Shown: one piece after another, positions 1-64,000 of the stretch
How the letters are laid out: every line of letters starts with the position of its first letter
How positions within the stretch are numbered: position 1 is the stretch's first letter
Assembly: GCF_964031085.1 (NCBI RefSeq)
Contig: NZ_OZ035001.1
Span: forward strand, 868,001 to 932,000
DNA: 64,000 nucleotides
Direction: 5' to 3'
From: Spiroplasma endosymbiont of Asaphidion curtum
Lineage (GTDB): Bacteria; Bacillota_I; Bacilli_A; Mycoplasmatales; Nriv7
Notes under the pieces: generated by a model
Database searches by the model: none
What the model saw: the letters and a program-made list of their open reading frames with translations, nothing else
What the model was told of the DNA's origin: nothing
Translations under genes and position numbers: made by a program

Positions 1-407
1 TATTAATGCTTTTTTACCAGCAAGTTGTTGAAAATCAGGATGTTTGATTAAAATATCTTCAATTCACTTGATATTTCGATAACAACTAGCTTCACTAATA
101 TCAAAACTTTTACCAAGATGAAAATAAGTACGATATTCTCGTCAATATGATAAAGTCATCAATAATCTATTTTCTAATGATAATTTATTATTTTTACCAC
201 CTCTTTTAAACTTTTTTAACTCAGCTTCTTTTAAAATATTTAACATTTTATTAAAAGTACTTTGCTTTATTCCAGTTAATCGTAATAATTCTTTATCATT
301 AATAAAATTAAATTTATCAAATTTCATAATCTTAAATTCCTTATAATTTCTATTTTAAATATATTTTATAGGAATTTTGTTTAATAAATAAGTAATGCAA
401 GAAGTCT
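1..407 (-). mobile_element. IS5-A, partial copy cut by the window edge
   Basis: This is the 5' part of the element called IS5-A here. The transposase start (MKFDKFNFINDKELL) reads from 327 towards position 1. The outer end is the terminal sequence AGACTTCTTGCATTACTT in reverse complement, finishing at 407. The full element is 1084 bp (see 26539-27622). The rest lies outside the window, so I cannot tell whether this copy is intact. Confidence 0.9.
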
Positions 408-409
408 AC

Positions 410-463
410 TGTCTTAATACTTATTCAAATATTTGTCCACCTAACAAAACTTTATACGTCCGT
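410..463 (-). repeat. Plectrovirus-associated repeat, copy 1
   Basis: Read on the minus strand this carries ATAAAGTTTTGTTAGGT, then TTTGAATAAGTATTAAG. The same pair occurs at 8397-8460 and 19599-19664, and the first half at 6905-6930 directly after a viral transposase. It abuts the IS5-A end at 407, so it is a remnant cut by that element. Confidence 0.7.
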
Positions 464-550
464 ACCTAATTATTATTAATAAATATTTTAACTATTAAAT
501 ACCTGTATTTTAGTTATCATATATATAACAAGAAAATAATAACTTTATGT

Positions 551-584
551 TATAATGGTTTTGATTTTATTTTTATAGAGGTGA
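551..584 (+). promoter_or_regulatory. Promoter -10 and ribosome binding site of the 590 lipoprotein gene
   Basis: A TATAAT hexamer lies at 551-556, and AGAGGTG at about 578-584 sits a few bases before the ATG at 590. I do not see a convincing -35 box. The AT-rich stretch 464-550 holds nothing else I recognise. Confidence 0.5.
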
Positions 585-589
585 ATTAA

Positions 590-1234
590 ATGCAATTTAA
601 AAAAATATTGAGTATTAAAAGCAGTTTTATTTTAACAATATTACCTATAATATCTGTTACTGCGTGTAATAGCAATTATGATGAAATAATATTAAAAATT
701 AGAAATAAAGAAACATTTATTGGCTATATTGGATCAGAAAATTGTCCAGGATGTCAAACATTATGAAAACAATGAAATCTTTGAATGCAAGAAAAAGATT
801 GAGACAAAGATATTTTGGATTTAAAAGATGAAAATTTAAAAATTAATCGCTATGCTTTTGTTAGTGAATATGACTTTAAAGGGGCTAATGATAATACTTG
901 AAATAAAACTTTTTTTGAAACTAAATGAGTTAAAAATACTTTTGAATGATTAAAAAAATCACAAAAAAACTTATGAGCAACCAACGAAAACATTAAGAAC
1001 GGCTTTGACCCAGATTATCTCCCTGGAAATGGTATTCCCACAATATTTTTTGTTAAAAACGGTGAATATCGCTGATTTATTAATAAATGAGGTGACGCTA
1101 TTGATGGTATTGATGATATGTTAACTAGCAACAGCGATTTTAAGCAAAAACCAGCATATAATCGTAGTACTTTAACACGACTAGTTCGTGACTTTATAAT
1201 TAATGATTTTAAAGATTTTTATACATTAAATTAA
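590..1234 (+). CDS. Lipoprotein with a thioredoxin-like CPGC motif
   Basis: A 214-residue protein that appears only when TGA is read as Trp. Residues 1-26 form a lipoprotein signal ending in the lipobox SVTAC, so the mature protein should be anchored outside the membrane. About 30 residues later comes IGYIGSENCPGCQTLW, with a CxxC motif in the position of a thioredoxin active site. Near the C terminus NGIPTIFFVKNGEY looks like the cis-proline loop of the thioredoxin fold. That combination suggests an extracellular thiol-disulfide protein or a surface protein using that fold; substrate and direction of electron flow are unknown. It stands alone, convergent with trmL, and shares a terminator with it. 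The fold assignment is inferred from motifs only. Confidence 0.75.
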
Positions 1235-1236
1235 AC

Positions 1237-1271
1237 AAAAAAACTGGTAATTGAATTACCAGTTTTTTTAA
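1237..1271. terminator. Bidirectional Rho-independent terminator
   Basis: AAAACTGGTAATTGAATTACCAGTTTT forms a hairpin with A/T runs on both sides. It serves the lipoprotein gene on the plus strand and overlaps the last codon of trmL on the minus strand. Confidence 0.85.
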
Positions 1272-1786
1272 TTTTGTAAATAATCTTTACCTTTCTGAAT
1301 TTCATTTAAAGATAAATTTAAATAATCTAATTGCCGTAAAACCTCATAACTTACAGTGCAAACAACATTAGCGACATTAAGACTACGAGTATTAATACTC
1401 ATTGGTAAACGAAAACATTGATTCAAATGCTCTTGTAATATCGTTTTTGGAATACCAGACGATTCTTTACCAAATACTAAATATATTGGTGTTTCACTTT
1501 TTGTAAAATCAATGGCACTAGGTGGTTTTTGACCATATCTTGTGGAAAAAAATAAGTTAGCCTGAGGATTTTTACTAAGAAAACTATTTCAATCTTCATA
1601 ACTTTCATATTGTAAAAATTCAAAATAGTTAGCAGATGACCGAATAATAAAACGATCATCTAAAAAGAACCCTAATGGTTCAATTAAATGCAGTTTAGCA
1701 TTAATAGCAACACAAGTTCGCATAATCGAACCGACATTACCAGCAATTTCTGGTTCATATAAAACAATGTTAATTTTAGTATTCAT
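1268..1786 (-). CDS. trmL: tRNA (cytidine/uridine-34 2'-O)-methyltransferase TrmL
   Basis: SPOUT-family methyltransferase of 172 residues, a normal length for TrmL, which methylates the ribose at wobble position 34 of tRNA-Leu using S-adenosylmethionine. The three SPOUT motifs are visible: NVGSIMRTC near residue 17, YLVFGKESSGIP in the middle, and LNVANVVCTVSYEVLR near the C terminus, which form the knotted cofactor site. It is the last gene of a minus-strand group cobO-like, rdgB, trmL; its ATG lies 11 bp inside the end of rdgB, suggesting translational coupling. Confidence 0.93.
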
Positions 1787-2393
1787 TATTATTTTCCTTA
1801 TTTATTCAATTAACCATCTTTTGTATTGCTATTGTACGATGTGATATTTGATTTTTTTCTTGTGCTGTCATTTCACCTAGCGTTTTTTTATATTCTGGTA
1901 AATAAAATATGGCATCATAACCAAAACCATAATTACCTTGGCGTTCACTGTGAATTAAACCATTTAACGAACCAACAAAGACTTTTTCAATATTTTTAGT
2001 AACATCAACAAGAGCAAGAGCACAAACATAGCGACAATCTCGAAATTTAATATTTATCATCTTTTCTAAAATAACATTAGACGCTTGTATAAAACCATCA
2101 GTTGTATCGATTCAACGCGCCGAATAAATTCCTGGGAAATTATCTAATGCTAATATTTCTAATCCAGAATCATCACCTAAAGCTGGTTTTTGTAATAGTT
2201 CGCTTAGAGTTCTTGCCTTAATTAAAGCATTTTCAATAAATGTCGCTCCTGTTTCTTCAATGTCTTCAATTTCACTATCAAGAAACTGCTTAATGTCTAA
2301 AAGTGTCTTTACATCGTATTTTTGCCCTAATATGTTTTGAAATTCTTCTAACTTATTAGCATTAGTAGTTGCTAAAAATAATTGTTTTATCAT
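1776..2393 (-). CDS. rdgB: RdgB/HAM1 non-canonical purine NTP pyrophosphatase
   Basis: 205 residues, the usual size. The family hydrolyses dITP, ITP and XTP to monophosphates, keeping deaminated purines out of nucleic acids. Visible signatures are the N-terminal LATTNANKLEEF loop (family TxNxxK), ALGDDSGLEI in the middle and GNYGFGYDAIFYLPE, followed by SHRTIAIQKM near the C terminus. An in-frame TGA at 1806-1808 is Trp, so the protein runs on to the TAA at 1776 and overlaps trmL. Its ATG overlaps the stop of the upstream cobO-like gene in a TAATG arrangement. Confidence 0.95.
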
Positions 2394-2623
2394 TAATACT
2401 CAATACCCTTCCGAGCCCAAATATTCTTTTCTGAATAATGTCTTGTTGGTGTTACCTCACTAATTAAATCAGCAATTGATTGTAATTTTTCTGGACAATA
2501 TCTTCCCAAAACTGCAACTTCAATATTCTTAGCTTTATTCTCTAATGCTAACACTAATTCATCTTCATAAATTAATTTATTTTGTAAACAACCTAAAATC
2601 TCATCAACGACAATTAAATCAAT

Positions 2624-4793
2624 AGACTTCTTGCATTACTTATTAAAATAATTACAAATTATTTGTAAATAAAAAATACTATATAGTAATTTCTAACTTT
2701 TATTAGGTTAATACTTATGGATTTTATTAAATGTGTAAATTTTGACACAACAAAAAATTATTTTATTATTTGCCAAATTGTAAAGTTAAGTGCAACTAAA
2801 TTATTTTTCTAACCAAATATTCGATTGGTGAAAGATAATTTAGTATTTTTCTTGGTCTTTGGTTTAAAGACAATATAAATTTATGAACTGCATTTTTAGT
2901 AGTATTTGAAAAATTAAATTTTTTAGGAAATTTTTCTCTAATTAAACCATTAGTATTTTCATTAGTACCTCTTTGTCAAGGCAAATACGCATTAGCAAAA
3001 TAAATTTTCACATTTAAATTTTTTTCAAGTTGTTGTCAATTAGAAAATTCTTTACCCCTATCAAATGTTATAGTCTTAACAAGATTATTTGGAAGAATTG
3101 ATAAATAATGGCTAATGTTTTCGTTAACAACTTTAGTAGTTCTATTTTCAACTAACATTGCTAAAGTAAATCTTGATGTTCTTTCAACTAAAGTTATTAA
3201 ACATGATTTACTTTTACCTCGTGATGATACTACAGTATCACCTTCTCAATGACCAACAGTTATACGATTATTAACATTAATATTTCGTTCTTTAATTGAT
3301 TTACCATTAAATTTACCGCGATTTTCTTGAGATTTTCGTTTCTTACCTTTTCTTCTTAAATTTTTATTAGTAACTTTTTCAAGTAATCCAGAATAAATTC
3401 AATTGTAAATTGTTTTAAAACTAATAATTCATTCTTTATGAAAATTTTTAATTCTGCCATAAATTTGTTCAGGCGATCAACCTAATAGTAATTTTTGTTG
3501 TACATATTTTACTAATTCTCTATTTTTAAACTTATGAAAATAAACATGTGATTGTTTTCTGTTTTCTGCTTTATTTTGTGCAATTAATGAAAAATAATGA
3601 TTACTATCTTTATTTCTATTGACTTCTCGAATAATAGTACTAATACTTCGATTAAGATTTTTAGCTATTTCACTAATTTTTACTTTAAACTTCAATTGAT
3701 TCTCAATATAAATTCTTTCATATATGTCAAGATGTTTGTAACCCATATAAAAACTCCTTGCTTTGTTTTTTCTAAAATAAACTTAGCATCATGAAATTTT
3801 TATATGAGATTTTTTGCAATTTTATTTACTTGCACTTACAAGTATAATTCAGCATTTAAATTTAATTTTAAATAAATATTTTATGTTATCTATAATTGCA
3901 AATTATAAATTGAAGCAATTAAATTAAATCTTAAACTAAATCGTTTTCTACGATTACGATATTTTTCAGTAATAATTTTAAATTTTTTAAGAATAGCAAA
4001 AATATTTTCAATAATAATTCTCATTTTTGAAATTAATTTATTATTATGTTTTTGTTCTTTATTTAAAGGGTTTTTCTTTGTTTTTTTCTTAGGTATTAGA
4101 ACATTACTATGAATTTTTTGTATTCCTTGATAACCATTATCAACTATTAATTTAGTATTTTTTAAAATTGGGATTTTTGATTCTTTAAATAAACAAAAAT
4201 CATGTTTTTTACCGAGAGAAAAATTTGTTGCAATAATTATTTTGCTTTCTTTTTCAATAATTACTTGTGTTTTAATAGTGTGTTTTTTCTTTTTTCCTGA
4301 ATAAGATTGTTTTTGTCTTTTTTTGGGCGTTAAATGGGTGTTTCTGTAGCATCAATAATAATTGTTTTATCATTAAAATAATCATTTATTAATGCTTTTT
4401 TACCAGCAAGTTGTTGAAAATCAGGATGTTTGATTAAAATATCTTCAATTCACTTGATATTTCGATAACAACTAGCTTCACTAATATCAAAACTTTTACC
4501 AAGATGAAAATAAGTACGATATTCTCGTCAATATGATAAAGTCATCAATAATCTATTTTCTAATGATAATTTATTATTTTTACCACCTCTTTTAAACTTT
4601 TTTAACTCAGCTTCTTTTAAAATATTTAACATTTTATTAAAAGTACTTTGCTTTATTCCAGTTAATCGTAATAATTCTTTATCATTAATAAAATTAAATT
4701 TATCAAATTTCATAATCTTAAATTCCTTATAATTTCTATTTTAAATATATTTTATAGGAATTTTGTTTAATAAATAAGTAATGCAAGAAGTCT
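2624..4793 (-). mobile_element. IS5-A with an IS30 element nested inside
   Basis: Ends AGACTTCTTGC and GCAAGAAGTCT are flanked by AAT on both sides. The total of 2170 bp equals 1084 bp of IS5-A plus 1082 bp of IS30 plus a 4-bp target duplication. The transposase reads leftwards from the ATG at 4713. The IS30 lies in the 3' non-coding tail of IS5-A, not in its transposase. Confidence 0.92.
2772..3853 (-). mobile_element. IS30-family element nested in IS5-A
   Basis: A 1082-bp element with imperfect inverted ends (GCTGAATTATACTTGTAAGTGCAA against GCCAAATTGTAAAGTTAAGTGCAA), flanked by ATTT on both sides. The transposase (3746 to 2796, 316 residues) begins MGYKHLDIYERI, with an HTH around residues 20-45 (KISEIAKNLNRSISTIIREV), and carries the DDE residues in HWEGDTVV, TFDRGKEF and QRGTNENTNG of the rve domain. 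In-frame TGAs are Trp. This copy has D instead of G at residue 7. Confidence 0.93.
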
Positions 4794-5132
4794 AATATTA
4801 GAATTTTTTAAACTTGCCATTAAAACTTCAAGACCCTTTCTGGTTTCAACTTTTAACTCTTGTTTTTCTTCATCATTCATTTCTCAAAAAATTTTTTTGA
4901 TGAATGATAAAAATCAAGAATTGTTAAATTAGTATGCTTTTCAAAAAATATTAATTCACCTGTGGGACGATTTTTTAAAAAACAAAAATATACTACATTT
5001 CAATCATTTCCTAATGCTCTAATTGTCATTCCATTTAAAATACTAGTTTTACCTTTACCACAGTAAATATGAAGATACCCTTGTTCTTGATTCATCACTT
5101 AACCTCCAGATAATATGATATATTTATTCTTT

Positions 5133-5276
5133 AGACTTGGTACATAACCTTTAATTTTATCTACTATTTTGATAATATTATTTTCTAGATGAAGCACAAA
5201 TGTTAGATAAATATAAAGATGAAAGTGAATTTTATAGTTTGGTAGGTGCAAAATGTTATAGTTATGTACCAAGTCT
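5133..5276. mobile_element. MITE-B copy 1: 144-bp IS5-B deletion derivative
   Basis: It has the IS5-B ends (AGACTTGGTACATAAC and GTTATGTACCAAGTCT) with only the first codons of the IS5-B transposase (MLDKYKDESEFYSLVG) between them. Four more copies of exactly 144 bp occur at 36562, 37150 (interrupted), 45471 and 58565. It sits just upstream of the cobO-like gene and gives the neighbouring viral fragment its stop codon. No matching target duplication is seen for this copy. Confidence 0.85.
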
Positions 5277-5277
5277 A

Positions 5278-5898
5278 TTATAAAAAATAATGGCAATATT
5301 TAAGAAAACTTTTTAATATCATTAATAAGATTGCTAAGGGTACTACAAATTCAAATAACATCTGAAATGCCGGAATAACTTCAAACACCGGAAAAGCAGT
5401 TTTGGTAAAGTTAATTGTTGTTTTGGCAATATCCGCAAGGGGGCGAATTAAAAGATTAATCCCAGAAAGGCCAAGCAATCAATTCAACACACTAACAGAA
5501 GCGTGCTGAATACCACAGGATATTGCACTAAATAAACCCCAATAAGAACAGTTAGGCGTCGGAATTAAATCATTCATATTTCCGCTTATTCCACCGCCAA
5601 TAAAAGCTGTTGAATTCAAAATGTTAAAATCGTATAAAGAATAATGATATTCAGTGCTTTCATTTTGTTTTTTATATAGCGGGAAAGTTAGCGTAAAAAT
5701 ATTAATTCCATACATTACATCAACTTTGGCATTGTAAAAATGCAATTTATTGCTAGTAATATTCCATAATTGATTATCATATGCTTTTAAAACATTAAAA
5801 TTTATTTGATAAGAACTTTTACCAGTATTAAAACCATTGGCAATTTGTTTATCTTTAACAAAGAAATAAGAACAATTTATAATCACAAACATTATCAC
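5278..5898 (-). pseudogene. C-terminal fragment of plectrovirus large adsorption-type protein
   Basis: About 206 residues homologous to the C-terminal third of the intact protein at 12487-14346. Shared stretches include INFNVLKAYDNQL, GINIFTLTFPLYKK and LNSTAFI, followed by a hydrophobic C-terminal segment. Codon spelling and residues differ, so it comes from a different viral lineage rather than a recent duplicate. The N-terminal two thirds are missing and the stop lies at the edge of MITE-B. Confidence 0.75.
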
Positions 5899-6886
5899 AA
5901 AACTAAAAAACGAGTTACTAGTTATTTAAATTTATGTAATCAATTTTATTTAGAACCAATAACTTTAAATAAATTAGTAAAAAAGCATTTTCACAGTACA
6001 CGAAATACATTTTATCAGTGAGCTAATAAAATTCTTACTGCTTATCAAAATGATGATTTTAATAGTTTAATTTTCAAATATAAAAAACCTAACAAAATTA
6101 GTTATCAATATGATTTAAATTCTCGTGAAAAAATATGCGATTTATATTTTGATTATAGAAATATTCAAGCTGGTGGAATGTGGTCTTTATTTAATAATTT
6201 AAAAATGGGTTTTTACGATATTAAAAAATTAGAAATTCCGAAAAATATTAAAACTTTTTATCGCTGAATTAAATCTGACTCTCGTTGAAAAGAATTAAAA
6301 CAACAAATCAAACAAACAAAACGCCATTTTAAGCGTTATGAAGTTTCCGAGATTGGTCTTCTACAAATGGATGCCAAAATAATTACCACATCAAATTTCC
6401 CGGTTAATAAAAAGTATTATATTTATGATTTTCATTGACGAAATAACACGCATAGTATTTGGTTATGTTTATGATAGTTTAGGGACCAATAACGCAATTA
6501 ACGCTGTACAAAGAGCAACGAAAGATTTTAGTGAACTTGGCATAACCATTAAACGCCTTCGCAATGATAATGCTCCAGAATTTACTACTACTAATTGAAG
6601 TAATAAAAAAGCATACAAAGTAAAAGAAAGACCTTTTACGGCCTTTCTTTCAAGGAATGGGGTTATCCACGAAACCACTCCAATTCGTTCACCACAAAGT
6701 AACGGTAAAATTGAGCGGTTTCATCAACATTATACTAAATTATTTTATGTTAAGGATAAAAAACTAAATCAAAACGAATTACAACATTTATTAAATCAAT
6801 ATTATTACTATTACAACTTCCAACGCTGTCATTCAGCATTACAAAATAAATCGCCATTTCAAAAATTACAAGAATTAATTTATTAA
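5899..6886 (+). pseudogene. Plectrovirus-type DDE transposase/integrase, frameshifted
   Basis: Codes for an rve-type integrase core. LLQMDAKIITTS carries the first Asp, LRNDNAPEFTTT the second and PQSNGKIERFHQHY the Glu, followed by the tail NFQRCHSALQNKSPF. SpV1-like viruses are known to carry such a gene. The frame breaks in a run of four T at about 6429-6432: one extra T turns DFIDEIT into a shifted frame that stops soon after. The N terminus is fused tail-to-tail with the viral fragment at 5278-5898, so the true start is gone. It is followed within 20 bp by the viral repeat at 6905. Confidence 0.75.
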
Positions 6887-6904
6887 TTCTCCCTTTTCCT
6901 TAAG

Positions 6905-6930
6905 GGACGCATAAAGTTTTGTTAGGTAGG
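6905..6930 (+). repeat. Plectrovirus-associated repeat, copy 2 (short)
   Basis: GCATAAAGTTTTGTTAGGTAGG follows the transposase stop. Only the first half of the longer repeat seen at 8397 and 19599 is present. Confidence 0.7.
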
Positions 6931-6968
6931 TAAAGATGTTTAGTTAATTTGCAATTTACAACTTTTAA

Positions 6969-7631
6969 TTAAGTTGTTGTTGCGATAGGTAATTCAATTA
7001 TTAGTTGTTTTGTTTCACCAAAAGTATTATTATTTCCAATTAATTTAACTTTTATTCTTAGTTTTTCATTTGATAAATCTAAAAGGGGGTTAGAATTAGT
7101 AGTTATATCTATTCCGTCTAAAATAAAAGGCGTATAATCTTTGCTTGTTAAAGAATTGTTTATTTCTTTTATTTTTTTTAAAAATAAATCATAAAGGCTT
7201 TTATATATTTCTTGTAGTGTAACTTTTTTAGGATTTTTAACAATAAGTTTTTTAGGTGACTCAATTGATACAATACTACTAATATCTATTTTTGGTTGTT
7301 CTATTGGTTTTGGTTGTTCTATTGGTTTTGGTTGTTCTATTGGTTTTGGTTGTTCTATTGGCTTTGGTTGTTCTATTGGTTTTGGTTGTTCTATTGGCTT
7401 TGGTTGTTCTATTGGTTTTGGTTGTTCTATTGGTTTTGGTTGTTCTATTGGCTTTGGTTGTTCTATTGGTTTTGGTTGTTCTATTGGTTTTGGTTGTTCT
7501 ATTGGCTTTGGTTGTTCTATTGGTTTTGGTTGTTCTATTGGTTTTGTTAATTTATCACCACAAGAAGTAATTAAACTTGTTCCTATTACTATAAAATTAG
7601 TTATTCCTAAAATTGATAATAATTTTTTCAT
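6969..7631 (-). CDS. Spiralin-like lipoprotein with PKPIEQ repeats
   Basis: 220 residues. The signal MKKLLSILGITNFIVIG ends at lipobox LITSC. The mature N terminus is about 14 tandem copies of the hexapeptide PKPIEQ (residues about 30-115), likely an extended proline-rich stalk. The C-terminal domain reads VKNPKKVTLQEIYKSL and ends FGETKQLIIELP; both match the pattern of spiralin, the major Spiroplasma surface lipoprotein (NPKQVT-type motif, GET then a beta strand ending LP). I therefore infer a spiralin-family surface protein on a variable-length stalk. It lies between two viral repeats, downstream of the gene at 7722-8150 on the same strand. Confidence 0.8.
   Translation of the reverse strand: MKKLLSILGITNFIVIGTSLITSCGDKLTKPIEQPKPIEQPKPIEQPKPIEQPKPIEQPKPIEQPKPIEQPKPIEQPKPIEQPKPIEQPKPIEQPKPIEQPKPIEQPKPIEQPKIDISSIVSIESPKKLIVKNPKKVTLQEIYKSLYDLFLKKIKEINNSLTSKDYTPFILDGIDITTNSNPLLDLSNEKLRIKVKLIGNNNTFGETKQLIIELPIATTT
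7292..7550. repeat. 18-bp coding tandem repeat (about 14 units)
   Basis: Units of TTTTGGTTGTTCTATTGG, some with GCTTTG instead of GTTTTG. The variant recurs every second to third unit, so longer blocks have been duplicated. The array stays in frame and encodes PKPIEQ. Such arrays expand and contract by slippage. Confidence 0.9.
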
Positions 7632-7721
7632 CTTAACATTCCTTCTTTCCTTACCAATTAATTTAATATTTTAAAAACACTTTCATTTTAATATAAAATA
7701 AAGTGAAAAATTCTTTTTTTT

Positions 7722-8150
7722 CTAGGCATTATTATAACTTGTATTTACAATTGCTAAATCTGCTTGATCCATTTCTTCTTCCAGTTGATTATCTTTTAAA
7801 CCCGAATAAGGTTCTTCATCAATTCTTATTGTTCTTATTCTTTTCTTGTTAAACAAATACTTTTTTATAGAAAAGTAAATTTCATTATTACTTTCAATAT
7901 ATTCCATTGCAAAAAAACATTTTTTATTACTTAATAATGAAATAATTTGTTCAAAAATTTTTTGTATATTTTTATTATTTTTTGAAGTTATTTCCACCTT
8001 TCTACCTTTTTTGCCAGAATGCAATTTAATATATGCGTCTTCATGTGGCAAGTAAATTTGTTTTAAATATTCTCCGAAATTCTCTACATTATAATCTTTA
8101 AAATGTTCTAGTAAAAAAATATGTTCTATTTCTGTAGAAATAATAGTCAC
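7722..8150 (-). CDS. Hypothetical protein, charged, 142 residues
   Basis: I do not recognise this protein. The start chosen is GTG at 8150 because AAAGGAG lies six bases before it; an ATG at 8180 in the same frame has no such site. The sequence begins MTIISTEIEHIFLLEHFKDYN, has a basic patch SGKKGRKVEIT near the middle, and an acidic tail with the stretch NQLEEEMDQADLA. There is no signal peptide or membrane helix, so it is probably cytoplasmic. It is followed 90 bp downstream by the spiralin-like lipoprotein on the same strand and lies between two copies of the viral repeat, so it may have come with the viral DNA. Confidence 0.55.
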   Translation of the reverse strand: MTIISTEIEHIFLLEHFKDYNVENFGEYLKQIYLPHEDAYIKLHSGKKGRKVEITSKNNKNIQKIFEQIISLLSNKKCFFAMEYIESNNEIYFSIKKYLFNKKRIRTIRIDEEPYSGLKDNQLEEEMDQADLAIVNTSYNNA

Positions 8151-8396
8151 ATAAATCTCCTTTATTTTATTTAGCAACATTTAAAAAGTTATTATTTTAG
8201 AGTACCGACTTTTTGAATCTTTTTTGTTTTTTAACATCTACCGTTAAATCAATTCTAAACTTAAAATAAATGGGCCCTACGGCCACCCTTTTCAGGACAT
8301 AAGTATTTCAACTTATGAACTCTTTACAGTCATGACTATAAGTTATTTTCATTATAACTTTTTTTATGTTTAAAAGCAAGATTGAGTGAGTCTGGG
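8151..8396. other. Non-coding stretch with hairpins
   Basis: No gene seen. It holds a GC-rich patch at about 8270-8297, a hairpin CATAAGTATTTCAACTTATG at about 8300, and a terminator-like hairpin AAGTTATTTTCATTATAACTT followed by T at about 8340-8367. A promoter for the 8150 gene should lie here, but I cannot place it. Confidence 0.4.
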
Positions 8397-8902
8397 CGCA
8401 TAAAGTTTTGTTAGGTGGGAAAAGATTTGAATAAGTATTAAGGCGATCAGCAATGATTGTCTTTTTATTTTATAAGGTGTTAAAAATTTGTTCTTTGAAA
8501 ATTAAATACAAGTGAATTAATAATGTTGGTATGTATTAAAGCACGATAAATTGTGGGTGGTCGCCATAACCAAAAGAAGTTTACCAGTTAATAGATAACA
8601 CCCTGTTAGCTATAGCAATTTGTTTCGTTTTGCAATAAAAAAATGAATGGGTGGATTTCCTAAAAATATACACGCTATTAAATTAGTTCCAAGGGTAGGG
8701 TGCGGACATTAAAGTGTAGAAATTTCTATATAGGGGTATGCTAAGTTTAAAATTATTAAAATCTTTATCTAATTAAAAAACAAAATTTACTAACAAAGCT
8801 TGTTAAACACTTAAATCTGCGATATATAAGTGTTTAAAAAACTAAGTTAACTAACAACTTAGTTAATATAACTTAGTTTATCTATAAGAAAGGTAATTTA
8901 CT
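8397..8902 (+). other. Plectrovirus intergenic region with repeat copy 3 and stem-loops
   Basis: It opens with the full viral repeat (8397-8460). The rest has no ORF but is clearly structured. AAACACTT/AAGTGTTT form an 8-bp stem at about 8801-8838, AACTAAGTT/AACTTAGTT form a 9-bp stem at about 8840-8865, and the motif AACTTAGTT then recurs. In filamentous viruses the untranslated region holds the replication origin and packaging signal, so this is the best candidate here. That role is inferred. Confidence 0.55.
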
Positions 8903-9229
8903 ATGAAAAACATTGAAAACATTTTCTTAAATACTAAAAAATATCTCTTAAAAGAAACGCAAAACGCAATGCTTATTAAAGCACCAAAAATTCCATGATT
9001 TAATGAACAAATCGGTATTTGGTTTCCAAAACGATTTGTTTATAAAGGAAAATATGAAAATTCAATTTGCATCGGAATAATAAAAGATAGTAAATATCAA
9101 GTAATCTCAATTAATCAAAAAGAAAAAGAAACCAAATTAATTAAAGGCCAAGAATTATTAGGATTCTTCATTGCCGAAAAAGAAAACAACAAAAAAGATA
9201 TAAATTATAATTATTTTAAAGGAGTTTAA
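8903..9229 (+). CDS. Plectrovirus hypothetical protein, 108 residues
   Basis: First gene of the virus. It starts MKNIENIFLNTKKYLLKE after a GAAAGG ribosome binding site. The body is soluble and basic, with alternating hydrophobic stretches (FVYKGKYENSICIGIIKD) that look like a small beta-rich fold. By position it could be a single-strand DNA-binding or replication accessory protein, as filamentous viruses encode such a protein early, but no motif proves this. Confidence 0.6.
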
Positions 9230-9231
9230 AA

Positions 9232-9453
9232 ATGAATATTGCGATTGGATTAATATTTATTATTATCAGCATCATGCTATTGGCATATTTTGCTTATAAA
9301 ATTTATGCCAAAATAAAAATTAGAATTAAATATAAAAATGCCATTAAAAATAATACTGGTAATTTCACGAAAGACGAAAAAGTATTTATTGCCCGCTTTG
9401 AGGAATGAGTTAAAGCTCCTAATTCAAAAGAAAATAACGCGGATAAAAAATAA
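9232..9453 (+). CDS. Plectrovirus small membrane protein, 73 residues
   Basis: One N-terminal membrane helix (IAIGLIFIIISIMLLAYFAY), then a basic and polar tail. The start is two bases after the previous stop. Its stop overlaps the next ATG (TAATG). Probably a minor virion or assembly protein; no specific family recognised. Confidence 0.65.
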
Positions 9454-9614
9454 TGTTTTGAAAAATTATCATGGAATTCTTAGAACTGTTTATTTCGATA
9501 GAAAAAATGCCTGCACAAGTTGCGTTTATTGCCGGATTAATTATTATCATCACTTTTCTTTTCGCATTAATTTCAATTATATATTTACCAATAAAAATGA
9601 TTTTTGGGAGATAA
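9453..9614 (+). CDS. Plectrovirus small membrane protein, 53 residues
   Basis: Starts MFWKIIMEFLELF, with a central membrane helix VAFIAGLIIIITFLFALIS and a short basic end. It is coupled to the preceding gene through TAATG. Its size suggests a minor coat-type protein, but I do not recognise a family. Confidence 0.6.
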
Positions 9615-9617
9615 AAA

Positions 9618-9848
9618 ATGACGGTAAATTTAAAAGAATTTAATTGAGAACAAATCAAACAAACTTTCTGAGATTTATTTATTCAAATTACAACTATTCC
9701 GGCTCATATTAGTGGTGGTAAAGAAATTGATTTAACTCAAGAAACACTTTGACTTTTAATAGCAAACATTGCTTTTTGATTCTTAACAGCGATTATGGTG
9801 TGATTTATTCTAATGCTACTTTGGAAAACCATATCAGTATTTAGATAG
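9618..9848 (+). CDS. Plectrovirus small membrane protein, 76 residues
   Basis: An amphipathic N-terminal half rich in TGA-coded Trp is followed by one long membrane helix near the C terminus (ANIAFWFLTAIMVWFILML). It starts three bases after the previous stop. Probably a virion or assembly membrane protein; function unknown. Confidence 0.6.
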
Positions 9849-9859
9849 GGAAAAAATTA

Positions 9860-9994
9860 ATGTCAAGAAGTTACATTGTGATGCATTCCCAAAGAAATTC
9901 AAAATTAATTAGGAAAAAATATAATCGCGTTAAGGTTAATCGTGGTTTTAACAAATTTAAGAAAAACTTTGAATATAAATGATGAATGTTTTAA
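9860..9994 (+). CDS. Plectrovirus basic 44-residue protein
   Basis: Very basic (LIRKKYNRVKVNRGF, KFKKNFEYKWW) with no membrane helix. Short basic proteins of this kind can bind the viral single-stranded DNA, which is my inference. It sits just before the major coat gene, whose ribosome binding site begins directly after its stop. Confidence 0.55.
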
Positions 9995-10013
9995 AAAGAA
10001 AGGGGGTGATTAT

Positions 10014-10256
10014 ATGTTTGGAACTTTCTTAACAGAAGCACCAGCAGTAACAAAGATAACAGCTAGTGACGCGATGACTAAATTATGAAATGCAATTATA
10101 ACGGCTTTTACTAAAATGTGAGAGATTATTGCTGTTAATATGCCACAAGTCGGTAACTTCTTTGCTGACTACTGAATCTTCATTTTTCCATTTATTTTGG
10201 CAATATTCTTTATTTGCTTTAAAATGTTTGAAAAATTACTTGGAGCGGTACGCTAA
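10014..10256 (+). CDS. Plectrovirus major coat protein (putative)
   Basis: 80 residues with the layout of a filamentous-virus coat: a polar N-terminal half (FGTFLTEAPAVTKITASDA), a hydrophobic helix (WIFIFPFILAIFFICF) and a short basic end (KMFEKLLGAVR). It has the strongest ribosome binding site in the virus (AAAGGGGGTGAT), fitting a protein made in bulk. Helices should pack along the filament with the basic end facing the DNA. Unlike filamentous inovirus coats, I see no clear cleavable signal. Confidence 0.75.
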
Positions 10257-10280
10257 CAAAAAAATAAAGTGAGGTGCAAG

Positions 10281-11267
10281 ATGAAATTTTGCAAATGAAT
10301 AATAGAAAAAAATAACCATTTTATTGAATTAAATCGCACCTCATTTTTAATTTTATGACATTGAGGAGCAATTTGATATATTTACAACGGTTATTTTAAA
10401 AACATTGTAAGCTATTTATTTTTAGCAGGTTGTATTTTAATTTTTCTTTTTAAAATCGGTAATTTAACACAAATTAACAAAGTTATTAATTTCTTAAAAA
10501 ATTCACCATTAAATATTGTTATTGGTTCATTAGGAACTGGAAAAACTGCTTTTCTAGTATATGCATCAAAATTACTAAAAAAGAAAAAATATCATATCGC
10601 ATCAACCTTCCCATTACTAGAAACCCAAAAATTAAGTTTAGGTCATATGGGATTATTAGATTTTGATTATCCGGTATTGCCAGACAAAACCTTACTTTTA
10701 TGAGATGAAACCAACTTATTTTTAGAAGGTACTGATTGAGAAAAAAATAATACCAAAAACGAGGAAACCGGTATCCAAGAATATTTCGCTCTGGCACGGC
10801 ATTTTGGTCATATTGTGCTTGCTAGCGGCCAAAGAGATAAACATATTTGAGTTAAAGTTCGTGATATTGCCAATAATGTGATTGTGGGAATTCGTAAAAA
10901 ACCCGTTAATATTTTTCGCCCCTACTTAAAAGTCATCTATGGCACCTTTACGAGCATTGAAGAATATGAACGCTGACGAAACACCTTAATTGATGCTAAA
11001 AATAGCAAAAAGGGTCGTCGCATTAAATATCGTGATATTCCTGAACTTGATATTTATTTTTTTAAACTAAAAATTCCTCTACCAATATTAAACACTTACA
11101 ATTCTTTTTACCTGGCGTTTTTAAGAGATTACTTAAATTCAAAAGTAAATTCTGACTATGAAGACAAATACTATACTGACACAGCAATTGATTTAGAAGA
11201 CTTAGAATACTTAAAAATGGATAAATTCAGCAAATTTTTAAGAAAAATGAAAGAAAAGGAACAATAA
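10281..11267 (+). CDS. Zot-like morphogenesis ATPase
   Basis: 328 residues. Two hydrophobic segments lie in the first 70 residues, followed by the P-loop VIGSLGTGKTA near residue 80 and the Walker B TLLLWDETNLF near residue 137. HFGHIVLASGQRDKHIW follows as the sensor region. This is the Zot/pI family of filamentous phages, membrane ATPases that drive assembly and extrusion of the virion. The C-terminal part is soluble and charged. The ribosome binding site is GAGGTG eight bases upstream of ATG. Confidence 0.85.
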
Positions 11268-11270
11268 AAA

Positions 11271-11555
11271 ATGGAAAATCTTGCAAAAATGGCGGACTTT
11301 CTCGCTCAAATGCTTTATAAGGTCTTTGACTTAATTTGAAGTTTAGAAGTACCGGGGACAAATATTCAACTAATATTTCCTTTATTCTTAACGCTTGCTG
11401 TAGAATTTCTTATGGCAATTATTCTTGGATTTGGTAGTCAACAAGTTAATTTAGAAAAACAACGCCAATATGCTGTTAAAAATAAGGGGCGTTTAAGTGC
11501 GTGAGGAAAAGCTAAAAAACAAATAAAACCAATAAAAACAAAACAAGGTAAGTAA
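11271..11555 (+). CDS. Plectrovirus membrane protein, 94 residues
   Basis: A central membrane helix (IFPLFLTLAVEFLMAIIL) lies between a short N-terminal helix and a basic C-terminal tail ending KKQIKPIKTKQGK. It starts three bases after the ATPase gene and two bases before the next gene, so it is in the same transcript. Probably part of the assembly or exit complex; no family recognised. Confidence 0.6.
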
Positions 11556-11557
11556 CA

Positions 11558-11806
11558 ATGTTTAAACTAATTATTATTTTTATCTTAATAACTGTTCTTG
11601 GATTATTAGCTGGTAGTCATTTTGAAACTTTAACGAACTATATTATCGAAGGGCTTGCCAATTTCCAAAAGTTTATTACTAGCAATTTAACAATTTTAGA
11701 ACTATTTAAACCAATGGCACGAACGTTTTCGCAACACCCAATTTTTACCATTCTTGGTGTAACTTGTGTACTGATTGCTTTATTTATTGTGATTAAAGGA
11801 CGATAA
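11558..11806 (+). CDS. Plectrovirus membrane protein, 82 residues
   Basis: Two hydrophobic helices, at residues 2-20 (FKLIIIFILITVLGLLAG) and 62-80 (FTILGVTCVLIALFIVI), with a polar segment between. The first could act as a signal sequence. It lies between the 11271 and 11829 genes with almost no spacing. Function unknown. Confidence 0.65.
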   Translation: MFKLIIIFILITVLGLLAGSHFETLTNYIIEGLANFQKFITSNLTILELFKPMARTFSQHPIFTILGVTCVLIALFIVIKGR

Positions 11807-11828
11807 AAAATATGAAAGAAGAATTAAA

Positions 11829-12221
11829 ATGAAAAAACTTTTAGGAAAATTATTTAAAAAAGATAATTCAAAAGAAAAAATGCCATTAAAATTAAGAATT
11901 AAAAATTCTTTTAAAAAACAGTGATTAAAAATAGTATTAAGTATCATTTTCATCTTTATAAGCTTATTAATTTGTGCATTAACAGTAATCGATACTAAAT
12001 GAATAACCGGAACAAGTGACGAATTTAATGATTTTATGAGTAAAGAAATGATTAATTTCTTTGGCAAGTTCAATAGTGGTATTATGCTCGCGGGAATATT
12101 TGTTTTCTGATGAGGCGGAGCAATATATTTTGCAATTAAATTTGAAAAATTAATCCGCGTTATTATTCAGAAAATTAAAGCAAAAAGAGCCTTGAAAAAT
12201 GAAATCAAACAAGCTCATTAA
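11829..12221 (+). CDS. Plectrovirus membrane protein, 130 residues
   Basis: The N terminus is strongly basic (KKLLGKLFKKDNSKEK), then come two membrane helices (LKIVLSIIFIFISLLICALT and GIMLAGIFVFWWGGAIYFAI) and a basic tail. An ATG at 11812 in another frame closes after ten codons, so 11829 is chosen. It overlaps the next gene by 23 bases. Function unknown. Confidence 0.6.
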
Positions 12222-12471
12222 TTCTTTAAAAAAATATTGATGGAGAATTTTGCCTTACATTTTTATGATTATTATCTTTTTCATTCCATTTTTAAAATTG
12301 GAAATTAATGATTTGAAATTATTATATGAAAAATTTGAAGCATTAATTTCACTTATGATACTAGGATATTTAGATATATGCATTACAATAGCGGTAGTTA
12401 TAAACTGTAGCATTGAGTGACTTATTAAAAAAATCAAAACTAAAAGAACAACGAAAAATAAAATATTTTAA
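12199..12471 (+). CDS. Plectrovirus membrane protein, 90 residues
   Basis: Begins inside the previous gene in a different frame. Two membrane helices are visible (RILPYIFMIIIFFIPFLKL and ALISLMILGYLDICITIAVV), with basic ends. The topology resembles the 130-residue protein before it, and the two may work as a pair. Function unknown. Confidence 0.6.
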
Positions 12472-12486
12472 AAAGGAGTGGTAAAA

Positions 12487-14346
12487 ATGTTTATGAAAAT
12501 ATTTACCGTGTTAATTATTGGTTTCAATAACATTTTTACCATTCCCCAAAACATTAACAATGACAAAACAACAGTACAATCACTAATTAGAAATAAAAGA
12601 GAAAGCAAAGAAACTTATGAATTAAACTTAAAAAAAGGATTTGTTTACTTAGTAAAAAATAGATGAAAAAAACCTACTACTGATATAAAATGAGATTTAT
12701 ATATACATACACAACAATGACCAATAAATATGCCAAACTGAATAAAAATTGATAAAATATCTCCAATTAACGAAAAGACAATACATAGCATAATAGATAA
12801 TTACCATGCAAAAAACGAAAATATTATTGATGAACTTACAAAACTCAACTTTAATATCAAGTATGAAGAAATTGAAAACGGTAATATTCAAAAAAAGGAA
12901 ATCTTTAATCTAAAAGTAACAATATTAAGAAATCCTACTTGAACACAACTAATAACAAAAATTGAAGGTCAAATAAGACCATCAACTGATATTGATTTAC
13001 CAGAAAAAACCACCAAATTTGATGGCAACCATAACTATAACGATGTTGTTGATAATCTTGATTACTTAATGATTCATCGTGGTGATTTTGATAAATTTAA
13101 TTACTCTTATCTCTATTGAACGCCAATATTTAATTTCATTAACACCTTAGAAAAAGGTTATTACAAAGAATTTATCATTAAAAACCATGGTTTTAAAGAT
13201 GAAAGCTATTTTCATCATAAGACTTCTAGTAGTGAGAATGAAATTAATAAGAATGTTTTAAAAATTAAAGCTTTTAATAAAACCTTAATCGCAGGTAATA
13301 ACTATTTACAATTATTACATGGTGAAAGTGAAATATGAAAATATGATACGGCAAATACTAACGATTATTACCTAATTAAGTACCTTTTTGGTACCTTAAA
13401 TTATCTTAATGTTAAATTTAGTTTTTTGAGATACGACCCTGAATTAAAAAATGACATTTACCTTTATTTTAAAAACAACATACCTAGTATTAACAACAGC
13501 GATTACAAAAATGTTTTTGACGAAATCTACGAAATTCTTGGCAATTTCTTTGCAAGTTTATTTTATGCTACTTTTGATATGGATGAAAACACTCATACAG
13601 AAATTGATTTTAAAGGTGTAGAAAATTATAAGAAGGATTATTTTATTCAAATCGGTTTCTTTTACCGTTCATTAATTACCTTTTATCCCAAAAAATACTT
13701 AGTAAATATTATAGGAAACTCAGAATTATTACTAAGAAGTTATTTCTTTACTTTTGATAAAAAATCGCACCAAGAGAATTATAATGCCATTAAAAACAAC
13801 AATAGCATTTATCAAATTGATTTTAATGTTCTTAAATCTTATGACAATAAACTAATTAAATTGTCAGCCAGTAACACTGCTAATAATATTAATTATCTTA
13901 ACACCGACATTGATATTCGCTATGGTATTAATATTTTTACCTTGACTTTTCCGCTTTATCATAAAGGCAATATCTCTAACTACAATTTTAAAATTTATGA
14001 CTTTAATGTCTTAAATTCCACGGCGTTTATACCTGATGGCTCAACCAACTCAGAATGAGATGATTTAATTCCGCCAGCAAATTGCAAATATTCTGGACGA
14101 TGAATACCAACTTTTAATGACATTGGCTGTGCCATTCAAAATGCTGGCATCAAAATGATAAACTGAATGCTCGCTGCTTCACAAATCATTACGATTTTAC
14201 GACCATTAGCAATCATTGCAAAAGCAACAGTTAACTTTTCAACTGCCATTTTTCCAATTTTTAAAATGGTGCCCGCCTTTTACTATACCTTTCAGTTTTT
14301 AATCGGTTTTGCCATTTTTCTAATGATTTTAAGGATTTTCGTATAA
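12487..14346 (+). CDS. Plectrovirus large surface/adsorption-type protein
   Basis: 619 residues, the largest viral protein. An N-terminal hydrophobic segment (FMKIFTVLIIGFNNIF) looks like a signal sequence. A long polar, aromatic ectodomain follows, and the last 110 residues contain two or three membrane helices (IITILRPLAIIAKATV, FQFLIGFAIFLMILRIF). This is the layout of a pIII-type minor coat protein, tail-anchored with an exposed receptor-binding head. It probably corresponds to the long ORF1 product of SpV1. The ribosome binding site is AAAAAGGAG. A homologous C-terminal fragment lies at 5278-5898. Confidence 0.75.
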
Positions 14347-14351
14347 TATAT

Positions 14352-15433
14352 GCTGAATTATACTTGTAAGTGCAAGTAAATAAAATTGCAAAAAATCTCA
14401 TATAAAAATTTCATGATGCTAAGTTTATTTTAGAAAAAACAAAGCAAGGAGTTTTTATATGGGTTACAAACATCTTGGCATATATGAAAGAATTTATATT
14501 GAGAATCAATTGAAGTTTAAAGTAAAAATTAGTGAAATAGCTAAAAATCTTAATCGAAGTATTAGTACTATTATTCGAGAAGTCAATAGAAATAAAGATA
14601 GTAATCATTATTTTTCATTAATTGCACAAAATAAAGCAGAAAACAGAAAACAATCACATGTTTATTTTCATAAGTTTAAAAATAGAGAATTAGTAAAATA
14701 TGTACAACAAAAATTACTATTAGGTTGATCGCCTGAACAAATTTATGGCAGAATTAAAAATTTTCATAAAGAATGAATTATTAGTTTTAAAACAATTTAC
14801 AATTGAATTTATTCTGGATTACTTGAAAAAGTTACTAATAAAAATTTAAGAAGAAAAGGTAAGAAACGAAAATCTCAAGAAAATCGCGGTAAATTTAATG
14901 GTAAATCAATTAAAGAACGAAATATTAATGTTAATAATCGTATAACTGTTGGTCATTGAGAAGGTGATACTGTAGTATCATCACGAGGTAAAAGTAAATC
15001 ATGTTTAATAACTTTAGTTGAAAGAACATCAAGATTTACTTTAGCAATGTTAGTTGAAAATAGAACTACTAAAGTTGTTAACGAAAACATTAGCCATTAT
15101 TTATCAATTCTTCCAAATAATCTTGTTAAGACTATAACATTTGATAGGGGTAAAGAATTTTCTAATTGACAACAACTTGAAAAAAATTTAAATGTGAAAA
15201 TTTATTTTGCTAATGCGTATTCGCCTTGACAAAGAGGTACTAATGAAAATACTAATGGTTTAATTAGAGAAAAATTTCCTAAAAAATTTAATTTTTCAAA
15301 TACTACTAAAAATGCAGTTCATAAATTTATATTGTCTTTAAACCAAAGACCAAGAAAAATACTAAATTATCTTTCACCAATCGAATATTTGGTTAGAAAA
15401 ATAATTTAGTTGCACTTAACTTTACAATTTGGC
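14352..15433 (+). mobile_element. IS30-family element, full length
   Basis: 1082 bp, transposase 14459-15409 (316 residues) with no internal stop other than TGA=Trp. The left end lies six bases after the viral stop codon. The flanks ATAT and ATTT do not match, so the right flank has been rearranged. The 69 bases between it and IS5-B (15434-15502) hold no gene. Confidence 0.9.
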
Positions 15434-15502
15434 ATTTAAATAATAAAATTATATTTAAGTTATTTTTTATTTACAAAGGATAAATATTAGCGTATTTATA
15501 TT

Positions 15503-17495
15503 AGACTTGGTACATAACCTTTAATTTTATCTACTATTTTGATAATATTATTTCCTAGGTGAAGTACAAATGTTAGATAAATACAAAGACGAAAATGAAT
15601 TTTATAGTCTAATAGGCATAAAATATAAAACTTTCATGAAAATGGTAGAAATTTTAAAAGAAGCTGAAGCTAAACAAAAACAAATTGGTGGTAGACCAAA
15701 TAAATTATCAATAGAGCAAAGATTACTTATGACTTTAGAATATTGAAAAGAATATAGTACATATCGTATTATTGCAAAAAAATATAATATTAGTCATGTT
15801 AGTTGTATTCGTAATATCTTTTGAGTTGAAAATATTCTAATAAAAAATAGTCACTTTCATATACCTGGCAAAAAGATATTATTGGAAAATAAGGGTACTA
15901 ATAATAATTTATTAGCAATTGATGCTACAGAAATTCCAATTGAAAGAATTAAAAAAAACTAAAATTATTATTTTCTGGTAAGAAAAGGCAACATTCATTA
16001 AAATCGCAAATAATTATTGATTTATTTAACAATAAAATTATTTCAGTAGATTTTTGTTATGGCAGTATTCATGATTATAAGTTATTTTTAAAATCAAATA
16101 CACTTATAAATCCAAAATTAGAATTAATTGCTGATTCAGGATATCAAGGTTTGCAAAATGTTCATAAAAATACATTAGACTTCTTGCATTACTTATTTAT
16201 TAAACAAAATTCCTATAAAATATATTTAAAATAGAAATTATAAGGAATTTAAGATTATGAAATTTGATAAATTTAATTTTATTAATGATAAAGAATTATT
16301 ACGATTAACTGGAATAAAGCAAAGTACTTTTAATAAAATGTTAAATATTTTAAAAGAAGCTGAGTTAAAAAAGTTTAAAAGAGGTGGTAAAAATAATAAA
16401 TTATCATTAGAAAATAGATTATTGATGACTTTATCATATTGACGAGAATATCGTACTTATTTTCATCTTGGTAAAAGTTTTGATATTAGTGAAGCTAGTT
16501 GTTATCGAAATATCAAGTGAATTGAAGATATTTTAATCAAACATCCTGATTTTCAACAACTTGCTGGTAAAAAAGCATTAATAAATGATTATTTTAATGA
16601 TAAAACAATTATTATTGATGCTACAGAAACACCCATTCAACGCCCAAAAAAAGACAAAAACAATCTTATTCAGGAAAAAAGAAAAAACACACTATTAAAA
16701 CACAAGTAATTATTGAAAAAGAAAGCAAAATAATTATTGCAACAAATTTTTCTCTCGGTAAAAAGCATGATTTTTGTTTATTTAAAGAATCAAAAATCCC
16801 AATTTTAAAAAATACTAAATTAATAGTTGATAATGGTTATCAAGGAATACAAAAAATTCATAGTAATGTTCTAATACCTAAGAAAAAAACAAAGAAAAAC
16901 CCTTTAAATAAAGAACAAAAACATAATAATAAATTAATTTCAAAAATGAGAATTATTATTGAAAATATTTTTGCTATTCTTAAAAAATTTAAAATTATTA
17001 CTGAAAAATATCGTAATCGTAGAAAACGATTTAGTTTAAGATTTAATTTAATTGCTTCAATTTATAATTTGCAATTATAGATAACATAAAATATTTATTT
17101 AAAATTAAATTTAAATAATAAAATAATTTTTTGTTGTGTCAAAATTTACACATTTAATAAAATCCATAAGTATTAACCTAATAAAAGTTAGAAATTACTA
17201 TATAGTATTTTTTATTTACAAATAATTTGTAATTATTTTAATAAGTAATGCAAGAAGTCTATTATTGCCAATTAAAAAGAGTAAAAATAATCCTTTAAAT
17301 CCAGATAAAAAGGAATATAATAGCTTTTTAAGTAAAGTTAGAATTGCCATTGAACATGTTTTTGCTAGATTAAAAAGATTTAAAATACTAGTTTATCGTT
17401 ATCGCAATAAGATTAGAAGATTTGGATTACGATTTAACTTAATTTCAGGAATATATAATTTTGAATTAAGCTAGTTATAGTTATGTACCAAGTCT
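15503..17495 (+). mobile_element. IS5-B, interrupted by IS5-A
   Basis: IS5-B is about 905 bp with ends AGACTTGGTACATAAC and GTTATGTACCAAGTCT. Frame A (15570-15962) starts MLDKYKDENEFYSLIG, with the HTH-like part GGRPNKLSIEQRLL, and ends after LLAIDATEIPIERIKKN. A -1 slip on the A8 run at 15951-15958 would continue into the second frame (LLFSGKKRQHSLK, GSIHDYKLF, ADSGYQGLQ) with the remaining acidic residues of the DDE site. The IS5-A insertion at 16177 breaks the second frame. Sequence resumes at LLPIKKSKNNPLN and ends at 17474. Confidence 0.88.
16177..17260 (+). mobile_element. IS5-A, full length, inside IS5-B
   Basis: 1084 bp. The first frame (16257-16709) carries IDATETPIQRPKKDK. Slipping -1 on the A7 run at 16646-16652 continues as RQKQSYSGKKKKHTIK, then NFSLGKKHDFCLF, VDNGYQGIQ and MRIIIENIFAIL to the stop at 17080. 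The two frames together form one DDE transposase of about 274 residues, as in IS5-family groups with programmed frameshifting. The flanks share ATT, and an uninterrupted IS5-B at 32307 confirms the ancestral junction. Confidence 0.92.
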
Positions 17496-17497
17496 AA

Positions 17498-17900
17498 TCT
17501 TAAACAAATAATAAAAAATCATTCACAAAACTTTCATATGATTCAAAAGGCATTTAAAGATTTTTTAATTGTTCTTTTTGATATTGTTCCACAAGATAAA
17601 AATATTGGTATGAAATTAGTTGAAGATTATTGACCGTTTTTAAGTGATTATGCTCCTAACATTGTTAATTTATTATTAAAAGAACAAGTTAGTAGTATTA
17701 TGAAAGTATTAAATCAGATTAATAATGTCTTTAATACGCTTAATAGCATTTTCTTTTTAGGAATACCTACTGTGATTTTAGGAGCTATTTATAAATTAGC
17801 ATCAAGTTTTTTTATAAATATGATCAAGACCGATCAGGGAAAGGGAGTATATTTCTTTATTAGGTTGTATATTTATCCTGAGGGTTTTGAACCGTTATAA
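17498..17900 (+). pseudogene. C-terminal fragment of an unrecognised membrane or lipoprotein gene
   Basis: The frame is open from the IS5-B end to a stop at 17900 (about 133 residues) with no start codon that makes sense; an ATG at 17700 is internal. It reads LIVLFDIVPQDKNIGMKL, then a hydrophobic helix NSIFFLGIPTVILGAIYKLA near the end. The 5' part has been lost at the IS5-B boundary. I do not recognise the family. Confidence 0.5.
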
Positions 17901-18193
17901 TAAATAAAAAGATTTTCTTGAAAGGTAACAGTTAGTTTAATTGTTACCTTTAAATTTAATGTGAAAAATTGGCAAACTTGTAATATCTACATATGTTGAA
18001 GACCAGTCAAGAAAAATTATTTTTAGTGAAAATTTGAAAAATATTTTATAATTAAATTCCAAACCAAGAATATTACAGATTAAAATTTGGAGAAAGGAAT
18101 TTTTATTGTTCAGTTTGTTTTTAATTAATTTAAATATCTTTGCATATATAAATGTCAATATATTAAATAATAAGTAAAAAGGAGTATACAATA
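17901..18193. other. Intergenic region before the repeat lipoprotein
   Basis: AT-rich with no credible gene. GGAG at 18181-18184 is the ribosome binding site that supports the TTG start at 18194. The promoter is not clear. Confidence 0.4.
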
Positions 18194-19258
18194 TTGAAAA
18201 AGTTATTAAATTTATTAAGTGCAGTAAATTTAGTTGTTATTGAGTTAATTTCAGTTGTTAGTTGTGGGAGCGAGTCTAAAGTTAAAAAAAATGTTACTGA
18301 AACACCTAAATCAGTAGCAGAAACAATTAATCATGAACCTGGATTAGAAGCACCTAAATCAGTAGCAGAAACAATTAATCATGAGCCTGGATTAGAAGCA
18401 CCTAAATCAGTAGCAGAAACAATTAATCATGAACCTGGATTAGAAGCACCTAAATCAGTAGCAGAAACAATTAATCATGAACCTGGATTAGAAGCACCTA
18501 AATCAGTAGCAGAAACAATTAATCATGAACCTGGATTAGAAGCACCTAAATCAGTAGCAGAAACAATTAATCATGAACCTGATTTAGGTGCTTCTAATTC
18601 TAATAATTTCAAATTTGATATAAGTGAAATTACTAAAAAAGAAATATTTTTAGATGAAACATCTAATGATGAATTTTTAACAAAACAGTCAATTCTGGAA
18701 ACAGATATTAGTGAAAAAGTAAAAAGGGCAATTTTAGAACTTTTAAAAAAAATTAATAATTCTTTAACTGAAAATGATTTTATCGTTGATTTTAGTCAAA
18801 ATTTTCCAGTTGACATAAGAAATAAAACAAATATTTTTATTAAAGCAAAGATTAGTGAAAAAAATAATAATAACAATAATGTCGAAATAATAATAAATAT
18901 TAAAAGAAAACTTTATGCAAATGTTAAAATTATATCAATTGAATCTCCTCAAAAAATAATTGCTAACGATCCAAAAAAAGTTACTAAAGAAGAATTAAAA
19001 ACAGCATTATTGCCAGAAATTTTAAAATCATTAGAAAAATTAAATCCTGGATTTCCTAATACTGTAAATAAAAATTATATATCAATCAAAAAATTTGAAA
19101 TAGAAGATATAAATTTTCCCCTTGATTTATCTTCTGAAAAAATATTAACAAAGCTTAATATTAATTTTAAATTTATGAGTGGTATGATACCAATTGCAGT
19201 GTTTGCTCCAAAGATAAATTTAAATAATTTTAAATTACCGATGGCATTAAAAAATTAG
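18194..19258 (+). CDS. Spiralin-like lipoprotein with 16-residue repeats
   Basis: 354 residues from a TTG start nine bases after GGAG. The signal MKKLLNLLSAVNLVVIE ends at lipobox SVVSC. Six tandem copies of a 16-residue unit, APKSVAETINHEPGLE, follow (residues about 40-135). The rest holds two related domains: one around EKVKRAILELLKKINNSLT, and one with ISIESPQKIIANDPKKVT followed by EELKTALLPEIL, the spiralin-type motif also present in the lipoprotein at 6969-7631 (SIESPKKLIVKNPKKVT). The two proteins share this core but carry unrelated repeat stalks. Probably a surface protein facing the host. Confidence 0.8.
   Translation: MKKLLNLLSAVNLVVIELISVVSCGSESKVKKNVTETPKSVAETINHEPGLEAPKSVAETINHEPGLEAPKSVAETINHEPGLEAPKSVAETINHEPGLEAPKSVAETINHEPGLEAPKSVAETINHEPDLGASNSNNFKFDISEITKKEIFLDETSNDEFLTKQSILETDISEKVKRAILELLKKINNSLTENDFIVDFSQNFPVDIRNKTNIFIKAKISEKNNNNNNVEIIINIKRKLYANVKIISIESPQKIIANDPKKVTKEELKTALLPEILKSLEKLNPGFPNTVNKNYISIKKFEIEDINFPLDLSSEKILTKLNINFKFMSGMIPIAVFAPKINLNNFKLPMALKN
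18303..18592 (+). repeat. 48-bp coding tandem repeat (six units)
   Basis: Six nearly identical 48-bp units (CCTAAATCAGTAGCAGAAAC and onward) differ mainly at one GAACCT/GAGCCT codon. The last unit diverges (GATTTAGGTGCT). Units are in frame, so copy-number change would alter stalk length without breaking the protein. Confidence 0.92.
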
Positions 19259-19297
19259 TTAAATATAAAGAAGGATTGTAAATTTTGATTTATTTTT

Positions 19298-19325
19298 AAA
19301 AAAAGGTTGTAAAAAACCTTTTTTA
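19298..19325 (+). terminator. Terminator of the repeat lipoprotein
   Basis: AAAAGGTTGTAAAAAACCTTTTTT forms a hairpin with a T-run, 40 bases after the stop. Confidence 0.75.
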
Positions 19326-19339
19326 CTTGGTATGCTTTT

Positions 19340-19420
19340 TTATTACTTCAATTAGTAGTAAATTCCGGAGCATTATCAATTCTAATTCGTTTAATTGTTA
19401 TCCCAGCTCGCTAAAATCTT
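19340..19420 (-). pseudogene. Remnant of the plectrovirus transposase
   Basis: On the minus strand this resembles the LRNDNAPEFTTTNWS segment of the viral transposase at 5899-6886 (for example AATTCCGGAGCATTATCAAT). It is diverged and broken. The stretch 19421-19598 holds nothing recognisable. Confidence 0.55.
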
Positions 19421-19598
19421 TTATTGTTCTTGATGGGTTATTAATTGCATGCCAACAAAATGTTACTGCCAAAAGAAAGTTTTTTCTAAAAAGTTTATAA
19501 AAAAACCAAATGTACTAACCGGCTGTGGTTGCGATAAAAAATTAGCAATCTTGTAATATATCAGAAACTTAGGATAAGAACAAGAGGTTTATTAAATA

Positions 19599-19664
19599 AG
19601 GGCGCATAAAGTTTTGTTAGGTAGGTAAATGTTTGAATAAGTATTAAGACAGTCAGCAATGATT
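19599..19664 (+). repeat. Plectrovirus-associated repeat, copy 4
   Basis: GGGCGCATAAAGTTTTGTTAGGT, then TTTGAATAAGTATTAAGACAGTCAGCAATGAT, matching 8397-8460 closely. It is cut on the right by an IS5-A end at 19665. Confidence 0.75.
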
Positions 19665-20104
19665 AGACTTCTTGCATTACTTGCTGAATTATACTTGTAA
19701 GTACAAGTAAATAAAATTGCAAAAAATCTCATATAAAAATTTCATGATGCTAAGTTTATTTTAGAAAAAACAAAGCAAGGAGTTTTTATATGGGTTACAA
19801 ACATCTTGGCATATATGAAAGAATTTATATTGAGAATCAATTGAAGTTTAAAGTAAAAATTAGTGAAATAGCTAAAAATCTTAATCGAAGTATTAGTACT
19901 ATTATTCGAGAAGTCAATAGAAATAAAGATAGTAATCATTATTTTTCATTAATTGCACAAAATAAAGCAGAAAACAGAAAACAATCACATGTTTATTTTC
20001 ATAAGTTTAAAAATAGAGAATTAGTAAAATATGTACAACAAAAATTACTATTAGGTTGATCGCCTGAACAAATTTATGGCAGAATTAAAAATTTTCATAA
20101 AGAA
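19665..20104 (+). mobile_element. IS5-A tip followed by a truncated IS30
   Basis: 18 bases of IS5-A end (19665-19682) are followed by the 5' 422 bases of an IS30 (19683-20104). The transposase starts at 19790 and is lost after about residue 105. A second IS5-A end cuts the IS30 at 20105. Confidence 0.85.
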
Positions 20105-20105
20105 T

Positions 20106-20253
20106 AGACTTCTTGCATTACTTATTAAAATAATTACAAATTATTTGTAAATAAAAAATACTATATAGTAATTTCTAACTTTTATTAGGTTAATACTTAT
20201 GGATTTTATTAAATGTGTAAATTTTGACACAACAAAAAATTATTTTATTATTT
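20106..20253 (-). mobile_element. IS5-A 3' end fragment
   Basis: 148 bases of the non-coding 3' end of IS5-A up to the same ATTT position used by the IS30 at 2772. The remaining part of IS5-A is absent, so the piece arose by deletion or recombination at the IS30. Confidence 0.85.
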
Positions 20254-21335
20254 GCCAAATTGTAAAGTTAAGTGCAACTAAATTATTTTTCTAACCAAAT
20301 ATTCGATTGGTGAAAGATAATTTAGTATTTTTCTTGGTCTTTGGTTTAAAGACAATATAAATTTATGAACTGCATTTTTAGTAGTATTTGAAAAATTAAA
20401 TTTTTTAGGAAATTTTTCTCTAATTAAACCATTAGTATTTTCATTAGTACCTCTTTGTCAAGGCGAATACGCATTAGCAAAATAAATTTTCACATTTAAA
20501 TTTTTTTCAAGTTGTTGTCAATTAGAAAATTCTTTACCCCTATCAAATGTTATAGTCTTAACAAGATTATTTGGAAGAATTGATAAATAATGGCTAATGT
20601 TTTCGTTAACAACTTTAGTAGTTCTATTTTCAACTAACATTGCTAAAGTAAATCTTGATGTTCTTTCAACTAAAGTTATTAAACATGATTTACTTTTACC
20701 TCGTGATGATACTACAGTATCACCTTCTCAATGACCAACAGTTATACGATTATTAACATTAATATTTCGTTCTTTAATTGATTTACCATTAAATTTACCG
20801 CGATTTTCTTGAGATTTTCGTTTCTTACCTTTTCTTCTTAAATTTTTATTAGTAACTTTTTCAAGTAATCCAGAATAAATTCAATTGTAAATTGTTTTAA
20901 AACTAATAATTCATTCTTTATGAAAATTTTTAATTCTGCCATAAATTTGTTCAGGCGATCAACCTAATAGTAATTTTTGTTGTACATATTTTACTAATTC
21001 TCTATTTTTAAACTTATGAAAATAAACATGTGATTGTTTTCTGTTTTCTGCTTTATTTTGTGCAATTAATGAAAAATAATGATTACTATCTTTATTTCTA
21101 TTGACTTCTCGAATAATAGTACTAATACTTCGATTAAGATTTTTAGCTATTTCACTAATTTTTACTTTAAACTTCAATTGATTCTCAATATAAATTCTTT
21201 CATATATGCCAAGATGTTTGTAACCCATATAAAAACTCCTTGCTTTGTTTTTTCTAAAATAAACTTAGCATCATGAAATTTTTATATGAGATTTTTTGCA
21301 ATTTTATTTACTTGTACTTACAAGTATAATTCAGC
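20254..21335 (-). mobile_element. IS30-family element, full length
   Basis: 1082 bp, transposase 21228 to 20278, apparently intact. It lies in inverse orientation to the truncated IS30 at 19683, giving a long inverted repeat. The right flank AACTTAAAT does not duplicate the left flank. The promoter of the next gene begins 30-50 bases beyond it. Confidence 0.9.
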
Positions 21336-21384
21336 AACTTAAATAATATCTCCTTAATATTTAAGTAGACAAGCAAAACTAAGT

Positions 21385-21420
21385 TATGTGATACAATTAA
21401 AGAACATTACTCGAAAGGAG
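21385..21420 (+). promoter_or_regulatory. Putative promoter and RBS of the Cys-rich protein
   Basis: TGTGATACAAT resembles an extended -10 box, and GAAAGGAG ends at about 21419, six bases before the ATG. The -35 is unclear; TAGACA upstream is slightly too far away. Confidence 0.4.
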
Positions 21421-21425
21421 AAATA

Positions 21426-21581
21426 ATGACTGATAATTGTAAATTACGCTGTGTTGCCTGCCAATGTACTTGTCGTGCACCAGGAGCAGAACACCAAAGT
21501 AATAATATAAATAACTGTAGTGACTGTCCTACTTGTAAACCAGAAGACAATCACGAAAGAAAACCGCCCCGTAAATTTTAA
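21426..21581 (+). CDS. 51-residue cysteine-rich protein
   Basis: Starts MTDNCKLRCVACQCTCRAP, continues NNCSDCPTCKPEDN and ends in a basic tail ERKPPRKF. It has eight cysteines at residues 5, 9, 12, 14, 16, 31, 34 and 37, an extreme density in a protein of this size. The spacing CxxCxCxC and CxxCxxC recalls metallothioneins or small zinc or iron-sulfur proteins, but I do not recognise a family. It has its own GGAG ribosome binding site and its own terminator. A MarR-type regulator lies 130 bases downstream on the same strand. A metal-storage or redox role is plausible but inferred. Confidence 0.7.
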   Translation: MTDNCKLRCVACQCTCRAPGAEHQSNNINNCSDCPTCKPEDNHERKPPRKF

Positions 21582-21583
21582 AA

Positions 21584-21613
21584 AATGAACCTAATGAAGG
21601 TTCATTTTTTTTA
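21584..21613 (+). terminator. Terminator of the Cys-rich protein gene
   Basis: TGAACCTAATGAAGGTTCA hairpin followed by eight T, starting right after the stop codon. Confidence 0.85.
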
Positions 21614-21714
21614 TTAGACTATTTAAGATATAATTAAAATATATTTGAATTATTTTGATAATTTATTATATAATTATGCTATGAAGAGAAAACAACAAGA
21701 AGGTGGTCTAATGA

Positions 21715-22173
21715 ATGACAATGACAAATCATCTAACTCTATTATATAAAATCTCGCAACTTAAAGAAAAGTTATACATTGACTTATTAAGAAAATTAGA
21801 AATTAAAAATCTAATGCCAGTACATATAAATATTTTATTAGTAATTGATAAGATTAAAGATAAACCCATTATTGTTAATGTTGCAAAAGAACTTTGCAAA
21901 TCCAAAGCTGATACATCAGCCGTGATATCAACATTAGTTAAAAAGGAATATATTACTTGTAAAGTTCTTGCGAGTGACCGTCGTTCAAAATTATTAACTT
22001 TAACTCCTAAAGGACAAGAAATTATTAAAAAGGCAGCATTAATAAAAGAACAAATTGATAATATTTTGTTAAATAAATTAAATAATGTTGAAAAAAATAT
22101 GCTTCATTCTTATTTATTAACCGCAGGAAACAATTTAGAAGCAGCTTTAAAATCTGACTCTTCATTAGTTTAA
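21715..22173 (+). CDS. MarR-family transcriptional regulator
   Basis: 152 residues, typical MarR size. N-terminal helices (LLYKISQLKEKLYIDLLRK) would form the dimer interface. The winged helix-turn-helix spans about residues 35-110, with the recognition part AKELCKSKADTSAVISTLVK, the wing ASDRRSKLLTLTPKG, and C-terminal helices returning to the dimer. The start at 21715 is eight bases after AAGGTGG; ATGs at 21681 and 21711 are in another frame that closes quickly. The effector is unknown. Its neighbour, the Cys-rich protein, is one possible target. Confidence 0.85.
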   Translation: MTMTNHLTLLYKISQLKEKLYIDLLRKLEIKNLMPVHINILLVIDKIKDKPIIVNVAKELCKSKADTSAVISTLVKKEYITCKVLASDRRSKLLTLTPKGQEIIKKAALIKEQIDNILLNKLNNVEKNMLHSYLLTAGNNLEAALKSDSSLV

Positions 22174-22187
22174 AGTTAACAATATAT

Positions 22188-22219
22188 AAAATTCCTTGTA
22201 ATTTTACAAGGAATTTTTT
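22188..22219. terminator. Terminator between marR and the AKR pseudogene
   Basis: AAATTCCTTGTAATTTTACAAGGAATTTTTT is a 12-bp stem with a T-run. It serves the plus-strand regulator and probably also the convergent aldo/keto reductase gene. Confidence 0.85.
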
Positions 22220-22762
22220 CTAATTTCTAAAATCAAAATTATTAGGAGCAGAACCTTTTCGTGATTGTGGTAAACTATCAATTCACTTCATATGTTCATC
22301 ACTAATTTTAAAATCATCAATCGCACTATTTTCAATAATCCGCGTCTTATGCATTGACTTTGGAATTATTAAACTTTGATGTTGATAAGCTCATCGTAAA
22401 AATAATTGTTGAATTGTTTTATTATATTCATGAGCAATCTGTTCACAACTTTCTGGTAAAAAATCATGATATTTCATTGTCCCTCAACCAATAGTTACAA
22501 TATTATTTTTTTGATGATATGCTCTTAATTCCGTTTGATTTAATCCTGGATGAAACTCAATTTGATTAGCAACTGGTAACTCTTTAGCATCTTGTTTTAA
22601 CTGTTCTAAATGTTCAATAGACTTCTTGCATTACTTATTAAAATAATTACAAATTATTTGTAAATAAAAAATACTATATAGTAATTTCTAACTTTTATTA
22701 GGTTAATACTTATGGATTTTATTAAATGTGTAAATTTTGACACAACAAAAAATTATTTTATT

Positions 22763-23846
22763 AGACTTCTTGCATTACTTATTAAAATAATTACAAATTA
22801 TTTGTAAATAAAAAATACTATATAGTAATTTCTAACTTTTATTAGGTTAATACTTATGGATTTTATTAAATGTGTAAATTTTGACACAACAAAAAATTAT
22901 TTTATTATTTAAATTTAATTTTAAATAAATATTTTATGTTATCTATAATTGCAAATTATAAATTGAAGCAATTAAATTAAATCTTAAACTAAATCGTTTT
23001 CTACGATTACGATATTTTTCAGTAATAATTTTAAATTTTTTAAGAATAGCAAAAATATTTTCAATAATAATTCTCATTTTTGAAATTAATTTATTATTAT
23101 GTTTTTGTTCTTTATTTAAAGGGTTTTTCTTTGTTTTTTTCTTAGGTATTAGAACATTACTATGAATTTTTTGTATTCCTTGATAACCATTATCAACTAT
23201 TAATTTAGTATTTTTTAAAATTGGGATTTTTGATTCTTTAAATAAACAAAAATCATGCTTTTTACCGAGAGAAAAATTTGTTGCAATAATTATTTTGCTT
23301 TCTTTTTCAATAATTACTTGTGTTTTAATAGTGTGTTTTTTCTTTTTTCCTGAATAAGATTGTTTTTGTCTTTTTTTGGGCGTTGAATGGGTGTTTCTGT
23401 AGCATCAATAATAATTGTTTTATCATTAAAATAATCATTTATTAATGCTTTTTTACCAGCAAGTTGTTGAAAATCAGGATGTTTGATTAAAATATCTTCA
23501 ATTCACTTGATATTTCGATAACAACTAGCTTCACTAATATCAAAACTTTTACCAAGATGAAAATAAGTACGATATTCTCGTCAATATGATAAAGTCATCA
23601 ATAATCTATTTTCTAATGATAATTTATTATTTTTACCACCTCTTTTAAACTTTTTTAACTCAGCTTCTTTTAAAATATTTAACATTTTATTAAAAGTACT
23701 TTGCTTTATTCCAGTTAATCGTAATAATTCTTTATCATTAATAAAATTAAATTTATCAAATTTCATAATCTTAAATTCCTTATAATTTCTATTTTAAATA
23801 TATTTTATAGGAATTTTGTTTAATAAATAAGTAATGCAAGAAGTCT
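22763..23846 (-). mobile_element. IS5-A inner copy, full length
   Basis: 1084 bp, transposase first frame from 23766. It is inserted in the 3' tail of the outer IS5-A with ATT on both sides, and both copies point the same way. Confidence 0.92.
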
Positions 23847-24767
23847 ATTATTTAAATTTAATTTTAAATAAATATTTTATGTTATCTATAATTGCAAATT
23901 ATAAATTGAAGCAATTAAATTAAATCTTAAACTAAATCGTTTTCTACGATTACGATATTTTTCAGTAATAATTTTAAATTTTTTAAGAATAGCAAAAATA
24001 TTTTCAATAATAATTCTCATTTTTGAAATTAATTTATTATTATGTTTTTGTTCTTTATTTAAAGGGTTTTTCTTTGTTTTTTTCTTAGGTATTAGAACAT
24101 TACTATGAATTTTTTGTATTCCTTGATAACCATTATCAACTATTAATTTAGTATTTTTTAAAATTGGGATTTTTGATTCTTTAAATAAACAAAAATCATG
24201 CTTTTTACCGAGAAAAAAATTTGTTGCAATAATTATTTTGCTTTCTTTTTCAATAATTACTTGTGTTTTAATAGTGTGTTTTTTCTTTTTTCCTGAATAA
24301 GATTGTTTTTGTCTTTTTTTGGGCGTTGAATGGGTGTTTCTGTAGCATCAATAATAATTGTTTTATCATTAAAATAATCATTTATTAATGCTTTTTTACC
24401 AGCAAGTTGTTGAAAATCAGGATGTTTGATTAAAATATCTTCAATTCACTTGATATTTCGATAACAACTAGCTTCACTAATATCAAAACTTTTACCAAGA
24501 TGAAAATAAGTACGATATTCTCGTCAATATGATAAAGTCATCAATAATCTATTTTTTAATGATAATTTATTATTTTTGCCACCTCTTTTAAACTTTTTTA
24601 ACTCAGCTTCTTTTAAAATATTTAACATTTTATTAAAAGTACTTTGCTTTATTCCAGTTAATCGTAATAATTCTTTATCATTAATAAAATTAAATTTATC
24701 AAATTTCATAATCTTAAATTCCTTATAATTTCTATTTTAAATATATTTTATAGGAATTTTGTTTAAT

Positions 24768-25849
24768 GCTGAATTATACTTGTAAGTGCAAGTAAATAAA
24801 ATTGCAAAAAATCTCATATAAAAATTTCATGATGCTAAGTTTATTTTAGAAAAAACAAAGCAAGGAGTTTTTATATGGGTTACAAACATCTTGGCATATA
24901 TGAAAGAATTTATATTGAGAATCAATTGAAGTTTAAAGTAAAAATTAGTGAAATAGCTAAAAATCTTAATCGAAGTATTAGTACTATTATTCGAGAAGTC
25001 AATAGAAATAAAGATAGTAATCATTATTTTTCATTAATTGCACAAAATAAAGCAGAAAACAGAAAACAATCACATGTTTATTTTCATAAGTTTAAAAATA
25101 GAGAATTAGTAAAATATGTACAACAAAAATTACTATTAGGTTGATCGCCTGAACAAATTTATGGCAGAATTAAAAATTTTCATAAAGAATGAATTATTAG
25201 TTTTAAAACAATTTACAATTGAATTTATTCTGGATTACTTGAAAAAGTTACTAATAAAAATTTAAGAAGAAAAGGTAAGAAACGAAAATCTCAAGAAAAT
25301 CGCGGTAAATTTAATGGTAAATCAATTAAAGAACGAAATATTAATGTTAATAATCGTATAACTGTTGGTCATTGAGAAGGTGATACTGTAGTATCATCAC
25401 GAGGTAAAAGTAAATCATGTTTAATAACTTTAGTTGAAAGAACATCAAGATTTACTTTAGCAATGTTAGTTGAAAATAGAACTACTAAAGTTGTTAACGA
25501 AAACATTAGCCATTATTTATCAATTCTTCCAAATAATCTTGTTAAGACTATAACATTTGATAGGGGTAAAGAATTTTCTAATTGACAACAACTTGAAAAA
25601 AATTTAAATGTGAAAATTTATTTTGCTAATGCGTATTCGCCTTGACAAAGAGGTACTAATGAAAATACTAATGGTTTAATTAGAGAAAAATTTCCTAAAA
25701 AATTTAATTTTTCAAATACTACTAAAAATGCAGTTCATAAATTTATATTGTCTTTAAACCAAAGACCAAGAAAAATACTAAATTATCTTTCACCAATCGA
25801 ATATTTGGTTAGAAAAATAATTTAGTTGCACTTAACTTTACAATTTGGC
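24768..25849 (+). mobile_element. IS30-family element, full length
   Basis: 1082 bp with transposase 24875-25825, apparently intact. The target duplication is TAAT, 22 bases from the end of the outer IS5-A. Confidence 0.92.
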
Positions 25850-26038
25850 TAATAAATAAGTAATGCAAGAAGTCTAATATTCAAATTAAGTATATATTTC
25901 TTCTAATACTTCTCAAGCAATTTTGCGATTATTTCATGGTCAATGCATTAAAAATAAATCAACAAATTCCAAACCTAATTTTTCTAACGAGTTATCAATC
26001 TCTTGTAAATACTGTTCTTTTGTTAATTCATTACCTCA

Positions 26039-26179
<141 letters not shown>

Positions 26180-26329
26180 TTACCTAATTCATTATTTTCA
26201 ATTTTATATGTTCCAAAACCCATAATTGGCATCATAATACCATTATGTAATTTAACTTTTTCATCTAAAATAGTACTTTTTTTCATAAAAAACCCCTTTA
26301 TAAACATTTATTTACTATATTTCATTTTA

Positions 26330-26419
26330 TGGCGGAGAGTACGGGATTCGAACCCATGGAATCCTTTCGGATTCATCATCTTTCCAAGATGACTGTTTAA
26401 ACCGCTCACACAACTCTCA
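26330..26419 (-). tRNA. tRNA-Ser (GGA)
   Basis: 90 bases including encoded CCA. The anticodon loop CTTGGAAAG gives GGA, a long variable arm (GATGAATCCGAAAGGATTCCA) marks a class II tRNA, and GGTTCGAATCC is the T loop. The acceptor pair 1-72 appears to be T against C, so the first pair may be open. It lies two bases after tRNA-Thr and is probably co-transcribed with it. Confidence 0.9.
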
Positions 26420-26421
26420 GA

Positions 26422-26497
26422 TGGTGCTGGTTAAGAGAATTGAACTCTTGACCTCACCCTTACCATGGGTGTGCTCTACCGACTGAGCTAAACTAGC
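26422..26497 (-). tRNA. tRNA-Thr (GGT)
   Basis: 76 bases, cloverleaf complete: acceptor GCTAGTT/AACCAGC, D loop AGCTCAGTCGGTAGAGC, anticodon loop ATGGTAA (GGT), T loop GTTCAATTC, CCA encoded. Confidence 0.95.
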
Positions 26498-26516
26498 AAT
26501 TGATATTTCCTTCTCC

Positions 26517-26522
26517 ATTATA
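26517..26522 (-). promoter_or_regulatory. -10 box of the tRNA-Thr/tRNA-Ser operon
   Basis: TATAAT on the minus strand, about 20 bases before tRNA-Thr. The expected -35 position falls at about 26540, inside the IS5-A end, so that insertion may have replaced the original upstream element. Confidence 0.55.
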
Positions 26523-26538
26523 ACTTGTTTTCAATATT

Positions 26539-27622
26539 AGACTTCTTGCATTACTTATTTATTAAACAAAATTCCTATAAAATATATTTAAAATAGAAAT
26601 TATAAGGAATTTAAGATTATGAAATTTGATAAATTTAATTTTATTAATGATAAAGAATTATTACGATTAACTGGAATAAAGCAAAGTACTTTTAATAAAA
26701 TGTTAAATATTTTAAAAGAAGCTGAGTTAAAAAAGTTTAAAAGAGGTGGTAAAAATAATAAATTATCATTAGAAAATAGATTATTGATGATTTTATCATA
26801 TTGACGAGAATATCGTACTTATTTTCATCTTGGTAAAAGTTTTGATATTAGTGAAGCTAGTTGTTATCGAAATATCAAGTGAATTGAAGATATTTTAATC
26901 AAACATCCTGATTTTCAACAACTTGCTGGTAAAAAAGCATTAATAAATGATTATTTTAATGATAAAACAATTATTATTGATGCTACAGAAACACCCATTC
27001 AACGCCCAAAAAAAGACAAAAACAATCTTATTCAGGAAAAAAGAAAAAACACACTATTAAAACACAAGTAATTATTGAAAAAGAAAGCAAAATAATTATT
27101 GCAACAAATTTTTCTCTCGGTAAAAAGCATGATTTTTGTTTATTTAAAGAATCAAAAATCTCAATTTTAAAAAATACTAAATTAATAGTTGATAATGGTT
27201 ATCAAGGAATACAAAAAATTCATAGTAATGTTCTAATACCTAAGAAAAAAACAAAGAAAAACCCTTTAAATAAAGAACAAAAACATAATAATAAATTAAT
27301 TTCAAAAATGAGAATTATTATTGAAAATATTTTTGCTATTCTTAAAAAATTTAAAATTATTACTGAAAAATATCGTAATCGTAGAAAACGATTTAGTTTA
27401 AGATTTAATTTAATTGCTTCAATTTATAATTTGCAATTATAGATAACATAAAATATTTATTTAAAATTAAATTTAAATAATAAAATAATTTTTTGTTGTG
27501 TCAAAATTTACACATTTAATAAAATCCATAAGTATTAACCTAATAAAAGTTAGAAATTACTATATAGTAATTTTTATTTACAAATAATTTGTAATTATTT
27601 TAATAAGTAATGCAAGAAGTCT
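26539..27622 (+). mobile_element. IS5-A, full length
   Basis: 1084 bp between ATT duplications, between hemW-like and the tRNA operon. First frame from 26619; the A7 slip site is present. It has small differences from the other copies (ILSY instead of TLSY at the end of the N-terminal segment). Confidence 0.92.
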
Positions 27623-27623
27623 A

Positions 27624-28652
27624 TTAAATAAATGATAATAAAATATCATCTAAATTTTCTCATTTATCTTGATCACAAAAAAGAAAATTATTTTTAATAT
27701 TTAGCTTCTTTTTTGTAATCAGTTTATTAATCTCATTTTTAAAATATTTATAAGCTACTTTATTTTGCTTTGCTCTCAAATTAACGCCTTCAAGTAGTCC
27801 TAATCCCATAATAAAAATTTGTGCATAATATTCCTGTTTTGTAATTTTAGTAATTGTTTGTCGCCATAATGGATATTCATTAGTATTTTGGAAGATAACT
27901 ATTTGTGAATTTTTATGAAAAGAACTAGAACCCATACCAACACCTAAATAATTCTGTAAAGTTCAATAACTATATTGATGTTGTGATTTAATGCCTTTAT
28001 TAGTAATAAAATTATTTTTTTCATATGGTAAATAACCATTTTCTTTTAAAATATTTTTCAATCATTGATATGTAATTACAACACAATTATTATCATCTTC
28101 ATAATAACTAATATGATCAACAGGTAATTTTCTTAAAATATTTAAATCATTTTGAATAACACATTTAGAATATCCTTTTAAATTAAAAAATAAATCAATT
28201 GCTTGATTTTTAAAACCATTAGTTAATGCTTTATTAATTTGATTAGCATAATTAATATTATCACAATAATTTTTTTGTAAAAATACAGCCCTACTAAATG
28301 AAATTACTTTTCATATTAAACGATTAACACCATAACTATTTCATAACAAAAATAATTCATCAGTATCATTACAATGTAATTCTAAATTATATTCAATAAT
28401 ATTACTTGCTAATGGTTGTAATATGTTTAAAATTCGCTTTCATTGTTCAAAATCAAGGTCACGAGAACAATTAACAGCAATATATACTGTTTGTAACTGT
28501 TGTAAATTTTCTTGCTCACGAATTATTTCTTGTTCAATATTATCAATAATAATATTGAAATCTTGTTTAACAATTAATTTTTGATTAATAGTTTGCAATT
28601 GATAATTTCTATCATTTTTAATAAAAAGATTTACAAATAAATGAAAATACAT
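27624..28652 (-). CDS. HemW-like protein lacking radical-SAM motifs
   Basis: 342 residues in one open frame. The middle and C-terminal parts follow HemW: SYGVNRLIWKVISFSR, GFKNQAIDLFFNLKGYS, LPVDHISYYE and YLGVGMGSSSF. HemW is a radical-SAM heme chaperone related to coproporphyrinogen dehydrogenase. The [4Fe-4S] motif CxxxCxxC should be near residue 10, but here the N terminus reads MYFHLFVNLFIKNDRNY with no cysteine, and the SAM-binding GGGTP is replaced by VNCSR. The ATG lies one base after the stop of the membrane-protein gene. Either a retained non-catalytic homologue or an early pseudogene. Confidence 0.7.
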
Positions 28653-28653
28653 T

Positions 28654-29892
28654 TTAACTTGAAGTAACCTTAATTTTTTTTCTTCGTAATAATCAAATCG
28701 GAATCGCAATAACAAAAAATATAATCGCAATAATTGTTAATCAAATTCATAAACAGCGACGATTTATTGCTCGCTTTAATTCATACATTTCATATGGATT
28801 AATAATTTCATAACCATAAAAACCAATAATATTAGCTTTTCTTTTACGAACAAAAATAATATTTAATACTTGTAAAAAAAACAAGGCAAATAATATTCCT
28901 GTTAAAATAATAATTTCTGTTGTTAAATCTCTAATCGTCATATCTAAAATTAAAAAACCAAAAATTTTTGGTTGGATTGCTCCTGATAATCCATAAAGAA
29001 TAGCAATGACCATAGCACCAATAATATACAAAGGAAAAGCTACTCAATTAATAATAATACTACGAATATGCATTTTTCGATAATTAGCGATAATAAAATT
29101 AGGAATAACATTATTTCCTAATTTAGCTTTTTTTAAATATCCTTCCACTTCTTTTTTAATTTTAATTCAATCAAACAAAGAAATAAAAAATAAACCTAAT
29201 GACACAATACATAACGGTATCATTAAAGTTGGATGAGGAATTAAATTTTCATTGTCAATAACAATATTTTGGTGCTTTAAAAATCATAAAATTAATGGTA
29301 TTGAAGAAGAGATTATTCCTAAAAAACCAATAATCATTGTTAAAACCAAACGATATTTTTCACTACGAACCTCATTAGCAATTTCCTTAGGAATAGTTTT
29401 TAAACTTAACGAACGATAAGATAATTCTTGTGCTTCTGGTTCATTATAAGATAAATATGGTTCTTGATATGATTTTTGATATAATGTTGGACTATAATCA
29501 TTATGATTATCTTCTAAAAAATCATTAGGTGATGAATCTAAGATTGGTTGTTGTGGATATTGATAAGAGGTTATTGTTGTCGCATTTTGTTGGTATGGTT
29601 TGCCACCAAATTCACGACTATAATCATTTTTAGGGGTATAAATTCTTGCTTTTGGTAAATTATAATTTTCTTCATAATATGATGTTGACTCTTTAATACC
29701 AGAATTAAAATATTTTTTATCATCAACTGTAAATTCATAACGATTAATTACTCGGGGAATATCACTTTGCTTTTGTTTTCTTTCATAAGGAAAATATGGA
29801 TCAAGTTGCTCTGCCTTTAATTTATTATCATTAAGTCGCTTTTGTTCTACTTTATTAAAAAACTTATCCCTTATTTTTTCTTTTCATGACAT
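28654..29892 (-). CDS. Multi-pass membrane protein with long cytoplasmic N terminus
   Basis: 412 residues. The first 140 are hydrophilic and rich in Tyr, Pro and Gln. Membrane helices follow: LVLTMIIGFLGIISSSIPLI, LMIPLCIVSLGLFFISLF, a further pair around FPLYIIGAMVIAILYGLSG and IIILTGILFALFFLQV, and a last one near LTIIAIIFFVIAIPIW. It resembles the poorly known membrane proteins common in Mollicutes; I cannot name a function. It is followed directly by the HemW-like gene and preceded by a small membrane protein, all on the minus strand and probably co-transcribed. Confidence 0.65.
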
Positions 29893-29920
29893 ATCTATTG
29901 CCTACCTTATAAAAATATAA

Positions 29921-30175
29921 CTATTTATTTTTTAATGCTTGCCCCATTTTAATTATTTCTGATTCAATATTATAAATTAATTTTTCATTTTTAAACTTTT
30001 CTCAAGATGAATTTTTAATATTACGATTGCGATAACTAATAACTAATAAAATCGCACTAATAATTGCAATAAATCCTATCCCAATAATAATACAAGATAT
30101 AATTAAATGTTGAATTAATAAATTTTGACCTAAAATATTAATATAATCTTTTTCACTACTTAGAAATAATTGCAA
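29921..30175 (-). CDS. Small single-helix membrane protein, 84 residues
   Basis: Start TTG at 30175, eight bases after AAGAAGG; no ATG is available. One membrane helix (IISCIIIGIGFIAIISAILL) is followed by a basic stop-transfer (SYRNRNIKNSSW) and a short cytoplasmic tail. It lies 28 bases upstream of the 412-residue membrane protein. Function unknown. Confidence 0.6.
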
Positions 30176-30589
30176 AATAATTACCTTCTTTTATTATCTT
30201 TAAATTACATAATAATTATATCGTAATCATTACATTTTTTAAATAATTAATAATTTTATCCAAAATGATTTATATATAATTTTTAATATGATAATTGAAT
30301 TTTTCAACTTGTGATTTACTATTTGCAATTGTATAAACTAATGTTCCATCTCTTCCTGTTCAAGAAAAATCACAACCAACAGTTTTTAAATTAGTTATTA
30401 CTTCTGCTGTTGGATAAATATGTTTTTCATTACCAACATATTTTATTCCATAAGTTCTAGGATCAACACCTGAAGCAAAGCAAGTTTTAGGTTTAATTTT
30501 ATTTAAAAATGACAATGAACTTGATGTTTTACTACCATGATAGGGTACTTGTAAAAAATTAACTTCTGGAAGTAAATTCTTTTTTAATT

Positions 30590-31671
30590 GCTGAATTATA
30601 CTTGTAAGTGCAATTAAATAAAATTGCAAAAAATCTCATATAAAAATTTCATGATGCTAAGTTTATTTTAGAAAAAACAAAGCAAGGAGTTTTTATATGG
30701 GTTACAAACATCTTGGCATATATGAAAGAATTTATATTGAGAATCAATTGAAGTTTAAAGTAAAAATTAGTGAAATAGCTAAAAATCTTAATCGAAGTAT
30801 TAGTACTATTATTCGAGAAGTCAATAGAAATAAAGATAGTAATCATTATTTTTCATTAATTGCACAAAATAAAGCAGAAAACAGAAAACAATCACATGTT
30901 TATTTTCATAAGTTTAAAAATAGAGAATTAGTAAAATATGTACAACAAAAATTACTATTAGGTTGATCGCCTGAACAAATTTATGGCAGAATTAAAAATT
31001 TTCATAAAGAATGAATTATTAGTTTTAAAACAATTTACAATTGAATTTATTCTGGATTACTTGAAAAAGTTACTAATAAAAATTTAAGAAGAAAAGGTAA
31101 GAAACGAAAATCTCAAGAAAATCGCGGTAAATTTAATGGTAAATCAATTAAAGAACGAAATATTAATGTTAATAATCGTATAACTGTTGGTCATTGAGAA
31201 GGTGATACTGTAGTATCATCACGAGGTAAAAGTAAATCATGTTTAATAACTTTAGTTGAAAGAACATCAAGATTTACTTTAGCAATGTTAGTTGAAAATA
31301 GAACTACTAAAGTTGTTAACGAAAACATTAGCCATTATTTATCAATTCTTCCAAATAATCTTGTTAAGACTATAACATTTGATAGGGGTAAAGAATTTTC
31401 TAATTGACAACAACTTGAAAAAAATTTAAATGTGAAAATTTATTTTGCTAATGCGTATTCGCCTTGACAAAGAGGTACTAATGAAAATACTAATGGTTTA
31501 ATTAGAGAAAAATTTCCTAAAAAATTTAATTTTTCAAATACTACTAAAAATGCAGTTCATAAATTTATATTGTCTTTAAACCAAAGACCAAGAAAAATAC
31601 TAAATTATCTTTCACCAATCGAATATTTGGTTAGAAAAATAATTTAGTTGCACTTAACTTTACAATTTGGC
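30590..31671 (+). mobile_element. IS30-family element in the MBL gene
   Basis: 1082 bp, transposase 30697-31647, no internal stop. The flanks share ATT. One base in the left end differs from other copies (GTGCAATTAAAT for GTGCAAGTAAAT). Confidence 0.92.
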
Positions 31672-32306
31672 ATTAATTCTTGTTCTACTTTCTTTTCGGT
31701 ATCGCCTGTTAATAAAAACCGATGATTTTGATAAGCAAAAGATAACACTAAACTTTGATTATTTTCATCATTAATTGCATCTTTATTAATAAAATCATAA
31801 ATTTTATAAGTTAAATTATCAAATGATAAACCTAATGCCTTATAATTTGGTTTAATATCTTGAGGACTAATACCTAAATCTGCTCATTGTTGTGGTCATT
31901 TTTTACTTGTTTTATCCTGATAGCGTTCAAAAAATGAATGACTACCATAAATATTTTTAACAGTAAAGTTACTAACAATCGTTTCTAAATTACTTGTATG
32001 GTCATGGTCACTATGATCGTGAGAAATAAAGATTGCATCTAATTGATTAATTCCTAGTTCCTTTAAATAATTAGCAACAAAATTACTTTTTGCATATTCA
32101 TCTTTTCATCAATCTCTAGGATTACCACCAATACCAGTATCAAACATTACTGCTCGATTTTTATATTGCGAATTAGTTATAATCGTTGATAAACCATTAC
32201 CAACTGCTAACATATGATATTGCAATTGTGGATTATTAAGTAAAAAATCACTAATTTTACTACAAGATACTACTAAAAAAATATTACTAATTACTAAACT
32301 AACTTT

Positions 32307-33275
32307 AGACTTGGTACATAACTATAACTAGCTTAATTCAAAATTATATATTCTTGAAATTAAGTTAAATCGTAATCCAAATCTTCTAATCTTATTGCGA
32401 TAACGATAAACTAGTATTTTAAATCTTTTTAATCTAGCAAAAACATGTTCAATGGCAATTCTAACTTTACTTAAAAAGCTATTATATTCCTTTTTATCTG
32501 GATTTAAAGGATTATTTTTACTCTTTTTAATTGGCAATAATGTATTTTTATCAACATTTTGCAAACCTTGATATCCTGAATCAGCAATTAATTCTAATTT
32601 TGGATTTATAAGTGTATTTGATTTTAAAAATAACTTATAATCATGAATACTGCCATAACAAAAATCTACTGAAATAATTTTATTGTTAAATAGACTTCTT
32701 GCATTACTTATTAAAATAATTTGTAATTATTTTAATAAGTAATGCAAGAAGTCTAATAAATCAATAATTATTTGCGATTTTAATGAATGTTGCCTTTTCT
32801 TACCAGAAAATAATAATTTTAGTTTTTTTTAATTCTTTCAATTGGAATTTCTGTAGCATCAATTGCTAATAAATTATTATTAGTACCCTTATTTTCCAAT
32901 AATATCTTTTTGCCAGGTATATGAAAGTGACTATTTTTTATTAGAGTATTTTCAACTCAAAAGATATTACGAATACAACTAACATGACTAATATTATATT
33001 TTTTTGCAATAATACGATATGTACTATATTCTTTTCAATATTCTAAAGTCATAAGTAATCTTTGCTCTATTGATAATTTATTTGGTCTACCACCAATTTG
33101 TTTTTGTTTAGCTTCAGCTTCTTTTAAAATTTCTACCATTTTCATGAAAGTTTTATATTTTATGCCTATTAGACTATAAAATTCATTTTCGTCTTTGTAT
33201 TTATCTAACATTTGTACTTCACCTAGGAAATAATATTATCAAAATAGTAGATAAAATTAAAGGTGTACCAAGTCT
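32307..33275 (-). mobile_element. IS5-B with a 63-bp palindrome inserted
   Basis: Near-complete IS5-B. Both transposase frames are present (first frame begins at about 33210, second ends at 32328), apart from the micro-insertion at 32692. The right end lacks three bases relative to other copies (GGTGTACCAAGTCT). Confidence 0.88.
32692..32754. mobile_element. 63-bp palindromic IS5-A-derived micro-insertion
   Basis: Two 30-base arms, each the 3'-type terminus of IS5-A (AGACTTCTTGCATTACTTAT and onward), face each other around TGT. AAT is duplicated on both sides, and the uninterrupted IS5-B at 42504 shows the empty site. Confidence 0.88.
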
Positions 33276-33412
33276 TTTAAATAAATTACTTCTAGTCATA
33301 ACTATCATTCCTTATCTTGGCAACATTTTTTCTAATTTATCAAATTCTTGTAATTTTAATTATAAAAATTTTTTAAATAAAATACCTCCAATTAAAGTTA
33401 TTGCATATACAT

Positions 33413-36400
33413 TTATTCTATCAAAAACTTTACAGTAATGTAATCTTCTTGTACACAATCAATGTATTTTCCCAGACCAATAAAATTATAAAGTTTTAAA
33501 TATAAATTTGGTAAATTGTGATTAATTTTATTATCTAAAAATAAAAATTTAGCAATTTTTAAATCTTGCAAATCATTTATTAGTTTACTTTGCATTGTTT
33601 TATCCTCAGGAATTGACCACCAATATTGTTTAGTTGTAGCATCATATTTCGTTTTCTTGCCATATTTACTACCAGCAACATCAGCAAAAATAACTGCTTT
33701 TGTTTGATCAAAAGTTAAATGTCCCGCTTGAAAAGCAATAATTCTTAATTTACCTAATTGCTTAATAAAATTTACGCGACGAATCGCACACAAGGCTTGA
33801 CGAACAGTAAATATTGATTCATAAGCTAACAATGGATACAACAAAAAATTATGTTCATTAACTAATAAGGTTTCATTTTCTAATTTATATTTCAATATCA
33901 TTACTAATTCATTAACAATTAATTTATTATGATTAATAAATTCTGCTACTAAATCATCAATCAATAAATAATTAGGAAACACTTTTAAAAAGGCCTTCAT
34001 ACTAGTTACTTCATATAAAAGCGAACAAATTAATAAATTATCATATTCATAATTAATTGCTTCATTATTAATATTTTTTAACAATCGCTGATAAAAATAA
34101 TTTATTAAATGATAATCATTAAGAAATAAAAATTGTTTTAAAACATTTTTATTACGATTAGAATCATTAATGCCACTTGCATAAACTTTAATACCTTGAC
34201 AAATTTTTAAATAAAAATCATTTAAAAAATTATAAAATTCACATAAGGTTAATTCATAATCTTGTAAAACCTTAACTAAACCATCTGCTCCATAAATTCC
34301 ATAGTAATATTTAATAACTAAATGGATACGCTTTTTATCTTCATATCATTTTTGTAAATTTTCTAAAATAACTTTTTGACTGCGTTTTTCTAAAGTAATC
34401 GTACATCCATAAGGCAAACCATTATTTCCATCTAAAGATGCTTTATTTCTTTCTAAATGAGAATTGTAAAGATTTTTAATTCCCACAGTAATATCATATT
34501 TTTTATCAACATTAGCAATTAAATCATAAACTTCTAACTTATTTTTAGTATCAGTTTTTCTTAAACCACGACCTAATTGTTGTAAATAAACAGTTTTTGA
34601 ACTTGTTGGTCGTAACATTATAATTGTATCAATTTGTGGAACATCAATACCTTCATTAAACATATTAACAACACACAAGTAATTAATTTTACCCTTTTTA
34701 AAATTGTTAATAATTGTTGTTCGCTCTTGTGATACTTCATTAGTTAAATAAGCAGCCTTTAAACCTTCCTTTTGAAGAAAATTAGCAACAATTTTAGCAT
34801 GCGTTGTTGTGATACAAAATACTAAACAAAATGGTTGGGCATAAATGCCAATATAATTATTAATCACACTAAATAATAATTTATTGCGCTCACTAGTATT
34901 CAACTTCTTAAACAATTCAAGATCATTATTTAAATCAACACCTACAAGATTGCTACTAATATCATCAATACAATAATAGTCAAATGGCGATAATAAGCGT
35001 TGATTAATAGCATCTCATAACCTTAATTCATAAGCAAATTCATTATCAAAGTACGGCGTAATTAACTTATTATCTTCTCGTTCTGGAGTTGCTGTTAAAC
35101 CAATAACTTGTTTTGATTGAAAATAATTAAAAATTGTTGCAAATGATTTAGCAGCAATATGATGGGCTTCATCAAAAATAATAACATCAAACTGATTCGG
35201 TAAAAACTTTTTTAAATTACGAAAAACCGATTGCACAGTAGCAAATAAATAATTAGTATTATCTAATGTTTGATTTTCATAAAAAACACAACCAAACTTA
35301 TTATCTTGTAAAACATTACGAAAAGTTAATATTGCTTGATCAATAATTTCTCGTTGATGAGCTAAAAATAATAATCGTGGCCGATTATTATTATTTTCTT
35401 TAATTTGATTTAAATAGTCAAAAGCACTAATAATAGTTTTTCCAGTTCCGGTAGCCATAATAACCAAATGCTTATTTTTATTAATCTTTCGGCGATATTG
35501 TAAACGATTAACAATTTTTTGTTGAAATTCATACATTGAATATTTTCTTGTTACCATTCCCTCACTTTGAGCTTTAATATGTAAACGATTATTATTAATT
35601 CTTGCTAATAATGCTTCTCGTTCATAAACATTATTAAAATTAACAAGATTATCATTTCAAATTTTTTCATATTCACGAAAGAGATGATAATATAAATGAG
35701 AATTACTAAATTCACTAATCTTAATATTTCATTCTCTTCCACGCATCATTCCTTTATAAGTTAAATTAGATGAACCAACAATTGCTGTTGAAAAACCAGA
35801 TTTTCTTTTAAAAATTGCTGCTTTAATATGAATTCTTTCACTGCGTTTTTCAGTATTATCTTCTACCCTAATTAAAATATTACGATAAGTATTAACTAAA
35901 TTTTCTAATTCATACAAGTTAACAAATAATGCCACATCATCAAAAGTTGTGGTGATAAAATTAATCATAATATTATGTTGTTCAGCATAAACAAAAGAAT
36001 TTCTAATTTTATTAATAATTCCCTTAGAAATAAAAGGATAAATAAAATAAACGCTATCAGCAGTCTTAATTTCTTTATTAAGTTGATTAATTAATTCTTG
36101 TTCATTTTCATTAGTAAATAAGTGGTTATCAATTAATCGAATTTCTTGATGATAACTAACTTTTTGTTGCAAATCATTACCAATTTGTAATAAAACATTA
36201 TTAGATAACTCTGATTGTTCACTATAAATACCAATAGTTTGATTTAAAAATTTTAATTTATCATCAACTGTTTTATATTCTTGCAATTTAATACTTAAAA
36301 TATTATTAAATTGTTTCAATAAATATTTATCAATGTCTTTAATAGCATTTTTTTCATCATTAAGATTTTTAACAATATAATCTTCATTAATTGTTTCACC

Positions 36401-36517
36401 TAATTTTAATAATAAATCATAATAACCTTTTTCTTTCATTTGTAAATCACTCTTTATTTCTTTTGTCGTAATAAGATTATATACTGCCTTAATTAAAAAT
36501 TTGTTATTTATTTGCAA
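33413..36517 (-). CDS. PLD nuclease-SF2 helicase fusion (DUF3427-like C terminus)
   Basis: 1034 residues in one frame across TGA codons. An N-terminal phospholipase-D-like domain has HIKAAIFKRK (HxK) and GSSNLT around residues 228-250. The helicase follows: IMATGTGKT (motif I), FDEAHH (motif II), GLTATPER (motif III), and in the second lobe NMFNEGIDVP and QQLGRGLRKT (motif VI). The last 350 residues match the layout of DUF3427-type proteins. The start is uncertain: TTG 36517 gives the longest frame, ATG 36439 (MKEKGYYDLL) has a weak site. Such HKD-nuclease/helicase fusions resemble restriction-type defence enzymes; that role is inferred. Confidence 0.82.
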
Positions 36518-36545
36518 ATAAAATAAATAACATTAACAAAACAAA

Positions 36546-36731
36546 ATACGATATGTTTAATAGACTTGGTGCATAACCCTCAATTTTATCTACTATTTTG
36601 ATAATATTATTTTCTAGATGAAGCACAAATATTAGATAAATATAAAGATGAAAGTGAATTTTATAGTTTGATAGGTGCAAAATGTTATAGTTATGTACCA
36701 AGTCTAATGAAATTTATTAAACATATCGTAT
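36546..36731. repeat. 16-bp perfect inverted repeat, interrupted by MITE-B
   Basis: Arms ATACGATATGTTTAAT (36546-36561) and ATTAAACATATCGTAT (36716-36731). With MITE-B and one AAT removed, the loop is only GAAATTT. On the minus strand it is followed by TTTTGTTTTGTT, so the original structure could terminate transcription after the 8-codon ORF. Confidence 0.8.
36562..36705. mobile_element. MITE-B copy 2
   Basis: 144 bp, flanked by AAT on both sides, inserted exactly at the loop edge of the inverted repeat. Confidence 0.9.
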
Positions 36732-36750
36732 AAAAATTTTATTTTAATAA

Positions 36751-36777
36751 TTAATTTTGAGTAATAACTTCAAACAT
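36751..36777 (-). CDS. 8-codon ORF MFEVITQN (microcin C-type precursor candidate)
   Basis: ATG to TAA encodes MFEVITQN. It starts five bases after the stop of the ThiF-like gene. A perfect AAAGGAG ribosome binding site (36788-36794) sits ten bases before the ATG, within the end of the ThiF-like gene. MccA peptides of the microcin C family are 7 or more residues long and end in Asn, the residue that the ThiF-like enzyme MccB adenylates. Here the peptide ends in Asn and is followed by a strong stem. In the known Escherichia coli operon mccA precedes mccB, whereas here it follows. It may instead be the start of a lost gene; no expression evidence. Confidence 0.4.
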   Translation of the reverse strand: MFEVITQN

Positions 36778-36782
36778 AACAA

Positions 36783-37149
36783 CTACACTCCTTTCTTGAC
36801 AAAGCAAAGTTTACACGAGTTAAATTTCTTTGTATTTTCAAAAGAAATATGATAACTTTCAGAATTAATAAACATTCGTTTTCCTAATGTTTCTATTCCT
36901 TTAGCATTAGCAAAATATCTTAAAATCTCATTTACTTGAATAGAACTAACTAAACTATTTAAAGGACCATAACTTGGTGATTTAAAATTTGAATTTCAAA
37001 ATTTAAGAGTTGGTTTTTTATCTTGTGGAACAATACAGTTTCAACATTTAGTTACTTCAGGAACTATTAACGGTCCAACAATACCATACTTATTAACATA
37101 CCCCGCAATACTATAAAGAATTTTATATTTAGTTGCGATTTCATTTATT
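36783..37149 (-). pseudogene. ThiF/MccB-like E1 enzyme, C-terminal fragment
   Basis: About 121 residues of an E1-like adenylyltransferase. AGYVNKYGIVGPLIVPEV is followed by the zinc pair CWNC, then SYGPLNSLVSSIQVNEILRY, ETLGKRMFIN and a second pair CKLC. This is the crossover and dimer region found in MccB, ThiF and azoline-biosynthesis E1 proteins. The ATP-binding N-terminal half is missing: MITE-B begins at 37150 and unrelated sequence lies beyond the insertions. In life, such enzymes adenylate a peptide C terminus. The short ORF directly downstream is a natural partner candidate. Confidence 0.72.
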
Positions 37150-37193
37150 AGACTTGGTACATAACCCTCAATTTTATCTACTATTTTGATAAT

Positions 37194-37755
37194 AGACTTC
37201 TTGCATTACTTATTTATTAAACAAAATTCCTATAAAATATATTTAAAATAGAAATTATAAGGAATTTAAGATTATGAAATTTGATAAATTTAATTTTATT
37301 AATGATAAAGAATTATTACGATTAACTGGAATAAAGCAAAGTACTTTTAATAAAATGTTAAATATTTTAAAAGAAGCTGAGTTAAAAAAGTTTAAAAGAG
37401 GTGGTAAAAATAATAAATTATCATTAGAAAATAGATTATTGATGACTTTATCATATTGACGAGAATATCGTACTTATTTTCATCTTGGTAAAAGTTTTGA
37501 TATTAGTGAAGCTAGTTGTTATCGAAATATCAAGTGAATTGAAGATATTTTAATCAAACATCCTGATTTTCAACAACTTGCTGGTAAAAAAGCATTAATA
37601 AATGATTATTTTAATGATAAAACAATTATTATTGATGCTACAGAAACACCCATTCAACGCCCAAAAAAAGACAAAAACAATCTTATTCAGGAAAAAAGAA
37701 AAAACACACTATTAAAACACAAGTAATTATTGAAAAAGAAAGCAAAATAATTATT
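37194..37755 (+). mobile_element. IS5-A, truncated copy in tandem
   Basis: 5' 562 bases of IS5-A up to GAAAGCAAAATAATTATT, ending where the next copy begins. Its missing 3' part is best explained by recombination with the 3' part of the next copy. Confidence 0.85.
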
Positions 37756-38839
37756 AGACTTCTTGCATTACTTATTTATTAAACAAAATTCCTATAAAAT
37801 ATATTTAAAATAGAAATTATAAGGAATTTAAGATTATGAAATTTGATAAATTTAATTTTATTAATGATAAAGAATTATTACGATTAACTGGAATAAAGCA
37901 AAGTACTTTTAATAAAATGTTAAATATTTTAAAAGAAGCTGAGTTAAAAAAGTTTAAAAGAGGTGGTAAAAATAATAAATTATCATTAGAAAATAGATTA
38001 TTGATGACTTTATCATATTGACGAGAATATCGTACTTATTTTCATCTTGGTAAAAGTTTTGATATTAGTGAAGCTAGTTGTTATCGAAATATCAAGTGAA
38101 TTGAAGATATTTTAATCAAACATCCTGATTTTCAACAACTTGCTGGTAAAAAAGCATTAATAAATGATTATTTTAATGATAAAACAATTATTATTGATGC
38201 TACAGAAACACCCATTCAACGCCCAAAAAAAGACAAAAACAATCTTATTCAGGAAAAAAGAAAAAACACACTATTAAAACACAAGTAATTATTGAAAAAG
38301 AAAGCAAAATAATTATTGCAACAAATTTTTCTCTCGGTAAAAAGCATGATTTTTGTTTATTTAAAGAATCAAAAATCCCAATTTTAAAAAATACTAAATT
38401 AATAGTTGATAATGGTTATCAAGGAATACAAAAAATTCATAGTAATGTTCTAATACCTAAGAAAAAAACAAAGAAAAACCCTTTAAATAAAGAACAAAAA
38501 CATAATAATAAATTAATTTCAAAAATGAGAATTATTATTGAAAATATTTTTGCTATTCTTAAAAAATTTAAAATTATTACTGAAAAATATCGTAATCGTA
38601 GAAAACGATTTAGTTTAAGATTTAATTTAATTGCTTCAATTTATAATTTGCAATTATAGATAACATAAAATATTTATTTAAAATTAAATTTAAATAATAA
38701 AATAATTTTTTGTTGTGTCAAAATTTACACATTTAATAAAATCCATAAGTATTAACCTAATAAAAGTTAGAAATTACTATATAGTATTTTTTATTTACAA
38801 ATAATTTGTAATTATTTTAATAAGTAATGCAAGAAGTCT
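37756..38839 (+). mobile_element. IS5-A, full length
   Basis: 1084 bp, both transposase frames and the A7 slip site present. Its right flank AAT pairs with the AAT left of the truncated copy at 37194, not with its own left flank. Confidence 0.9.
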
Positions 38840-38945
38840 AATATTATTTTCTAGATGAAGCACAAATATTAGATAAATATAAAGATGAAAGTGAATTTTA
38901 TAGTTTGGTAGGTGCAAAATGTTATAGTTATGTACCAAGTCTAAT

Positions 38946-39144
38946 ATTATTTTCTGGTAAGAAAAGGCAACATTCATTAAAATCGCAAATAATTATTGAT
39001 TTATTTAACAATAAAATTATTTCAGTAGATTTTTGTTATGGCAGTATTCATGATTATAAGTTATTTTTAAAATCAAATACACTTATAAATCCAAAATTAG
39101 AATTAATTGCTGATTCAGGATATCAAGGTTTGCAAAATGTTCAT
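38946..39144 (+). mobile_element. IS5-B internal fragment
   Basis: The second-frame segment from LFSGKKRQHSLK to ADSGYQGLQNVH. It has no ends. It joins a MITE-B on the left and the membrane-protein pseudogene on the right. Confidence 0.85.
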
Positions 39145-39436
39145 ATTGATTTATAATCAACATCAATAAGACTACCAATAAGAATAATGATTGATAGGGT
39201 TGCTATTAAAGCACCTCAAACTAATGATCAAATTCCAACTTTAACAGAAAAAGGAATCAATATATACTAACCCTAAAAAATAATAATAACGGTCACGAAA
39301 TTTTTAAACCATACATCACACCAGCATTCTCATCTTTACTAATTGCAATCGCAACTGCAAAAACCATAATTCAAATAGCACCAATCATCATTAATATTTT
39401 AGGAATTATTAGTCCTGTTGGATTTATTTTCGCCAT
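39145..39436 (-). pseudogene. Small multi-helix membrane protein, frameshifted
   Basis: Starts MAKINPTGLIIPKILMMIG and shows four hydrophobic segments, the last being SLVWGALIATLSIIILIGSL. A frameshift lies near 39270, where the reading moves from LLLFFRVSIYW to IPFSVKVGIW. The C terminus is cut by the IS5-B fragment. Family not recognised. Confidence 0.5.
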
Positions 39437-39563
39437 ATTTATAATACATCCCCTTTAACTAAGATATATTATACTATTTTATAATTCAGTAATTTCTTCT
39501 CCAAATTCAGAACCATTACCGGTCTCATTAGGAGTAATTTGTTCCATAGAAACATAAATATTT

Positions 39564-40893
39564 GGACATATAACAAAGAGGTAGGGAAATAAGAAAAAGA
39601 CGATAATTATCGTCTTTTTTGTTCTTTTGTAAAAAAATATGCACTTCGTATAAATATTGGAGATTGGTTTATATTATGTGTATAAGGTAACCATTTTAGA
39701 CCAGTAAGAATACTCCTTCCTCTTAACAATAATTTTTAAAAGGAGGTAGGTATTTTAATTGCCAAATTGTAAAGTTAAGTGCAACTAAATTATTTTTCTA
39801 ACCAAATATTCGATTGGTGAAAGATAATTTAGTATTTTTCTTGGTCTTTGGTTTAAAGACAATATAAATTTATGAACTGCATTTTTAGTAGTATTTGAAA
39901 AATTAAATTTTTTAGGAAATTTTTCTCTAATTAAACCATTAGTATTTTCATTAGTACCTCTTTGTCAAGGCGAATACGCATTAGCAAAATAAATTTTCAC
40001 ATTTAAATTTTTTTCAAGTTGTTGTCAATTAGAAAATTCTTTACCCCTATCAAATGTTATAGTCTTAACAAGATTATTTGGAAGAATTGATAAATAATGG
40101 CTAATGTTTTCGTTAACAACTTTAGTAGTTCTATTTTCAACTAACATTGCTAAAGTAAATCTTGATGTTCTTTCAACTAAAGTTATTAAACATGATTTAC
40201 TTTTACCTCGTGATGATACTACAGTATCACCTTCTCAATGGCCAACAGTTATACGATTATTAACATTAATATTTCGTTCTTTAATTGATTTACCATTAAA
40301 TTTACCGCGATTTTCTTGAGATTTTCGTTTCTTACCTTTTCTTCTTAAATTTTTATTAGTAACTTTTTCAAGTAATCCAGAATAAATTCAATTGTAAATT
40401 GTTTTAAAACTAATAATTCATTCTTTATGAAAATTTTTAATTCTGCCATAAATTTGTTCAGGCGATCAACCTAATAGTAATTTTTGTTGTACATATTTTA
40501 CTAATTCTCTATTTTTAAACTTATGAAAATAAACATGTGATTGTTTTCTGTTTTCTGCTTTATTTTGTGCAATTAATGAAAAATAATGATTACTATCTTT
40601 ATTTCTATTGACTTCTCGAATAATAGTACTAATACTTCGATTAAGATTTTTAGCTATTTCACTAATTTTTACTTTAAACTTCAATTGATTCTCAATATAA
40701 ATTCTTTCATATATGCCAAGATGTTTGTAACCCATATAAAAACTCCTTGCTTTGTTTTTTCTAAAATAAACTTAGCATCATGAAATTTTTATATGAGATT
40801 TTTTGCAATTTTATTTACTTGCACTTACAAGTATAATTCAGCAATTAATAAAATTAAACCAACTTTATTTCCCTACCTCTTTGTTATACGCCC
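39564..40893. mobile_element. MITE-C copy 2, interrupted by IS30
   Basis: The inverted ends GGACATATAACAAAGAGG and CCTCTTTGTTATACGCCC match the copy at 55760. With the IS30 and its AATT duplication removed it is 244 bp. The outer flanks share ATATTT. It is inserted in the C-terminal tail of the amino-acid permease gene. Confidence 0.88.
39761..40842 (-). mobile_element. IS30-family element inside MITE-C
   Basis: 1082 bp, transposase 40735 to 39785. AATT lies on both sides, and the intact MITE-C at 55760 shows the empty site with one AATT. One Trp codon is TGG where the other copies have TGA. Confidence 0.93.
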
Positions 40894-42461
40894 ATATTTT
40901 CTTCAATATTTTCTTCTCCATTACCATTAGAAAACTTATTTGTCCCATTATCACTTGTTGATTGTCCAAGTTCTGATACATTACCAGCTTCATTATCATT
41001 TTCTAATTCATTATCTTTCATAAATAATCCTAATCAAGGCAAAGCAAGAATTAATAGTAAAAAGAAAATTTGTAAAATTGCTCCTACTTTATTTTCAAAG
41101 GTTACTAATAAAGCAAAGTAAAAATAAACATTATATCCCAATATTAAAGTAATACATAATATAGAAATAATAGCTGCCGGAATAAAATATCAAGCATTAA
41201 GCGTTTTAATTTTTTTACGATAACGATTTAATAAACCATAAAAGATAATTACACCGTATAACATAAATGCCATCACAACACCAGCATTACTAATAAAATC
41301 AAAGAAATTATAATTATCATCAGTAACTATCGTTGGTAGTGCCATAATTACAATTCAAACTGCAAATAATACTCCCATCACCATTAATGTTGCTGTTTTA
41401 ATACCAAAACGATTAATAACTTTTTGTCATATTTTATCGTTACCAACAACAAAACCATCATCTAATGATGACCTTGTTAACTTTGTCATTGAAAAACAAT
41501 AACCATTTAAAGTTCCAAAAGCACTAATAAGAATAAAAATAAAAATTAATCGCGTACAAACAGCATTAACTGTAGGATTATTAAATATTTTTCCCGCAGC
41601 AATAGCAACGCTACCACTAGGGTCTAAATTTAATGTTGAAATTGAAGTTAAGACATAAATAAAAGTAATTCCTGTTAAACCAAAAACTAAAGCTAAAGGA
41701 ATATTTTTACTAGAATTCCGAACATCTTTTTGAATATAAGTTGTTGATAAAAAACCATCAAAGGCAAAAAGAATTCCTGGTAACGCCATTAATAGCATTT
41801 CAAAATGACCTTTATTTTTAACAATTTCATATTTCTTTGGATCACCTAATCCAGTTTCTAAAAAAGCACCTGCTCCTGCATTAACAACAATTAATCCAGC
41901 AACACCAATAAAAATTAATGGTATTAATTTTAAAACAACGGTAATCATTTGTACTCATTTACTAATTGATTCATTATAAATGCAACAAACAATAACAAAT
42001 AAAGTGTATAAAACTGCAAAAATACTTAATACCAATTCATACACATTAGAACCACCTAAAACATTTGCTAAACGCATTTCCGCATCTTGACCGCCACCAA
42101 TTGCTCAAACAGAAGCCTTACTCGTATAATAAGCTACTGTAAAAGCAGTTAATGGCAAATAAATATTATTCATTGCATTACGAACAACACGACCAAATTT
42201 ACTACCAGCAAACATTTTTGCATATAAAGCAATTCCTGAATTACTATCTTGTTTTGCCGATGAAATTTCCATAAATGATAAACCAAAAGAAATTGCTACA
42301 ACACCACCAATAATTCAAGCAATTATTCCTAAGGCCCCATTACCATTAACAAAGCCATAAACACCTTCATTTTTAAAGAAAATCCCAGTTCCAATTACTG
42401 TCCCCACAACCATACAGAGGCACATAAATAAACCATATTTTCTTGCGACATTTTGACTCAT
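40884..42461 (-). CDS. Amino-acid permease (APC family)
   Basis: 525 residues with about 12 membrane helices. The first is the APC signature: GLFMCLCMVVGTVIGTGIFF. Further helices include GIIAWIIGGVVAISFGLSFM, LIPLIFIGVAGLIVVNAG and LIFIFILISAFGTLNGYCF. APC carriers import amino acids with protons or by exchange; substrate unknown. The start ATG 42461 follows AGAAGGG. The C-terminal tail is polar and acidic (ELENDNEAGNVSELGQ). MITE-C insertion makes it end ENIEENMGV; before insertion it read on for about 26 more residues to a stop at 39479 (SEFGEEITEL). Confidence 0.88.
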
Positions 42462-42503
42462 ATATTTTTTCCCTTCTAAATTATTAATTTTTTTATTTTC
42501 ATA

Positions 42504-43408
42504 AGACTTGGTACATAACTATAACTAGCTTAATTCAAAATTATATATTCCTGAAATTAAGTTAAATCGTAATCCAAATCTTCTAATCTTATTGCGATAA
42601 CGATAAACTAGTATTTTAAATCTTTTTAATCTAGCAAAAACATGTTCAATGGCAATTCTAGCTTTACTTAAAAAGCTATTATATTCCTTTTTATCTGGAT
42701 TTAAAAGATTATTTTTACTCTTTTTAATTGGCAATAATGTATTTTTATGAACATTTTGCAAACCTTGATATCCTGAATCAGCAATTAATTCTAATTTTGG
42801 ATTTATAAGTGTATTTGATTTTAAAAATAACTTATAATCATGAATACTGCCATAACAAAAATCTACTGAAATAATTTTATTGTTAAATAAATCAATAATT
42901 ATTTGCGATTTTAATGAATGTTGCCTTTTCTTACCAGAAAATAATAATTTTAGTTTTTTTTAATTCTTTCAATTGGAATTTCTGTAGCATCAATTGCTAA
43001 TAAATTATTATTAGTACCCTTATTTTCCAATAATATCTTTTTGCCAGGTATATGAAAGTGACTATTTTTTATTAGAGTATTTTCAACTCAAAAGATATTA
43101 CGAATACAACCAACATGACTAATACTATATTTTTTGCAATAATACGATATGTACTATATTCTTTTCAGTATTCTAAAGTCATAAGTAATCTTTGCTCTAT
43201 TGATAATTTATTTGGTCTACCACCAATTTGTTTTTGTTTAGCTTCAGCTTCTTTTAAAATTTCTACCATTTTCATGAAAGTTTTATATTTTATGCCTATT
43301 AGACTATAAAATTCATTTTTGTCTTTGTATTTATCTAACATTTGTACTTCACCTAGGAAATAATATTATCAAAATAGTAGATAAAATTAAAGGTTATGTA
43401 CCAAGTCT
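42504..43408 (-). mobile_element. IS5-B, nearly full length, first frame mutated
   Basis: 905 bp. The second frame ends at 42525. In the first frame one T is missing near 43130 (compared with 32307), giving an extra frameshift, so this copy is probably inactive. It lies upstream of the permease gene. Confidence 0.88.
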
Positions 43409-43411
43409 AAT

Positions 43412-43434
43412 AAAACGGTAACTACCGTTTTATT
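43412..43434. terminator. Terminator of the 43449 lipoprotein gene
   Basis: AAAACGGTAACTACCGTTTT with A/T runs, just downstream of the lipoprotein stop on the minus strand. Confidence 0.75.
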
Positions 43435-44064
43435 TGCTAAATATGTATTTAATTAAGTTGTTCAAAATTAAATATTTTCATTCCTATTAATTTTTTCTCG
43501 TTATTATAAGAAAACTTTCAACTAAATTTAAATTCTTGCTTTTCTATCGCTATATTATAAAATACTAAACCCGCACTCGTATCATAAACAATTTCTGCTT
43601 TTGTATCCTGAATATAACTTAATTTATTAACAAAATCAGCAATATAATTACCATCTTCTTCTCAAATACTTTTATTATCAATAATGTTTTGCAAAACATT
43701 ATCTTTAAATCACTTATTACCAAGAATTTTAGTTAAATAATCTAAAACAGTTTCTTTTTCAATACTACTTTTATCATTAACACCTATTATCTTAATAAGT
43801 TTTTTAAGAAAATCCACTTTACTAATAGCAGTTTTGTCTTCTAATAAAGTTATAAAATCATCATACACTTTAGGTAATTTTAAAAGCAAGTGATCAATTA
43901 TTGCAATAAAATCATTATCAAGCTCATCACCATTCAAGTTTTGATAAAAGTTATTGAACTCTTTTTCGCCAACAGCACCTTGTAAAGCCATAAATATAGA
44001 ATTAAATGGTAAACTTGAATCAGATATTAATTTTATTAAAAAATCTACTTTTTGCTTTTTACTC

Positions 44065-45146
44065 GCCAAATTGTAAAGTTAAGTGCAACTAAATTATTTT
44101 TCTAACCAAATATTCGATTGGTGAAAGATAATTTAGTATTTTTCTTGGTCTTTGGTTTAAAGACAATATAAATTTATGAACTGCATTTTTAGTAGTATTT
44201 GAAAAATTAAATTTTTTAGGAAATTTTTCTCTAATTAAACCATTAGTATTTTCATTAGTACCTCTTTGTCAAGGCGAATACGCATTAGCAAAATAAATTT
44301 TCACATTTAAATTTTTTTCAAGTTGTTGTCAATTAGAAAATTCTTTACCCCTATCAAATGTTATAGTCTTAACAAGATTATTTGGAAGAATTGATAAATA
44401 ATGGCTAATGTTTTCGTTAACAACTTTAGTAGTTCTATTTTCAACTAACATTGCTAAAGTAAATCTTGATGTTCTTTCAACTAAAGTTATTAAACATGAT
44501 TTACTTTTACCTCGTGATGATACTACAGTATCACCTTCTCAATGACCAACAGTTATACGATTATTAACATTAATATTTCGTTCTTTAATTGATTTACCAT
44601 TAAATTTACCGCGATTTTCTTGAGATTTTCGTTTCTTACCTTTTCTTCTTAAATTTTTATTAGTAATTTTTTCAAGTAATCCAGAATAAATTCAATTGTA
44701 AATTGTTTTAAAACTAATAATTCATTCTTTATGAAAATTTTTAATTCTGCCATAAATTTGTTCAGGCGATTAACCTAATAGTAATTTTTGTTGTACATAT
44801 TTTACTAATTCTCTATTTTTAAACTTATGAAAATAAACATGTGATTGTTTTCTGTTTTCTGCTTTATTTTGTGCAATTAATGAAAAATAATGATTACTAT
44901 CTTTATTTCTATTGACTTCTCGAATAATAGTACTAATACTTCGATTAAGATTTTTAGCTATTTCACTAATTTTTACTTTAAACTTCAATTGATTCTCAAT
45001 ATAAATTCTTTCATATATGCCAAGATGTTTGTAACCCATATAAAAACTCCTTGCTTTGTTTTTTCTAAAATAAACTTAGCATCATGAAATTTTTATATGA
45101 GATTTTTTGCAATTTTATTTACTTGCACTTACAAGTATAATTCAGC
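44065..45146 (-). mobile_element. IS30-family element with a nonsense mutation
   Basis: 1082 bp flanked by ACTC. The transposase begins at 45039, but the Trp codon after QKLLLG, TGA in the other copies, is TAA here. That is a true stop in this code, so the copy should be inactive. Confidence 0.92.
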
Positions 45147-45470
45147 ACTCTAAAAATATTTTTAAAAGTATTCTTGATATTTTGTAAAGTAAACGGTTGG
45201 TTTTTATTATCTAGTAAACCTTGATATGGTTTTGGTTTTAAATCATTAATTATTTCTTCATTAAAATCATTTTCTAATTTTTCAGCAAAATTAATTATAA
45301 AAGTTATTAATATTGGAACATAAGTAATTATTGTTTTTATTAAAACCGCAATATCTTTAATTTCTATTGATTTATTTTGAATTTTTAAAAATTTACTAAA
45401 AATATTATCTTCTATAATTTTATTATTTTTTATATCCTCAAAAATTTCACCAATTTTTTTTATCAGTAAT

Positions 45471-45614
45471 AGACTTGGTACATAACCCTCAATTTTATCT
45501 ACTATTTTGATAATATTATTTTCTAGATGAAGCACAAATATTAGATAAATATAAAGATGAAAGTGAATTTTATAGTTTGGTAGGGGCAAAATGTTATAGT
45601 TATGTACCAAGTCT
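45471..45614. mobile_element. MITE-B copy 4
   Basis: 144 bp, AAT on both sides, inside the broken lipoprotein gene. Confidence 0.9.
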
Positions 45615-46287
45615 AATGAATTTTTTATTAGTATCAATACCACTCTTAATAGCAACAACGATATCTTGATATTGTGTTGTTAGAATTGCTTTAATATTTG
45701 GAATATGAGTAGCAATTTGCCCGCTATTTAATAAACCTAATAACTTTTCTAATAACTCTTCCATAAAATTCTTAATTTCAAGATCATTATTTTTAACAAA
45801 ATCTTGCAATACTTCTTTTATTTTTTCTAAAATATTAAAACCAGCAACTTCTAAAGTTTTAGGTACTTGATAGTCAGGTTTTGAAAAATTATGATGTTCT
45901 TTTGTTAATACTAAATTTTTAATTGTATCATCAACAAAGTAGTCATTTAAATCTTTAAAATTATTTTGTAACGCCCTTTTTAAAATCTCATTTGGATTTC
46001 ATTGTTTAGTTCGTGCCAAAATTAATTGCTAAGTCATTAATTTTGATTTATTAACATCTAAAGTACTAACATTAATCTCATTTGTGGTAATGATAAAATC
46101 ATTACCACAAGCTATTGCTGGTAATAATGGTCCACTAATAATTGTTATTGTCGCCACTAGTTTTAATAACTTTTGCATATTCATTAATTTCATATATTTC
46201 ACCTCATCAAAAAACAAATTTAGTCAATATTTTTTTATTTACATTTTTTCAGTATAACACATATTATTTTTATTTACTAATATTTGA

Positions 46288-47037
46288 CTAATTTTTAAAA
46301 ACAAATTTTTGAGGAATAATTGCTGATTTTCGCTTATGTTCAGTATTTTTGTGCATCATCTTAATTTTATTAATAATATTATTATCTAACAATTTCTCTT
46401 GACCGTTTAAAAAGTTATCTAACTCAGCATAAGTTATCCCCATCTCTTTTTCATCAGTTTGCCCTGCTCATAAACCTGCTGATGGTGGCTGATTAATAAT
46501 TTCTTGTGGAATATTTAATAACTTAGCAACCGTATTTATTTGACTTTTTAATAAATGAATTAACGGTAAAATATCACAAGCACTATCACCATGTTTAGTA
46601 AAATAGCCTGTATATCATTCATCAAAGTTACTAGTTCCGACAACTAAATATTCATTTGCTTGTGCTAAGGCATATAAAGAAGTCATTCGGAGGCGTGGTT
46701 TACAATTAACTAATGCTTTTTGTTGTAACGGTGATAAAGCATTGTGTCAATTAAAGTTATTTTGTAATTCATTATAAGCTGACTCTAAATTAATAATTTG
46801 TAATTTTAAATCTAATGTCGTTACTAATTTTTTTACTAAAATTTCATCATTACTTGATGAATAACAAGGCATAAAAACAGCTAAATGGTTATCCGACATT
46901 GCTTTTTTAATCAAAGCAACAGTAACAGCTGAATCAATACCACCAGATACACCAACAATTAATCCTTTAGCATTAGCTAATTTTACTTGTTCTTGTAATC
47001 ATTGAACTAAATAATCTAAATATTTCTGTAATTCCAT
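46288..47037 (-). CDS. nadE: NAD synthetase, ammonia-dependent
   Basis: 249 residues, the length of the NH3-dependent form without a glutaminase domain. GLIVGVSGGIDSAVTVALIK near residue 26 is the ATP pyrophosphatase loop, and VGTSNFDEWYTGYFTKHGD forms the deamido-NAD and ammonia site. It converts deamido-NAD to NAD in the cytoplasm. The start lies 18 bases after obg on the same strand. Together with pncB at 52630 it supplies NAD from nicotinate; the adenylyltransferase between them is not in the window. Confidence 0.95.
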
Positions 47038-47055
47038 TAATTAATATCCCTTCAC

Positions 47056-48330
47056 TTAAAAATTTTCATCAAGTCATTGCAACTCATAATCAAAAATTTT
47101 AATTGTATCTCCTTTTTGAATGCCTTTTTTAACGAGAATTTTAAAAACTCCTAAATCTCGTAACTTCTGATTAAATAATAATAAATTATCATGTGTTGTT
47201 AATGGAAATTTGTGATAAATGCGATGCACACTAGCGCCAATTACTTTTCAATGACCATTTCCTAAATTTTCAACAATGACTTCTTCGTTTGTTGGTGTAA
47301 AACGATAGATTGTTGGTGCCATTTCTTGTTTTAATTCTGGTATTTTTTTAATAGTTTGCAATTGCCTATGAATAATATTAACTAATGATTCAATTCCTTC
47401 TCTAGTTCAAGCAGAAATTGAGTAAACTTTTTGTTTAATTTGCTTACTAAAAAGTTCTAAATTATGAGAAGCATCAACTTGATCCATTTTACTAGCAACA
47501 ACTATTTGTTGCTTATTTTCTAATCGTAAATTATAATCTTTAAGTTCTTTTTGAATCACTGAATAATTATCATAAGCATTGGGTAAACTAATATCAATAA
47601 GATGAACTAATAACCGGCATCGTTCAATATGCCGTAAAAATTCATATCCTAAACCTTTTCCTAAACTAGCACCAGCAATTAATCCTGGTAAATCAGCAAC
47701 TACAAAAGAAAATTTTTGATGTTTAACTACACCTAATTGCGGGGTTAAAGTTGTAAAAGGAAAATCACCAATTTGTGGTTTAGCATGAGAAATAGTTCCT
47801 AATAAAGTAGACTTTCCAGCATTAGGCATACCTATAATTCCAACATCAGCTAATAATTTTAATTCACAAGTAATTTCCTTTTCAACACCTAAATCACCAC
47901 GAGTAAATATTGTTGGGGCGCGATTTCTAGAATTAGCAAAACGACTATTTCCTTTACCACCACGACCACCAATCGCAACAATAACTTCTTGTTTGTTAGT
48001 AACAATATCACCAATTTCTTCTTTATTTAAAGCATCATAAATAATAGTACCTATGGGAACACTAATATAAGTATTTTTAGCATTTTTACCGTGCATATTT
48101 TTATGTTGCCCATTTTCGCCATAATCGCCTTTAATTTCTTTTTGATAGTTTAATTCTAATAATAATGTATTTATTCCCTCATCGCCAATAAAAACAATGT
48201 TACCACCATTACCGCCATCACCACCAGCCGGTCCACCTTTTGGAACATATAATTCACGACGAAAAGCAACAGCACCATCACCACCTTTGCCAGCTTTAAC
48301 TTTAATTGTAATCTTATCAATAAATTTCAT
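47056..48330 (-). CDS. obg: Obg/CgtA ribosome-assembly GTPase
   Basis: 424 residues in three domains. The N-terminal Obg fold is glycine-rich (VKAGKGGDGAVAFRRE, PAGGDGGNGGNIVF). The GTPase domain has P-loop GMPNAGKST near residue 167, switch TTLTPQLG, DLPGLIAGAS and ASKMDQVD. The C-terminal OCT domain, found in Gram-positive relatives, ends LQWLDENF. Obg acts in 50S subunit maturation and stress control. nadE follows directly. Confidence 0.95.
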
Positions 48331-48454
48331 TCATATCATCCTAGTCTTTTAAAAAAATCAAATCAATAGTATCTTAACATAAAAAATGTTTTTTTAAAGG
48401 ATAATATTTACTAAATATTTTAAGCAGGTTCCAATTGTCTTGTTTTTCGCTTTG
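48331..48454. other. Intergenic region upstream of obg
   Basis: No gene. It should hold the obg promoter, but no clear boxes are seen; the T-rich stretch at 48384-48420 is not structured. Confidence 0.3.
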
Positions 48455-48668
48455 TTATTGTTTTTTGCTCATTTTTTTGTGTAGTTTTTTTAATCGTGCT
48501 TGTTCATCTAGTTGTCTTCTTTTTTGCTCTTGTCTTAGTCATTCTTCTTCGCGAAGTTTTTGATTTTTACTTTTTGCGATCTTAGCAGTTTGTTCAGCAA
48601 GTTCTTGTTGTAAATTTAAAGAATTACTAATTTGTGATTCTGTTATTTGTTGTTGCTTGTTTTCTAAT
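48455..48668 (-). pseudogene. C-terminal fragment of a coiled-coil protein
   Basis: 71 codons, open from the IS5-B end. Strong heptad and Gln/Lys/Glu bias (LQQELAEQTAKIAKSKNQKL, WLRQEQKRRQLDEQARLK) predicts a coiled coil. The N-terminal part is absent, and nothing at the far side of the insertions continues it. Confidence 0.55.
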
Positions 48669-49222
48669 AGACTTGGTACATAACCTTTAATTTTATCTAC
48701 TATTTTGATAATATTATTTTCTAGATGAAGCACAAATATTAGATAAATATAAAGATGAAAGTGAATTTTATAGTTTAATAGGCATAAAATATAAAACTTT
48801 CATGAAAATGGTAGAAATTTTAAAAAAAGCTGAAGCTAAACAAAAACAAATTGGTGGTAGACCAAATAAATTATCAATAGAGCAAAAATTACTTATGACT
48901 TTAGAATACTGAAAAGAATATAGTACATATCGTATTATTGCAAAAAATATAATAGCTTTTTAAGTAAAGTTAGAATTGCCATTGAACATGTTTTTGCTAG
49001 ATTAAAAAGATTTAAAATACTAGTTTATCGTTATCGCAATAAAATTAGAAGATTTGGATTACGATTTAACTTAATTTCAGAAATATATAATTTTGAATTA
49101 AGCTAGTTATAGTTATGTACCAAGTCTAATATTAGTCATGTTAGTTGTATTCGTAATATCTTTTGAGTTGAAAATACTCTAATAAAAAATAGTCACTTTC
49201 ATATACCTGGCAAAAAGATATT
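48669..49222 (+). mobile_element. IS5-B, truncated and rearranged
   Basis: Left part 48669-48953 of IS5-B, then a 3'-terminal IS5-B piece (AGCTTTTTAAGTAAAG to AAGTCT, to 49127), then the IS5-B middle resuming at AATATTAGTCATG until an IS5-A end at 49223. AAT flanks the inserted 3' piece on both sides. The remaining 3' half is missing. Confidence 0.8.
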
Positions 49223-50614
49223 AGACTTCTTGCATTACTTATTAAAATAATTACAAATTATTTGTAAATAAAAAATACTATATAGTAATTTCTAACTTTT
49301 ATTAGGTTAATACTTATGGATTTTATTAAATGTGTAAATTTTGACACAACAAAAAATTATTTTTTTGCCAAATTGTAAAGTTAAGTGCAACTAAATAAAA
49401 TTGCAAAAAATCTCATATAAAAATTTCATGATGCTAAGTTTATTTTAGAAAAAACAAAGCAAGGAGTTTTTATATGGGTTACAAACATCTTGGCATATAT
49501 GAAAGAATTTATATTGAGAATCAATTGAAGTTTAAAGTAAAAATTAGTGAAATAGCTAAAAATCTTAATCGAAGTATTAGTACTATTATTCGAGAAGTCA
49601 ATAGAAATAAAGATAGTAATCATTATTTTTCATTAATTGCACAAAATAAAGCAGAAAACAGAAAACAATCACATGTTTATTTTCATAAGTTTAAAAATAG
49701 AGAATTAGTAAAATATGTACAACAAAAATTACTATTAGGTTGATCGCCTGAACAAATTTATGGCAGAATTAAAAATTTTCATAAAGAATGAATTATTAGT
49801 TTTAAAACAATTTACAATTGAATTTATTCTGGATTACTTGAAAAAGTTACTAATAAAAATTTAAGAAGAAAAGGTAAGAAACGAAAATCTCAAGAAAATC
49901 GCGGTAAATTTAATGGTAAATCAATTAAAGAACGAAATATTAATGTTAATAATCGTATAACTGTTGGTCATTGAGAAGGTGATACTGTAGTATCATCACG
50001 AGGTAAAAGTAAATCATGTTTAATAACTTTAGTTGAAAGAACATCAAGATTTACTTTAGCAATGTTAGTTGAAAATAGAACTACTAAAGTTGTTAACGAA
50101 AACATTAGCCATTATTTATCAATTCTTCCAAATAATCTTGTTAAGACTATAACATTTGATAGGGGTAAAGAATTTTCTAATTGACAACAACTTGAAAAAA
50201 ATTTAAATGTGAAAATTTATTTTGCTAATGCGTATTCGCCTTGACAAAGAGGTACTAATGAAAATACTAATGGTTTAATTAGAGAAAAATTTCCTAAAAA
50301 ATTTAATTTTTCAAATACTACTAAAAATGCAGTTCATAAATTTATATTGTCTTTAAACCAAAGACCAAGAAAAATACTAAATTATCTTTCACCAATCGAA
50401 TATTTGGTTAGAAAAATAATTTAGTTGCACTTAACTTTACAATTTGGCTTATTTAAAATTAAATTTAAATAATAAAATAATTTTTTGTTGTGTCAAAATT
50501 TACACATTTAATAAAATCCATAAGTATTAATCTAATAAAAGTTAGAAATTACTATATAGTATTTTTTATTTACAAATAATTTGTAATTATTTTAATAAGT
50601 AATGCAAGAAGTCT
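49223..50614. mobile_element. Composite of two IS5-A 3' ends around an IS30
   Basis: The IS5-A 3'-type end occurs on the left (49223-49366, inverted) and on the right (50449-50614), with a full IS30 (49367-50448, transposase 49474-50424) between them. No IS5-A transposase is present. Outer flanks are ATT and AAT. Confidence 0.85.
49367..50448 (+). mobile_element. IS30-family element with exchanged left end
   Basis: 1082 bp. The left 28 bases are GCCAAATTGTAAAGTTAAGTG and onward, which is normally the right end. The switch occurs near the shared AAGTGCAA. The transposase is open. Confidence 0.88.
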
Positions 50615-50668
50615 AATATTTAAAAAAACAAGATAAATCTTTATGAAAATAACTTATTGTTTTAAAAA

Positions 50669-51916
50669 TTAATGGTTATTAACTTCAACAATATAATAAT
50701 GTTGTTTACCTTTACGAATAAAAACTATTTTGTCATATAGCAATTTATCTTTAGATAATAAATAGTTTTCATCAGTAATAAGTTGCTCATTAACATAAAT
50801 AGCATTACTCTTTAATAGTTCTCGAACTTGAGTTTTAGAACTACATACTTTAAGTAACAAAAGTAAATCAATAAGTTTATGTTCTTGACTAACAGTTATC
50901 CACGGAACAGCATTTTTCATTTGTTGAATTTCACTCATTTGTAACTGCATAACTTTTTGCGAAAATAATGCTTCACTAATATTAATCGCCATCGTAACTT
51001 CTTGTTGCGAATGAACAAAAGCAACGATTTCTTTTGCTAATTTTTTTTGGGCATATCTTTTAACCTTATTAGCATTATGTTTTTCCATTATTTGCAAAAT
51101 ATCATTTAATGATAGCAAAGTTAATCATTTTAAAAGTTTTTCAACATCAGCATCATTTTGATTAACAAAAAACTGATACAAAATATATGGTGATGTTAAA
51201 TTAGCGCCTAACCAAATTGTTCCTTGCTCAGTTTTACCAAACTTAACACCATTACTTTGCGTTAATAATTCAATCGTTAATCCGCTTGCTAAATGATTAT
51301 CTTGTTCTTTTTTCCGAATCAATTCAATTCCAGCAGTAATATTCCCTCATTGGTCACTACCACCAATTTGAACTAAACATTGATAATTCTTATATAAATA
51401 CCAAAAATCATATGCTTGTAAAAGCATATAAGAAAATTCAGTATAAGAAATTCCTGTTACAAGCCTTGTTTTAATTGATTCCTTATCAAGCATATAATTA
51501 ATCGTAAACTCTTTCCCCAAGTCTCTTAAATAATCAATTAAACTTAATTTTGATATTCAATCATTATTATTTAAAACTTTAATATTATGATCTAATAATT
51601 TATCTAACTGTAAAGCAAGCGCTACACTATTTAATTTTACTGTTTTAGCATCTAATAATTTTCTTTCTTCAACTTTAAAACTAGGATCACCAATCATTCC
51701 CGTCGCACCACCAATAACAGCAAGCGGTTTAAAACCCGCTAATGAAAAGCGATATAATAAAACAATTTGCAATAAATGTCCAACATGCAATGATGTTGCT
51801 GTTGGATCAATACCACAATAAACACCAGCATTACTATTCATAGCCTGTTTTATTTTTTCACTATTAGTAACTTGTTTTAAAAGTCCTCGGACTTGCAATT
51901 CTTCTAAAAAATCCAT
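50669..51916 (-). CDS. tyrS: Tyrosyl-tRNA synthetase
   Basis: 415 residues, the usual length. The class I signature is [14 protein letters not shown] (HIGH-type) at residue 35. [12 protein letters not shown] and IGGSDQWGNIT form the tyrosine and adenylate pocket, KFGKTE is the KMSKS-type loop. The C-terminal S4 domain includes [20 protein letters not shown] and ends VEVNNH. It charges tRNA-Tyr. It reads towards the IS cluster; 50615-50668 contains no gene. Confidence 0.95.
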
Positions 51917-51934
51917 TTCTTATAATTCTTTCTC

Positions 51935-52573
51935 TTATTTTTGTTTTTCAGCAGTTAAATTAGTAATGATACATTTTTTTTCAGTAACTTGCTGTTGATC
52001 ATAAAATTTACTAGCTCGTTGATGAATATCATTAAAACGATTAACATAACTTTGTGTGCGAATATAACTAGTATCATCATAATGCACATCATTAGTTGCT
52101 AAATTAACACTGTTATCACTTTTTCGATTAATAAAATCAAGCGGAATTGGATTAACATTTCTTGTCATATTTCTTTCTTCAACATATATCGAAAAATCTT
52201 GATATTTTTGAATTTTACGATTAATAATTTCTTGCTGAACTTGCTCATTAACATATTCTTCAATTGAACTATAAGTCTTTGTTGTTCTAACTAATGATTG
52301 TGGTCTAATACTATAAATATTATTTACTAATGAAAAATCTTTTTGTTTATCACTATCAATATTTTCTTTATTACCATTAGAACCTGTAATTGGTGAAATA
52401 ATCTCTGTTGGTTCATAACCATATACTTGTTTTTGTTGCATTCAATTTCTTCGTTTACGACGATTTTCAGCAATTTTTGACTCTGCAATTTTTTGCTGAT
52501 GACTGTTTTCTTCATAAAGTTTTGATAATGGACCATTTAACCCATATTTAATTTTAAAATCATTAGTATTCAT
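51935..52573 (-). CDS. Hypothetical polar protein, 212 residues
   Basis: Start ATG 52573 directly behind GGAGGG. The sequence is hydrophilic and low in complexity (MNTNDFKIKYGLNG, RRKRRNWMQQKQVYGYEP, EQVQQEIINRKIQKYQDF), with no signal peptide or membrane helix. It is likely partly disordered, with one helical region around EEYVNEQVQQ. No family recognised. It lies 18 bases upstream of tyrS and probably shares its transcript. Confidence 0.65.
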
Positions 52574-52629
52574 TATGACCCTCCTTTTAAAAGAAGCATT
52601 CGTTCTTTTAAATTATAACATAATCAAAA

Positions 52630-53682
52630 TTAGATTTTCTGTACTAACTTATCATTTTCAATATTTTCACGACCAACTTTAGCAAAATTCTTATCATTTA
52701 ACTGCACTAAATCACCAGTAAAATGAATATCAAACTTACCAATAGTTGCTCCCACACCATAAAAATCTACTGGTGTATTATCATCAATAAATCAACTAAT
52801 CTTCGCTTTATCAAATCCAGAACTAACAATAATTTTCACATTATTAAAACCTTCATCATCCATTGCTTTTCTTAAAGCTTTAATTAAAATTGGATTTATA
52901 CCCATAATATTTTCAATATAATATTTCTCTTGATTTTCTTTAACAGTAAAATATTTATCAACTAAACTAATGCTAGTATCAACCCGAACAGCACTAAGAC
53001 GATTTTGAAAATGACGACATACTTTTAAACTAGTATTAATAACATCATTATCAAAATCAACTAAAGCTACTAACTTATCATTAGGAAATAATTCACTATA
53101 AGCTTCTAAAGATTTAATAATATCACCATTAAAACCATGAATTAAAGCGTGTGGCATTGTCCCAATCAATATTTCTTGATTATTTCATCATTCAGTTTGT
53201 GCTCTAGTAACTTGTGATTTAATACCAGCAATATATGCTGCATAACCATCACCTTGTTGATTAATATAGTCATCATTACGTTCAAACATAAAGATGATTG
53301 GTTTATCATTACTAACTTTTAAAATTTCATTACAATTAGTAGCAACACTACTTCTTCTTGCTAAAATGCCATCAATAATTCCTTCTAAGTAACCAAATAA
53401 ATGATAGGGGCCTGTTATTTTTAAAACTGGAATATTAGCTTTAATAATATCACCATCATTTAAAGCATAAACAGATATTTTTTCTAATGGCGTTACAAAT
53501 TCTTTCAATAATGCTATAACTTCATCAATACCACAAAGCATAACATTATCTTGTCTTTGAAAAAATTGCATGGTAACAATATTATTAGGAAAATACTTTT
53601 TAAGAATTTTTTGGGTTTTTAAAAAATAAATGGCACTATAATAACCTTCTTTAATACGAACATCAAACTTAAACTTTGTCAT
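52630..53682 (-). CDS. pncB: Nicotinate phosphoribosyltransferase
   Basis: 350 residues, the short Gram-positive-type form. Key stretches are FFQRQDNVMLCGIDEVI near the start, RRSSVATN (phosphate-binding region), IGTMPHALIHGF with the catalytic His, VRVDTSISLV, IIVSSGFDKAKI and the C-terminal VDFYGVGATIG. It makes nicotinate mononucleotide from nicotinate and PRPP, the first step of NAD salvage. The start ATG 53682 faces a 225-base AT-rich intergenic region shared with the divergent degV gene. Confidence 0.93.
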
Positions 53683-53907
53683 TTAAATAACCTCAAATCT
53701 TTTATATAATTATTGGTTTTAATATATTAATTTTACTACTTAATAAATATTGTAATATAGTTTTTAAGAAAATTTCTTTTTTGATTACAAATTTTGCTAT
53801 TCTTATCATCATATTGTCCTTTACTATTTCTTTTCTTGAATAATATTATATCAAAGTTTATAATTGATTAATAAACAAAATAGAGATTTTCGTGAGGTGC
53901 AAAATTA
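53683..53907. promoter_or_regulatory. Divergent intergenic region between pncB and degV
   Basis: No gene. GAGGTG at 53893-53898 is the ribosome binding site for degV. AATATTATA at about 53840 could be a -10 for the plus strand. Nothing else is identifiable. Confidence 0.35.
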
Positions 53908-54741
53908 ATGAAGCAATACATTATCTTAGTGGACTCAGCAACTGGTTATGATGAAGAACAAGCAAAAGAACATAATCTGGCATTTGTCCCTTTAATGATA
54001 AGTGTTAACAATAAAACTATTGCTGACAATAATAAAGAAATTACTATTGATAAGTTTTATAAAATTTTAGAAACTGAACCAATTAAAACTAGTCAAACAC
54101 CACCAGGAATTTTAAAAAAAAAATTAGATGAACTACTACAAAAATATGAACAAATTCTTTTCTTTCCCATTTCTTCGCACCTTTCGGGGCAATATCAAAG
54201 TGCAATATTACTAGCTCAAGATAATGCTTATAAAAACAAAGTCTATATAATTGATAGCGAAGCAGTTGGCGATATTAATAAAGAAATGATTAACCGAGCA
54301 AAACTATTTTTACAAGAACGACCTATTAATGAATTACAAGGTTTTATTGATGAACAAAAAACAAAATATTGTGCCTTCATACTTCCCTATCAATTAGATA
54401 CATTGGTTCGTGGGGGCAGAATTAGCAGTTCTGCTGCCGCCTTAGCAAATTTATTAAAAATTAAACCAATACTAGAATTTAATGGTTTTATTGATAAATT
54501 TGATAAAACAAGAACATTTAAAAAAGCAATTAAAGAAGTTTTAAAAGAAATCAAAAAGCGCTATGACAGTAGTGGCGAATTAACAATCATGCATTCATTA
54601 TGTGATATTGAATTAAAAGAAGAAGTAATTAAAATCATTACTAAAGAAAAATTTACAATTAAGCATATGAGTTTAATATCTAATGTTATTGCTGCCCACA
54701 CCGGATATAATACATTTGTACTTGTATATTGAATAAAGTAA
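53908..54741 (+). CDS. DegV-family fatty-acid-binding protein
   Basis: 277 residues. The N-terminal IILVDSATGYDEEQAKEHN, then KTSQTPPG (Thr-Ser that contacts the fatty acid carboxylate), SSHLSGQYQSA, DTLVRGGRIS and C-terminal HTGYNTFVLVYWIK are standard DegV features. Members (FakB) bind a fatty acid for phosphorylation by FakA and supply host lipid to phospholipid synthesis, useful in an organism that imports fatty acids. A TGA near the end is Trp, giving the ending YWIK. The next gene starts 11 bases later. Confidence 0.9.
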
Positions 54742-54752
54742 AGGAGAAAGAA

Positions 54753-55613
54753 ATGTCTAACGCAAATAAGAAAATTGCTATTATTGTTGACTCATCTAGC
54801 AATCTTGACCTTACAACCCTAAAAGAAAAAAATATTAATATCATTCCCTTATTAATAAGTTTTGAAGATGGAACTGAAATTGAGGATACCATTAGTGACA
54901 TTAAAAAATCTAATTTTTATGCTCGTGTTAAAAGTGGTGAATATACTAAAACTAGTCAATCATCACCAGGGAAACTAATAAACTTATGACGAAAATTATT
55001 AACTGAAGGAAATGATGAAATTATCTTTATTCCGATTGCTAAAGGATTATCTGGTCAATACCAAAATGCCTATATATTATCACAAGAAATTGAATTTAAA
55101 AACCGTGTTCATATTATTGATACTAATGGAGCGGCTACATTTAATAGTACATTAGCAATCAAAGCTAGTGAAATTATAGCTAATGGTGGTAACATTAGTG
55201 ATATTAATAAAATGGTAACCCAACTCAAAAAAAATAGTTTAATTTACATTATCCCTCAAGACATCTCACGACTTTCTAAAGGTGGTCGTGCCAAATCTGT
55301 TGTTGCTTCCCTAATAAGTTTAATCCGTGTTAAAGTCATTATTAAATTTGGAGAAATATCAGAAAAAAGTGGAATTGCCAGAACTTTAAATAACGCTATT
55401 GAAAGCGTAATCACGAAAATTAAAGAATTTATTAAAAATGAAAATTACATCTTAGAAATTCTCACATCACAATGTGATAAAAAAGTCACCACAATTATTA
55501 ACAAAATTATAACCACCCACCCCGAACTTAAAATCAAAAAAGCATTCCTCCCTAACTGCTTTGTCAGTCACGCCGGTGTTAATTCCGTAGGAATTATTGT
55601 TGTTAAACAATAA
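54753..55613 (+). CDS. DegV-family fatty-acid-binding protein, second copy
   Basis: 286 residues, start ATG after AAAGGAGAAAG. IIVDSSSNLDLTTLKEKNI, KTSQSSPG, GLSGQYQNAY, RLSKGGRAKSV and VSHAGVNSVGIIVV match DegV. It differs clearly from the first copy in sequence, so the pair probably bind different fatty acids, as multiple FakB proteins do in other Firmicutes. Both genes share one transcript ending at the terminator 16 bases on. Confidence 0.9.
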
Positions 55614-55628
55614 ATAAAATTAACAAAG

Positions 55629-55653
55629 AAAAAGGTAGCAACGCTACCTTTTT
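55629..55653 (+). terminator. Terminator of the degV pair
   Basis: AAAAAGGTAGCAACGCTACCTTTTT: 11-bp stem with three-base loop and T-run. 55654-55750 holds no gene. Confidence 0.9.
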
Positions 55654-55759
55654 CTATTTACAGCACTAACAATAATCCCAAGTCACCTTTTTTAATGCTT
55701 TTAAAATAAAAACTATTTTCTATTTTTAAAAATTAGTTGCCAACATTACTTCTGATGAT

Positions 55760-56003
55760 GGGCGTATAACAAAGAGGAAGGGAAATAAGAAAAAGACGAT
55801 AATTATCGTCTTTTTTGTTCTTTTGTAAAAAAATATGCACTTCGTATAAATATTGGAGATTGGTTTATATTATGTGTGTAAGGTAACCATTTTAGACCAG
55901 TAAGAATACTCCTTCCTCTTAACAATAATTTTTAAAAGGAGGTAGGTATTTTAATTAATAAAATTAAACCAACTTTATTTCCCTTCCTCTTTGTTATACG
56001 CCC
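55760..56003. mobile_element. MITE-C copy 1, intact 244-bp element
   Basis: Perfect inverted ends of about 29 bases (GGGCGTATAACAAAGAGGAA and onward). Inside are a hairpin AAAAAGACGATAATTATCGT with a T-run and a second stem around CTCCTTCC/GGAGGTAGG. No ORF. TCTGATGAT is duplicated on both sides (55751-55759 and 56004-56012). It replaces the last codon and stop of the PTS gene. Confidence 0.9.
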
Positions 56004-57717
56004 TCTGATGATTGAAGCATTTTTTTAACTCATCAACAACAAATTGAGCATCATTGCCAATACCCAGTTGTAAATCCTTGTCTGAAACCATTTTGGGATT
56101 AAGCTTATTAACAATTTTTCTTACTTTAAATCTAACTTTATTTAATTGTTCAATCTTTCCAGCATCAACATTTTTAACAACCATTCTTACCCTTGTAATA
56201 CAATTATCAGCACTAATAATATTATCTTTACCTAAAATATCGAAAATTTCTCTAGCTAATAACTGATAAGAAGACAGTGGTAAACTATTATCCAAATTAT
56301 CTATTTCACTAACAGTTTGCTCACGACCTAATGTTTGATAATTAAACTTCTTAATCAAATAATTAAAAGAAAAATAATAAGCACCGCCACCTAAAATACC
56401 AATTGGCAATATTCAACCCGGATTTGCCCATATCTGCGAAATACCAGGTTCCCAAGTTATCTTAGCAATTTTCATTGATTGATAAAAACTTAAAACATAA
56501 TCAATTAAACCAGCAGAAAAACCAAAACCAATCCGAATTCCTAAACCAACAGTAATTGCACTAATAATCCCTGATAAAACAATATGAACAAGAAACAATA
56601 CTGGTGCTGCATAAATAAAACTAAATTCTAATGGTTCAGTAACCCCAGTTAAAAATGAAACTGATGCAACTCCGAGTAATAATGCCATCACTTTTTTTCT
56701 TTGGTCAGGATGAGCACATTTAATGATCGCAAGAGCAGCGGCTGGTAATCCAAACATCATAATTGGAAAAAACCCGCTTTGAAATAATCCAGCACCAATA
56801 ACTAAATCATTACTAAGAAATGCAGGAATATCGCCATTAATAATTGTTCCGTTCTGTGAAGTAGTAAAAGGGTGTTGTCAAAAAAAATAAATATTAAAAA
56901 TACGCATTAAACCACTAGCATTTAATGCTCTATTAAGCATTGTATAAATGCTAGCAACCCCTCATTGAATATGACGCGTTGAACTGTCAACTTTTTCAGG
57001 AATAATAACTTGTCCAAAACTTAAAAATCCTAACTGAAGCCAAGGTCAAATTATTGCTACTAAAATAGCACTCGGTAAAGAAACTAAAATAACAACCAAT
57101 GGCACAAATCTTCTTCCAGAAAAAAACGATAAAGCAGTTGGCAACTTAATGTTTTGAAAACGATTATAACAAGTAGCTGCTAATATACCAGCAATAATAC
57201 CACTCAGAACTCCCATATCAATAGAATAAAAAACTTCATTGCCTTTAAGTTGATATAAAAGTTTTGATTTATTTTCTAAGTTAATATCTAATAAAATTGT
57301 TGAATAAAAAACTTTTGGTAATATTGTCATTAGACCAATTAATATTGTATAAGCAAAAAAACCAATAAGAGCCGCTTCACCACGATTATCTTTAGCAAAA
57401 CTAAAAGCCACTCCAATAGCAAAAAGAACAGAAAGATTATCAAAAACACTTCCATTAATAACCTGCAATATTGAACCAATATATCAAATAACACTGTTCT
57501 CAGTAATTCCAAAATCTTTAGTCATCATTAATCCGCCTACACGACTCAATATTGCCGCGATAGGTAAAATAGCAATCGGAAACATTAACGATTTAGCAAG
57601 TTTTTGTAATCCTGAACTTGTTTTATTACGAAAATGCTTTAAAGTATTTTTTAGTTGAAAATTATTAGATATCAGCTTAAGTTTTTTAAAACTACTAAAA
57701 ATATGTTTAAATTCCAT
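55975..57717 (-). CDS. PTS sugar permease EIICB (glucose/N-acetylglucosamine type)
   Basis: 580 residues. The E IIC part (about residues 35-430) has membrane helices such as SLMFPIAILPIAAIL, VFDNLSVLFAIGVAFSFA and FGLPAAALAIIKCAHP, with the substrate loop GVTEPLEFSFIYAAPVLF. The EIIB part carries the phosphocysteine in ISADNCITRVRM. It imports and phosphorylates a sugar using phosphate from EIIA, which is not encoded here. MITE-C changed the end from KKCFNHQK to KKCFNHQRAYNKEEGK. An RpiR regulator lies upstream on the same strand. Confidence 0.9.
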
Positions 57718-57746
57718 TTAAATTCATCCCTACCTTTATTTTAAAT

Positions 57747-58544
57747 TTATAACTTAAATTTAATTATTTCTGCATATAAAAAGTCTAATAATTGCAATAA
57801 TAATTGCAATCTAATTGAAAAAATACTTCATAATTGTTCTTCATCAGATGTAATTAAAAAGTAAGATTTAAAATTTCTAGCTAACTTTGTTTCTTTGTTA
57901 AAAATACCGATTGAATAAGCTTTATGTTTTGCTTCTTCAATTATTTCACCAATTAATCTATTTGTACCACTTAATGATACGCAAATAATAACATCATCCT
58001 CAGTAATTAAAGGCAAATATGAATAAATAACATTAATATCATTCTCACAAATAACATTTTTATCTACTCATCTTAATCTTTGTACGAAAGAAATAATAGG
58101 ATAATAGGAAATTCCAAAACCAAAAATAAAAATCTTTTTTGCATCTATAATTTTTTTAACAATTAAATCAATATCTTTATTAATAAAATCTAAATATAAT
58201 CTCTTATTATCTTCATCTCTTATTTTTGTATATTCATCAAAAAAATAAGATGCATTATCTTTTAATTTCAAATTAAAATTAATTTGTCGCCCTGAAGATT
58301 TAATTCTTTGATTAATAATTTTTAATTGATACTTCAATTCAGTTCAACCACTTAGATTTAATTTTTGACAAAAGCGAATTATTGAACTAGAAGAAGTAAA
58401 ACAAGCATCGGCAACACTTGTTGATGTTCAATTATCAATTTGTTCTAAGTTATTTAAAATAAATGTAGCAATGCTAGCATTAATAACATTATCTTCATTA
58501 AATTTTATATGCTTTAATTTTTTAATAAAATCAAAATCTTCCAA
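57747..58544 (-). CDS. RpiR/MurR-family transcriptional regulator
   Basis: 265 residues from TTG 58544, six bases after AAGGAGG. The N-terminal helix-turn-helix covers SVADACFTSSSSIIRFCQKL, typical of RpiR proteins. A SIS sugar-phosphate-binding domain follows: KKIFIFGFGISYYP and VIICVSLSGTNRLIGEIIEE. RpiR proteins control sugar use in response to sugar phosphates. It is 30 bases upstream of the PTS gene on the same strand, so it likely controls it. MITE-B lies in its 5' leader. Confidence 0.9.
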
Positions 58545-58564
58545 AATGGCCTCCTTATTTCATT

Positions 58565-58708
58565 AGACTTGGTACATAACCCTCAATTTTATCTACTATT
58601 TTGATAATATTATTTTCTAGATGAAGCACAAATATTAGATAAATATAAAGATGAAAGTGAATTTTATAGTTTGGCAGGTGCAAAATGTTATAGTTATGTA
58701 TCAAGTCT
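58565..58708. mobile_element. MITE-B copy 5
   Basis: 144 bp, ATT on both sides. It separates TATAAT from the ribosome binding site of the RpiR gene. One mismatch is seen in the right end (GTATCAAG). Confidence 0.9.
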
Positions 58709-58790
58709 ATTATATTATCTTTCCGATATTCTTTAGATTATATCGCAAAAACACTTCTTTAGGTAAATTTTGGTAAACTTTCCAAAAAAT
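58709..58790 (-). promoter_or_regulatory. RpiR-PTS promoter region
   Basis: Two possible -10 boxes on the minus strand: TATAAT touching MITE-B (about 58712) and TATAAT at about 58739 in GCGATATAATC. GTTTACCAAAATTTACC upstream could be an operator half-site pair, but this is a guess. Confidence 0.4.
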
Positions 58791-58822
58791 GTAATATATT
58801 TCATTAAAAAATATAAAAATAT

Positions 58823-58865
58823 AAAAATAACCATTATTGTTATCATTACAAATGGTTATTTTTAT
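58823..58865. terminator. Terminator downstream of tRNA-Trp
   Basis: AAAAATAACCATT and AATGGTTATTTTT form a 13-bp stem, with A/T runs on both sides. Confidence 0.8.
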
Positions 58866-58895
58866 ATTGATATCATTCTTAATAACTAATTTTAT

Positions 58896-58971
58896 TGGCA
58901 GGGGTAGCAGGACTTGAACCCACAACACTCGGTTTTGAAGACCGATGTTCTACCAATTGAACTATACCCCT
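58896..58971 (-). tRNA. tRNA-Trp (TCA), reads UGA
   Basis: 76 bases including CCA. Acceptor AGGGGTA/TACCCCT, anticodon loop CTTCAAA gives TCA, T loop GGTTCAAGTCC. This tRNA decodes UGA (and UGG by wobble) as Trp and explains the in-frame TGAs across the window. Confidence 0.97.
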
Positions 58972-59034
58972 ACAATAATTATATTTTATCAAAGTTATTA
59001 AAAATGACAAAGTAAATTATAAAGAAATTAAAGA

Positions 59035-59511
59035 TTATTTATTACCTTCTTGATCTTTTTCTTGACAAGATATACAAATTCCATGTGCTTCTAATTTATA
59101 ATGTACGAGTTTAAAATCAGCATTTTGTAATTTTTCTTCTAATTTTTTTAAATTTTCTTGAAAATCTTCATCACTTAAATGCATATCTTCGCTAAGATGA
59201 ATAACTTTATGACAAGTTTCACAAACTAAATGAACTAAGATGGGATTTGATAATTCAAAAACAATATCTCGGCCATTAAAAACATTAAGATAAATTAATT
59301 CTTCTTGCAAAAATAAATCTAAAGTATTATAAACTGACATGACATTAATATTCTTATGTTCATCATTTTCTTTTTTCAGTTCTCTAATAATACCATTAAT
59401 ATTTAGATGTTGTTTCTTTAATAATAATTTTAATATTGCTAATCTAATATTAGTTAAACGATGTCCATTATTTTTTAATACTTGCGTTAATTTCTCATAA
59501 TCTCATTTCAC
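59035..59511 (-). CDS. Fur-family metal or peroxide regulator
   Basis: 158 residues from GTG 59511, behind AAAAGGA. The N-terminal winged helix includes LTNIRLAILKLLLKKQHLN and MSVYNTLDLFLQEELI, a Fur-type recognition helix. The dimer domain holds the structural zinc pairs CETCHKV and CISCQEK, with H residues (HLVC, HLSEDMHLSDED) for the sensing metal. It may regulate iron or peroxide response; the sensory residues do not allow me to choose between Fur and PerR. Confidence 0.88.
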
Positions 59512-59526
59512 AATTTTAACATCCTT

Positions 59527-59763
59527 TTAACTATTACTATTTACTACTTCTTCAATAACAGTTATTAAATCCTGAACAGTATAAATATCACTTAACTTAT
59601 TATCAGGAATTCGAAATTTATATTCTTCTTCTGCTAAAATAATTAAATCCATCAATTCTAAAGAATCCAAACCTAAATTACGGAAATTAGTTTCTAATGA
59701 TATTTTTACTTTGATACCTTTTTTTTCTTTCAATAATTTAGCAATTTCAACTAATCAATTCAT
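59527..59763 (-). CDS. acpP: Acyl carrier protein
   Basis: 78 residues, normal for ACP. The phosphopantetheine site is the Ser in NLGLDSLELMDLIILAEEEY. Acidic helix 2 follows. Start ATG behind GGGGAGGAAG. Mollicutes often keep ACP without full fatty acid synthesis, so it may serve phospholipid acyl transfer. It lies between fur and proS on the minus strand. Confidence 0.93.
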
Positions 59764-59780
59764 TAAACTCTTCCTCCCCT

Positions 59781-61200
<1,420 letters not shown>

Positions 61201-61208
<8 letters not shown>

Positions 61209-61896
61209 TAACTTTTAACTCCTTTCCTTTAATTTCTTCAATAATACCTTTATCACCATAAAATATTTTAATATCAATTTGTTGATGAGAAACATATTGT
61301 TGTAATCTTTTGTATATTTCCATATCTTTAATTAAAATTGCCCTAATAGCATTAACACTAATTAATTCATTAATTATAACTCTTTGCAAATTATTATTAA
61401 ACTCTCAATCTTTTTTAGTATTTTCATATAATTTCACTAAATCAATATAAAAAATTGCTACTGTAGTTAAATCAATCTCATTTTCTAAACATCAACTTCA
61501 AAATTGATGACGACTACTAGTAGATAATTCTAATTCAATATGGCCATCTTTTTCTAAATATGTTCAAACAATATACTTTTCATTTTCTTTAAGTTTCTTA
61601 AATTTTACTGGTTTAATTCCTTGCTCTAAAATATAAAAAATATTAGCAATGGAACTATAAAAATAAAAATGATCAACCTTTTGTAAAAATAATTGCTTAA
61701 TAATTCTTTTAGTAGCATTTCGTGTTCATCCAAAATGAATATCAACTTTATTAATTGTTTGAACACTTTTTGAAAATAAATGCTTAAAAAAACCTCCTCT
61801 TTCTTTAACTTCTGGTTTTTTTTCTAAACTTACCGGAGAATCTTGTTTTTCTAACTGCTTAGCAATTTTTTTATTAATTTTTTTTGTTTTACACAT
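61201..61896 (-). CDS. Hypothetical protein, possibly ADP-ribosyltransferase-like fold
   Basis: 231 residues, start ATG behind GGAAAGGAAAA. The N terminus is basic (CKTKKINKKIAKQLEK). The core reads DHFYFYSSIANIFYILEQGI, then FKKLKENEKYIVWTYLEKDG, LTTVAIFYIDLV, and INELISVNAIRAILIKD near the end. That order (a Y/H-rich start, a helix with ILxxGI, then strands and a late Glu) is like DarT/DUF4433 ADP-ribosyltransferases, but key residues are not clearly conserved. Treat this as a weak hypothesis. It lies between cls and proS and overlaps proS. Confidence 0.5.
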
Positions 61897-61911
61897 TACT
61901 ATTTTCCTTTC

Positions 61912-63432
61912 CTAAAATAAGGGATCAAAAATTTTAACAATTGGTAAAATCATTACTCGATAAAATCAATTTTTTTTCTTTAACGGCGATGTCGTTAAAA
62001 GAATACTTCTTTCAATATCTCATAAATAATTCTTTTCTAATTGCTTATTAGCATCACCATAAAGAATAACAATAGTTTGATGATCGTGATAAAGACTACG
62101 AAAATCTAAATTAGTTGATCCAATAATGACCAAATTATCATCAATTAATGCTGTTTTTGAATGATTAAAAATCTTACTCATTTCATAAATTTTTATCCCT
62201 GAATTAAATAATTCATCATAATATGAACGACTAATATCAAGAATAAAAAATTTATCAGTTTTTCCTGGCATTAATAATCGGACATCAACACCTGACTTAG
62301 CAGCATTTTTTAATGCCGTCACAATATCATCAGTCGGAATAAAATAAGGTGTTGACAACCAAACACGACTTTTAGCACTAGAAATAACTTTAACATAAAT
62401 ATCCTTTTGAATCGTTTCATAAGTATTGGGACCATCATCAATAACCTGAACAATATTACTAGTTTTACCATCATATGGTTCATTTTTTAACAATTTCTTA
62501 TCAAACACTAACGATTCTCCAGTTGTAAAATATCAATCCTGTAAAAATATTAACTCTAAACTACGAACAGCACTACCTTGTAAACGAACTTGACTATCGC
62601 GTCAAAATCCATATTTAGAACTTAAATGACAATAAGCATCACCAACATTAATGCCTCCCGTATAACCAATCTTACCATCAATAATAACATCTTTACGGTG
62701 ATTACGATAGTTATTACGACCACTAATAAAAGGTAAATTTATCGGTGAAAATCTTTTTAAATGAACGCCAGCTCGCTTCATTTTCTGAATTGTATCATGA
62801 TAAACTGTAAAAAAACTTCCAGCATGATCATAAATTAAGCGAATATTAACACCTTGATAAGCTTTTTTAATTAATAACTGTGTCAAATATTTTAAAACTT
62901 CACCATCATCTAAAATGAAATAATTAATATGAATGTAATTTTCAGCACTTTCTAAGTCTTTAAATAACAACGAAAACTTTTCAATTCCATTAGTTATTAA
63001 ATCAACTTTCGTATGATCATACAATGGTCTTTGCGATATATTAGTAGTCAAATGTAAAATACTTCGTTCTTCTTTAATTTCATTTTTTAAAAAGTTATTC
63101 GTATAATTAAAATCTTCTTTAGCATAAAAATCTTGATATTTTTTTAAATAAAACTTTTGTGCTTTAGTATAACGATAAGTTCGCCCAAAAATAATAAAAA
63201 TTATAATACCAACAATTGGTAACGCATACACAGCAATAATTCAAGAAATTTTTGTTCGTGCTGGTCGGTTAGAAACAAAAATAATTAATGCTGTTAAAGT
63301 TCCAAATGAAATCGTTACGACACCAATAATTCATAATCAATCAATATATTTAGCAATAATAAAAATACAAGTCACCAATAAAAGTACTAGAAGCACAAAA
63401 GTAATTGCTAAACGCATTTTTTTATTTAACAT
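61912..63432 (-). CDS. cls: Cardiolipin synthase
   Basis: 506 residues. Two membrane helices at the N terminus (LAITFVLLVLLLVTCIFII and WLWIIGVVTISFGTLTALII, plus a third around IIAVYALPIVGIIIFII). Two phospholipase D motifs: HRKDVIIDGKIGYTGGIN and HSKTALIDDNLVIIGSTNLD. It joins two phosphatidylglycerols into cardiolipin in the membrane. Start ATG behind AAGGTGG. First gene of the minus-strand group cls, 231-residue protein, proS. Confidence 0.93.
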
Positions 63433-63503
63433 TAATTTGAGTCCACCTTATAAATAAAATATTGTTTTTTAAATATATTAATTTTATCTTAATATCACAA
63501 AAA

Positions 63504-63530
63504 AACAACTTTACTTACTGTAAAGTTGTT
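63504..63530. terminator. Terminator between tRNA-Ser and cls
   Basis: AACAACTTTACTTACTGTAAAGTTGTT stem; on the minus strand it is followed by T-rich sequence, fitting termination of tRNA-Ser. Confidence 0.7.
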
Positions 63531-63559
63531 AACAACAATCTCAAATTATTTAAAATTAA

Positions 63560-63650
63560 TGGCGGAGCAGACGAGATTCGAACTCGTGCGCCAATTGCTT
63601 GACCTAACTCCTTAGCAGGGAGCCCTCTTAACCACTTGAGTACTGCTCCG
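63560..63650 (-). tRNA. tRNA-Ser (GCT)
   Basis: 91 bases with CCA encoded. Acceptor CGGAGCA/TGCTCCG, anticodon loop CTGCTAA (GCT), long variable arm, T loop GTTCGAATC. Reads AGC/AGT. Confidence 0.95.
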
Positions 63651-63717
63651 TAGTGATTAACACACACAAATAATTATATCTAAAATTTAAAAAAATAACA
63701 TCCAAAAATTTTTATTT

Positions 63718-64000
63718 TTATTCATAATGCTTTTTAAGTTGTAACTCCTTTAAATATAATGGTTCTAAATCATCAACATTAGTTACTTTTTTACATAAAT
63801 GTTTAATTTGTAAAAAATTTTCTACTAAATCAACGCGATGATAATCTTCAATTAACTTAAATTTTTTTCATTCTTTTTTCAATAAAAATAAATTATTTCT
63901 TGTAACTACTTGTTCTAAAACAATCGGATGGAAATTATCATAAACCGCAACAAAAAATTGATCAGTTTTAGCATTAATAACACTAATCGCCTGCTTATTA
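63718..64000 (-). CDS. tsaB: TsaB, tRNA threonylcarbamoyladenosine synthesis, C-terminal part
   Basis: Partial; it runs beyond the right edge. The visible 93 residues read AISVINAKTDQFFVAVYDNF, the conserved family VxDAxxxxxxxxxY segment, and end in LEPLYLKELQLKKHYE, matching the PxYLR end of TsaB. TsaB supports TsaD in modifying adenosine-37 of ANN-decoding tRNAs. The ATPase-like N terminus is out of view, so the call rests on these two motifs. Confidence 0.7.

Follow-up and report, generated by a model that had tools for sequence, protein, structure and literature searches.

What becomes of a HemW that has lost the cysteines holding its [4Fe-4S] cluster? This question is raised by a gene in the 64,000-nucleotide stretch analyzed here (the window, to which all positions refer), from the Spiroplasma endosymbiont of Asaphidion curtum (NZ_OZ035001.1). 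The gene lies at 27624..28652 on the minus strand and, under translation table 4, encodes 342 amino acids followed by a stop, with six TGA codons read as Trp and an ATG at 28652. The original prediction had described an open frame of 342 residues, giving no strand, and had recognized a HemW relative without CxxxCxxC and GGGTP; the frame exists, and the missing motifs were confirmed by alignment with canonical HemW. The gene is the sole copy in the 1.31 Mb genome, in which a search for a second, canonical HemW found none. Directly upstream, at 28654..29892 (minus strand), lies a gene for an MSC_0882 family membrane protein (NF045846, E 2e-49), and the ATG of the HemW-like gene stands one base past its TAA. 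The same one-base spacing recurs in three genomes of the window's family (G001, G003, and G004), and the N terminus is probably genuine, as had been proposed.

The neighboring region of the window carries a 316-aa IS30-type transposase in three apparently identical copies, at 20281-21228 (minus), 24875-25825 (plus), and 30697-31647 (plus), near which a 150-aa fragment of a transposase (MKFDKFNFIND...) also occurs several times. The IS30-type copy at 30697-31647 apparently splits a metallo-beta-lactamase-fold gene (ComEC-like by eye) into portions at 30270-30629 and 31644-32225, both on the minus strand; its homologue in G003 is a single 278-aa frame (L055:10958-11791). An aldo/keto reductase fragment is located at 22223-22477 (minus); the full 277-aa frame is present in G003 (L055:7217-8047), and the gene is split in G001 and G002.

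The kinship of the protein was examined by profile comparison. When eight cysteine-less proteins were compared with ten canonical ones using hhalign, 332 columns aligned with an E-value of 2e-59, and the window protein proved homologous to canonical Spiroplasma HemW along its whole length. NCBIfam HemW/HemN models match residues ~21-326 (E 5e-24 and 2e-21) under their curated cut-offs; the score against TIGR00539 (HemW) is 76 bits versus a curated cut-off of 205. No Pfam family matched the window protein, the radical SAM superfamily PF04055 included, and copies from a second family (f5) reached at most 21.7 bits with PF04055 versus a gathering score of 29.5. A phmmer search of the PDB with the single window protein returned chance matches only. 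MSC_0882 lies directly upstream of the cysteine-less gene in the window's family (f1) and of canonical HemW in sister Spiroplasma (genomes of f6); in f5, pepV lies downstream of the cysteine-less gene, as it does next to canonical HemW in G060, and MSC_0882 is located elsewhere. Sequence and gene order together mark the gene as HemW by descent, a counterpart inherited vertically.

Set beside HemW as known from Escherichia coli and Lactococcus lactis (TIGR00539), the cysteine-less form shares the full-length alignment, the gene neighborhood, and the C-terminal region, and f1 copies have the His, Tyr, and Trp of the HemW signature HNxxYW; however, it lacks CxxxCxxC, GGGTP, and RxSxGxQ, misses roughly 10-17 residues after HIS-Y, and falls below every curated HemW cut-off. 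The barrel core also aligns with HemN, the oxygen-independent coproporphyrinogen III oxidase (PDB 1olt; profile E 1e-8), but without its cluster and SAM-site motifs. A precedent for such a change is PsgB (TIGR04419), a HemN-related protein catalogued as a non-iron pseudo-SAM protein. Membership in PsgB was rejected, as only three of the eight cysteine-less copies match the model, the best with 61 bits versus a cut-off of 300. Canonical Spiroplasma HemW fits TIGR04419 better than the cysteine-less copies do (E 2e-22 versus 1e-16); therefore, the latter have no specific kinship with PsgB.

The changes are concentrated at the active site. Residues 12-19 (KNDRNYQL; 28596..28619, minus) align to the [4Fe-4S] motif CxxxCxxC, and all three cluster cysteines are replaced, by K12, N16, and L19; the length of this loop is kept in f1, whereas the loop is deleted in f5. 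Without cluster ligands, radical-SAM enzymes cannot cleave SAM reductively. The SAM-site motif GGGTP corresponds to AVNCS at residues 59-63 (28464..28478, minus), and NRLSIGVQTF corresponds to NRLIWKVISF at residues 110-119 (28296..28325, minus), so that RxSxGxQ has given way to RLIWKVI. W114-K115 is invariant in the cysteine-less copies, is found also in broken copies that cover the site, and is absent from the canonical HemWs compared. In the alignment to HemN 1olt, A59 takes the position of G111 and K115 that of G170, and another residue stands in place of Q172; G112, G113, and Q172 are SAM contacts in HemN. At seven positions (A59, W114, K115, Y183, N234, S244, and W331), the eight intact copies all have the same residue, one that is rare in canonical HemW, and these residues persist despite an overall identity of ~30% across the f1/f5 split. 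A deletion after HISY is likewise common to both families. Residues 225-230 (HQYSYW; 27963..27980, minus) align to HNxxYW, the heme-binding signature of HemW (PMC10320005); H225, Y229, and W230 are kept in f1, and f5 retains mainly the Tyr, the His being mostly lost.

All genomes of f1 (five) and f5 (nine) were searched, and the cysteine-less form or its remains was found in 14 of 14. Within f1, the protein is full-length in G001 (87% identity) and in G003, and the gene is broken in G002 and G004; in f5, all nine genomes carry the protein or its remains, with ~30% identity to the window protein. Elsewhere in the order, outside the window's genus, 58 of 67 HemW loci keep CxxxCxxC, and the nine without it all belong to f5. 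(PMC10232968 has the Spiroplasma endosymbiont of Nebria riversi under "unplaced.") A one-off loss is thus contradicted, and the search for close relatives with the full motif, which would have spoken against the original prediction, gave the opposite: no close relative has it. Of the 14 genomes, 6 have a gene that is disrupted or shortened at its N terminus, with a stop and a frameshift in G002, a frameshift and a transposon split in G004, one stop in G045, frameshifts in G050, and about the first 30 codons gone in G008 and G055; decay therefore does occur, independently and later. G002 contains a duplication with 7.7-kb spacing, in which two broken HemW-like copies (L056:7880-8816 and 15549-16485) have identical lesions; the damage therefore probably preceded the duplication.

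How selection has acted since the cysteines were lost was measured with a GY94-type codon model, all measured branches postdating the loss. For the cysteine-less gene, omega was 0.166 in the f1 trio (p 4e-11 against 1) and 0.12 in a trio from f5 genus g15 (p 9e-32), values that indicate purifying selection and answer the dN/dS check proposed earlier. Canonical HemW gave 0.024 (G060/G081). The cysteine-less values are well above this, so the constraint is relaxed. Other genes in the window's genus yielded 0.150 (the adjacent MSC_0882, a value near that of the cysteine-less gene), 0.103 (valS), 0.120 (leuS), and 0.054 (rpoB), with G004 used in place of G003 for valS and leuS. NG86 estimates of dN/dS in f1 (0.30-0.52) exceed the codon-model value, probably because NG86 ignores codon bias in an AT-rich genome, and both lie below 1. 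Regional NG86 values, based on small counts, suggest that residues 201-270, which include HQYSYW, are the most constrained and residues 121-200 among the least.

On this evidence, the gene probably encodes an old, clade-wide, non-catalytic HemW pseudoenzyme that has retained a binding or chaperone-like job, is kept by selection in most of the genomes, and is now being lost piecemeal. Under a competing explanation, HemW became useless once radical-SAM chemistry was abandoned, and the intact frames are survivors of a slowly decaying, non-functional relic that have not yet been hit. The independent lesions in G002, G004, G045, and G050, the N-terminal loss in G008/G055, the relaxed omega relative to canonical HemW, and the strong divergence of the f5 copies among themselves are what such a relic would leave. 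However, omega remains at 0.12-0.17 (p 4e-11 or lower) on branches that all follow the loss, and a neutral frame with an equal synonymous rate would be expected, on a model basis, to have accumulated ~28 stops over the f1 trio. Invariant residues common to both sides of the ~30% identity split also argue against it, and we regard this explanation as rather unlikely. The original prediction had offered a new role or very recent decay: a non-catalytic role is plausible, but very recent decay is not supported, given a cysteine-less state common to the 14 genomes of two families, with codon evolution since the loss far from neutral.

The wider genomic setting bears on the cause of the change. In the 14 f1 and f5 genomes, a PF04055 search found nothing above the cut-off; the sole signals, in G026 and G031, were sub-threshold and came from the cysteine-less HemW. 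The search was validated by matches in 14 of 14 control genomes, and most sister Spiroplasma, in genera g13, g16, g25, and g35, show three to five matches per genome. A third group, genus g6 of f6 (G009, G016, and G032), has neither a radical-SAM match nor a HemW match; in it, HemW has gone altogether. Loss of SAM synthesis as the cause was rejected, metK (SAM synthetase) being present in all genomes tested, f1 and f5 included. Loss of sulfur supply is not supported either: every genome tested has SufU, and the copies in G000, G003, and G040 have CxD and the two further Cys positions. Because the radical-SAM matches are gone but metK and SufU remain, radical-SAM chemistry appears to have been abandoned, with SAM synthesis and SufU kept. 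It is conceivable, though somewhat short of an even chance, that this whole lineage is free of radical-SAM enzymes and that selection maintains its HemW as a pseudoenzyme whose pocket has been rebuilt (W114-K115) and whose function at no time depended on the cluster.

A question of history arises inside the pseudoenzyme explanation. The two families might each have dropped the cluster along with the full set of radical-SAM genes and arrived at identical replacements by convergence. The rpoB tree joins f1 to f6, whose HemW is canonical (support 99/98), and the rpoB+rpoC tree also prefers f1+f6, with f1+f5 rejected (AU p 0.023); a valS+leuS+rpoB tree gives f1+f6 with 95.7/92, yet f1+f5 is not rejected (AU 0.117). 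The MSC_0882-HemW adjacency in f1 and f6, missing from f5, and the cluster-loop length, kept by f1 and deleted by f5, point the same way. By contrast, the cysteine-less forms group together in the HemW gene tree, where f1+f6 is rejected (AU p 2e-4; p 0.05 without the active-site columns), and f1 and f5 have the same W-K replacement, A59, and deletion after HISY. That both families have the W-K replacement and the deletion speaks for a single event (or a transfer). Long branches affect both the HemW tree and the marker trees. Two separate losses seem somewhat doubtful; the gene tree and shared residues would favor one conversion, and the marker trees lean to two.

An error in sequencing, or a frameshift that arose recently and affects this assembly alone, is hardly credible as the reason for the missing motif. 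It was suggested by an off-frame peptide, ICKSFY, taken earlier as a hint of compensated indels in the cluster motif; another frame does yield the peptide, but it is directly followed by a stop, and when the codons were shuffled, a Cys appeared in an off-frame within codons 1-51 in 93% of the shuffles, so ICKSFY carries no weight, the supposed cysteine remnant is at chance level, and relatives had already refuted the reading, the same state occurring in the independent assemblies G001 and G003 and in the whole of f5.

Part of the favored pseudoenzyme reading is established by the sequences: the three cluster cysteines, the SAM-site residues of GGGTP and RxSxGxQ, and the stretch after HIS-Y were lost in genomes from which all other detectable radical-SAM proteins have also gone, and purifying selection continued afterward on a protein that has its own set of invariant residues. 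The rest is proposed. The barrel and the C-terminal domain would still fold, and the emptied SAM/cluster pocket may have been filled or rebuilt around W114-K115; structure prediction with the window protein and L002 was uninformative (pLDDT 36, pTM 0.24). A non-catalytic function of HemW, the binding of a ligand or client protein without radical chemistry, may have been kept, which would be dispensable enough for several lineages to have since broken the gene. According to PMC10320005, citing Haskamp 2018, the HemW cluster is dispensable for heme binding and needed for heme transfer; a cluster-free HemW could thus, on that account, keep a binding role. The His-Tyr-Trp of HNxxYW in f1 would allow heme or another planar ligand. 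The f5 copies have mostly lost this His, so heme binding cannot be what the protein does in general; the function common to f1 and f5 may instead be protein binding. Mollicutes as a rule are not known to make heme or to have cytochromes.

PsgB and other non-iron relatives of HemN are already on record; the added interest here is that the same genomes are without any other detectable radical-SAM protein. Among the papers searched, none dealt with Spiroplasma, radical SAM, and HemW together. Annotation pipelines may misname such proteins coproporphyrinogen oxidase or radical-SAM HemW, for which radical chemistry is impossible. If the pseudoenzyme reading is true, one clade would offer a HemW that outlived its own cofactor, with intact, truncated, and broken copies available for comparison, and thus a natural experiment separating the binding role of HemW from radical-SAM chemistry.

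What the first reader, a model, noticed from the sequence alone, without database searches (positions are those of the whole stretch)
36546..36731. Perfect 16-bp stem after the mini-ORF, split by a mobile element at the loop
Arms 36546-36561 and 36716-36731 pair perfectly with a 7-base loop once MITE-B and one AAT are removed. The stem followed by T-rich sequence on the minus strand looks like a terminator or a stabilising 3' end for a very short transcript. MITE-B inserted precisely at the loop edge, which may reflect a preference for extruded hairpins.
Basis: seen in the sequence. Interest (0 to 1): 0.5.

Follow-up and report, generated by a model that had tools for sequence, protein, structure and literature searches.

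The report
Split terminator of microcin-C-like gene remnant
A stem-loop that probably ended the messenger RNA of a tiny antibiotic-precursor gene in a Spiroplasma-like bacterium was split at its loop by a small mobile element; a related genome still carries the unsplit stem-loop with matching changes on both arms, so the stem is real, while the idea that the element seeks out hairpins is not supported.

Summary
Arms 36546-36561 and 36716-36731 pair over 16/16 bases with loop GAAATTT once a 144-bp element (36562-36705) and one AAT duplicate are removed. A same-genus genome (G003) carries the uninterrupted hairpin, with 2 of 16 pairs changed on both sides and both still paired. On the minus strand the stem lies 19 nt after an 8-codon mini-ORF (MFEVITQN, ending in Asn) with a strong Shine-Dalgarno, which starts 5 nt after the C-terminal remnant of an E1-like enzyme whose best solved match is MccB. 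Mini-ORF ending in Asn plus hairpin is the known mccA architecture; it recurs at mccB loci of E. coli, H. pylori, Borrelia and three other mollicutes. Best reading: the intrinsic terminator and 3' end of a microcin-C-like mccB-mccA transcript, with the usual mccA-hairpin-mccB order changed to mccB-mccA-hairpin. mccB is broken in both genomes, so this is a relic. The element is an ordinary IS5-like MITE with ANT duplications; apart from this site (1 of 27 clean copies) its targets show no more hairpin than control sites.

The parts
36716..36731 (-). 5' arm of the stem (in minus-strand transcript order), 19 nt after the mini-ORF stop
   Evidence: empty site in G003
36546..36561 (-). 3' arm of the stem (in minus-strand transcript order)
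36709..36715 (-). original 7-nt loop (GAAATTT on +), same in G003
36534..36545 (-). T-rich tail after the stem (TTTGTTTTGTTA)
36562..36705 (+). MITE-B: 144-bp non-autonomous element with ends AGACTTGGTRCATAAC, a deletion derivative of an IS5-like element; 2 differences from the consensus of 41 copies
36559..36561 (.). target-site duplicate AAT, left copy
36706..36708 (.). target-site duplicate AAT, right copy
36751..36777 (-). mini-ORF MFEVITQN + stop TAA, candidate mccA (peptide precursor ending in Asn)
36788..36793 (-). Shine-Dalgarno AAGGAG, 10 nt before the mini-ORF ATG
36783..37145 (-). C-terminal 120 codons of an mccB-like (ThiF/E1) gene; 5' part replaced by nested insertion sequences and not found elsewhere in the genome
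36502..36532 (-). second, weaker hairpin (12 bp, loop 7) after the first; in G003 an IS30-like element sits in its loop

Best explanation
The stem is the intrinsic terminator and 3' end of a microcin-C-like mccB-mccA transcript on the minus strand. The mini-ORF MFEVITQN would be the MccA precursor: eight residues, Met first, Asn last, strong Shine-Dalgarno. RNA polymerase leaving the mini-ORF makes the 16-bp stem and then a U-rich run and releases, and the stem protects the message end so the peptide can be made in excess (reported for E. coli mccA by others, inferred here). In this genome a 144-bp IS5-like MITE then landed at the loop edge by ordinary 3-bp (ANT) target duplication. Folding predicts that the arms still pair, because the element's own inverted ends continue the stem, so termination may have survived. 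The mccB gene is broken in both genomes, so the locus is a relic. Shown: stem, empty site, double-sided changes, element boundaries and duplication, MccB relatedness, recurring architecture. Inferred: termination, RNA protection, peptide modification.
For: Empty hairpin in G003, 14 pairs unchanged, 2 changed on both sides, 0 broken; flanking divergence about 2.4% (10 of about 420), under which two independent double Watson-Crick changes have P about 5e-6. Stem energies -16.1 and -20.4 kcal/mol. Both mccB pieces match MccB best among solved structures: P0001 E 4.5e-8, G003 N-piece E 1.8e-22. tblastn of P0001 hits 74 of 72,556 plasmid records: Escherichia/Salmonella, Helicobacter, Borrelia/Borreliella, Lactiplantibacillus, Priestia; of 6 fetched, 4 show an MFS transporter next to the enzyme. 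ATG mini-ORFs of 5-13 codons ending in Asn with Shine-Dalgarno score >=6: 1 in both strands of the 64-kb window, this one. Mini-ORF plus hairpin 6-37 nt later at E. coli (MRTGNAN, the known mccA), H. pylori, two Borrelia and mollicute loci L014, L017, L018. With the MITE present the outer stem still forms in the predicted fold.
Against: The mini-ORF lies after mccB, not before it. The simple terminator scan found no site here, though the arms are split there, so its 3-8 nt loop limit could not be met. The shuffle control on two sequences is weak: 131 of 500 reach the observed score. Concerted changes in a palindrome can also arise by template switching without selection. The mini-ORF is 27/27 identical in G003, but only about 0.6 differences were expected, so this says little; its Shine-Dalgarno is weaker in G003 (score 4). 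No exporter gene was seen beside it and no S66 immunity gene in any of 5 genus genomes. By the same scan, 2 of 6 named mccB loci (L. plantarum, Priestia) showed no such mini-ORF.
Confidence: 0.68

Rival explanations
1. The stem is just the ordinary terminator of the mccB-like gene; the 8-codon ORF is an accident.
For: AT-rich perfect hairpins after gene ends are common in the window: 19 of 73 stop-to-stop frames of >=120 codons have a stem >=8 within 90 nt of their end, 5 with a T-rich tail. The usual mccA position is upstream of mccB.
Against: The mini-ORF is the only one in both strands of the window with Shine-Dalgarno score >=6 and an Asn end, and it lies 5 nt after an MccB remnant. Published criteria accept such ORFs within 300 bp (PMC6495379, passages).
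Confidence: 0.24
2. The palindrome is kept not as RNA but as a DNA site (cruciform, protein-binding or recombination site), which also attracted the mobile element.
For: Perfect 16-bp symmetry; MITE-B at the loop edge here and an IS30-like element in the loop of the neighbouring hairpin in G003.
Against: Unique in the genome, so not a repeated site. 26 other clean MITE-B sites show no hairpin excess. IS30-like sites listed and read by eye showed no consistent hairpin. Two pairs differ between genomes, so the sequence is not held constant.
Confidence: 0.05
3. The double-sided changes come from template-switch repair of quasi-palindromes, so they do not show selection for the stem (this can hold whether or not the stem terminates).
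For: The hairpin differs at 4 of 32 arm positions against about 2.4% in the flanks, always in matched pairs, which such repair would also give.
Against: Only two genomes, so not testable; the stem also sits where mccA hairpins lie elsewhere.
Confidence: 0.25

Closest known systems
mccA-mccB intergenic terminator of the E. coli microcin C operon (and its H. pylori counterpart)
   Same: Asn-ending mini-ORF with strong Shine-Dalgarno, short gap, hairpin, same strand as an MccB enzyme; E. coli gap 24 nt and 10-bp stem, H. pylori gap 11 nt and 10-bp stem, here gap 19 nt and 16-bp stem.
   Different: Here the order is mccB-mccA-hairpin, the stem is AT-rich, the precursor has 8 codons, and the hairpin cannot divide mccA from mccB expression as it does in E. 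coli.
   Same: 8- and 7-codon mini-ORFs (MFVGLMMN, MYGILRN) followed by 14- and 10-bp stems.
   Different: There the hairpin precedes mccB and mccB is an open frame of full length; L017 has an mccF-like gene upstream.
IS5-group MITE (ISL2-type target ANT; the type name is recalled)
   Same: 144 bp, IS-derived ends, 3-bp ANT duplication in 25 of 27 clean copies, start of the parent transposase kept.
   Different: Nothing distinctive except its landing place.

Membership tests
Microcin C-type (McC) biosynthetic locus | MccB-like ThiF/E1 adenylyltransferase | tested here: met
   both pieces match MccB best among solved structures; gene broken. No phylogenetic tree against MoeB/ThiF was built; NCBIfam gave only hits under their cut-offs, for ThiF-type families.
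Microcin C-type (McC) biosynthetic locus | short precursor ORF, Met...Asn, strong Shine-Dalgarno, within 300 bp, same strand (criteria in PMC6495379) | tested here: met
   MFEVITQN, SD AAGGAG, 5 nt from the mccB remnant; 'preferentially upstream' is not met.
Microcin C-type (McC) biosynthetic locus | exporter (MccC) or immunity gene nearby | tested here: not met
   No McC-type transporter among ORFs next to the mccB remnant here or beside the G003 copy (by eye); no S66 peptidase in 5 of 5 genus genomes. Both loci are full of insertion sequences, so loss is possible.
mccA-type terminator hairpin | hairpin shortly after the precursor ORF | tested here: met
mccA-type terminator hairpin | ribosome-controlled termination giving an abundant short transcript | not testable with these tools
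   Needs RNA data.
Intrinsic terminator | stem followed at once by a U-rich run on the coding strand | tested here: met
   TTTGTTTTGTTA, 9 T of 12, directly after the stem.
IS5-group MITE | terminal inverted repeats of an IS in the genome, no intact transposase, short duplication | tested here: met
   41 copies of exactly 144 bp examined, 27 with clean 3-bp duplication, 25 of those ANT; related 905-bp element at 42504-43408 has the same ends; transposase fragment matches HTH_Tnp_4. The IS5/ISL2 family name itself is recalled, not tested.

The most novel reading that the evidence does not exclude
An arthropod-type Spiroplasma lineage once made a peptide-nucleotide antibiotic from an MccB-first operon, in which an 8-codon mccA sits at the extreme 3' end and is expressed in excess by a 3' stem that stabilises the operon end, a mirror image of the E. 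coli arrangement; the lineage then lost it through insertion sequences.
Probability: 0.35. Interest if true: 0.6.

Novelty: new variant of a known kind. Interest (0 to 1): 0.42.

Why it matters
Microcin-C-like loci in mollicutes did not appear in the papers searched ('microcin C' + Spiroplasma; 'microcin C' + Mollicutes: 2 listings each, none on the subject by title and abstract start). A dead locus with a conserved stem after a C-terminal-Asn mini-ORF, with intact-looking cousins in other mollicutes, gives a way to test whether the mccA hairpin is a general part of such systems and whether it works when mccA comes last. It also suggests how an insertion into a terminator loop could be nearly neutral, because the element's own ends extend the stem.

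Tried and rejected
Hairpin preference of MITE-B: 41 copies, of which 27 had clean duplications and distinct flanks and were scored; rejected as a general rule. The other 14 were dropped before that count. Hairpin preference of the IS30-like element: 20 stretches fetched; with 8 starts in the window and 2 in G003, 31 starts were listed, 24 with both ends; no consistent hairpin seen by eye, not scored formally. Rfam: only tRNAs in the window. Close relatives in genome contigs: 46 pattern matches, none confirmed. Second copy of the mccB 5' part in the window's genome: none. Literature on IS30 and terminators: no paper with all five terms. Two McC papers searched for Spiroplasma, Mycoplasma and Mollicutes: none of the words found.

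Full report
What was checked. The window reads by table 4 (TGA = Trp) and has a tRNA with anticodon TCA, which the tool labels SeC and which in such bacteria reads Trp (the Trp reading is recalled); it lies in a 1.31-Mb genome. I infer a Spiroplasma-like mollicute; a link to the S. ixodetis type is recall only.

Is the stem more than chance? After removing the element and one AAT, the window has 8 perfect stems >=12 bp with loop 3-12; eight shuffles had 0-3, and none had a stem >=16. The stronger evidence is comparative. G003 is the only other one of 5 genus genomes with the neighbouring gene (2 of 5 with the window's own), and it has the uninterrupted site. It differs at stem positions 8 (A-T to G-C) and 11 (T-A to G-C), with no unpaired change. 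Divergence in the aligned flank is about 2.4%. With independent substitutions two such matched double changes have P about 5e-6. The tool's own two-sequence shuffle is weak: 131 of 500 reach the observed value. Template switching within a palindrome could also produce matched changes.

What it belongs to. On the minus strand, 37145-36783 encodes 120 residues of a ThiF/E1-type protein (Pfam ThiF 27.9 bits, just under the 28.1 cut-off). Its best solved matches are MccB, E 4.5e-8. In G003 the gene is split by an IS30-type element and its 5' end is cut by another; the N-terminal piece matches MccB at E 1.8e-22, ahead of ubiquitin E1 (about 1e-17) and ThiF (3e-12). tblastn of the C-terminal piece against plasmids hits 74 of 72,556 records, from Escherichia/Salmonella, Helicobacter, Borrelia/Borreliella, Lactiplantibacillus and Priestia. 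Of 6 such loci fetched, 4 have an annotated MFS transporter next to the enzyme, and 2 (B. miyamotoi, Priestia) do not. In the window's genome the 5' part of the gene is absent.

The mini-ORF. ATG TTT GAA GTT ATT ACT CAA AAT TAA (36777-36751) follows AAGGAG by 10 nt and the mccB stop by 5 nt. Among ATG-started ORFs of 5-13 codons ending in Asn in both strands of the window, 78 exist, 2 have a Shine-Dalgarno score >=4 and 1 has >=6: this one. The peptide pattern occurs in 2 of 320 genomes of the order, G000 and G003. PMC6495379 (section 6 read; [quoted passage not shown] All but 'upstream' hold here.

The hairpin in that setting. The same paper's passages describe a terminator between mccA and mccB and ribosome-induced termination; the primary paper (NAR 2014) is not held and is known to me by citation and recall. 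The same layout was looked for at 6 named and 6 unnamed mollicute loci. A mini-ORF with SD score >=4 was found at 4 of 6 named loci (E. coli, H. pylori, two Borrelia; not L. plantarum or Priestia) and at 4 of 6 mollicute loci (L014, L016, L017, L018; L015 has one with score 3; L019 none with score >=4). A stem of 8 or more pairs (G-U allowed) followed in all of these eight except L016, where only 7 pairs at the enzyme start were found; the Borrelia stems are weak, 12 and 8 pairs with 11-nt loops. L017 is the clearest: mccF-like gene, MFVGLMMN, 10-nt gap, 14-bp stem, Shine-Dalgarno, mccB. So the window's stem is best read as the mccA-type terminator, here at the end of an mccB-mccA pair.

The element. 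MITE-B is 144 bp in all 41 copies counted (they were selected for that length; other spacings seen were 188, 459 and 905); the copy here has 2 differences from their consensus. Its end sequence occurs 132 + 127 times in the genome. Duplications are ANT in 25 of 27 clean copies. Its interior starts like the transposase of the related element family. Its targets are not hairpins in general. Folding of the split RNA still pairs the outer arms, with the element's ends continuing the stem; total predicted energy -59.5 kcal/mol for 277 nt against -32.0 for the 130-nt empty version. That is a prediction only.

Verdict. Real, conserved hairpin; most likely terminator/3' end of a microcin-C-like mccA at the end of an mccB remnant; insertion at the loop is ordinary or coincidental. 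The novelty lies in the host group and gene order, not in the hairpin.

Noticed in passing
L014 787-2778, L016 790-2787, L015 508-2442 (-): Three unnamed mollicute genomes encode a single protein that joins an MccB-like half to an MccF-like (S66 peptidase) half: antibiotic maker and self-immunity in one chain (L014: MccF E 8.1e-64, MccB E 1.8e-32; L015 and L016 judged by eye). Upstream mini-ORFs look alike: MIPSTWAVNVFN, MPISWFNLTLN, MPIEWSVINFN.
   Followed up: partly
L017 44-1869: Compact mccF-like gene, mccA candidate MFVGLMMN, 14-bp hairpin, mccB in another mollicute, next to a GAPDH-like gene.
   Followed up: partly
window 36502-36532 and L013 6142-7218: In G003 an IS30-like element sits in the loop of the second small hairpin of the same intergenic stretch; two different elements thus split two neighbouring hairpins in two genomes.
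   Followed up: partly
window 43409-43435: A 905-bp element of the MITE-B family (42504-43408) ends directly beside an 11-bp gene-end hairpin (AATAAAACGGTAGTTACCGTTTTATT on the minus strand).
   Followed up: no
window 37146-39160: Nested insertions: one IS copy (MKFDKFNFIND transposase) with a second copy inside it, within a MITE-B/IS-B remnant, replace the 5' part of mccB.
   Followed up: no
L061 1236-1259, L064 1200-1223: Borrelia linear plasmids carry mccA-like mini-ORFs (MRGKTLN, MSGKTLN), not in the feature table shown, before ThiF-family genes; in B. miyamotoi the enzyme is annotated as two pieces.
   Followed up: no
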